Positions 1 to 44,450 of a stretch of 44,450 nucleotides of DNA are shown piece after piece. Numbering within the stretch: position 1 is the stretch's first letter; every line of letters begins with the position of its first letter. The DNA comes from an uncultured Bacteroidota bacterium (GTDB taxonomy: Bacteria > Bacteroidota > Bacteroidia > Chitinophagales > LD1), in contig CAISWS010000004.1 of assembly GCA_903889265.1 (NCBI GenBank), positions 1 to 44,450 on the forward strand, read 5' to 3'. The notes beneath the pieces were generated by a model that was given only the letters and a program-made list of their open reading frames with translations, made no database searches and had not been told where the DNA came from. The position numbers and the translations under genes were made by a program.

Positions 1-5
1 AAGCA

Positions 6-70
6 CGCAAAGGAGCGCAAAGGATTTTTTCTTTGCGCTCCTTTGCGAAAATCTTAGCGGTCTTTGCGTG
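6..70. repeat. Intergenic inverted-repeat (REP-like) element
   Basis: CGCAAAGGAGCGCAAAG (6-22) is the perfect reverse complement of CTTTGCGCTCCTTTGCG (31-47). An outer CACGCAAAG/CTTTGCGTG pair spans 4-70. Confidence 0.75.
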
Positions 71-122
71 AACCTGTATTTTGGAATAAAAAGTTCTATT
101 TTGCCACAAAAATTCGAGATTA

Positions 123-2126
123 ATGGCCAAGCAACCAAGCAAACCAAAACCAGCGGCAGAAAAAAAAGTTGAACCTAAAAAGGAAGTAGTCCTTACTCCA
201 CTCATTTCTGAGCCGTTGGCCAAAAAAATATTTATTGGTTTTGCCGTCGCTTTGTTGTTGCTAATGGTAAGCGTAAGCCATAATTACGGCATTAGCGGCG
301 ATGAAAATTTCCATAAAGAATACGGCCATCACATTGTTAATTTTTACACCTCGCTTGGCAAAGATACCACCGCCGCCTCATCCAGCAATAACGGCCCTGA
401 CTCGCTAATGGTTTTTTACGGCGGCCTTTACGATGGCACCGCTTCAATACTTGCAAAAGCACTTCCTTCAGTTAACGAATGGAACGTGCGCCATTTCTGG
501 AATTCAGTTTTTGGTTTTGTAGCCATGCTTTGCGCCGGGCTTGTAGCAGTGGAAGTGGCAGGCTGGCAGGCCGGCCTGATAACCCTTATTTTTATGGCCT
601 TTTCACCACGTTTTTTTGGCGAAAGCATGAATAACCCCAAGGATATAACCATGGCAGCCGGTTATATGCTTACCTATGTTTTTATACTCCGGTTTTTAAA
701 AGAGATGCCGCGCCCTACGCTTAAAAATGCAATTGGTGTAGGTATAAGCATAGGGGTAGCTATGGGTATTCGTATTGGGGGCCTGTTGCTTATTCCTTAC
801 CTGTTTTTGTTTTGGGGCCTTGCCTTGCTGGCTTCTTACGGGCTAACCAAAGTGCTCGATTTTTCAAAGTTTAAAGAACAGGTTTGGCCCAGCCTCAAAT
901 ACGTTTTACTGGCCTCTGTGCTGGGTTATTGCTTTAGTCTTGTGCTTTGGCCCTATGGTTTAATAAACCCGCTGTCGCACCCGCTGGAAGCTTTAGGCAT
1001 TGCCGAAAAGTTTCCAGTACGGATAGGTTTCCTTTTCGATGGAAAACAGCTTCAGTCTACCCAGGTGCCATGGAACTATGAACCGCAATGGTTTGCCATT
1101 ACCACCCCGCTCTTCGGCCTTATTGGTTTGACTCTTTCTTTTGTATTAGTACCGTCCATGCGCAAAAACGGCAAATTACTAATGCTTGGTTTTTTATACT
1201 TTACGCTTCTGTTTCCGTTGTGCTATGTCATTTATAAAAAATCGGTTTTGTACGATACCATGCGCCACTTCTTTTTTGTTTACCCAAGCATTATCATTCT
1301 GGCCGGCCTAACTTTTAATTATTTCCTTAACTCGTTTTCTAAAAATGCCAAGTATATTATAGTAACGGTAATGGTCTTACTGGTTTTTCTGCCGGCCAGG
1401 TTTATGTTGGCCAACCATCCTAACGAGTATGTTTATTTTAACGAACTGGAGGGTGGCATAAAAGGCGCGTATGGCAATTATGAAACGGATTATTACATGA
1501 ATTCTGTAAAACAATGTGCCGACTGGATGAAGAAAAACGAAAACCTGAAGCAAAGACGCCCGGATGGTGGAAGGCTTAGGATATATTCCAATGCTGTAGC
1601 CCCTGCCAATGCATACTTTAAAGATGATTCTGCCGATGCAAGCGTTGGTTACATCAGTTACCGCGCGCGGGGCGATAAAGATGCCGATTACGAGATATTC
1701 TACAACCGTTTTATTGACCGCGAGCTTTTAGTGAACGGCTGTTTTCCGCCCGAACAGACAGTTTATACAGTTTACGCAGATGGGGTGCCCCTTTCCTGTG
1801 TTGTTAAAAAAACAGACAAAAGCGACTTCCTTGCAGCCGAAGCCATGCGCCATAACGATTTTGAAACAGCGGTTAACCTGCTGGAGCCTTACTGTCAAAA
1901 ATACCCGAAGGCAGATGCCGCCCTGTTTAACCTGGGCCTTGCTTATTTACAATCGGCTAAAGATGCCGCCAGGGTTCAAAAAGGAATTAACGCTTTAACC
2001 CAGTGCCTGAATTTAAACCAGGATAACCTGAACGCAATTAGCGTGCTTTCACAGGCTTATGGTATGATTGGGAATAGAGCACAATCTGAGGCTTACAAAG
2101 ACCTTTTACGCCAAAAACAGCAGTAA
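123..2126 (+). CDS. Multi-pass membrane glycosyltransferase-like protein (GT39/PMT-like) with C-terminal TPR-like region
   Basis: 667 aa, many TM helices, N-terminal SGDE motif typical of PMT/ArnT-type proteins, C-terminal TPR-like helices (AALFNLGLAYLQSAKDAARVQKGINALTQCLNLN). Confidence 0.7.
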   Translation: MAKQPSKPKPAAEKKVEPKKEVVLTPLISEPLAKKIFIGFAVALLLLMVSVSHNYGISGDENFHKEYGHHIVNFYTSLGKDTTAASSSNNGPDSLMVFYGGLYDGTASILAKALPSVNEWNVRHFWNSVFGFVAMLCAGLVAVEVAGWQAGLITLIFMAFSPRFFGESMNNPKDITMAAGYMLTYVFILRFLKEMPRPTLKNAIGVGISIGVAMGIRIGGLLLIPYLFLFWGLALLASYGLTKVLDFSKFKEQVWPSLKYVLLASVLGYCFSLVLWPYGLINPLSHPLEALGIAEKFPVRIGFLFDGKQLQSTQVPWNYEPQWFAITTPLFGLIGLTLSFVLVPSMRKNGKLLMLGFLYFTLLFPLCYVIYKKSVLYDTMRHFFFVYPSIIILAGLTFNYFLNSFSKNAKYIIVTVMVLLVFLPARFMLANHPNEYVYFNELEGGIKGAYGNYETDYYMNSVKQCADWMKKNENLKQRRPDGGRLRIYSNAVAPANAYFKDDSADASVGYISYRARGDKDADYEIFYNRFIDRELLVNGCFPPEQTVYTVYADGVPLSCVVKKTDKSDFLAAEAMRHNDFETAVNLLEPYCQKYPKADAALFNLGLAYLQSAKDAARVQKGINALTQCLNLNQDNLNAISVLSQAYGMIGNRAQSEAYKDLLRQKQQ

Positions 2127-2176
2127 AAGGATCGTGTGTCATAATTAAACAGCTTCTGGTATTTGCCAACTTATTT

Positions 2177-2184
2177 TATTTTTG
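2177..2184 (+). promoter_or_regulatory. Candidate Bacteroidota -7 element (TATTTTTG) for the coiled-coil/zapA cluster
   Basis: Matches TAnnTTTG, 10 nt before the ATG at 2195; no clean -33 element seen. Confidence 0.4.
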
Positions 2185-2194
2185 AAGTCAACAC

Positions 2195-2497
2195 ATGCAA
2201 AAGCTAATAGCCAAAACGGACATTTTAATAGAGAAAGCACGGAAACTGGCCGAGCAGAATGTTAAATTAAAGTCAGTTAACGGACAGCTTGAACTGGAGA
2301 TAAAAGAGTTGCGGATGGCACTTGATACTGAGGGCCGTAAAAATAGCGACTTGAACAATAAGATTAAAATAATTAAGTTAGCGCAGAATATAAGCTCTGA
2401 TACCCCCGATGAAAATCAGGAAGTAACGGAGTTAAAGCGAAAAATTAACGAGTATATCAGAGAAATTGACAATTGCATAGCGATGCTTAATGACTAA
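2195..2497 (+). CDS. Small coiled-coil protein upstream of ZapA
   Basis: 100 aa heptad-rich; stop overlaps the next start (ATGACTAA), suggesting translational coupling. Confidence 0.75.
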   Translation: MQKLIAKTDILIEKARKLAEQNVKLKSVNGQLELEIKELRMALDTEGRKNSDLNNKIKIIKLAQNISSDTPDENQEVTELKRKINEYIREIDNCIAMLND

Positions 2498-2795
2498 GAT
2501 GGCGGAGAAAAGTGAAACGGTCAATATCAATGTTCAACTTGCGGAACGGACTTACCCTTTAAAGGTTTTGAAGAGTGATGAGGAAAAGGTGCTTAGTGCA
2601 GTAAAACTGGTAAACGAAAAGATTAAAGAATACCAGGCGCTGTATAACGGAAAAGACAAACAGGATTATATGGCCATGTGCCTCCTTAACTTTGCCGTTG
2701 AACATGAAAATCTTCAGCATGCCTCATTGGAAAATACCCGTTCATTGGAAGAAAAAATGATAGAATTAGAAAAAGTCCTTACCGGGCAACTCTAA
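2490..2795 (+). CDS. zapA: Cell division protein ZapA
   Basis: VNINVQLAERTYPLKVLKSDEEKVLSAVKLVNEKIKEYQ pattern typical of ZapA. The true start could be the second Met at 2499. Confidence 0.85.
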   Translation: MTKMAEKSETVNINVQLAERTYPLKVLKSDEEKVLSAVKLVNEKIKEYQALYNGKDKQDYMAMCLLNFAVEHENLQHASLENTRSLEEKMIELEKVLTGQL

Positions 2796-2824
2796 ATAAA
2801 TCTTCCCGCATTTTGCCTAATCAG

Positions 2825-2915
2825 GTATACACTCCGTTTTTAAAGCTTTACAACACAACAGCCTTGCAAACTATTTTAGTTTTATAGTTGCAGTGGTTAA
2901 AGGAGTAGTATTATT
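2825..2915 (+). ncRNA. Candidate structured RNA, possibly 6S-like
   Basis: Stem ATAC-ACTCC(2827-2835)/GGAGT-a-GTAT(2902-2911), inner TTTAA(2839-2843)/TTAAA(2897-2901), asymmetric open region, terminal hairpin TGCAAaCTAT(2865-2874)/ATAGTTGCA(2884-2892). Located directly downstream of zapA, a common 6S locus. Boundaries approximate. Confidence 0.4.
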
Positions 2916-2941
2916 AAATCACCATAAATAAAAGTCCAAAA

Positions 2942-4552
2942 ATGAATACCACTATCATCATAATCATTGCGGCGGTTTTAGCTGTAGCAGTGGCTGCGAT
3001 AGTGAGTTTTTTAGTTGGCAAGTCTATCACCCAGAAATCAAACCAGGAGATAGAAAAAAAGGCTGAGGAAGAAGTTAAGAAAAAACTTGCCGATGCTAAA
3101 CTTGCTGCTGACAAACTTATTGCCGATGCCCAACGCAATGCCGAGAATACCAAGAAAGACAAAATGCTTGAAGCCAAGGAAAACTTTATCCAGCTAAAAG
3201 CCAAACACGAAGCTGAAGTTGCCGAACGCAACAAAAAAGCGATCGAAAAAGAAACCCAGGTAAAGCAATTGCAAACTGAAGTTTCTACAAGAACCGCAGA
3301 AATTTCGAAGAAAGAAAAGGAAGTTGACAGCCTGCGCGATAACCTGAACAAACAACTTGAACTGGTAAACACAAAAAAAGACCAGCTTGAAAAAAGTCAC
3401 GAGATATTTGTATCAAAACTGGAGCAGATAAGCAATCTGACCAAAGAAGATGCAAAGAAGGAATTGGTTGACAACATGAAAAAAGATGCCGAAGCCGAAG
3501 CTTTGACACTGACCAAAAACCTGATTGACGAAGCTAAAAGCAAAGCCAATAAGGAAGCTAAAAAGATTATCATCCAGACTATTCAAAGAACAGCTGCTGA
3601 AAATGCCATTGAAAACACCGTATCGGTATTTAACCTGGATAGTGACGAGCAAAAAGGCCAGATTATTGGACGCGAAGGAAGAAACATCCGCGCGCTTGAA
3701 TCAGCTACTGGTTGCGAGTTTGTGGTAGATGATACCCCTGAGGCAATAATCATTTCAGGCTATGACCCTATCCGCCGTGAAATTGCCCGCCTTTCATTAC
3801 AACGTTTGGTGGCAGACGGAAGAATACACCCTGCCCGAATTGAGGAAATAGTTGCCAAAACCAAAAAGCAACTGGATGAGCATATTGTTGAGATTGGAGA
3901 AAGAACGGTAATTGACCTGGGTATTCAGGGCCTTCACCAGGAGTTAATTCGTTACGTGGGCAGAATGCGTTTCCGTTCATCATACGGCCAAAACCTCTTG
4001 CAGCACTCACGCGAAGTAGCTAATCTTTGTGCTACTATGTCGGCTGAACTTGGATTGAATCCCAAGCTGGCTAAACGTGCTGGTTTGTTACACGATATTG
4101 GTAAGGTGCCAGATGAGGAAAGCGAACTATCGCATGCCTTGCTTGGCGCGAAACTATGCGAGAAATACGGCGAGCACCCTGCAATCGTAAACGCAGTAGG
4201 TGCCCACCATGATGAAATGGAGATGAAATATGTTATTTCGCCCATTATACAGGCCTGTGATGCCATTTCAGGCGCCCGCCCCGGAGCACGTAGAGAGATT
4301 ATGGAAGGCTACCTGTTGCGTATCAAAGATCTCGAGGCCCTGGCTCAAAACTTTGATGGCGTTGAGAAAGCCTACGCCATACAAGCCGGCCGCGAGTTGC
4401 GCGTGATTGTTGAAGCCGATAAGGTAGACGACAAAAAGAGCGAAGAACTCTCCTTTGCTATCTCACAGAAAATTGAGAAAGAAATGACCTATCCGGGCCA
4501 GGTAAAAGTTACCGTAATCCGCGAAAAAAGAAGCGTTAGCGTAGCCCGTTAA
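2942..4552 (+). CDS. rny: Ribonuclease Y
   Basis: N-terminal TM, long coiled coil, KH motif [44 protein letters not shown] domain LLHDIGK. Confidence 0.97.
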
Positions 4553-4581
4553 AAATATTGGAACAAACAACGCTTTTGCGT

Positions 4582-4618
4582 AAAATCCCGTCTATTTAAA
4601 ACAGACGGGATTTTTTTT
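4582..4618 (+). terminator. Rho-independent terminator of rny
   Basis: 12-bp perfect stem AAAATCCCGTCT/AGACGGGATTTT followed by a T run. Confidence 0.9.
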
Positions 4619-4770
4619 GCCACAGCCCTAAAGTTTTAAGGAAATTTTAACCTGAAAAGTATCTTATTTTATGACTTAAATCAGCAGATTATTCTATCTT
4701 CATTATAAGTTACTTAGCGAACAACGATCGATACCATTTTTCCACCCCCGAAAAAGCCACTATCCCTGAC

Positions 4771-7700
4771 ATGAGAAAACTTTACTTTTTGCTATTTCTT
4801 ATAGTTTATTCAATACAGGCATTTTCCCAAAATTACACTGTTCTTGGAAGCGCTTCTCAGCTTAGTTCCTGTAATTATTATCAGCTTACTCCAAACTCCG
4901 GCGATCAGGCAGGTGCTATTTTCCAGAATAAGACAATTAACCTTAACAACTCGTTCGACTTTACGTTCAGCAATTTTTTCGGCTGCAACGGAGCCAGCGG
5001 GGCTGATGGTGAAGCATTTGTTCTTACATCTAACCCAAATGGATTGGGTAATCAAGGTGAGGGCCTTGGTTACGGTGGGTCTAACCAGCCCTGCTCATTT
5101 GCCATTGAGTTTGATACCTGGCAAAATTCGGATCACGGTGATCCTTCATATGACCATACTGCTTATGAATCTGGTGGCAGCGTAAACCATAACGTTTCAG
5201 GCCCGGTAGCGGCACTTCCCAGCCAAAGTAATTTAGACAATTGCCAGTGGCACACCATCCGGATTGTTTGGAATGTAAATACCCAAACCATGGATGATTA
5301 TGTTGATGGTAATTTGCGTATAAGCATGGTGATACCCAACCTGGTAGGCACTTATTTATGCAATAATCCGATAGTTAACTGGGGTTGGACCGGCTCTACC
5401 GGTGGTGGTTGGAATCTTCAGCAGGTTAAAATTGTTACAATCTCAAGCTGGGTGGCAGGAACCAATTATGAAAGTTGCTCGCCCACCGTTCAGTTTACTG
5501 ATGTTTCTACCAGCCAGATTGGGCCCTTAAACACCTGGAGCTGGACTTTCGGGGATGGCACAACTTCTACCCAGCAAAATCCCCTTCACACTTATCCGGG
5601 TACAGGCACCTATAACGCCAGCCTGATAGTAACCGACGCCAGCGGTTGCCCCGATACATTTGCGCATGCAGTTGTAATCAAGGCACCTATTACCCTTACA
5701 CCTACCGTTACTCCCCCTTTGTGCAACGGTGCTCAAACAGGTAGTATTTTTGTAGATACTGCCGGTGGCTTTGGTTCAGCGGCCGGGCATGGAGGCTTTT
5801 CATTTAACTGGAGTAATGGCAGCCAGCAGCAAACGGATTTGGGCCTGGGTGCAGGTACTTACACCGTAACTGTAACCGATGGGGTTTGCAGTGCTACGGG
5901 TCAATACACAATCAATCAGCCAACCGCCGTCTCAGCTTCAACTTCTGCAACTGCGGCCAACTGCGGGGTACCTAACGGAACATGCACCATTACAATAACA
6001 GGCGGAACACCACCCTATCGCGGAACACCACCGGCAGGGGTTAATTTTGCCGGTATTGCTGCCACTGGTGGCCCAAATACCTTTACCGCTTCGGGCTTTT
6101 TGGGGGGGACTTATATTGCCGATTTTCAGGATGCAAATGGCTGCTCGGCCTTATTACAATATACGGCTACTGTCCCTACCTTACCTTGTGGCATATCTTC
6201 CAATGCAACTTCTACCAACGTAACCTGTTTTGGTGGTAATAATGGTAGCGCTACCTTAACGGTTACCGGTGCCGGGGTTGCACCGCCTGCAACAATTACA
6301 TGGACCAAAGCAGGAACTAATGTAGGTACTGGTGTAACCATCAGCAACCTTACTGCCGGAACCTATACTTACAGCTATACCGACCAGACACCGGGCAATC
6401 CTTTTACCGGTACGGTTGTAATATCACAACCATCTTCAGCCATTACAGTCACGCTTGCTACTTCCAATATCTCCTGTGCCGGTAATAATAATGGCCAGGC
6501 TATTGCTTCGGTTGGCAGCGGGGGAACTGCACCATTTACCTATGCATGGAGCGTAGCAGGACAGGGCAATAACCCGGTGGCAAGTAACCTCGGTACGGGC
6601 GGCATTACGGTAACGGTAACAGACGCAACCAACGTTTGCTCTGCTACCGCTACCGGTACTATTGCCAGTGCGCCGCTGCTGGTATTACCACCTCCCACTG
6701 TTACAAGCAACGCCTGTAATGCGGGTAATAATGGTAGTGCAACCGCCAACCCTACCGGGGGAACACCTTATACTGCCGGGGGAACACCATCCTATCAATA
6801 TTACTGGAGCAATATATCCAGTGCCAAAACTGATTTAAGTTTATCGGGTGGAACTTATACAGTTACGGTTACCGATAGCCTGGGGTGCAGTGCTACAGGA
6901 TCGGCAGTTATTTCCGAGGCCACTGCTTTTACAAACTCCATCGACTCAACCAATATTAAATGTTATGGTGATAGTACAGGTACAATTACCGTAAATTCAG
7001 CAGGAGGTACAACTCCTTATTCCTATAACTGGAGTTCTGACTCCACAGGCACGTTTAACCCAAATTTGGTTGGAGGAAGCCTTACTACGCTTAAAGCCGG
7101 TGAATATTTGCTAACCGTTACCGATGCACACGGGTGTACATTTATGGATAGTACTTTCCTGCAGCAACCTGCGGCACCTCTAACCATTGATACCTCGCAT
7201 GGTAATGTAACCTGCTTTGGGGCTAACAACGGGTTTATAGCTATTACCATACATGGTGGCACTGCCCCTTATACTTATCAGGGCAACCCTATACCTGCGG
7301 GGCCCGATACACTGGCTAACCTGGCACCGGCTGCTTACACCGGTATTATTATGGATGCTAACCAGTGTTCGGTTACAAATTCAATAATGGTTACCCAACC
7401 ATTGCCCGATAGTTTGGTATTAACCCAAACCAACGACCTTTGTTTTGGAACCTCTATTGGTACCGCCACCGCTAATTTTGTAAACCCAAATGGTGCGGTA
7501 ATTTATAGCTGGAGTAATAACCAGTCGGGTACTACCATTTCCGGCCTTGCGGCCAATATTTATAGTGTTACAGCTACGGATGCAAACAGCTGCAGCTTTA
7601 CCGGTAGTGTAACAATTAGTCAGCCACCGGCAATTACATTGCAGGTACCTGTAACCAACATACTTTGCTATGGGCAGGTTAACGGTGCAATTACTGTTAA

Positions 7701-9567
7701 TGCTACCGGTGGTACCGGGGCTCCCTATACTTATACATGGTCGCCTAATGTAAGTACCACTAACACAGCTTCCGGTTTGGCAAGCGGCCCTTATATTATT
7801 TCTGTTACCGATGGCAATAACTGCGTAAAAGATACGCTGATCAATATTACCGCGCCCCAGGCACCCTTATCCGCTATTTATACTGTAAACAATGTGCCTT
7901 GCTTTGGTACTAGCACCGGTAGTATTCTGGCATCCACCAGCGGAGGCACACCTCCTTACACTTATACCTGGCCGCCGGCGGCACCTTCACCGGATAGTGC
8001 ATCGCTTAATTTAGCTGCAGGTGGGCCTTATAACGTTACTATAACCGATGCAAACGGATGTACCATCGACTCGTTCTTTACCCTTACCCAGCCACAAGCA
8101 GCACTTACTATAACAACAAGTCAAACCAATCTGAGTTGTTATCAAAGTAACGATGGCTCTGCCACTGTTATTCCTGCAGGCGGCACTACGCCTTATAAAT
8201 ACGCCTGGACACCTTTTGAAGGCTCAAATGCTACGGCTACAAGCCTCGGTGCTGCCACTTATACTGTAACCGTAACGGATACAAATCAGTGTACTGCCAC
8301 TGCTCAGATTATTGTTACACAGCCTGCTCAGATTCTGGCTGATTCAGTAATTGTAAATATTTTGTGTAACGGGGCAGCTACCGGCTCTATAACACTAAAC
8401 ACTACCGGCGGTGTGCCGGGTGCAGGTTATTCTTACAACTGGAATCCGGCCAGCAGTATCACCAACGCAGCAACCAACCTGGCAGCCGGAACTTACAACG
8501 TGACTATTACCGATGCTACCAATTGTTCCATTACCAGAACTATTTCCCTGAGCCAGCCAACGGCTGTTACCATTAATCCGTCTACTACAGCAGTTAGCTG
8601 TTTCGGGGATGTTAACGGAACGCTGACGGCTATAGCCAGTGGTGGTACGGGGTCTACCTATAATTATCTCATCAGCAACGGAAGTAATATAACGCTCAGC
8701 AATACCACAGGCCAGTTCAACAACCTGCCTTCCAGTAACTATACTGTCGTAGCGGTGGACCAGAACAATTGTGCCGATACTATTCCGGTGGTAGTGGTAC
8801 ACCCTAACCCGATTACTGACCAGATCAGTACTGCCAACCAAAGTTGTTCTTACTTAACTAACGGACAGTTTGATGTGCAGGCTTTGGGTGGCAACGGTGG
8901 TTACCAGTTTTCAAGCCCTGGTTTAACCACCAACACCAGTGGGGTATTTACCGGCCTGGCACCGGGTACTTATTATCTTACTATCACCGATTCTAAAGGT
9001 TGTACTTTGGCCGATTCAGCAGTTTTAGCAGCTGCGGATACGGTGTTATTGAGTGTGGTTCCGGTCAACGGGCAGGTCAAACTGGGCGATAGCCTGCAAT
9101 TGAACTCAATTAACAACCAGCCGGGTAACGTAACTTACTTATGGACCCCCAATATTGGCCTCAGTTGTTACGATTGCGCTGACCCAGTTTTTAATGGAAT
9201 TTATTCTGAACCCTACACCGTTCAGGTTACCAACGACAGCGGATGTGTATCAACCTTCAATTTTACGGTTACCGTAATACCGGATTATCAGTTTTTTATA
9301 CCCAATGTGTTTACCCCTAACGGCGATGGCAAAAACGATACCTGGCAGATTTACGGAAGCACGGCAACCATTAAACAACTACAAATCATGGTTTTTGACC
9401 GTTGGGGCGAAAAGGTGTTCCAAAGCTATGATGTAAATTTTGTTTGGGATGGTATATATAAGGGGCAGTATGTGCCACAGGGTGTTTATGTTTATGCCCT
9501 TAAAATTGTGTGGCTCGATAACCACTCCGACGATACCGTCAAAGGCTCACTAACCATTTTGAGATAA
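4771..9567 (+). CDS. Secreted adhesin: L-type lectin-like domain, PKD domain, about 14 SprB repeats, CHU_C/T9SS type B C-terminal domain
   Basis: Signal peptide; lectin-like DGEAFVLTSNP...FAIEFDTWQN; PKD TWSWTFGDGTTSTQQNPLHTYPGTGTY; repeated CxGxxxGxxxxxxxGGTPPYxYxW...AGTYTVTVTDxxGC...QP; C-terminus FIPNVFTPNGDGKNDTWQIYG...RWGEKVF...WDGIYKGQYVPQGVYVYALKIVW. Confidence 0.9.
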   Translation: MRKLYFLLFLIVYSIQAFSQNYTVLGSASQLSSCNYYQLTPNSGDQAGAIFQNKTINLNNSFDFTFSNFFGCNGASGADGEAFVLTSNPNGLGNQGEGLGYGGSNQPCSFAIEFDTWQNSDHGDPSYDHTAYESGGSVNHNVSGPVAALPSQSNLDNCQWHTIRIVWNVNTQTMDDYVDGNLRISMVIPNLVGTYLCNNPIVNWGWTGSTGGGWNLQQVKIVTISSWVAGTNYESCSPTVQFTDVSTSQIGPLNTWSWTFGDGTTSTQQNPLHTYPGTGTYNASLIVTDASGCPDTFAHAVVIKAPITLTPTVTPPLCNGAQTGSIFVDTAGGFGSAAGHGGFSFNWSNGSQQQTDLGLGAGTYTVTVTDGVCSATGQYTINQPTAVSASTSATAANCGVPNGTCTITITGGTPPYRGTPPAGVNFAGIAATGGPNTFTASGFLGGTYIADFQDANGCSALLQYTATVPTLPCGISSNATSTNVTCFGGNNGSATLTVTGAGVAPPATITWTKAGTNVGTGVTISNLTAGTYTYSYTDQTPGNPFTGTVVISQPSSAITVTLATSNISCAGNNNGQAIASVGSGGTAPFTYAWSVAGQGNNPVASNLGTGGITVTVTDATNVCSATATGTIASAPLLVLPPPTVTSNACNAGNNGSATANPTGGTPYTAGGTPSYQYYWSNISSAKTDLSLSGGTYTVTVTDSLGCSATGSAVISEATAFTNSIDSTNIKCYGDSTGTITVNSAGGTTPYSYNWSSDSTGTFNPNLVGGSLTTLKAGEYLLTVTDAHGCTFMDSTFLQQPAAPLTIDTSHGNVTCFGANNGFIAITIHGGTAPYTYQGNPIPAGPDTLANLAPAAYTGIIMDANQCSVTNSIMVTQPLPDSLVLTQTNDLCFGTSIGTATANFVNPNGAVIYSWSNNQSGTTISGLAANIYSVTATDANSCSFTGSVTISQPPAITLQVPVTNILCYGQVNGAITVNATGGTGAPYTYTWSPNVSTTNTASGLASGPYIISVTDGNNCVKDTLINITAPQAPLSAIYTVNNVPCFGTSTGSILASTSGGTPPYTYTWPPAAPSPDSASLNLAAGGPYNVTITDANGCTIDSFFTLTQPQAALTITTSQTNLSCYQSNDGSATVIPAGGTTPYKYAWTPFEGSNATATSLGAATYTVTVTDTNQCTATAQIIVTQPAQILADSVIVNILCNGAATGSITLNTTGGVPGAGYSYNWNPASSITNAATNLAAGTYNVTITDATNCSITRTISLSQPTAVTINPSTTAVSCFGDVNGTLTAIASGGTGSTYNYLISNGSNITLSNTTGQFNNLPSSNYTVVAVDQNNCADTIPVVVVHPNPITDQISTANQSCSYLTNGQFDVQALGGNGGYQFSSPGLTTNTSGVFTGLAPGTYYLTITDSKGCTLADSAVLAAADTVLLSVVPVNGQVKLGDSLQLNSINNQPGNVTYLWTPNIGLSCYDCADPVFNGIYSEPYTVQVTNDSGCVSTFNFTVTVIPDYQFFIPNVFTPNGDGKNDTWQIYGSTATIKQLQIMVFDRWGEKVFQSYDVNFVWDGIYKGQYVPQGVYVYALKIVWLDNHSDDTVKGSLTILR

Positions 9568-9580
9568 GTTGTTACTATTT

Positions 9581-9606
9581 AGCCGGGTATTTTTGAGTGC
9601 CCGGCT
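9581..9606 (+). terminator. Possible terminator hairpin after the first adhesin gene
   Basis: AGCCGGG/CCCGGCT 7-bp stem just after the stop; weak U tract. Confidence 0.45.
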
Positions 9607-9736
9607 ATATATCATACCCCCGTATTATTATCATTAATATGGGATGTTAAAACAACGTTCCCGCCTCCAACACCGTCTGTTTTGAGCGGGAATTGTTATT
9701 TTCGCCCCCTAAAATCGCATTGGAATTTAAAACGTT

Positions 9737-12382
9737 ATGAAAAAGTATCCGGTTTTTGTTGTAATTTTTTTGGCATGCGGTTTCAAGGCAATGGCGCAGG
9801 CATTTTTGATCGCCAACCCATCGTTCAATAATACTGCAACCGAAATCAGCTGCGATTACTACCAGTTAACACCCGACGTATCATTTCAGCAGGGCGCTAT
9901 CTGGTTTAACCATCAGCTTAACCTCAGCACGCCCTTCGATTTTACGTTTGATATCTTTATGGGCACCAACAACGGCCAGGGCGCCGATGGTATGGCCTTT
10001 ATTATTCAAAATCAGGGCCAGAACCTGGGCCCGCAGGGTTCATTTGGCAGCCAGTTGGGCTACGGCACTTTTCCGGGGAAATCCCTTGCTGTTGAGTACG
10101 ATACTCATAATAACGGGCCAGGCGCTCCTTACGGCGATATAGCCCAGCACCACATTGCTATTGATACCGGTGGTATTCAGTTTCCATCTGCTGCAGGCCC
10201 GGTTCCCGCTCTGGCTTCAGGTAACAACATTGATGATGGTAACTGGCATACTACCGAAATAGTATGGGCTCCGGGAACGCAAACCATGACCATCTATTTT
10301 GATGGGGCTGTGCGCCTTACAACTACCTTTACCGGTGGGCTTGCAGGTTCAATCTTTAATAACCAGAACCTGCTTTACTGGGGTTGGACCGGTGCCAGCG
10401 GAAGCAAATTCAATACCCAACAGGTACGCATACCCTTAAAGGCAGATTTTGTTGCAGCCAATAACTATTTCCAATGCGGTTTGAACAATGTTCAATTTAC
10501 CGACTCATCTGTTAGCGGATTGCATGACCTTACTTACTTATGGAGCTTTGCCGATGGTACTACAGCCACCACGCAGGATGTATCACATAACTTTGCATCC
10601 TCTGGTAGCTATAATGTAAATCTTTCCGTTACGGATGGTGGCGGATGCATGGCTGACACAGTTATTCCGGTTAAGGTTTATACGGTTCCGGCTATTACTC
10701 CTTCACAAACCAACGTTACCTGCTTTGGTTATGGCAACGGCATTGCACGCGCAGCGGTAACAGGCGGAACTCCCGCGTACACTTACACCTGGGTACCACA
10801 GGTAAGCACCGTAGACTCTGCCTTAGGCCTGGCGCCCGGAAATTACGGACTGATTGTTACCGACCAAAATGGCTGTGCCGATACCACCGGTTATATTATT
10901 ACCCAGCCTCCGGCTTTAACTGATTCGTTGGTGCAGGTTAATGTTTTATGCTTCGGCCAATCAACCGGTTCACTTACTTCAATAGCCGGTGGCGGAACAC
11001 CAGGTTATAGTTACCGCTGGAACCCCAACATAGCCAACACAACCAACACAAATTCCAGCCTGGCCGCAGGCACATACTCAACTACACTCGTAGATGCCAA
11101 TGGTTGCCGCGACTCATTAGTGGCTGTTATTACCGAGCCCGCAGCACCGCTTGCTGCTACGTTAGCCATTACGAACGTTCCCTGCTACGGCACATCGTCA
11201 GGCTCCGTTACAGTTACTGCCAACGGCGGTACTCCGGCATATACCTATAACTGGAATCCTTCCGAACCAGCTACTGCCTCCATAAACCAGGTTCCCGCAG
11301 GTAATTATAGCGTTACCGTTACTGATGCAAATGGCTGTTCTCTGGTTGAAGATACCATCATAACGCAACCATCTGCTGCACTTTCCTTAACCGTTACTGC
11401 TACCCCGGTTTTATGTTATGGTTACCCAACCGGAACCATTATAGCCATAGCAGCAGGAGGCACTCCGGTATATTCTTTTACGCTTGCCAGCGGTGGCACA
11501 TCTGTTACCAGCAACTCAGGCGAATTCCACAACCTGCTGCCAACTACTTATACAGTAACATTAACTGACCAGAAAGGCTGTACAGCCGATAGCGTTGTTA
11601 CCGTTAATTCGCCACCACAACTGGTAATCGACAGCACACCCGCTATTTCTCCCAAATGCTATGGCTACACAGACGGGCAAATAAAAGTATCGGCCGGAGG
11701 AGGAACACCAGGATACAGCTATCAGTTTTCAAACGGTGTTACCGATACCAGCGGAATAGATAATAACATCGCTGCAGGAACCTATAAAGTTACTGTTACA
11801 GATAACAGCGGCTGTACAGTAGCAGACAGTACTATTACCCTAACCCAACCAGATTCTGTTATTGTAAATGTTACTCCTGCACCGGTACAGGTAATTTTAG
11901 GTAACGAATTGCAGTTAGGTGCCACAACAAACCAAAATGGCACTATAACCTATAGCTGGTCGCCCGATTTTGGGTTAAGCTGCTACGATTGCCCCGACCC
12001 GGTATTTAACGGTGTTTTCTCGCAGCCGTACAACGTTGTAGCAACCAACCAAAACGGTTGCTCAGGTAGCTTTCCGTTTACAGTAACAGTGGTACCGGAG
12101 TATAATATCTTTTTTCCCAATGCATTTTTGCCTGAAGGCAGCGGAGCTAACCGCGTATGGCAGGTATTTGGCAAAACAAATGCGGTGCTGGAATTCCACG
12201 TTTCAGTCTTTGACAGGTTTGGAGAAAAGGTTTTTGAAAGCAACTCAGTAGATTACCAATGGGACGGAAGCTTTAAAGGCAAACCTGCCCCCTTGGGGGT
12301 TTATACTTACATGGCCCGAATAGTTTGGCTAAACGACTACACCGAAAAGCTATTTGAAGGCACGGTTACTTTGTTGCGTTAG
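9737..12382 (+). CDS. Secreted adhesin paralog: L-type lectin-like domain, PKD domain, about 5 SprB repeats, CHU_C/T9SS type B C-terminal domain
   Basis: Same architecture as 4771-9567; near-identical pre-CTD motif GLSCYDCPDPVFNGVFSQPYNVVATNQNGC. Confidence 0.9.
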   Translation: MKKYPVFVVIFLACGFKAMAQAFLIANPSFNNTATEISCDYYQLTPDVSFQQGAIWFNHQLNLSTPFDFTFDIFMGTNNGQGADGMAFIIQNQGQNLGPQGSFGSQLGYGTFPGKSLAVEYDTHNNGPGAPYGDIAQHHIAIDTGGIQFPSAAGPVPALASGNNIDDGNWHTTEIVWAPGTQTMTIYFDGAVRLTTTFTGGLAGSIFNNQNLLYWGWTGASGSKFNTQQVRIPLKADFVAANNYFQCGLNNVQFTDSSVSGLHDLTYLWSFADGTTATTQDVSHNFASSGSYNVNLSVTDGGGCMADTVIPVKVYTVPAITPSQTNVTCFGYGNGIARAAVTGGTPAYTYTWVPQVSTVDSALGLAPGNYGLIVTDQNGCADTTGYIITQPPALTDSLVQVNVLCFGQSTGSLTSIAGGGTPGYSYRWNPNIANTTNTNSSLAAGTYSTTLVDANGCRDSLVAVITEPAAPLAATLAITNVPCYGTSSGSVTVTANGGTPAYTYNWNPSEPATASINQVPAGNYSVTVTDANGCSLVEDTIITQPSAALSLTVTATPVLCYGYPTGTIIAIAAGGTPVYSFTLASGGTSVTSNSGEFHNLLPTTYTVTLTDQKGCTADSVVTVNSPPQLVIDSTPAISPKCYGYTDGQIKVSAGGGTPGYSYQFSNGVTDTSGIDNNIAAGTYKVTVTDNSGCTVADSTITLTQPDSVIVNVTPAPVQVILGNELQLGATTNQNGTITYSWSPDFGLSCYDCPDPVFNGVFSQPYNVVATNQNGCSGSFPFTVTVVPEYNIFFPNAFLPEGSGANRVWQVFGKTNAVLEFHVSVFDRFGEKVFESNSVDYQWDGSFKGKPAPLGVYTYMARIVWLNDYTEKLFEGTVTLLR

Positions 12383-12483
12383 TTATCCGCCTCAAGGGTC
12401 CGCCTTAGTGGCTTAACCCTTGCTCACCAAAATACTTTGAAATCATACCGCATCATTGTTATTTTTAAGTCAGAAAAGGCCTT

Positions 12484-12693
12484 ATGGAAGAATTAGAACA
12501 GGAGAAAAAGGATTTTGCCACTATACAATTAAAGCCCCGTGGACCGGTTACCCTTACCGGCAAATTTGAGGTTATACTGGAAGATGGTACTACACTTGAA
12601 AAGCGCGAAAAAGTTTCAATTTGCCGTTGTGGTATGAGCCAGAAAATGCCTTTTTGCGATGGGGCACACAAGGCATTGGCGGCCATTATATAA
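12484..12693 (+). CDS. CDGSH iron-sulfur domain protein
   Basis: VSICRCGMSQKMPFCDGAH matches the CxCx..PxCDGxH [2Fe-2S] motif. Confidence 0.9.
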   Translation: MEELEQEKKDFATIQLKPRGPVTLTGKFEVILEDGTTLEKREKVSICRCGMSQKMPFCDGAHKALAAII

Positions 12694-12736
12694 GATTTAA
12701 TTTAATCACCCTTCCCCCGTAATAAACTCCTCTTAA

Positions 12737-13576
12737 ATGATACTGATTGCTGAGAGCGGCTCTACCAAAACGAACTGGGTTACTGAACAAAACGAGTTGT
12801 ACGAAACCATTGGCTTCAACCCACTGTTCGATACCACTGATACCATTTATAATGAGCTGAATAAACATGAAGGCTTATTAAAAGCGAAAGAAAGTTTTAG
12901 CAAGGTGTTTTTTTATGGGGCCAGCTGCTCGAGCGATGAACGCAATTTAGTGGTGCACAACGCCCTTAAAAAATATTTCACAAACGCAGAGTTAATTACT
13001 ATTGACCACGACCTTAAAGCCGCAGCAATTGCCACCTGGGATGGCCGGCCGGGCATTGCCTGCATACTTGGCACGGGGTCTAATTCGTGCTTGTACGATG
13101 GCAAGGATGTACATGAAGTAGTGCCATCTTTAGGATATGTTTTGGGTGACGAGGGTAGCGGGGCTTATTTTGGTAAAAAGTTAGTGGCTGCTTATTTATA
13201 TCACGAGTTACCCGAAGCCACTAACTACATTATGAAGGAAGTGTATAAGCTTGAAAAAGAAGAGGTGCTTAAAAATGTTTATAACAAGCCCAACGCCAAC
13301 GTTTATTTAGCCCGGTTTGCCAAGGTAATGAATGAGACTACTGATAAGGAATATATGGATAAACTGGCCGAAGAAGGTTTTACTGATTTCTTTAATCACC
13401 ATGTAAAGTGCTATAAAAACTACCAGCAATACCCGGTACACTTTGTGGGCTCTATTGCTTTTCACTTCAAACACGTATTACAGGAAGTTGCCAATAAAGC
13501 AGGTTGCGAACTGGGCATTGTAGACCGTAACCCCGTTTACCGGTTAGTGGAGTGGCATTTGAAAAACGCGAAATAA
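12737..13576 (+). CDS. BadF/BadG/BcrA/BcrD-type ATPase / N-acetylglucosamine kinase-like protein
   Basis: N-terminal ESGSTKTNW phosphate motif, ACILGTGSNSCLYDG, LGDEGSGAYFGKKL. Confidence 0.88.
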   Translation: MILIAESGSTKTNWVTEQNELYETIGFNPLFDTTDTIYNELNKHEGLLKAKESFSKVFFYGASCSSDERNLVVHNALKKYFTNAELITIDHDLKAAAIATWDGRPGIACILGTGSNSCLYDGKDVHEVVPSLGYVLGDEGSGAYFGKKLVAAYLYHELPEATNYIMKEVYKLEKEEVLKNVYNKPNANVYLARFAKVMNETTDKEYMDKLAEEGFTDFFNHHVKCYKNYQQYPVHFVGSIAFHFKHVLQEVANKAGCELGIVDRNPVYRLVEWHLKNAK

Positions 13577-13591
13577 TCTGCAACTTCTGTT

Positions 13592-14281
13592 TTAAATAAT
13601 CATTAGCCGGCTTTGTAGTTCGGGTCTGTATTTGCTGCCTATTGGTAAAGTATGGTTTGAAATAATGGCCACTTCTGAATCAAAGCTTTCCAGGTAATTG
13701 ATGTTGATGTAATACGTGCGGTGTATCCTGATGAATTGCGAACTACCTTCTAACTTTTCTTCAATGTTACGCATGGAGCTATTGACCACGTGAATTTTGG
13801 TTTTGGTGTGTATTTTCACATAATCGCCCTGCGTTTCAAAATATAAAATATCATCGTAAACTACTTTGGTCATCACCCCGTTCTCTTTCGCGTAAATGCA
13901 ATTAGCTGTGCTTCGGGCTGGTTGCAATTTTATAAACAGGGGTTCAACCGCTTTTAAAAACTTTCCGTAATCCAGGGGTTTCATCAGGTAGGTAAAAGCC
14001 CCATGTTCAAATGCTTTTACCTGAGTATTTTCTTTTGACCCCATCAATACAAGGCAAGGGAACTCTTTAAAAGTAGCCATTAGTTCAATGCCCGTTAAAT
14101 CAGGCATTTCAGCATTCAAAATCACCAGGTCAATAGAGGAAATATTTTTATGAATATACACCGTTGCATCTGATGCGTTTGTAAATAACTGCACCAGGTT
14201 TAGTTCAGCAATGCCACTTACGTAGTGCTTAATGAGGTTTAAGCAAACCGGATTGTTCTCAACAATTACACAGTTAATCAT
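13592..14281 (-). CDS. LytTR-family response regulator with degenerate receiver domain
   Basis: REC fold followed by LytTR domain (DDILYFETQGDYVKIHTKTKIHVVNSSMRNIEEKL...FIRIHRTYYININYLES). Confidence 0.9.
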   Translation of the reverse strand: MINCVIVENNPVCLNLIKHYVSGIAELNLVQLFTNASDATVYIHKNISSIDLVILNAEMPDLTGIELMATFKEFPCLVLMGSKENTQVKAFEHGAFTYLMKPLDYGKFLKAVEPLFIKLQPARSTANCIYAKENGVMTKVVYDDILYFETQGDYVKIHTKTKIHVVNSSMRNIEEKLEGSSQFIRIHRTYYININYLESFDSEVAIISNHTLPIGSKYRPELQSRLMII

Positions 14282-14459
14282 TTTACTTAAAGTTAATTGT
14301 TATGAATGCTGAGCAGGGGGGCAACTGAACATGTGTAGGTTATGATACGGCAGAACTGAATTTACAGTCGAGCTAAATGATATGAGGTTTGTCAGGTTAA
14401 CTCAAAAATGCCCGAAAAAGATGGGTCTGCGAGATGGAAGCTTGTTAAATAAAAACGCA

Positions 14460-14499
14460 GCTTCAAAATTTTAAACCACAAGGTTTGGTCTTTTGAAGC
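14460..14499 (-). terminator. Probable terminator downstream of clpX
   Basis: GCTTCAAAA (14460-14468)/TTTTGAAGC (14491-14499) with nested AAACC/GGTTT; on the minus strand it is followed by GCGTTTTTATTT. Confidence 0.6.
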
Positions 14500-14524
14500 C
14501 GCGCACTAAACGTGAAAGTTAATA

Positions 14525-15760
14525 TCAGGCAGCCTTTAGTTTGCTTACATTTGTTTTTTCCAAACGGTTCTCAACAAACTCGCGGGTAATCGTAAATTCC
14601 TTAACCCCCGGTTCAGAAGGAAGGTCGAACATAGCATCGGTCATTATCGCCTCGCAGATTGAACGGAGGCCACGGGCGCCGAGTTTAAACTCAAGTGCCT
14701 TTTCAACCACGTATTCAATAGCCTCATCCTCAAATACAAGTTGTATGTTATCGGCTTTAAATATTTTTTTGTACTGTTTCAGCAAAGCATTTTTAGGCTC
14801 GGTAAGTATAGAGGTTAACGCTTCGCGATCCAACGGATCTAAATGCACCAGCACAGGTAAACGGCCAATCAATTCCGGTATTAAACCAAAAGTGCGCAGG
14901 TCCAATGGCGAGATGTGAGCCAGGAAATTTTCCTTTTTCACCTCTTTATCTTCTCCCTTTTTAAAGCCAACCTTACTTTGGTTTAAGCGTGTTGCTATCA
15001 GTTTATCAATTCCCTCAAAAGCCCCACCACAAATAAACAATATATTTGAAGTATCCACTTTTACCATCTTCTGCTCAGGATGCTTTCTGCCACCTTGGGG
15101 TGGCACCAGTACCTCTGTTCCTTCAAGCAATTTCAGCATGGCCTGCTGCACACCTTCACCCGATACGTCCCGGGTGATGGAAGGGTTATCGCCTTTACGC
15201 GATATTTTATCAATCTCATCAATATATATTATGCCGTGTTGCGCAGCATTAATATCGTAATTGCAAACCTGCAACAGACGCGATAGAATGCTTTCCACAT
15301 CCTCACCTACATAACCTGCCTCGGTAAACACAGTAGCATCAACTATAGCAAACGGAACATTCAGAAATTTGGCAATTGTTTTTGCCAGCAGGGTTTTACC
15401 GGTTCCGGTTTGGCCCACCATTAAAATATTGCTCTTTTCAATTTCAACCTCGTCGCTTTTACTCTGGTTCAAACGCTTGTAGTGGTTATAGACCGCTACC
15501 GCAATATATTTTTTTGCCTCGTTCTGGCCAATCACATAACCATCCAAAAACTTCTTGATATCGCGCGGCTTAACGGTACTGGGTAAGTTAAACTGAAACT
15601 TTTTATGCTTCTGAAATAGCTCTTCGTCAATAATCTGCTGGGCCTGACTTACACAGTTTTCGCAAATATGTCCCTCAATCCCGGAGATAAGAATCTGGGT
15701 TTCCTTCTTCTTACGCCCGCAAAATGAGCAACTTGGTTCTGCTTCCTTCTTCATGTCCAA
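14525..15760 (-). CDS. clpX: ATP-dependent Clp protease ATP-binding subunit ClpX
   Basis: N-terminal C4 zinc finger (CSFCGRKK...CENC), Walker A GQTGTGKT, IYIDEIDKI, LIGRLPV. Confidence 0.97.
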   Translation of the reverse strand: MDMKKEAEPSCSFCGRKKKETQILISGIEGHICENCVSQAQQIIDEELFQKHKKFQFNLPSTVKPRDIKKFLDGYVIGQNEAKKYIAVAVYNHYKRLNQSKSDEVEIEKSNILMVGQTGTGKTLLAKTIAKFLNVPFAIVDATVFTEAGYVGEDVESILSRLLQVCNYDINAAQHGIIYIDEIDKISRKGDNPSITRDVSGEGVQQAMLKLLEGTEVLVPPQGGRKHPEQKMVKVDTSNILFICGGAFEGIDKLIATRLNQSKVGFKKGEDKEVKKENFLAHISPLDLRTFGLIPELIGRLPVLVHLDPLDREALTSILTEPKNALLKQYKKIFKADNIQLVFEDEAIEYVVEKALEFKLGARGLRSICEAIMTDAMFDLPSEPGVKEFTITREFVENRLEKTNVSKLKAA

Positions 15761-15820
15761 AACTTCGGTCTTTAACTGTTTACTTACGAAAGTTACTAAA
15801 AATGGTTGTAAACCCGCTGA

Positions 15821-16528
15821 TTAATCTTTTTTAGGTGTGCGCACCAGTACTTCATCAATCATGCCATATTCTTTGGCCTCCTGTGCGCCCATCCAGTAAT
15901 CGCGGTCACTATCTGCTGCAACTTTATCCTTTGGCTGGCCACTATGGTCGCTGATAATGGTATAAAGCTCGTCCTTTATTTTTCTAATCTCTTTTACTGA
16001 GATTTCAATTTCGCTGGCTTTGCCACCAATACCACCCAGTGGTTGATGTATCATTACCCGTGCATGCCTTAAAGCCGTGCGCTTACCTTTTTCGCCAGCG
16101 CAAAGTAAGACAGCAGCCATAGATGCCGCCATACCAGTACATATAGTAGCTACGTCCATCGAAACATATTGCATGGTATCATAAATTCCCAAGCCAGAGT
16201 AAACCTCGCCACCGGGGCTGTGCACATATATCTGCACATCGCTGCGCGAATCGCTGCTCTCTAAAAAAAGCAATTGCGCCTGTATAATTGCAGCAATGTA
16301 ATCATCAATAGGGGTGCCCAAAAAGATGATGCGGTCCATCATTAACCTTGAGAATACATCCACTTCCCTAAAGGGCATCTGGCGCTCTTCAATTACAGTG
16401 CGTGTAAGGTTATCTATCTGACCGCCTCCGCTGTATACTTTCTTTTGATAATTCTCTAAATGCATGCTGCTTAAACCGTGATGTTTTACAGCGTAATTCT
16501 TAAAATCCTGTGCTTCTTTAATGTTCAT
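15821..16528 (-). CDS. clpP: ATP-dependent Clp protease proteolytic subunit ClpP
   Basis: Catalytic motifs CTGMAASMAA and RVMIHQPLGG, SDRDYWM; adjacent to clpX. Confidence 0.97.
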   Translation of the reverse strand: MNIKEAQDFKNYAVKHHGLSSMHLENYQKKVYSGGGQIDNLTRTVIEERQMPFREVDVFSRLMMDRIIFLGTPIDDYIAAIIQAQLLFLESSDSRSDVQIYVHSPGGEVYSGLGIYDTMQYVSMDVATICTGMAASMAAVLLCAGEKGKRTALRHARVMIHQPLGGIGGKASEIEISVKEIRKIKDELYTIISDHSGQPKDKVAADSDRDYWMGAQEAKEYGMIDEVLVRTPKKD

Positions 16529-16826
16529 GGCTTTCTATTTCGGTTCTAAAATGACGTTGTTTTTCCAAATAAACAAACTTAATCAGGAGACGACAAACCA
16601 CACCTTGTATTTTAATTTGTTGAAAATAACAGGTTTAGGGCTTTATGTGACCAGTGTAGCATCTAACAAATTGTTCTGCTTTATTGTTTGCAGCCCATTA
16701 CAAATTCGTTTCTTTTTGTTACTCCTTAGATTACTTGGCTATTAGAATTAAACCTTTGAGCCTGGAACTCTTCGTTAAACTTAATTCAGCTAACTTCCGT
16801 TGTATTAAAAACTAAACCCCTGATTT

Positions 16827-18188
16827 ATGGCTTCTATTATATCTAAAGTAAAGCAGGCCTACCAGCTTTTCAAACATATCGACCTGGATCAGATAAATCA
16901 TCTCGCATTAAAAGTTGACCTAGGTGCAGTAGTACACAACGTAAGCAAGCTTGACGATAAACAGCTGGCCCAGTTGATGAAAATGCTAAGCGCTGGAGGC
17001 AAAAAAGATAAACCACTTCCACCTATTGAGGGCGATTTTTATCACCTGGGTCATGTATTAACCAAAGACGAACGCGAATTGCAGTTAAAGGTGCGCGATT
17101 TTATGGAAACCGAAGTAAAACCTATTGCCAATCACTATTGGTTGCGGGCTGAATTTCCTTTTGAGATTATCCCTAAACTGGCGGCACTAAATATATGCGG
17201 CACTACTTATCAGGGTTATGGCTGCCCGAATTTAACGCCGATGATGGAAGGAATGCTGGCCATGGAACTGGCGCGGGTTGACACCTCCATTTCAACTTTT
17301 TTCGGTGTGCAAAGTGGTTTGGCGATGGGTTCTATTTATCTGTTAGGCTCAGAAGAACAGAAACAGGAATGGCTGCCAGATATGCAGCAGTTTAAAAAAA
17401 TAGGTGCCTTTGGTTTAACCGAGCCCGAAGTTGGCTCAGGGGCTTCCGGCGGGCTTACGATGGAAGTAAAGCGCAACGGCGATACCTGGGTGCTGAATGG
17501 CCAAAAGAAATGGATTGGCAATTCTACCTTCGCCGATGTAATTATTATTTGGGCGCGCGATGTGGATGATAACCAGGTAAAAGGATTTTTGGTGCGAAAA
17601 GGCTCCCCGGGTTTAAAGGTGGAGAAGATGGAAGATAAAATGGCATTGCGCATTGTGCAAAATGGAATTATCACACTTACTAATTGCGAGATTACAGAAA
17701 AAGACCGCCTGCAAAAAGCCAACAGTTTTAAAGATACTGCCAACGTGTTACGCATGACGCGTGCCGCCGTGGCATGGCAGGCCGTAGGTTGCGCGCGCGG
17801 AGCGTATGAAAGCGCGCTTGATTATACCCGCAAAAGAATTCAGTTCGGTAAGCCTATTGCTTCATTTCAATTGATACAGAATCATTTGGTCGAAATGCTT
17901 TCGAACCTTACCGCTATGCAAACTATGGTGCTGCGCTTATCGCAATTACAGCACGAGGAAAAAATTACGGATGAGCATGCCTCGCTGGCCAAAGTATTTT
18001 GCAGCCTTCGCACCCGTGATGTGGTGAGCCATGCACGCGAGGTGATGGGGGGAAACGGAATACTGCTTCAATATGATGTGGCGCGTTTTGTTGCTGATGC
18101 GGAGGCAATTTATTCGTATGAAGGAACTAAGGAGATTAATTCGTTAATTGTGGGCAGGGCTATTACAGGGTTTAGTGCTTTTGTATAA
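16827..18188 (+). CDS. Acyl-CoA dehydrogenase family protein
   Basis: AFGLTEPEVGSGASG, WIGNSTFADVIIIWAR, GGNGILLQYDVARFVADAEAIYSYEGTKEINSLIVGRAITG; N-terminal extension of roughly 80 aa. Confidence 0.92.
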   Translation: MASIISKVKQAYQLFKHIDLDQINHLALKVDLGAVVHNVSKLDDKQLAQLMKMLSAGGKKDKPLPPIEGDFYHLGHVLTKDERELQLKVRDFMETEVKPIANHYWLRAEFPFEIIPKLAALNICGTTYQGYGCPNLTPMMEGMLAMELARVDTSISTFFGVQSGLAMGSIYLLGSEEQKQEWLPDMQQFKKIGAFGLTEPEVGSGASGGLTMEVKRNGDTWVLNGQKKWIGNSTFADVIIIWARDVDDNQVKGFLVRKGSPGLKVEKMEDKMALRIVQNGIITLTNCEITEKDRLQKANSFKDTANVLRMTRAAVAWQAVGCARGAYESALDYTRKRIQFGKPIASFQLIQNHLVEMLSNLTAMQTMVLRLSQLQHEEKITDEHASLAKVFCSLRTRDVVSHAREVMGGNGILLQYDVARFVADAEAIYSYEGTKEINSLIVGRAITGFSAFV

Positions 18189-18289
18189 AAATATTTAATC
18201 TGCATTTTATCATAATCATCATAATAAATCAGCATGCCTGCAATTGATTTGTATTTCCGAAATTCGTCCTGTCTAAAATCTGATTCAGA

Positions 18290-18703
18290 ATGTCAAACAG
18301 AGTAGCTGCTTTCCGTAAAGTAACATTTAACGCCGCACACCGCCTTTTCCGTAAAGACTGGAGTGATGAAAAAAATAAAGAAGTTTTCGGCCTCTGCGCA
18401 AATCCGCATTATCATGGGCATAATTACCGGCTGGATGTAAAAGTAGTAGGCGAAATTGACCCCGAAACCGGCTATGTTATTGATTTAAAATTATTGAACG
18501 ACCTGATTAGCGAAGAAGTAACAGAACGCTTCGATCATCGTAACCTTAACCTGGATTGCCCCGAATTCAGTCAACTGAATCCCACAGGAGAAAACATTGT
18601 GGTAGTCATCTATCACCTGTTGCGTAAAAGACTGCACACCAAATACGACCTGAAAGTCCGCCTTTGGGAAACCGAAAGAAACTATTTCGAGTATCCTGCT
18701 TAA
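18290..18703 (+). CDS. 6-pyruvoyl-tetrahydropterin synthase / QueD family protein
   Basis: FNAAHRL, LCANPHYHGHNYRLDV, GYVIDLKLLNDLI, DHRNLN, PTGENIV, LWETERNYFEY. Confidence 0.92.
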   Translation: MSNRVAAFRKVTFNAAHRLFRKDWSDEKNKEVFGLCANPHYHGHNYRLDVKVVGEIDPETGYVIDLKLLNDLISEEVTERFDHRNLNLDCPEFSQLNPTGENIVVVIYHLLRKRLHTKYDLKVRLWETERNYFEYPA

Positions 18704-18715
18704 AGAGTTTTTTAC

Positions 18716-19477
18716 CTACGGCAATACGATACTGGTAGTTGCCGGATTTGAGCTGATAGCCGTAAAGTTTAAACGGCCCGTGGTGTAGTCCTCAACATCT
18801 GAAGTACTGGCAAAATCTGCCGCAGCTCCATAAACGGCAAAATAAACCGTTGAACCTGCCGTGAAACCTAAATCAGTTAAATCAGATAACGCAATCTTTT
18901 GGGTAAACGTGGTTAAGTTATTATTTGCTGTCCCGGTATAATAAGTAAGGTAATTAGCCGGTGCAGAAGAAACTGAAGGCGAGGAGCCTATAAATATTAC
19001 ATAAGTCCTTTTACGTGTATCTGTGCCGCTAAAGGTGCCGTTCAGCGCAATATTGTTGAGCGTATCTACCGGGGTACTGAGCAGCGAATCGTAAAAATTA
19101 GGTATTGCGCTCAGCTTAACATCATGGTCAATATTTCCACCACCCAAAAAACCCAGTGGCGCATTAAGAATGGTGCCGAATCCTGTATTGGTATAGCTAA
19201 GTAAATATTGCCCTTCGGCAATGCTGTTGTAGGTGTATTTACCAGTGCTATCGGTAACCGTGTTTAAGGTCTGGTTGTTATTGGCCGCTACCAGCGAAAC
19301 ATTAGTTGGGGCAACACCCGATAAAACCTTTCCTCCATATTGGTCATAAAGGGTTACAAAGCCAAACAGGTTTCCGGAAAGCAAAGTTGTAGTAGTGGAA
19401 GTTTCCTTTTTGCAGCCGGGGGTTAAAAACATAAGCGCTATTAAAATAGCTACTGGTAATTGATAAGTTTTTTTCAT
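18716..19477 (-). CDS. Lipoprotein with carboxypeptidase-regulatory-like domain
   Basis: Lipobox LTPGC; N-terminal module GFVTLYDQYGGKVLSGV...VTDSTGKYTYNSIAEGQYLLSYT. Confidence 0.7.
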   Translation of the reverse strand: MKKTYQLPVAILIALMFLTPGCKKETSTTTTLLSGNLFGFVTLYDQYGGKVLSGVAPTNVSLVAANNNQTLNTVTDSTGKYTYNSIAEGQYLLSYTNTGFGTILNAPLGFLGGGNIDHDVKLSAIPNFYDSLLSTPVDTLNNIALNGTFSGTDTRKRTYVIFIGSSPSVSSAPANYLTYYTGTANNNLTTFTQKIALSDLTDLGFTAGSTVYFAVYGAAADFASTSDVEDYTTGRLNFTAISSNPATTSIVLP

Positions 19478-19557
19478 GCGTTAAAGGTTTTTTAGAGCCG
19501 AAGTTTTTAAGACAGGCAAGCTGGCCTAAAGTTTAATCGGGTCGAAAATACACTTTC

Positions 19558-20580
19558 TCAGTGAAAACAAATGTCTATGTAAATAGGTAAGTGGTCTGAA
19601 TAACCACCTACCCAAAGATTACCCAGGTAAGTCCGGTTGGGAACCATGCCATATTTATCGCTTTCATGCATTATCCAAAGCGGCTTAAAAATATGTGCCG
19701 CAGAGTTTTTAACGTAATAAGGGCTATCAGAAGTAAGCAGGTTTTTTGAAACTATAAACTGATCAAAAACATCATTCTCATCGCGGTACTTCAAAGTAAA
19801 TTCATTCCTTGACTGGGGGAGCCGCATCAGATTTACCAGGTTCTCGCTCAAAGGATATTTATATCGGCCCGATACCAGGTATTCAGCGCTTTTATCAGTA
19901 GGGTTGTCATTCAAGTCGCCCATCACTACTATCCGGGCAAAAGGTTCGCCCTTATAAATGTCCTCAATTTTGGCTTTCAGTATCATGGCCTCTGTTAGCC
20001 TCTTCTTTTCGCTATCGCCGTTAGCCGCCCGGCGACTGGTCCAGTGGTTTACAAAAAAGTAAATAGGAAATTCCTCAGTCATATACCCTTTAAAATAAAC
20101 AATGTCGCGGGTTTTGTCAGTGGGATCAAAAGGGAATTCAACCTTTAAAAAGGCATCAAACACTTCTTCAATTACATCTTTGTTATAAAGCAACGCACAA
20201 TCAATCCCTCGTTCATCGGGCGAATCGTGATGTATAATGCCGAGGTTAAATTTTTGCAAAGCAGGTTGTGCTATCAGGTCTTCCAAAACGCCTCTGGTTT
20301 CTACTTCTGACAGTCCTATAGCTATAGGTTGAATGGAATCAAACAAAGCAGCCAGTACTTTAGATATATGTTCAAGCTTAACCTGGTATTTTTTGGTATT
20401 CCACTTTGCTTTTGAATTGGGTAAAAATTCCTCATCATGACCCACCTTGTCTTTGATGGTATCAAACATGTTCTCTACATTATAAAATACTATCCTGCCG
20501 GGTTTAAGCAGGCTTTCGCCTTGTGCGTAAATACACACACCTAAAACCATAAAGCATATAATCAGCAAAACCCGTTTCAC
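19558..20580 (-). CDS. Secreted endonuclease/exonuclease/phosphatase family protein
   Basis: Signal peptide; FYNVENMFDTIKD, GLSEVETRGVL, VVMGDLNDNPTD, GGYSDHLPIYIDI. Confidence 0.88.
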   Translation of the reverse strand: MKRVLLIICFMVLGVCIYAQGESLLKPGRIVFYNVENMFDTIKDKVGHDEEFLPNSKAKWNTKKYQVKLEHISKVLAALFDSIQPIAIGLSEVETRGVLEDLIAQPALQKFNLGIIHHDSPDERGIDCALLYNKDVIEEVFDAFLKVEFPFDPTDKTRDIVYFKGYMTEEFPIYFFVNHWTSRRAANGDSEKKRLTEAMILKAKIEDIYKGEPFARIVVMGDLNDNPTDKSAEYLVSGRYKYPLSENLVNLMRLPQSRNEFTLKYRDENDVFDQFIVSKNLLTSDSPYYVKNSAAHIFKPLWIMHESDKYGMVPNRTYLGNLWVGGYSDHLPIYIDICFH

Positions 20581-21465
20581 TCAAAAATATTTTCCGTTTA
20601 CAATCTGCAACAATTCTTCATCAACACGCAAAGGGAGGAAACCTAAATTTATAGCTTTATTTATATTTAAAGAAACATCAGCCGGGCGTGGGGCCGCATT
20701 TTTTATTTCCTTTTGGCTTCCTTCCTGTATAAATTCCTTATCCAGGCTAAATGAATTTACTACCCTCATCCCAAAATCATATCTCGATAAGCGCTCATTA
20801 CCAGCCAGATGTATAATTCCCTGGCTTTGTCCAAGCAATTGCATTACCCCCCGGCTAATAGTTTTCGCCCCACAAACACTCCGGTATTCATCATTAAATA
20901 AAGTAGCTGCTTCCCTCTTTTTTACCTGGTTTATCAATTTATAAAGGTAATTACCTGTACTGGCCCCCGGAAAGCCGAACATTAACGGTACCCGAAAAAC
21001 CGTAGCATCAGGATATATCCCCAGCACTTCATCTTCCGCCAAAGATTTTTGTTCGCCGTAAATACTCAAAGGGCTTTTCTCATCCTCTTCAGTATACATT
21101 CCTTTCTTTCCGTCAAATACCAGGTCTGTTGAAATAAATGCAAAGGGTATCTGAAAATCGCAGCAAATACCCGCCAGGTTTTTACTGGCATCCACGTTTA
21201 CGTTGTACGACAAATCAGGATTTTGCTGGCAAAAATTTGCATCTGAAATAGCAGCAGCATGAATAACCGCATCGGGCTCAATATCATCTATAAAGTTGCC
21301 CAGTTCAATGTAATTGGTAATATCGCATCTAATGGCTGTGGCATCGGTAAAATCAACGGCTTTGGAATGGGATATACCGTATATCTCCCAATCTGCAGAA
21401 AATACCCGCAATATATGATATCCTAAAAAACCGGATGCACCGGTAAGCAGCAATTTCCTTTTCAT
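20581..21465 (-). CDS. SDR-family sugar nucleotide reductase (dTDP-4-dehydrorhamnose reductase-like)
   Basis: LLTGASGFLGYHILRVF Rossmann motif, DAVIHAAAISDANFCQQNPDLSYNVNVDASKNL, STDLVFDGKKGMYTEEDEKSPLSIYGEQKSLAE. Confidence 0.88.
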   Translation of the reverse strand: MKRKLLLTGASGFLGYHILRVFSADWEIYGISHSKAVDFTDATAIRCDITNYIELGNFIDDIEPDAVIHAAAISDANFCQQNPDLSYNVNVDASKNLAGICCDFQIPFAFISTDLVFDGKKGMYTEEDEKSPLSIYGEQKSLAEDEVLGIYPDATVFRVPLMFGFPGASTGNYLYKLINQVKKREAATLFNDEYRSVCGAKTISRGVMQLLGQSQGIIHLAGNERLSRYDFGMRVVNSFSLDKEFIQEGSQKEIKNAAPRPADVSLNINKAINLGFLPLRVDEELLQIVNGKYF

Positions 21466-21581
21466 GCACTAAAATACATATGCAATAAAGGGAATTTTTA
21501 TTAATCCGGATTAAATAAATCGTTAAGATTATGGATTAAGATTTGACAGCTTTTAAAAGATGTCAAATCTGTGTCCGATGT

Positions 21582-22958
21582 TCAGGCACGCTTTTCTATG
21601 TCCATTCTCATCCCGTTTTTCATGCGCAGGGTTACCATGGGGTGCATTTCAGGCACAAACCCCTTGCTTACTTTAAACCGGAATTTCTGTAACATCATTA
21701 CAAGAATTAACTGCATTTCCATCAATGCAAAATTATTACCAATACACTGCCTGGGTCCGCCGCCAAAGGGGAAATAAGCAAACCGGTGGTGGCTTTTTGC
21801 ATTTTCTTTACTGAATCTTTCGGGCATAAAGGCATCAGGGGAATCCCACAAACGAGGATCGCGGTGAATGGTAAAAACAGGTATCATAAAAGTAAACCCC
21901 CTAGGGATTACGTAATCACCAAACATGTCATCATCAATATTCTCCCGCATTATAAGCCATGCCGGTGGATATAGCCTTAAAGATTCATCCATCACCATCT
22001 TTGTAAAAGGCATGCGTTGAAGGTCCTCTAACGCTGGTGTGCGCCCCTGCGTTACCTGGTCAATTTCATCATAAAGTTTTTGGGCTTCCTTTGGGTTCTT
22101 ATCCAGTAAATACCACAGCCAGCTTAAAGCAAGCGCTGTAGTTTCATGCCCCGCCAAAAAAATGGTCATTGTTTCATCTCTCAATTGCTGGTCGCTCATC
22201 TGCTCGCCCGTATCCTCGTCCTTAGCTTCCATCAGCATAGCAAGGAGGTCGTCAAAGTGCTCGGTGCTTTTACGCCTTTCGCGGATAATAGGGTTTAATA
22301 CATCATCCAGATTTTTAATTGATTTACGCTCAGCCAGGTTTGCCGGAGTTGGAAAACGAATAGGCAACCTGAGCGGATTATTAAAACGCGCAGTAGCCAT
22401 AACACTGGTGCGTTCAATTTCGTGACTAACCACATCAATGGCTCCCTTCACCTCACTGCTGAACATGGCGCCAGCAACAATATTTAGGGTGAGTTCCATC
22501 ATCTGGGTACTGATGTCAACGTTTTGCTTATCGGCAAGCCGCTCCATTTTTTCAATCTGTTGCTGTGTACAGCGTACCATAGTATCCGCCATCCTTGCCA
22601 ATCTTTCCTTGTGAAAAGCCGGTTGCGCCAGCCTTCTTTGTTTTCTCCAAAAATCACCTTCACTGGTCAGCAACCCGCGGCCCAACAATAGCTCAAGCAC
22701 ATCATTCTTAAACCACTTGGTGTAATTCTTGTTGTTATCCTGCATTACATGCTTAACATATTCAGGGTCGGTTAATACCACGAGGTTCAAAATACGCGAT
22801 GTAACACGGAAAATGCCATTAAACTGTGCAGTGCTTTCCTGCAAAAAAGATACTGGGTCTTTAAGCAGGTGCCAGGCATTACCAAAAAACCAATGTGCTT
22901 TTTTAGGACGAGGGGGCAAACCTGTTTTAGGTTTAGGTGCTGTAGCTGTGTCGGACAT
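21582..22958 (-). CDS. Cytochrome P450
   Basis: AGHETTA, ESLR, PERF, FGGGPRQCIGNNFALMEMQ heme motif; no N-terminal membrane anchor. Confidence 0.97.
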   Translation of the reverse strand: MSDTATAPKPKTGLPPRPKKAHWFFGNAWHLLKDPVSFLQESTAQFNGIFRVTSRILNLVVLTDPEYVKHVMQDNNKNYTKWFKNDVLELLLGRGLLTSEGDFWRKQRRLAQPAFHKERLARMADTMVRCTQQQIEKMERLADKQNVDISTQMMELTLNIVAGAMFSSEVKGAIDVVSHEIERTSVMATARFNNPLRLPIRFPTPANLAERKSIKNLDDVLNPIIRERRKSTEHFDDLLAMLMEAKDEDTGEQMSDQQLRDETMTIFLAGHETTALALSWLWYLLDKNPKEAQKLYDEIDQVTQGRTPALEDLQRMPFTKMVMDESLRLYPPAWLIMRENIDDDMFGDYVIPRGFTFMIPVFTIHRDPRLWDSPDAFMPERFSKENAKSHHRFAYFPFGGGPRQCIGNNFALMEMQLILVMMLQKFRFKVSKGFVPEMHPMVTLRMKNGMRMDIEKRA

Positions 22959-23026
22959 AGGATGGTGAAATTAGCCTAAGCAGAGAGAATTGACAAATTT
23001 TAAAAGTTGTCAATTCGGGGCTAACC

Positions 23027-24343
23027 TTAAATCACCCCTGGTATAATCTTATAAGGAACCAAATCCCTGTATTCCTCCCAGTGTTCACCATATTTTTTGC
23101 TGCACTTAGCCTCATCGCGGAAAGCCCGGTGCGTTAATAAGGCGCAAAGAAAAATGACATAAAAGAAAGGCGCAAAAAACGAAAAACCCGTTGCACAGCT
23201 CCAGAAAAAAGCCGACATAATTTCGGGCACATAATGAAAATGGCTGCTAATACCCCAAAAGCCGGAAGCCAGCAAAAGATTTTTCTTTTTCTCGCCGGTA
23301 TCGGTGGTGTAATGAGCATGAATAAGTACCGGCTTTTCACCCCAAATAGTAGTTTTCCCATTCGTTGAACGAACCACCTGCCTTTGCCTGTCGGCCCAAT
23401 AATTGAGGAATATTGAGGCAAGGCCTGCAGCAAAAATTAAAGCTGCTGCCCATAAAGATAATCCAACCGGATGTTTTACCATAAACATAACCGGGCTGGT
23501 ATAAACTGCAGGCACCCATACCAGGCATCCCCAGCAGATATAAAAGCCTGCCCTGTCAACAATAATATCCATAGAGCGCATATAGCCTGATTCCCAAATA
23601 AAAAATTTGAACAGGTAAATAACTATCAGCACTGCGGAAATAATGATAGACCAATCAGCTTTGCCATAAATATGCGCCTGTGCAAAAGCAAATGAAGTAA
23701 CCGCAATAGCCCAACCGGTCATACCAAAACGGCAATTGGTAAACTGCTTTATATCCCAGCCTAAAATACGTGGGTATAATTCGGTACCCCAATAATAGTC
23801 GAACAGAAAATTACCGGTGGTTCCATTATCGGTAGATGAAGGAGCAAACCTGCCTTTAAAATAAAGCAACAGGCAAAAAACAAGGGCCGTAAAATTCAAT
23901 GCACCCAAAATATCACCAAAATTATCGTACACAATGGATGGTTCAAACCAGCCTAAGCCTATAGTGCAACCAAAAAACAAAGCAAAGGTAATGATGTAGG
24001 AGGCCAGGCCGTTATCCTTATATACTGGCAAATTACCCATAGGCGTAATAGTTCCGGTATATTTTTTACCCGGCAAAATACGCATCAGCAGCAACTGTAA
24101 GGCCGCAAAAATGCCAATCGCCTTCCAAGCCAGTACTGAACCGAAAAAATGTGCCCACCAAACATTTTTAAGCTCGCTTAACAAACTGTTTGTCATTAGC
24201 GCGTGATACAATTTTGCAAACGAGCCATCCAGGTTAACATTTACATGCCACATCAACATGGCAAACGGAGGACAGACAAAAACAAAAAAAAGTGGCCCTA
24301 AAAAACGGGTTAAAAAATTCTCTTCAGTTACGGTTTTACTCAT
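23027..24343 (-). CDS. 7-dehydrocholesterol reductase-like sterol reductase (ERG4/ERG24 family)
   Basis: Multi-pass; DYYWGTELYPRILGWDIKQFTNCRFGMTGWA, DRAGFYICWGCLVWVPAVYTSP, NYWADRQRQVVRSTNGKTTIWGEKP, LLLASGFWGISSHFHYVPEIMSAFFW, LLTHRAFRDEAKCSKKYGEHWEEYRDLVPYKIIPGVI. Confidence 0.93.
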   Translation of the reverse strand: MSKTVTEENFLTRFLGPLFFVFVCPPFAMLMWHVNVNLDGSFAKLYHALMTNSLLSELKNVWWAHFFGSVLAWKAIGIFAALQLLLMRILPGKKYTGTITPMGNLPVYKDNGLASYIITFALFFGCTIGLGWFEPSIVYDNFGDILGALNFTALVFCLLLYFKGRFAPSSTDNGTTGNFLFDYYWGTELYPRILGWDIKQFTNCRFGMTGWAIAVTSFAFAQAHIYGKADWSIIISAVLIVIYLFKFFIWESGYMRSMDIIVDRAGFYICWGCLVWVPAVYTSPVMFMVKHPVGLSLWAAALIFAAGLASIFLNYWADRQRQVVRSTNGKTTIWGEKPVLIHAHYTTDTGEKKKNLLLASGFWGISSHFHYVPEIMSAFFWSCATGFSFFAPFFYVIFLCALLTHRAFRDEAKCSKKYGEHWEEYRDLVPYKIIPGVI

Positions 24344-24476
24344 AGCAAATTGGGGGTGTAAAGTTTGATTAAGTTTTCAATGATAGAAAAATTCACGGCA
24401 AGTGAGCCATCTATACGGAGATGGAAAGAAAATATTGTGCGTCTTTGTTAAAAATAACATCACACCGGTTCACCGG

Positions 24477-25223
24477 CTATTCGTCCAGCGCTAGCCTGAA
24501 GCCGCCATTCTGTTTGTGGTGGTCGCTGATATTCCTGTTTCTCGCTTTTGAATAACAACGCTCTTTGGGGCTGCGCCATGAGCCACCACGAACTACCCGA
24601 TGGGCTGCTTTTTCATTGTTAAGCGGATTTGAGGAGCTGCTTTTTTTATAGTAGTTGGCATTAAACCAATCGGCGCATAGTTCCCAAACGTTGCCACTCA
24701 TGTCATATAGGCCAAGCTCGTTGGGCTTCTTTTGCCCCACGGGATGGCTCTTTTTTTCCGAATTATCCTCAAACCACGCCACTTCACCCAAGCTATCGCT
24801 TCCACTATATTTATAGCCTTTACTTTTATCGCCACCTAAAGCAGCGTATTCCCATTCAGCCTCAGTCGGCAATCTGTATTTCTTACCGGTAAGTTGATTG
24901 AGCATGGTTAAAAACATTTGAATTTCTTCGGGGCTTACCTCCTCAACCGGGCAACTATCGCATCCTTTAAAATGCGAAGGCCTGTTACCCATCACCCTGG
25001 CCCATAAAGTCTGTGTCACCTCGTATTTTGCTATGTAGAAATTTTTTAAACCTACCGCATGAACAGGTTGTTCATTTTTCAAACCATCAACGCTGCCCAT
25101 TTGAAAATGCCCGCCATTAACTAAAACCATTTTTAGTGCAGTGGGGGTTAAGTCCGTTCCCTTTTGTGCATGAGCAGAAAAGCCAGCAAGGGTTAATAGT
25201 ATTGCAGTAAAAATGATCCTCAT
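24477..25223 (-). CDS. Secreted SUMF1/formylglycine-generating-enzyme-fold protein
   Basis: GGHFQMGS, YEVTQTLWARVMG, YRLPTEAEWEYAALGG, LGLYDMSGNVWELCADWF, VVRGGSWRS, NGGFRLA. Confidence 0.9.
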   Translation of the reverse strand: MRIIFTAILLTLAGFSAHAQKGTDLTPTALKMVLVNGGHFQMGSVDGLKNEQPVHAVGLKNFYIAKYEVTQTLWARVMGNRPSHFKGCDSCPVEEVSPEEIQMFLTMLNQLTGKKYRLPTEAEWEYAALGGDKSKGYKYSGSDSLGEVAWFEDNSEKKSHPVGQKKPNELGLYDMSGNVWELCADWFNANYYKKSSSSNPLNNEKAAHRVVRGGSWRSPKERCYSKARNRNISDHHKQNGGFRLALDE

Positions 25224-25306
25224 AAACTGTTCTCCTTCTTTTCAATATGCTTATCATTGTAAATCACCTGCGTGAAAAATAATTATAATTAACCAGATGC
25301 AGACAC

Positions 25307-26473
25307 ATGCCAAAAACAGTCAGGACATTTGTTTTTTTCTTACTCTGTATTCAAGGCTTATCAGGTTATAGTCAAACCTGGGTTGACACTTTGGATATTT
25401 ACGCGCGCCAATCTTTTTTGCCCGCTAAAAACTACCTGTGGCTTTGGACCGACGCCGCACTTCTGAACACCATAGTAAAAGAGTATGACCTTGGTGGCCC
25501 TGAAAAAAAAGAAGTTTACCTTAATTACATAAAGAAAGCAATGGATAACACTCATATCGTTGCCAACGGCCGCACACCAAACGATGTAGCATCAGGACTT
25601 GGGCTTGCTTTTTTATACAGAGTAACGAAAGACGAAAAATACAAGAAGCGCGCCGATAAAATTTATTCCGACTACCTGAAAATACGCCGCACCAAAGAAG
25701 GGGGAGTTTCTCATATCGCCCTCTTTACCGAATATTGGGACGATACTATTTTTATGATTGGACAATTCCTACTGGAAATGTATCGCGCCACCGGCGATAA
25801 AAAATACCTGGATGAACTGGTAAAGCAAATACGCCTGCACCGCGAAAAACTTCAGGATAAAGATTGGGGACTGTGGTACCATGGCTGGGATGGAGATTAC
25901 AAAAACCATGTAACCCTTTTCAGTCAGCGGCACTGGCCGGATGAAGTAACGGGCCGGAGTGCTGAAATGTGGGGCCGTGGAAATGGCTGGATAGTAGTTA
26001 CCCTTTCCGATGCACTGGAGAGCATACCCAAAGCTGATCCATACTGGAACGAACTCTCGGGCTATCTCAAAGAAATGATATTGCATCTCCCCGAATTGCA
26101 GGACAAAAAAACGGGACACTGGTACCAGCTACCGGTAAGAGATAAAGACCCTGAAAATTTTATTGAAAGCTCGTGCACAGCTATGTTTAGCTATGGCATA
26201 GAAGCTGCTTTGCGTTTGAGAATTATTACAGACACCACCTATTGCAACAGCACTGTTTTAGCTTACCAGGGCCTGCGGCAATACAGCCTGGTACCGGTAT
26301 CTGAAAAATATCTTACTACCCAGAATGTTTGCAGCGCCACCTGCATAGGCAATAAAGAATATTATTTTAAACGAGCAGTGAAAAAGGGCCGGCCATATGC
26401 TATTGGTATGTTTATTCAATTTGGGCTGCGATATGAGATGGATCATGGTATGCGCTCTGTGAATAATAAATAA
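25307..26473 (+). CDS. Secreted glycoside hydrolase family 88/105-like protein
   Basis: Signal peptide; WTDAALLNTIVKEYD, FTEYWDDTIFMIGQFLLEMYRATGDKKYLDE, WGRGNGWIVVTLSDALE, DKKTGHWYQLPV, ESSCTAMFSYGIEAALR. Confidence 0.82.
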   Translation: MPKTVRTFVFFLLCIQGLSGYSQTWVDTLDIYARQSFLPAKNYLWLWTDAALLNTIVKEYDLGGPEKKEVYLNYIKKAMDNTHIVANGRTPNDVASGLGLAFLYRVTKDEKYKKRADKIYSDYLKIRRTKEGGVSHIALFTEYWDDTIFMIGQFLLEMYRATGDKKYLDELVKQIRLHREKLQDKDWGLWYHGWDGDYKNHVTLFSQRHWPDEVTGRSAEMWGRGNGWIVVTLSDALESIPKADPYWNELSGYLKEMILHLPELQDKKTGHWYQLPVRDKDPENFIESSCTAMFSYGIEAALRLRIITDTTYCNSTVLAYQGLRQYSLVPVSEKYLTTQNVCSATCIGNKEYYFKRAVKKGRPYAIGMFIQFGLRYEMDHGMRSVNNK

Positions 26474-26489
26474 CCCGAAATAAAATCCT

Positions 26490-28139
26490 GTGTTCAACAT
26501 GTTAAATCATCCGTTTCTGAAATTTCTTATTTGCAGTTTTGTTTTAGGCATATCGTCGTGCACTTATTATTTTGGGCCAAATAAGTTAACGCGCCATTTT
26601 AAAAGCGGCATAGTAACCAATCCTGCAGTTTACGATTACAGCGCCACAAACACTGCAACCAGGTACACCAGGCACGACAGCATTATCGAATTTTACAGCG
26701 TAATGCCCATTCCGGAAAAACATGAAATTGTTGATCGCGATTTTGTAAGAATTCTTTTATCCAAACTGGCACAGGGACGCGAGATTGAGCAGGTAAATGC
26801 AAGTATGGTAAAACTAAAACCATGGGCGGGCCATGGCAGTACCGGTATATTCCATAAAAGCGGTGATTATGATTTCAGCGAAATAAGCTGGTGCAGCCTT
26901 CTTTACCTGTTCGGCGATAATCCTGAATTATTATATCCTGAAACACAGAACCACCTGGTAAATGTTTTAATTGGAAACAGCGGGTCCAAACCCAACACCA
27001 TTATGCCTGGTACCGGCAGGTTGTTCCGCGAAACAGAAAATCATATTTTAATGGGCGAAGTATCGCGCTACCTCAAAAATCAGTGGTTACACGAACACGG
27101 CGATACCTCATTAGCCTATGATAATGAAAGAAATGGTATTGAAAAATGGATGCTGAATCATTTAGATGAAAAATTCAGGGGCGGGTTTTTCGAGTTTAAT
27201 TCTAATCCATATTCAGGGTATTCTTTTCAGGCGATGAACACCCTCTTTTCTTTTTCACATTCAGATACCGTAAGGAATGCGGTTAATAAACTAATGAATG
27301 AATTGGTATATGAATACTCGCTCAGTAGCATTAACCTCCGCAGGTATCCGCCTTACAGAAGGCAAATGTGGCGGGCATCCAATGCTGACTTTGATTGGGA
27401 CCCTGTCAGTTCAATATTGCGGGTTTTGGTTAACCGCCAAACCGGTTCAAATTATCCTGTTCGCGAAAGACAGCATGGTTTAATTACCTTTTTACTGCAT
27501 TACAATTTGAATAAGGGATTGCTGAAATTATTGCTGAATAAAAACGCAAACTATTTTGCACAGTTAGGCCATGGCCGGAAGGGTTCACCCGAAATTTACG
27601 ACGGCGGCCACGATTACGTTTTAAGTGCAGGTGGAGTTCAGCGCGGAAAATTATCTCAACTGGCGGCGCACCCCACGATACTCATTCTAAACGATAAAGT
27701 GATGCATGCCGACAGTTGTTTTCGTTTATGCAGCAAAGGAAAAATGCCGCATTGGAATAACACCGGCGTTTATCAAAATTTTGCATGTACCAATCAACCG
27801 GTAGTAATTCCTGTTCAATACCAGCCTGTATTTGAAAATGGCAATTGGAAAGCATTCTACTCTTCCGCCTCTCGCCTCAGCATCTTTACTTATTCTGATA
27901 AAGATATTGGCGTAATGATGGTAGTCAGCGGTACAAGTGCCCCGGATGAAAAAACACTGAATAAACTAATTGAAGATAATGCAGGACTGAATTTGAAAAA
28001 TCAGTTCAATCTTCCGGGAACCGGCATTATTACCTACAGGGTTAACAGCCCGAAAAACAGATGGGTAATTACTAAAGTAAACAACAAAAAAGTTGATCGT
28101 AAGTTTGACAAATGGCAGCGGTTGAATACACAGCAGTAG
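26490..28139 (+). CDS. Uncharacterised lipoprotein, probably carbohydrate-related
   Basis: Lipobox LGISSC; 549 aa helix-rich with TGRLFRETENHILMGEVSRYLKNQW; 16 nt downstream of the GH105-like gene. Family not recognised. Confidence 0.55.
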   Translation: MFNMLNHPFLKFLICSFVLGISSCTYYFGPNKLTRHFKSGIVTNPAVYDYSATNTATRYTRHDSIIEFYSVMPIPEKHEIVDRDFVRILLSKLAQGREIEQVNASMVKLKPWAGHGSTGIFHKSGDYDFSEISWCSLLYLFGDNPELLYPETQNHLVNVLIGNSGSKPNTIMPGTGRLFRETENHILMGEVSRYLKNQWLHEHGDTSLAYDNERNGIEKWMLNHLDEKFRGGFFEFNSNPYSGYSFQAMNTLFSFSHSDTVRNAVNKLMNELVYEYSLSSINLRRYPPYRRQMWRASNADFDWDPVSSILRVLVNRQTGSNYPVRERQHGLITFLLHYNLNKGLLKLLLNKNANYFAQLGHGRKGSPEIYDGGHDYVLSAGGVQRGKLSQLAAHPTILILNDKVMHADSCFRLCSKGKMPHWNNTGVYQNFACTNQPVVIPVQYQPVFENGNWKAFYSSASRLSIFTYSDKDIGVMMVVSGTSAPDEKTLNKLIEDNAGLNLKNQFNLPGTGIITYRVNSPKNRWVITKVNNKKVDRKFDKWQRLNTQQ

Positions 28140-28143
28140 TTGC

Positions 28144-29547
28144 TTACATATTCAAAGCCCTGTTATCAGTAGCAATCAAACAAGCCTCTTTAAATGCTTC
28201 GGTATAAGTTGGATGCGGGTGGCTCATGCGCGATATATCTTCGGCACTGGCACGGTACTCCATGGCTACAACACCCTCAATAATTAAATCGGCAGCCCGC
28301 GCGCCCACTATGTGTACACCTAATATTTCGTCGGTATCTTTTGAGGCCAGTACTTTTACAAACCCATCCAAATCGCCGCTGGCACGGGCGCGGCCCAATG
28401 CCCGGAAAGGAAACTTGCCCGATTTATACGCTACACCATTCTTCTTTAAATCCTGCTCGTTAGCACCTACGCTTGCCGCCTCTGGCCAGGTATAAGCCAC
28501 GCCCGGTATCATATTGTAATGAATATGTGGTTTCTGGCCCGCCATTGTTTCGGCAACAAAAGCTCCTTCTTCTTCCGCCTTGTGTGCAAGCATAGCGCCT
28601 TTAATTACATCGCCTATGGCATAAATGCCCGGCACATTGGTTTGCAGGTTCGCATCTACTTCAATTCTTCCTCTTTCATCCCGTTTCACGCCGGCATTTT
28701 CCAATCCAAGTCCCTGTGTATATGGCGCACGGCCTACAGCAACTAAACAATAGTCGCCTTTAACTTCTACTTTTTCTCCATTCTTATTTTCAGCAGATAC
28801 AGTTACTTCATTGCCTTTTACCACAGCGCCTGTAACTTTATGCGAAAGCAAAAATTCCATACCATCCTTGCGGAGAAAACGCAGCATCTCACGACTGATG
28901 TCTTCATCCATCGTAGCCACTATCTTATCTAAAAATTCTATCACAGTAACCTTAGCGCCCAACCTTTGATAAACAGAACCGAGCTCCACTCCTATCACCC
29001 CGCCGCCAATAATGATTAAATGCTTTGGCACTTCGGTTAGCGTAAGTGCCTCAGTTGAAGTGATAACCCTCTTCTTATCAATTTCAATAAACGGAAGTTT
29101 GGTTGGCTTGCTGCCGGTGGCAATAATTACTTTATCGGTTTCAATTTCCTTCTTCTCACCTTTACCAACAGCAATCGAAATTTTATTTTTTGTAACGAAG
29201 GAAGCGGTGCCGGTAATTACATCAATTTTATTCTTTTTCATAAGGTAGGCAATACCTTCGTTATTCTGCTTTACCACATTCCCCTTTCTGTCAATCATTT
29301 TTTTAAAATCAACAGATAAGCCCGTTGTGTTTATGCCGTGTTCGGCAAAAGCTTTTTCGGCATTATGATAATGTTCTGATGAATCTAATAAGGCCTTGGA
29401 CGGTATACAACCCACATTAGTGCAGGTACCCCCAAGCACACCATACTTTTCAATAATGGCCGTTTTAAAACCAAGCTGAGCACACCTGATAGCAGCAATA
29501 TATCCACCCGGGCCCGAGCCAATAACAACAACGTTATAATCTGACAT
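28144..29547 (-). CDS. lpdA: Dihydrolipoyl dehydrogenase
   Basis: VIGSGPGGYIAAIRCAQLG, GGTCTNVGCIPSKALL redox-active disulfide, HPHPTYTEAFKEA. Confidence 0.97.
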   Translation of the reverse strand: MSDYNVVVIGSGPGGYIAAIRCAQLGFKTAIIEKYGVLGGTCTNVGCIPSKALLDSSEHYHNAEKAFAEHGINTTGLSVDFKKMIDRKGNVVKQNNEGIAYLMKKNKIDVITGTASFVTKNKISIAVGKGEKKEIETDKVIIATGSKPTKLPFIEIDKKRVITSTEALTLTEVPKHLIIIGGGVIGVELGSVYQRLGAKVTVIEFLDKIVATMDEDISREMLRFLRKDGMEFLLSHKVTGAVVKGNEVTVSAENKNGEKVEVKGDYCLVAVGRAPYTQGLGLENAGVKRDERGRIEVDANLQTNVPGIYAIGDVIKGAMLAHKAEEEGAFVAETMAGQKPHIHYNMIPGVAYTWPEAASVGANEQDLKKNGVAYKSGKFPFRALGRARASGDLDGFVKVLASKDTDEILGVHIVGARAADLIIEGVVAMEYRASAEDISRMSHPHPTYTEAFKEACLIATDNRALNM

Positions 29548-29558
29548 TCAACAGTATT

Positions 29559-30839
29559 TTAAATTTCAATTAATAATTCAACAGGGTCAGCGCCCAGCAA
29601 CATCTTGTGCGGGCTTTCCAAAAAGTCTTTAACGGCTACTAAAAAGCTTACCGATTCTTTTCCATCAATTATGCGGTGGTCATAACTAAGCGCTACATAC
29701 ATCATTGGGCGCACTTCAACTTTTCCGTCAATTACCATCGCCCGGTCCTGCACTTTGTGCATACCTAAAATGGCAGATTGCGGAGGGTTAATAATAGGCG
29801 TGCTCATCAGCGACCCAAAAACACCGCCGTTAGAAATGGTAAAAGTACCACCGGTCATTTCATCCATGGTCAGTTGACCGTCGCGCCCTTTAATGGCTAA
29901 TTCTTTTACCTTCTTTTCAATACCGGCCAGGGAAAGTGATTCTGCATTGCGTATAACCGGCACCACCAATCCTTTGGGTGTTGAAACTGCGATTGAAATA
30001 TCACAGTAATCGTGGTAAACAATATTACCATCCTCGATGTAAGCGTTTACCGATGGGAATTTCTCTAATGCCAGACAACATGCTTTTGCAAAAAAGCTCA
30101 TCATACCTAAGCTCACTTCGTTCTTTTTCTTAAATGCATCACCGTATTTGGCACGTATCTGGTTAATGGCAGTCATATCCACTTCGTTAAAAGTGGTAAG
30201 CATAGCGGTTGAGTTCTTCGAGTAAACAAGACGTTCAGAAACCGTCTTTCTCAACCTGCTCATTTTCTCAACGCGTTCGCCCCGGCTAAACGCTTCTTTC
30301 TGTGGCATGTTAGCCTTTGCCCTTACCGCGTTTATAGCATCTTCTTTGGTAATTCTGCCTCCTACACCAGTAGTAGTTTTTACATCCTTTGCCTTAACAT
30401 CACCTTCGCTCAAAATCTTCTCAGCAGCAGGCGATGGGGTATTGGCAGCATAACTTTGTTTTGTTTCTTCCTTCTTTTCTTCGGTTTTGGGTTTTTCTTC
30501 AACCGGTGCGGTTGTTTGCTTAACTTCAGCAGGCTTTTTTACATCAGCTTTCCTTTCAACTTTGGTTTCTTTTACTTCAGCTGCTTTGGTTTCAGCTGGT
30601 TTGGCTGCGTTTTCGTCAATGTTGCAGATAAGAGCGCCAATTTTCAGGTCCTCCCCTTCTTTGGCAACTAATTTTACCACACCTGCAATGGTTGCAGGTA
30701 TTTCCTGGCTGGCTTTATCAGTTTCCAGCTCGCAAACTGGTTGGTCAAGCTCTACGTAATCGCCATCCTTCACTAAGTACTTTGATAAAGTTACTTCTGT
30801 AATGGATTCCGCTACACTGGGCACTTTTAATTCTGTCAT
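29559..30839 (-). CDS. odhB: 2-oxoglutarate dehydrogenase E2 (dihydrolipoyllysine succinyltransferase)
   Basis: Lipoyl domain [14 protein letters not shown]3-binding motif, [23 protein letters not shown]; flanked by E1 and E3 genes. Confidence 0.96.
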
Positions 30840-30917
30840 ATCTTTTTATTAAATGTCGTTATTCTCTATTTCTGCTTGCAATCTTTGTTTAGTCGTTCAA
30901 CATTAGGGGCCCTGCTC

Positions 30918-30969
30918 CACCTTCACCCCTCCAGAGGGGGGACATTCTTTTTCGCCTGCGAAAAAGAAT
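30918..30969. repeat. Palindromic intergenic element between odhA and odhB
   Basis: ATTCTTTTTCGC (30944-30955)/GCGAAAAAGAAT (30958-30969) perfect 12-bp arms with 2-nt loop, next to a CCCCTCCAGAGGGG palindrome and GGGGCCCTGC. Confidence 0.7.
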
Positions 30970-33674
30970 TACTCAAACGCTCTTGTTAATATTACTTCCT
31001 GCTCCTGTAAATGTACCTTTTTAAAACCGGTGGCCGTTGATGCCGAGTTTTTGCGTGCAATACCCTTCATTGGTAATTTCTCATGCAAACGGGCTAACAC
31101 AAAATACCAGGCACCCATATTTTCTGACTCCTCCTGAACCCACCAAACTTCGGCTTTTGGATACTTTTTAGCAATGGCAATCATTTTATCCTGTGGTAAA
31201 GGATACAATTGTTCAACACGTGCAATTACCACATCATCGTGCTTATCTCTTTCTTTTCTTTCCAACAGGTCGTAATAAATCTTACCACTGCAGAAAAGAA
31301 TTTTACGCACCTTTTTGCTACTTGGTTCATCAACAATCAACTCCTGAAAACCGCCTTTTAAAATATTTTCAATTGGTGATACACAGCGCGGATGGCGAAG
31401 CAACGATTTAGGGCTCATCACAATCAAAGGCTTGCGGAATGGCCAGGTCATTTGTCTTCTTAAAGCATGGAAGAAGTTCGCGGGGTCACTAATGTTTACC
31501 ACCACCATATTCATCTCGGCGCACATTTGCAAATATCTTTCCAACCTTGCGCTTGAGTGCTCTGGCCCTTGCCCCTCATAACCATGCGGCAATAAAAGTA
31601 CAAGTCCGGAACTGCGCTGCCATTTCGATTCACCCGATGCAATAAACTGGTCAATTACGGTCTGCGCCCCGTTGGCAAAGTCACCATACTGCGCTTCCCA
31701 TAAAACCAAAGCATCGGGATGAGGTAGGGTATAGCCATATTCAAAACCCAAAACTCCGTACTCGCTCAGGTGCGAATTATAAATAAAAAACCTGCCCTGC
31801 TTTTTGCCAAGGTTGCATAAACGGCAATATTCTTTATCAGTATTCTCGTCTGTTATTACTGCATGGCGCTGGGTAAAGGTTCCGCGTTTTACATCCTCAC
31901 CGCTCAAACGCACATCTTTTCCTTCCAGCAAAATTGAACCATAGGCCATTAACTCAGCAGCCGGCCAATCCAGTTTGCCCTGTTCCTGCATCAGTTTATT
32001 CCGGTCGTCCAGATATTTTTTCACCTTTTTTAATGGCACAAAACCATCCGGGTATGTATTCAGGCCATCTGCAAGCTGTTTCGCTGTTTCTTTAGAAATA
32101 AAAGTGTCGGGTGAAGAATGAAAATCCTGGATGGTTGCCTTGCGCAATTGTTGCCATGCCAGTTCGGTTTTTTGTGGTTGGTAGGGCAGTGGATTCTGCT
32201 TTACCTGGTCCAACCGTTCCTGTAAAAAATCCCAGAATTCTTTTTCCTTACGCTTGGCAATTTCCGCAGTTACCGAACCTTCATTAATCAGCTGCTCTGA
32301 ATAAATATCACGCGGGTTTTTATGTCCGTCAATCAATTTATACATCAAAGGTTGGGTATACTTAGGGTCGTCGCTTTCGTTGTGGCCGTGTTTACGGTAA
32401 CAAACCATATCCACAAAAATGTCTTTGTTGAACTTCTGGCGGTATTCAGCGGCCAGTTCGCAAACAAAAACTGTGGCTTCAATATCATCGCCGTTTACAT
32501 GCAACACCGGCGCTTCAATTGTAGCGGCAATCGACGTGCAGTAATCCGATGAACGAGCCTCATCAAAATCAGTGGTAAAACCTATCTGGTTATTGATAAC
32601 AAAATGGAAAGTGCCACCGGTGTAATAACCGTTCAGCTTGGCCATTTGCAACACCTCATAAATGATACCCTGGCCGGCCACTGCCGCATCACCATGTATC
32701 AGTATGGGTAAAATTTTATCGTAGTCAGATTTATAAATTGCGTCCGCTTTTGCCCTTGTAAACCCTTCAACAATGGGGTTTACTGCCTCCAGGTGAGATG
32801 GGTTAGGCATCAGTTTCATATAAACCGACTTGCCGTTTTCAGTTTTGTATTGCGATGAGAACCCGAGGTGATACTTAACATCCCCATCACCCATGGTAAG
32901 GTCAAAAGAAGCATTACCTTCAAACTCGTTAAAAATCTCCTCATAGGTCTTACCCATAATGTTCACCAATACATTCAAGCGGCCCCGGTGAGCCATACCA
33001 ATAACCACTTCCTCAACCCCCATATTCGAGGCCGTTTGTATTACCGCATCCAGGCCCGGTATGGTAGTTTCGCCACCTTCCAGCGAGAAACGTTTTTCGC
33101 CAATATATTTGGTTCCCAAAAACTTTTCAAATACAACGGCCTTATTTAACCGGCTCAGTATATATTCTTTCTTTTCAGGACTGTAATTAATAACCGAAGT
33201 GCCTTTTTCAATTCTTTCTCTAAAAAAGTCTACCTCTTCTTTTACGCGCAAATAGCCATATTCAAAGCCAATACTTTCGGTGTAGATTTTCTTTAGTTTG
33301 GCAATAATTTCATTCAGCGTGCCATTAGGCAAACCAATTTCAGAGCCAATAGCAAACTTTCTGTCCAGGTCTTTATCGCTCAGCCCAAAGTTTTCAAGGG
33401 CAAGGTTGGCGTGGCGGTCTTTACGGGGCTTAATGGGGTTGGTATGGGCAGTCAGGTGTCCTTTTCGTCTGTAACCATCAATCAGGGCATAAACCTTCCA
33501 CTCATCTGTTGAAGCCGTGGTTGCCTTGCCACTATAGGTAATCTGTGCAAAATCAAAGCCTTCAAAAAATTTTCTGAACTCAGGGTCAACTGAATCGGGT
33601 TTGCTTTTAAAATCACGATACAGGTTTTCCAGGTATTCAGGGGTAGCGTTAGCCAGATAGGTGTATTTATCCAT
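30969..33674 (-). CDS. odhA: 2-oxoglutarate dehydrogenase E1 component
   Basis: VVIGMAHRGRLNVLVN, PILIHGDAAVAGQGIIYEVLQ, YRKHGHNESDDPKYTQPLMY, LLLPHGYEGQGPEHSSARLERYLQ. Confidence 0.97.
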   Translation of the reverse strand: MDKYTYLANATPEYLENLYRDFKSKPDSVDPEFRKFFEGFDFAQITYSGKATTASTDEWKVYALIDGYRRKGHLTAHTNPIKPRKDRHANLALENFGLSDKDLDRKFAIGSEIGLPNGTLNEIIAKLKKIYTESIGFEYGYLRVKEEVDFFRERIEKGTSVINYSPEKKEYILSRLNKAVVFEKFLGTKYIGEKRFSLEGGETTIPGLDAVIQTASNMGVEEVVIGMAHRGRLNVLVNIMGKTYEEIFNEFEGNASFDLTMGDGDVKYHLGFSSQYKTENGKSVYMKLMPNPSHLEAVNPIVEGFTRAKADAIYKSDYDKILPILIHGDAAVAGQGIIYEVLQMAKLNGYYTGGTFHFVINNQIGFTTDFDEARSSDYCTSIAATIEAPVLHVNGDDIEATVFVCELAAEYRQKFNKDIFVDMVCYRKHGHNESDDPKYTQPLMYKLIDGHKNPRDIYSEQLINEGSVTAEIAKRKEKEFWDFLQERLDQVKQNPLPYQPQKTELAWQQLRKATIQDFHSSPDTFISKETAKQLADGLNTYPDGFVPLKKVKKYLDDRNKLMQEQGKLDWPAAELMAYGSILLEGKDVRLSGEDVKRGTFTQRHAVITDENTDKEYCRLCNLGKKQGRFFIYNSHLSEYGVLGFEYGYTLPHPDALVLWEAQYGDFANGAQTVIDQFIASGESKWQRSSGLVLLLPHGYEGQGPEHSSARLERYLQMCAEMNMVVVNISDPANFFHALRRQMTWPFRKPLIVMSPKSLLRHPRCVSPIENILKGGFQELIVDEPSSKKVRKILFCSGKIYYDLLERKERDKHDDVVIARVEQLYPLPQDKMIAIAKKYPKAEVWWVQEESENMGAWYFVLARLHEKLPMKGIARKNSASTATGFKKVHLQEQEVILTRAFE

Positions 33675-33901
33675 TTCTTAATCCAAAAATTTGAGTGCAA
33701 ACGTAATTCATAACAACAACAAGCAAAAGCAAAGGCCGTAATAACATTACCAATTAGCGTTCAAAACACACAAAAAGTAACCTTAGTTAAGGATTTTAGC
33801 GGGTCCCGGGTAAAATGTAAAAAAATCTTAAATGCCTGTTTATCTGCAATTCCGCAATAAAACAACCTCAATCACCTTAAAGTTGATTTTTTAGCTGGAT
33901 T

Positions 33902-33932
33902 TTTGGAAATAAGGGAACTAACGCTATATTTG
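33902..33932 (+). promoter_or_regulatory. Bacteroidota-type promoter of rpsT
   Basis: TTTG (33902-33905), 19-nt spacer, TATATTTG (33925-33932), 26 nt before the rpsT start. Confidence 0.75.
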
Positions 33933-33958
33933 CAGTCCTTTTTAAAAGAAATAAGAAA

Positions 33959-34213
33959 ATGGCACACCACAAATCAGCTATCAAACGTATCCGTCAAACG
34001 GCTAAAAGAAGACTTTCTAACAGGTATTATGCAAAAACTACCCGTAACGAAATACGTGACCTGAGGGCAGAAACCAAACCGGCAGAAGCTAAAAAAGCGC
34101 TTTCTCTGGTGTTCTCGTCTATCGATAAACTGGCTAAAAGAGGCTATATCCACCAAAACAAAGCAGCTAACCTTAAATCAGGTTTGGCTACTAAGGTTGC
34201 TGGTTTAAAATAA
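33959..34213 (+). CDS. rpsT: 30S ribosomal protein S20
   Basis: MAHHKSAIKRIRQTAKRRLSNRYYAKTTR...IDKLAKRGYIHQNKAANLKSGLA. Confidence 0.97.
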   Translation: MAHHKSAIKRIRQTAKRRLSNRYYAKTTRNEIRDLRAETKPAEAKKALSLVFSSIDKLAKRGYIHQNKAANLKSGLATKVAGLK

Positions 34214-34235
34214 GCCTTGCTTTATAAATTTTCAG

Positions 34236-34268
34236 AAGGCACTCTCTTTGAGGGTGCCTTTTTGTTTT
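34236..34268 (+). terminator. Rho-independent terminator of rpsT
   Basis: AAGGCACTCTC/GAGGGTGCCTT 11-bp stem (one G-T pair), 3-nt loop, then TTTTTGTTTTT. Confidence 0.9.
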
Positions 34269-34351
34269 TATTGCCTTCCGGTTAATTACGGCCGCAAAAA
34301 TTTAAACACATTAATTTTTGCCTTTAATACCAAAAATCACAATTTTTATGC

Positions 34352-35053
34352 ATGGAAGAATCGAAAGAATTTCTCTCAATCAAAAGCTGGGCCGAAGAAG
34401 ACCGTCCACGCGAAAAGCTGCTGCTCAAAGGCAAAGCCGCCCTCAGCGATGCTGAATTAATAACAATTCTTTTACGTACAGGCGTTACCGGCAACTCGGC
34501 GCTGGATATTGCCAAAAAGATACTAAACCGGGTAAACGGCGATTTAAATGAGTTAGGCAAACTATCGGTGAGCGATATTAAAAAAATGGAAAAAGGGCTG
34601 GGCGAAACCAAAGCCATTACGATAGTTGCGGCTCTTGAACTGGGCCGCAGAAGGCAGGCAAGCGAAGTGCGCGAAAAACCAGTTATTAAAAGTAGCAGCG
34701 ATTCCTTTGACTACATCTATTCAGAAGTTGCAGACTTATCGCATGAAGCCTTTTACATGCTTTACCTTAACCGCAGTAATAAGGTTGTGGCGCATAAGCT
34801 TATAAGCACTGGTGGGGTTTCAGGCACAGTAGTTGACGTTAAAATGGTTTTAAAGCACGGAATAGAAACTCTGGCAACAGCTATGGTGGCAGTACATAAT
34901 CATCCCTCCGGTAACATAAAGCCAAGCCAGGCCGATATTGAGCTTACCCGCAAAATTAAAGATGCGGGTAAACTGATAGAAATAATACTTATTGACCACC
35001 TGATTATAGGCGAAAAGAAGTATTACAGCTTTGCCGATGAAGGAATGATCTAA
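34352..35053 (+). CDS. radC: RadC family JAB-domain protein
   Basis: DRPREKLLLKGKAALSDAELITILLRTG, VAVHNHPSGNIKPSQADIELTRKIKDAGKLIEI. Confidence 0.95.
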   Translation: MEESKEFLSIKSWAEEDRPREKLLLKGKAALSDAELITILLRTGVTGNSALDIAKKILNRVNGDLNELGKLSVSDIKKMEKGLGETKAITIVAALELGRRRQASEVREKPVIKSSSDSFDYIYSEVADLSHEAFYMLYLNRSNKVVAHKLISTGGVSGTVVDVKMVLKHGIETLATAMVAVHNHPSGNIKPSQADIELTRKIKDAGKLIEIILIDHLIIGEKKYYSFADEGMI

Positions 35054-35263
35054 CAGTTATTGCCGTAACAAAAGACTGCTTACCAGGAAAAGGGTTCAGA
35101 TACCCCTCATTCCCTTTTCAGCCGTCAAAATAACGAAGGCATTGTCACAGTTTTGTAAAATTTTAAGCCCCTGGTTCTCTTTCTATATTTTTTGTGGTTT
35201 GATAATACAATCCTAATAAACTACATTAGCGCGGAAATAATAAAAGTTAACTAAATTTTTCCC

Positions 35264-37366
35264 ATGAAAAAAATCTCTACACTTGTTTTTGCATTAGCAA
35301 TGGTGGCTGGCGGATTCGCCCAAACACAAAGAACTGTATTATTTGAAATGTTTTCGGGCGAAAACTGCCCTCCATGTGCAGGAACTACACCGTATGTATA
35401 CTACTGCGTAGACAATAACCCATCAAAAGTAAAGTTGATCCATTATATGGCACCCGTGCCAACCACAGGAATGCTTTGCCAGGAAGACCCGGCTGACGAT
35501 AATACCCGCTTCAGTTACTATGCCGGCAATCAGTGGAGTACTCCATGGGGACAACAAGATGGAGCAATGTGGGATTCTACATTACTTACTAACTGGGGCA
35601 ATGACCCGGTTACCTGGTGTGCAAATCTTAATACAGGTCAGCCGGCGAGTACTTATCTTAACACCGAGTATACAGTGCCGTCTTACTTTAACATGGCGGT
35701 TTGGGACACTTTTACCAGTGGAACTACCGATTCCTTTTACGCCTCAGTAACGATTACCTGTTTTGATACACTGGGTAATGATACCTTTACTATGTTAACC
35801 CCTATGTTGCAACTTGCATTGGTGGAAAACCTGAATTATGCTGCTCCAATTGGCAACAATGGTGAGACATTTTTTGGTGATGCGGTCCGGGCAATGTATC
35901 CTTCGGCTTCAGGTACTGCATTACCTGCAGTTTGGGCAAACAAACAAACTGCTACCTATACTTTTAAGGGCAAGCTACCTTCTTACATACGCGATAAAAG
36001 CCAACTTAATTTTATTGCTTTCATACAAGATAACTCAACCTTAAAGGTAATGCAAACTGCGGGCACGTCACCTTTTACATTTAGCACAGATCTTGCCAAT
36101 GGCGGGGTTGTAGGAAATTTTGCCAATTGCAACAGCACTCAATATACCCCGGCTGTATCGCTGGTTAATGCAGGTTCTACCACCATTACTTCGTGTTCAA
36201 TCGTTGTTTCGCTTGATAATACTACACTTGATACCATCCCATGGTCAGGAAACCTGCCAGTTGCTTCAAACGCCCAGGTGACTTTGTCCCCAATCAACAT
36301 TTCGGCAGGCACGCATACTGTTAAGGTAAATCTGATTAAACCGAATAATATCGCAGATCCTAACCCAGCCAACAATTTTGGAGAGTTGAGCCTGGTAATA
36401 TCTGATTCTGCTGCTAATACTCCTATTTTTCAGGGCTTTGAAAGTGTAGTTCAGGGTGGCCAGGGCTGGGTTGCAACTGCAGGACAATCTCCTGTGTTTC
36501 AACGGACGTTAAGGAACAGTACTGGGAGCGCCGAACCATGGACTATATATACTCCCTACCACGACTCAACCTGGCGTGTGGTAAGCACCGCAGGCGATAA
36601 CTCTTCGCATAGCCTTATGCTTGATTGGTATGATAATGAGTTTAGCGCCGGCGACCCTGAGTTTATAACCGCTATTGACTATCTATATTCGCCTAGCTTC
36701 GGCCTGCCTAATGTTCCCCACGCGGTTGTGACGTTTTCACGCGCATATCAGCAAATTGACTGGTCTCAGGCAGAACAGGGTGGAACACCTAGTACTGATT
36801 CATTGTTTATTGATGTTTCAACTGACTGTGGTAATACGTGGACCAACGTTTATGCAAAGAACGGAAGTGACCTTGCTACGGCCCCTACTTATACTCTTGG
36901 GCAAAACAATCCACCGGTATTTAAACCTACTGCTGCGCAGTGGGCAACGGATTCGGCAGATTTATCTTCTTTTGTCAACAATGCTGAAGTTATCCTTAGT
37001 TTCAGAGCCTCTTCAGCGGGAACGGGTTCCGATGGTAATAACCTATACCTTGATAATATTAATATCAGTGCCCCTTATCCTGCTGGCATTGCTACACCAT
37101 CAGCTAATGTTGAGTCGGTGGAACTTTATCCTAACCCTGCTCACGACCAGGTTACCCTGAATGTTCAGCTTACGCAGGCTGCGGAAATAGTTTACAACAT
37201 TGTTGATCTGGAAGGAAAAGATGTTAGTGCTTATTATCACCAGCAGGCATTACCCGGACAGAACACTTACACCCTCAGCACAGCTTCAATGGCTTCAGGT
37301 ACTTATCTGTTGCAAATTGTTGCAGGAGGCGAAAGGTCTTCAAAATTGATTTCGGTAATGCATTAA
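35264..37366 (+). CDS. Secreted Omp28-related (thioredoxin-like CPPC) protein with T9SS type A sorting domain
   Basis: Signal peptide; VLFEMFSGENCPPCAGTTPYVYY; C-terminal ESVELYPNPAHDQVTLNVQL...GTYLLQIVAGGERSSKLISV. Confidence 0.85.
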   Translation: MKKISTLVFALAMVAGGFAQTQRTVLFEMFSGENCPPCAGTTPYVYYCVDNNPSKVKLIHYMAPVPTTGMLCQEDPADDNTRFSYYAGNQWSTPWGQQDGAMWDSTLLTNWGNDPVTWCANLNTGQPASTYLNTEYTVPSYFNMAVWDTFTSGTTDSFYASVTITCFDTLGNDTFTMLTPMLQLALVENLNYAAPIGNNGETFFGDAVRAMYPSASGTALPAVWANKQTATYTFKGKLPSYIRDKSQLNFIAFIQDNSTLKVMQTAGTSPFTFSTDLANGGVVGNFANCNSTQYTPAVSLVNAGSTTITSCSIVVSLDNTTLDTIPWSGNLPVASNAQVTLSPINISAGTHTVKVNLIKPNNIADPNPANNFGELSLVISDSAANTPIFQGFESVVQGGQGWVATAGQSPVFQRTLRNSTGSAEPWTIYTPYHDSTWRVVSTAGDNSSHSLMLDWYDNEFSAGDPEFITAIDYLYSPSFGLPNVPHAVVTFSRAYQQIDWSQAEQGGTPSTDSLFIDVSTDCGNTWTNVYAKNGSDLATAPTYTLGQNNPPVFKPTAAQWATDSADLSSFVNNAEVILSFRASSAGTGSDGNNLYLDNINISAPYPAGIATPSANVESVELYPNPAHDQVTLNVQLTQAAEIVYNIVDLEGKDVSAYYHQQALPGQNTYTLSTASMASGTYLLQIVAGGERSSKLISVMH

Positions 37367-37394
37367 TACGCGGTTAATCTTTTAAAAACACAGT

Positions 37395-38135
37395 ATGAAA
37401 TACTTTATAGTTGCATTAGCCATTTTATGTTCGCTGGGTGGATTTGAAAGATTGAGCGCCCAGGCCTTGCGCATTAGTCCCAGCGATACAGTTATTTATA
37501 CTGCTTCATTGAACAGTTTTAATACGGCTTCAAGCGGTGTGGCTCAGTTCTGCAGTATCGTAAACAACTCCGGGCAAAACGACACGGTTTGCTGGAAAAT
37601 AGCGCAACTGACTATGAACCAGGGCTGGCAAAGCATGTCGTTGTGCGACCCTCACCAATGCTATCTGTTTTATGGTAATGTAACAAACGGTTCAACGCAT
37701 CAATATGCTTTGGCAGCCGATTCCGGCTCAAGTGTTGATGTTACCAGCACACCACAATGCGTGGCTGATACCGGATACATGCAGGCTTTATTCTGGTTAA
37801 AGCACGACAGCGCGGCTTCTGCAACACATCTGATTTATATGCCCATTTACACCGGCTCATGTTCCAATGCAATTCAACAGGTGCAAGAGAATCAGTTAAA
37901 AGTTTACCCTGTACCTGCAATTAATAATTTTACTGTTGAAGGCCTGCAAAATGCAACTAATGTTCAGCTTTCGGTTTACGACATATTAGGTAACGCGGTG
38001 TTGCGCAAAAGCATCGCTCAGCCTGCCAATAGCGTTACTATCAGTACCGATGGTTTAACCAACGGGGTATATATTCTTTCCGTTGAAAGTGATGGAGTTA
38101 AACTACTTACCCGCCGTATCCAAAAAGTGGATTAA
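37395..38135 (+). CDS. Small secreted cysteine-containing protein with T9SS type A sorting domain
   Basis: Signal peptide; LKVYPVPAINNFTVEGLQ...YDILGNAVLRKSI...GVYILSVESDGVKLLTRRIQK. Confidence 0.85.
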   Translation: MKYFIVALAILCSLGGFERLSAQALRISPSDTVIYTASLNSFNTASSGVAQFCSIVNNSGQNDTVCWKIAQLTMNQGWQSMSLCDPHQCYLFYGNVTNGSTHQYALAADSGSSVDVTSTPQCVADTGYMQALFWLKHDSAASATHLIYMPIYTGSCSNAIQQVQENQLKVYPVPAINNFTVEGLQNATNVQLSVYDILGNAVLRKSIAQPANSVTISTDGLTNGVYILSVESDGVKLLTRRIQKVD

Positions 38136-38143
38136 AAGATTGG

Positions 38144-38204
38144 AACAATTATAAAAACAGAAGAGGGGCCGGATTAAGGCCCCTCTTCTGTTTTTATAAT
38201 TGTT
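38144..38204. terminator. Bidirectional terminator between convergent genes
   Basis: 27-bp perfect inverted repeat AACAATTATAAAAACAGAAGAGGGGCC (38144-38170)/GGCCCCTCTTCTGTTTTTATAATTGTT (38178-38204), 7-nt loop; U-rich on both strands. Confidence 0.95.
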
Positions 38205-38220
38205 GTTTAAAGCTCAGTAT

Positions 38221-38754
38221 CTATTTTGATGCCGCACCTAATTTCTGCAGCTCTTCCTCCAGTACAAACTCATCTCCCTCCACATAACCCGAATGGGTAG
38301 ATATAATTTTGCCTGTGGCATCTACAACAACAGTAAACGGCACGCTTTGAATATTTAATGCCCTTTTCAAATCCTGGTTCATATCCAGCAGCACCTCATA
38401 AGTCCATCTCTGGCTTTCTACATAAGGTTTTACCTTACCGGCACTTCTCGAATCATCAATGGAAACAGCCACAACCTGCACGTTATATTTTTTCTGCCAT
38501 TCTTCATATAACTCCGATACATTAGTCAGTTCCTTTTTACATGGTATACACCAGGTAGCCCAAAAGCTAAGTACGGTTACCTTCCCCGATTTTCCGTAAT
38601 CAGAAACATTTATCCTTTTGCCATCCACATTATTCAAGCTCACCTCGGGCAATCTCTGTTCACCCAAAACTTTTTCTAAACCTTTCTTAGGCTCCTGTGA
38701 CTGAGCAAAAAAACCAGCGCCAATAAGGATAATCATTAAACCTATTCTCTTCAT
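38221..38754 (-). CDS. TlpA-family thioredoxin-like protein
   Basis: Signal peptide; VTVLSFWATWCIPCKKELTNVSELY, IQSVPFTVVVDATGKI. Confidence 0.93.
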   Translation of the reverse strand: MKRIGLMIILIGAGFFAQSQEPKKGLEKVLGEQRLPEVSLNNVDGKRINVSDYGKSGKVTVLSFWATWCIPCKKELTNVSELYEEWQKKYNVQVVAVSIDDSRSAGKVKPYVESQRWTYEVLLDMNQDLKRALNIQSVPFTVVVDATGKIISTHSGYVEGDEFVLEEELQKLGAASK

Positions 38755-38828
38755 ATTTCTATATTTATAAGCCCGGGCTTTCTGTCTTTATTTCATAAAA
38801 CAATTAACTATCCAAATCTAAACCATAT

Positions 38829-38858
38829 TTTGAATAAAGCTACATTCGAATAAATTTG
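38829..38858 (+). promoter_or_regulatory. Bacteroidota-type promoter upstream of 38881
   Basis: TTTG (38829-38832), 18-nt spacer, TAAATTTG (38851-38858). Confidence 0.65.
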
Positions 38859-38880
38859 CAGCCTTTACCTATATAACCTG

Positions 38881-40515
38881 ATGCAGAAATTATACGTATT
38901 TATTACCGTTTTACTGGTATTGGCGGGCATAAACAGCTATAGCCAATCAGGCTATTTTTCTGGCTCGTTGCAAACCAATACCAACTTTTTTATCCGCGAC
39001 CCCAAAATTGGGGCTTATAACATGCCCCAATACGATAACTTTAAAATAGGTACGGATGCCTGGTTAAACCTTAACTATACCAACGAAAAATTCGGGTTGG
39101 AGATTGGCGTAAGGCTTGATTGTTTTTATAACTCAATATTGCGCGTGCCCACATCGCCATATACCGGTGTTGGCCTGGGAAATTTTTTCATCAAAAAAAG
39201 AATTAAGGATTTCACATTTACCGGAGGTTACCTGTACGACCAGATTGGCAGTGGTATATTATACCGCGCTTATGAAGAACGGACACTTGCCATTGACAAT
39301 GCATTATTAGGTGTAAGGGCAGAATACAATTATAAAGATCTGATTAAAATAAAAGCGTTTGGAGGGGTACAGAAATTGAAATTCTCTATTCAGGCGCCCA
39401 TTATTTTAGGCTGTAACATAGAGGGCAATGCCAACCTGGGAGATAAGGTGCGCATGGTACCCGGTGCAGGAATTATTGACCGCAGTGAGGACCAGAATAC
39501 CATGAACCAGATAGTTTCCACTATCGAATCGTACGATACCATCGGCCGGTTTGTTCCCAAGTATAATACATATGCTTTTACCATTTACAATACCCTTACT
39601 GCAGGCGATTTCAGCTGGTATATTGAAGGGGCTTATAAAACCAAAGAGGCTATCAGGGATAATGAATTGCACGAAATAAACGATTCGCTTATCAACGCTG
39701 CCGGAAACTGCGTGTATACCTCCGTAAATTATGCCCATAAAGGTTTTGGAATAACCCTCCAGTTTAAGCGCACCCAGGATTTTTACTTCCACGTTTCGCC
39801 AAATCCTACCGAGTCAACTTTTGATGGTGAGATGAATTTTATTCCGCCGGTTTCGCGCGAAAATTCATTGCGGCTTCCTTCCCGGTATTTTGCACCTTCA
39901 TTGGAAAGCCATGAGCTTGCTTTTTCAGAAGATGCAAGCTACGCGCCCAGCAAAAAACTTACTTTTGAGTTATGCGGCTCGTATGTTCGCGACTTGTTGA
40001 TGAAGCAGTTTGACCCAGTTTCGTTACCATTTTTCGGCGAAGGGTTCATTTCAGCAACTTACAAGCCTACCCGTGCCCTGGAACTTCAACTGGGTTTCCA
40101 ATACGTTCGTTATAACAAATTTGTTTACCAGCAGGATGGAGCGCCCAACGTTGATTCATATACCCCTTTTGCCGAGTGGCAGTATAAGATAGACAAGAAG
40201 AAGTCTATCCGCATGGAACTTCAATACCAGCGGGTGCTTTTAGATTACGGTCAATGGCTTTATGGGTTGCTGGAATTTAACGTGGCGCCGCATTTTTCAG
40301 TAGCCGTTTCAGATATGTGGAACTTTAAACCTAACCCTGAGGTTAACCCTAATGCCAACCACTATTATTCGGTATTTGCCGGTTATACCCAGGGTTCGCT
40401 GGCATTTACCCTGGCTTATGTAAAGCAGGTTGAAGGTATTGTTTGCACAGGTGGCGTGTGTCGCATAGAACCTGCTTTTAGCGGTGTTAAGTTTGGAATA
40501 ACCGCAACTTTTTAA
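38881..40515 (+). CDS. DUF6029-like secreted/outer membrane beta-rich protein
   Basis: Signal peptide; GSLQTNTNFFIRDPKIG...YDNFKIGTDAWLNLNYTNEKFGLEIGVRLDCF; alternating aromatic strands; C-terminal Phe (GVKFGITATF). Confidence 0.7.
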   Translation: MQKLYVFITVLLVLAGINSYSQSGYFSGSLQTNTNFFIRDPKIGAYNMPQYDNFKIGTDAWLNLNYTNEKFGLEIGVRLDCFYNSILRVPTSPYTGVGLGNFFIKKRIKDFTFTGGYLYDQIGSGILYRAYEERTLAIDNALLGVRAEYNYKDLIKIKAFGGVQKLKFSIQAPIILGCNIEGNANLGDKVRMVPGAGIIDRSEDQNTMNQIVSTIESYDTIGRFVPKYNTYAFTIYNTLTAGDFSWYIEGAYKTKEAIRDNELHEINDSLINAAGNCVYTSVNYAHKGFGITLQFKRTQDFYFHVSPNPTESTFDGEMNFIPPVSRENSLRLPSRYFAPSLESHELAFSEDASYAPSKKLTFELCGSYVRDLLMKQFDPVSLPFFGEGFISATYKPTRALELQLGFQYVRYNKFVYQQDGAPNVDSYTPFAEWQYKIDKKKSIRMELQYQRVLLDYGQWLYGLLEFNVAPHFSVAVSDMWNFKPNPEVNPNANHYYSVFAGYTQGSLAFTLAYVKQVEGIVCTGGVCRIEPAFSGVKFGITATF

Positions 40516-40517
40516 TT

Positions 40518-41408
40518 TTGCAGACTATGAAGTATCTTTTGTTGAGCGCTGCCACAGTTTTTTATATTTCATTTCTCTCCTCATGCAAGGAGGTTGGACC
40601 TGATATAAACCTGCATGGAAACGCCAATTCGGTTTCAGATACCAGCTATATTGAATCGCCTGTTGCAACACCTGCTGCAAAAAATGTTTTGATTGAAGAA
40701 TTTACAGGGGTAAATTGCCCAAACTGTCCTCAGGGCCATGCAGAAGTTACAAGCCTGCAAGCTCAATACCCGGGACGTGTTGCAGCTGTAGCTTTGCACG
40801 CTAATAACAGTCTTGATCAACCATTTCCATTCAGTGCACAAAATCTGATTACTACAAGTTCAACAAATCTTCTTACCTATCTGATGGATCCTGGCTTTGA
40901 GCCTTGCGCCGGCATAGACCGACAATTGTTTCCGGGCCAGGGAAACTACATTTTAACCGACAGGGGCTTTTGGGCAGGTTTTGTGCAAACCGAAATTACG
41001 CTTACCCCCCAGGTAAATATTTTGCTTACCAGTAAATATAATGCTGCAAATAGCCAGGAAACAGTTATTGCCGAAGTACATTATACTCAAAATGTAACCC
41101 AGCCCAATAACATCACCATTGCGCTTACCGAAGACAGCGTTTTAACTGCACAATTAAACGGCCCAACTACTATTGATACCTTTTACGTGCACAACAATGT
41201 TTTGCGCAATATCCTTACCGGCACCACTGGCGACAACGTAGCTTACAACCCAACCGTTACGCTTGATGCGGGAAGGGTAGTTCGGTTGGTTTACCAGACC
41301 ACTTTGAATTCCATTTGGAAACCACAGAATATGCACGTATTAGCCTTTGTGCATGAGCATGCCACGTCACAGGTAGTTTACCAGGCGGCAATAATACCTC
41401 TGAACTAA
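40518..41408 (+). CDS. Omp28-related lipoprotein (thioredoxin-like CPNC)
   Basis: Lipobox FLSSC; NVLIEEFTGVNCPNCPQGHAEVTSLQAQYPGRVAAVALHANN; 2 nt after the DUF6029-like gene. Confidence 0.88.
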   Translation: MQTMKYLLLSAATVFYISFLSSCKEVGPDINLHGNANSVSDTSYIESPVATPAAKNVLIEEFTGVNCPNCPQGHAEVTSLQAQYPGRVAAVALHANNSLDQPFPFSAQNLITTSSTNLLTYLMDPGFEPCAGIDRQLFPGQGNYILTDRGFWAGFVQTEITLTPQVNILLTSKYNAANSQETVIAEVHYTQNVTQPNNITIALTEDSVLTAQLNGPTTIDTFYVHNNVLRNILTGTTGDNVAYNPTVTLDAGRVVRLVYQTTLNSIWKPQNMHVLAFVHEHATSQVVYQAAIIPLN

Positions 41409-41422
41409 GTTCCTACATTTTT

Positions 41423-41430
41423 TAGATTTG
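41423..41430 (+). promoter_or_regulatory. Candidate -7 element for pheT (TAGATTTG)
   Basis: Matches TAnnTTTG 8 nt upstream of the pheT ATG; -33 element weak. Confidence 0.4.
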
Positions 41431-41438
41431 CCCTTACT

Positions 41439-43874
41439 ATGAAAATTTCCTATAACTGGCTGAAACAATACGTTGATTTTAATTTAACGCCCAAAGACCT
41501 CGGTGAAGTGCTTACCGGCGTGGGCCTTGAAGTGGAAGACATTATCCCATTTGAAACCGTACAAGGCGGGTTGGACGGTGTGGTAATAGGCGAAGTGAAG
41601 GAGTGCGGCAAGCACCCCGATGCGGATAAGTTATCCGTAACAAAAGTGGATGTTGGCACCGGCGAGTTGCTGCAAATTGTTTGCGGTGCGCCCAACGTAG
41701 CTGCAGGTCAAAAAGTGCTGGTTGCTTTGGTGGGCTCAACTTTATACCCAACCAAAGGCGAAAAGCTTCAGATTAAAAAGGCAAAAATACGGGGTATTGA
41801 AAGCTTTGGCATGATATGCGCCGAAGATGAATTAGGCCTGGGTGAAAGCCATGCCGGCATTTTGGTTTTACCTGCTGAAACCAACTTGGGATTGAAAGCT
41901 GCCGAGTATTTTAAAATAGAAAAGGATTACACTTTAGATGTTAACCTTACCCCAAACCGTGCCGATGCCAACTCGCATATTGGCGTTGCACGCGACCTGG
42001 CAACTGCGTTAAACATTGCCTACAAATCGAAAGTAAATTTTGTAAAACCTGACCTTACAAAGTTTACGATTGCCTCTGTTATTAACCCAAAGCCAATTTC
42101 AATAGAAGTGGTGGATAAAGAAGCTTGCCTGCGTTATTCCGCCATCAGTATTTCTGATGTTACAATAAATGAATCTCCCGATTGGCTGAAGAACAGGCTT
42201 AAAGCTATTGGCGTAAGGCCCATCAACAACATTGTTGATGCTACCAATTATGTGTTGCACGAGTACGGACAGCCACTACATGCATTTGATGCTGATAAAA
42301 TTGCAGGTGGTAAAGTAATTATCACAAAACTGGCAGAAGGCACAGTATTTAAAACACTGGATGATAAAGACATTAAACTAAGTGCTGAAGACCTGATGAT
42401 TTGTGATGCAGAAAAAGGATTGTGCATAGCGGGTGTTTTTGGAGGGGCAAACAGTGGAGTCAGCGAAACCACCAAAAATATTTTTTTGGAAAGCGCCAAT
42501 TTCTCAGCCACCGGAATAAGAAAAACTGCTACCCGTCATGGCTTGCGGACGGATGCTGCCACCCATTTTGAAAAAGGCTGTGACCCCAACATTACAGTTG
42601 ACGCCTTAAAAAGAGCGGCCCTTCTCATCGCCGAATTAAGCGGGGGAAAAATTTCATCAGAAATTACAGACCTGTACCCAAAACCAGTTGAAGGATGGAG
42701 ATTTGAAGTATCGTACGAACGAATGCTCCGGCTTGCCGGATTCCCGATAGCCAAAGAGGTAATTAAAGAAATACTGCAAAGGCTTGAAATAAAAATTGAA
42801 AAGGAGGACGGCGACTCCTTGCACTTGTTAGTACCCGCTTTTAAAATTGATGTAAAGCGCGAGGCAGATGTGGTTGAAGAGCTGATTCGTATTTATGGCT
42901 ATAACAGCTTTACCATATCCAAAACATTAAAATCAAGCATTTCATACAGCCCGGATATTGACGTACAGAAAACAGAAAACCAGGTTGCTGATATGTTAAG
43001 CGGTGCGGGCTTTAACGAAATATGGACTAACTCCATTACTCAATCGAAATTTGAAGAGGACGGGCATTTAAAACAGCAAACAGTTAAACTCCTAAACAGC
43101 GAAACATCTGAACTCGACTCGTTGCGAACATCCATGCTTTATTCGGGCTTGGAGGTAATTGCATACAACAACAACCGCAAGGCAACTAATTTACGCCTTT
43201 ACGAATTTGGAAAAACATACACCAAAACAGATGGCCGGTATACTGAAGCACGCCACCTGACGATTTTTTTAAGCGGAGAAACGGCTGAAGACAACTGGCT
43301 TGAAAAAGGTGTCGCAATAAGCTTCTACTCTCTTAAAAGTCATGTATTAAACGTGCTGGGCAAACTGGGCCATCATCATTTTGAGACTGTAATTGGCGAA
43401 ACCTCACCTTACACCTTTAGCCTTACGCTTAAAAACGAAGGCATTGAAATTGCGAAACTAGGGAGCGTTGCAAAGCAAATTCTTTCAAAATTTGATATAA
43501 AGAATGAAGTGTTTTTCGCAGACCTGAACTGGGATTATCTGCTTGAAAAAACCAGGTTCCACAAAGTTGAATTTTCCGAATTGCCTAAGTTCCCCTCGGT
43601 AAGAAGGGATTTGGCCATGCTGCTTAACGAAGAAGTTCAATTTGAAGCCATAGAGAAAATTGCCACCGCAGAATCTAAAAAGCTGCTGCAGGAAGTTTCG
43701 TTGTTTGATGTTTACAAAGGCGATAAAATAGAAAAGGGCAAAAAGAGCTACGCAGTAAGCTTCATCTTTCAACACCCGGACAAAACCCTTACAGACCAGG
43801 AAATTGAAAAATTAATGGGCAGGTTAATGGGTAAGTATGAGAATGAGTTGGGGGCAGTTATCAGGAAGGGATAG
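41439..43874 (+). CDS. pheT: Phenylalanine--tRNA ligase beta subunit
   Basis: MKISYNWLKQYVDFNL, tRNA-binding domain VVIGEVKECGKHPDADKLSVTKVDVG, DVNLTPNRADANSHIGVARDLA, B5 and ferredoxin-fold anticodon-binding domains. Confidence 0.97.
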   Translation: MKISYNWLKQYVDFNLTPKDLGEVLTGVGLEVEDIIPFETVQGGLDGVVIGEVKECGKHPDADKLSVTKVDVGTGELLQIVCGAPNVAAGQKVLVALVGSTLYPTKGEKLQIKKAKIRGIESFGMICAEDELGLGESHAGILVLPAETNLGLKAAEYFKIEKDYTLDVNLTPNRADANSHIGVARDLATALNIAYKSKVNFVKPDLTKFTIASVINPKPISIEVVDKEACLRYSAISISDVTINESPDWLKNRLKAIGVRPINNIVDATNYVLHEYGQPLHAFDADKIAGGKVIITKLAEGTVFKTLDDKDIKLSAEDLMICDAEKGLCIAGVFGGANSGVSETTKNIFLESANFSATGIRKTATRHGLRTDAATHFEKGCDPNITVDALKRAALLIAELSGGKISSEITDLYPKPVEGWRFEVSYERMLRLAGFPIAKEVIKEILQRLEIKIEKEDGDSLHLLVPAFKIDVKREADVVEELIRIYGYNSFTISKTLKSSISYSPDIDVQKTENQVADMLSGAGFNEIWTNSITQSKFEEDGHLKQQTVKLLNSETSELDSLRTSMLYSGLEVIAYNNNRKATNLRLYEFGKTYTKTDGRYTEARHLTIFLSGETAEDNWLEKGVAISFYSLKSHVLNVLGKLGHHHFETVIGETSPYTFSLTLKNEGIEIAKLGSVAKQILSKFDIKNEVFFADLNWDYLLEKTRFHKVEFSELPKFPSVRRDLAMLLNEEVQFEAIEKIATAESKKLLQEVSLFDVYKGDKIEKGKKSYAVSFIFQHPDKTLTDQEIEKLMGRLMGKYENELGAVIRKG

Positions 43875-43905
43875 TTTATTATCTTTATTCTGATAAGCAG
43901 AAGCC

Positions 43906-44087
43906 ATGACCATCGTTATAAAAAAAACGGCACTAAAGAGCTCATAGAATCCAAACTCGCACGTTTCTATGCCTTGCGTGGTAAACGCAAGGTAAAGGGT
44001 TTCAATGCCGCAAAATACAGGGGCAAGCTGAAAGGAGTCTATGGCAATGGTTTGGATTACCAAAAACGAGTAAGGGATGAATGGTGA
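43906..44087 (+). pseudogene. Frameshifted VapB-like antitoxin remnant
   Basis: MTIVIKK then a frame change in an A run (43918-43927), continuing NGTKELIESKLARFYALRGKRKVKGFNAAKYRGKLKGVYGNGLDYQKRVRDEW*. Confidence 0.6.
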
Positions 44088-44352
44088 AAACAGATTACTT
44101 GTTGATACCAACATGCTCATTGTGTTGCTTGATGGAAATCAATTAGCTTCGGAAATGCTTCAGGATAAATTACTTTATTACTCCTTTATCACCGAAATTG
44201 AATTACCCGGGCTACAATAACTGCAGCACAAAAAAGGTTTATTGAAAATGTGCTTGCTGACCTTAACAAGATTAGCTATAGCGATAAGATTGAGAAAGCT
44301 ACTATTACCCTGAAGCAAAAAAAGAAGATTAAACCCGGATTTTGCAGTTAGA
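44077..44352 (+). pseudogene. Frameshifted VapC-like PIN-domain toxin remnant
   Basis: MNGENRLLVDTNMLIVLLDGNQLASEMLQDKLLYYSFITEIELPGLQ* (44077-44220), then in another frame ITAAQKRFIENVLADLNKISYSDKIEKATITLKQKKKIKPGFCS* (to 44352); start overlaps the antitoxin stop. Confidence 0.65.
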
Positions 44353-44450
44353 TTTAAGTTTTAAGGGATAAAGGGATTGTAACATCTCTGGCAAGCTTGA
44401 GCAAACCGTCCATCCAAGCACGTTTTTCCATTCTGACAGCTAACTTTAGT

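Follow-up and report, generated by a model that had tools for sequence, protein, structure and literature searches.

Enzymes of the DHCR7 kind catalyze the last step to cholesterol, and bacterial Delta7 reductases have previously been known from amoeba-associated lineages, where they have been interpreted as tools of parasites for dealing with host cholesterol. Against provisional sequences of plant DWF5 (Arabidopsis) and human DHCR7, used only as a lead, the reductase considered here is about 49% and 36% identical, respectively. It has motifs in common with both along its length, and differs in having a Ser at the position equivalent to R404 and in its bacterial genome context. A 2009 study placed the Legionella and Chlamydiae group among the sterol Delta7 reductases, as relatives of plant DWF5, with the L. 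drancourtii protein 52-54% identical to DWF5 and clustering with Delta7 reductases; a single Legionella species was then stated to have one (PMC2667531). Delta7-type reductases were seen here in several Legionella species and Legionellaceae MAGs (L011, L012, L014, L016-L018). The enzymes of L. drancourtii and Protochlamydia amoebophila and Coxiella CBU1158 belong to the same Pfam family and Delta7-type clade as the present one and have the HFHYxPE motif. Unlike them, it has Ser for the Arg before HFHY, falls in a separate clade, and comes from a member of the Bacteroidota that itself encodes a squalene epoxidase and a cycloartenol-type cyclase. The open-access literature searched, which is only part of the whole, gave no published report of a Delta7 reductase in Bacteroidota, and for these enzymes both such a host and a cycloartenol background seem to be new.

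The gene lies in a 44,450-nt stretch of DNA, here called the window, from a Bacteroidota genome of 5.1 Mb in 527 contigs (99.5% complete). A first-pass annotation of this DNA had described a 438-aa ORF with DHCR7 signatures, and the ORF (23027..24343, minus strand) does carry the motifs quoted, distributed along its length (NCRFGM, DRAGFYICWGCLVWVPAVYTSP, DRQRQVVRSTNGK, GISSHFHYVPEIMSAFFW, and KYGEHWEEYRDLVPYKIIPG). It matches Pfam ERG4_ERG24 (PF01222) over residues 26-437 with E=4e-64 (217 bits vs. a cut-off of 27), a profile match far beyond chance, as is that of the neighboring cytochrome P450 (PF00067, 329 bits); no NCBIfam model was found for the reductase. Sequence comparison with solved structures gave two relatives only, both Delta14-sterol reductases, with 198 bits to 4QUV (MaSR1 of Methylomicrobium alcaliphilum). 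An AlphaFold2 model built from 21 homologues (pLDDT 83) has the same fold as MaSR1 (E=4e-20, TM 0.80/0.89) at 29% sequence identity. Placement with an isoprenylcysteine methyltransferase-like family was also looked for and was rejected, the match to ICMT (5V7P; TM about 0.36, E 0.08) being weak and far behind that to 4QUV. Among the NADPH-pocket residues, R406 (the Arg395 of MaSR1), R409, Y418, and Y425 are invariant in the alignment and D410 almost so, while MaSR1 N359 is replaced by His370, as in the Delta7 clade. Values of dN/dS between 0.04 and 0.08, which are rough because synonymous sites are near saturation, indicate that the gene is kept under purifying selection. By sequence and predicted fold, the protein is a member of the plant-type Delta7-reductase clade.

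Among 84,980 species genomes searched, the nearest homologues are in seven Bacteroidota MAGs (70-93% identity), with an eighth, partial, at 74%. Next come the reductases of Legionella and Chlamydiae (52-57%), for which plant DWF5 is the relative given in the literature, so that the description of the protein as a plant-type Delta7-reductase homologue stands. In a phylogenetic reconstruction, the Delta7 type, including the window, Legionella, and Chlamydiae sequences, is set apart with 100/100 support from sequences of the type of SR2, the second ERG4/ERG24 protein of this genome. Sequences from Bacteroidota family f1, together with one from genome G061, stand apart from Legionella/Chlamydiae on a long branch with full support, and the window reductase's own clade sits on a 0.56 branch. 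Another Bacteroidota lineage, made up of families f12 and f19, joins Legionella/Chlamydiae instead; it is therefore likely that Bacteroidota acquired a Delta7-type reductase at least twice. The distribution in the phylum is sparse: of 396 Bacteroidota genomes drawn from across the phylum, the window genome alone had the Delta7 type, and six others carried homologues of a different subtype (31-35% identity). Viral contigs were scanned twice and gave no giant-virus homologues. In two f12 genomes (L127:1-3244 and L128:7671-10906), HlyD-like and ABC-transporter genes come after the reductase gene, an arrangement that suggests export or import of a product.

The loss of the Arg that usually precedes HF[HN]Y, reported in the first-pass annotation, is real. 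The residue is Ser367 in the window protein (GISSHFHY; codon 23243..23245, minus strand, computed as 24343-3*366); of the 29 homologues aligned, 21 have Arg there, a residue that is not known to be a strict requirement. Ser367 aligns with MaSR1 R356, three residues upstream of N359, and presumably with human DHCR7 R404. Mutation of this Arg in humans leads to Smith-Lemli-Opitz syndrome. The R404C variant is pathogenic and lies close to the NADPH site (PMC5796090), and in MaSR1 the NADPH pocket includes N359 and R395 (PMC4951196). In the alignment, the equivalents of these two MaSR1 residues are close to position 367 and to a second changed position, Arg426 (codon 23066..23068, minus strand), which directly follows the invariant Tyr425. 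The eight homologues with Ser367 are the six-genome clade of the window, where relatives are 78-93% identical, and two f12 genomes. All eight also have Arg426 and Ala412 (codon 23108..23110, minus strand), whereas of the 21 with Arg367, 20 have Cys426, one has Lys426, and none has Ala412. The two sets are told apart by four columns only (312, 367, 412, and 426), with column 312 lacking a shared residue, so that 412 is the third column to split them by a residue held in common.

Ser367, Arg426, and Ala412 are thus perfectly linked in two separate lineages, and the Arg-to-Ser change arose twice and is fixed in the six-genome clade. Because Ser367 came with Arg426 both times, the pattern suggests a relocated cofactor-binding arginine, with Arg426 substituting for the lost Arg367 and presumably taking over its contact. 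Since the lost Arg is a disease site in human DHCR7, the activity of the reductase may be altered. Decay toward a pseudogene was considered and rejected, given the fixation of Ser367 in the clade, the low dN/dS, and the gain of Arg426 alongside. The linked columns and dN/dS together argue for a maintained, compensated enzyme. The Ser/Arg swap is a natural experiment on the Smith-Lemli-Opitz residue.

Sterol genes of the host itself lie outside the window. The first-pass annotation was correct that neither squalene monooxygenase nor oxidosqualene cyclase (OSC) is encoded there, and a search of the genome found both on other contigs, in a conserved cluster with squalene synthase (TIGR01559, 451 bits, over the cut-off). 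The squalene epoxidase, on contig C451, matches PF08491 (301 bits) and resembles human SQLE (289 bits to 6C6N). The OSC exceeds the TIGR01787 cut-off, has the DCTAE acid motif, and scores 645 bits to human OSC vs. 156 to SHC; its gene is split over contigs C254 (L025) and C451 (L024), with the N-terminal 84 residues on C451 beside the squalene synthase and epoxidase genes (SQS-SQLE). The divergent arrangement of OSC and SQS-SQLE, or one much like it, is also seen in most of the relatives read; within the family the cluster is conserved, and across the order its occurrence is scattered. In all loci read the cyclase has the triad Tyr410/His477/Ile481, a cycloartenol-synthase signature. For the Ile position there is the Ile453 rule for cycloartenol synthases (PMC4919349). 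Judging by these genes, the bacterium makes squalene epoxide and probably cycloartenol. Fluviicola taffensis, a Bacteroidetes cycloartenol maker, likewise has a squalene epoxidase and a CAS-type cyclase (PMC4919349), but no ERG24/ERG4-type reductase is listed there, in contrast to the two ERG4/ERG24 proteins here.

The earlier proposal that sterols are made elsewhere in the genome therefore holds as far as cycloartenol, but no route from there to a Delta7 sterol is recognizable. The genes flanking the cluster are mevalonate genes (HMG-CoA reductase) and regulators, with no further sterol enzymes, and the reductase lies away from the cyclase cluster in the loci read. No CYP51 was recognized among the P450s in the window and on contigs C46, C296, C279, and C119. 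For the window P450 and the half on C46, the closest structures are of the CYP97/CYP102/CYP4 type; the C296 protein is about 40% identical to the window P450 and of the same type, as is, by inspection, that on C279, and the C119 P450 is, also by inspection, of a class I bacterial type. An EBP-type isomerase was searched for and not found; searches for ERG2 and SMT gave no match, with control genomes equally silent. The genome does encode 13 PF04116 (sterol-desaturase/FA_hydroxylase) proteins, several with C5-desaturase-like histidine boxes. SR2 (370 aa, contig C296, L022:11319-12431) is about 27-29% identical to the window reductase and encoded divergently from an NmrA-like gene, near an SDR and a P450 gene; it is found in 14 of the 25 OSC-bearing genomes of the order. 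SR2, the PF04116 proteins, and several of the P450s could be parts of an unrecognized sterol pathway.

Occurrence of reductase and cyclase was compared across relatives. Among 199 genomes of the order, OSC is found in 25 and SQLE in 26, almost always together. Within the family, ten genomes have both reductase and cyclase, seven the cyclase only, seven the reductase only, and six neither, so an association at this level was rejected (Fisher p=1.0). Six genomes that are 89-99% complete (G110, G116, G133, G138, G142, and G158, with G133 at 99% and G116 at 98%) carry the reductase but neither OSC nor SQLE. Because reductase and cyclase are unassociated within the family and such reductase-only genomes exist, the reductase does not depend on the host's own sterol synthesis, and this is the main reason for preferring sterols from outside as its substrate.

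The explanation preferred here, to which we give about an even chance, is that this is an acquired Delta7-family reductase acting mainly on sterols from outside, with the P450 a mere neighbor. The protein would be a sterol reductase of the plant-type Delta7 family that sits in the membrane and depends on NADPH, its gene acquired by an ancestor of the Bacteroidota family from a pool common to plants and the amoeba-associated Legionella and Chlamydiae. It would still reduce the double bond of sterols at C7 (or a related one), with Arg426 making the phosphate contact once made by Arg367. It would act mainly on Delta5,7 or Delta7 sterols from algae, fungi, protists, or detritus; since the host's own cluster ends at cycloartenol, with no recognized continuation to a Delta7 sterol, outside substrates more probably fit than an own sterol. 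The source may be the algae, fungi, and protists of bog and lake water, going partly by the titles of the MAGs. With the reductase fixed in a Bacteroidota family whose members occur with and without a cycloartenol cluster, remodeling of environmental sterols and own synthesis could be compared directly, and bacterial conversion of Delta5,7 sterols would bear on sterol biomarkers.

It is also possible, if rather doubtful, that in the OSC-bearing members the reductase acts late in a full sterol pathway of their own, starting from cycloartenol and with 14-demethylase, 4-demethylase, and isomerase all unrecognized. The SQS-SQLE/OSC cluster has been kept in this genome and most relatives examined, the cyclase is of the CAS type in all loci read, and the second ERG4/ERG24 protein on C296 and the 13 PF04116 proteins could supply further steps. 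Other bacteria carry out C-4 demethylation with unrelated enzymes (PMC10202945), and across the order the reductase is found in 11 of 25 genomes with OSC but only 10 of 174 without (p=2e-6, a value that ignores descent). Against this are the lack of a recognized CYP51 or EBP in the genome, the distance of the reductase from the cyclase cluster in the loci read, and the many genomes with one gene and not the other (14 of 25 with OSC lack the reductase, and 10 of 21 with the reductase lack OSC). A more specific version, a novel plant-like pathway running from the host's own cycloartenol synthase to Delta7 reduction through unrecognized substitutes for CYP51 and EBP, with a relocated NADPH arginine (Ser367/Arg426), is considered quite unlikely.

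A shifted job for the enzyme is an improbable reading as well. Here Ser367/Arg426 would mark an altered cofactor or substrate preference, for another sterol double bond or a non-sterol polyprenoid, consistent with the fixation of this pair in the clade, its convergent appearance in f12, and two further linked columns. Broad specificity is possible for such enzymes, as in Coxiella Stmp1, a Delta24-type homologue (PMC8787468). Every other invariant residue of the Delta7 clade is retained, however, and because Arg-bearing sister sequences from the same genus lie in the same gene neighborhood, function has probably not been changed wholesale.

The first-pass annotation had also paired the reductase with a soluble P450 68 nt downstream on the same strand, as a possible operon reducing and hydroxylating sterols. 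The arrangement is as described: the reductase is upstream of a 458-aa, CYP97/CYP102-like P450 (21582..22958, minus strand), across a gap at 22959..23026 (minus strand) in which promoter prediction was empty, and the order of the two genes is repeated in the two closest relatives (L004 and L005). The functional pairing did not hold up. Genes on the opposite strand separate the two in both relatives (a PIN-domain gene with a small partner gene in L004, a GDSL hydrolase gene in L005), and in the deeper relatives L006-L009 the reductase adjoins an RmlD-like gene with no P450 there. The gap itself contains a strong hairpin with a 10-bp stem (core AATTGACAA..TTGTCAATT, -18.4 kcal/mol, z -3.3), which is not followed by a T run and has no second copy in the window. 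The best solved relatives of the P450 are CYP97A3 (LUT5; 256 bits) and then CYP102, with no CYP51 among the best 60. A sterol operon is thus very unlikely, and the P450 is probably a neighbor of the reductase at an insertion-prone site, not a pathway partner.

An assembly artefact or contaminating eukaryotic or Legionella DNA might be imagined in a draft of 527 contigs, but has a negligible chance and was rejected, since gene order matches independent Bacteroidota MAGs (L004 and L005 each have 11 to 15 of the window genes), T9SS/SprB proteins and ClpX are encoded in the window, the clade is apart from Legionella/Chlamydiae with full support, and the recurrence of the sterol cluster arrangement in relatives argues strongly against contamination.

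Elsewhere in the window, at 4771-9567 and 9737-12382, are genes for two large T9SS-type proteins with legume-lectin-like domains and PKD and SprB repeats, which are likely to be surface adhesins.
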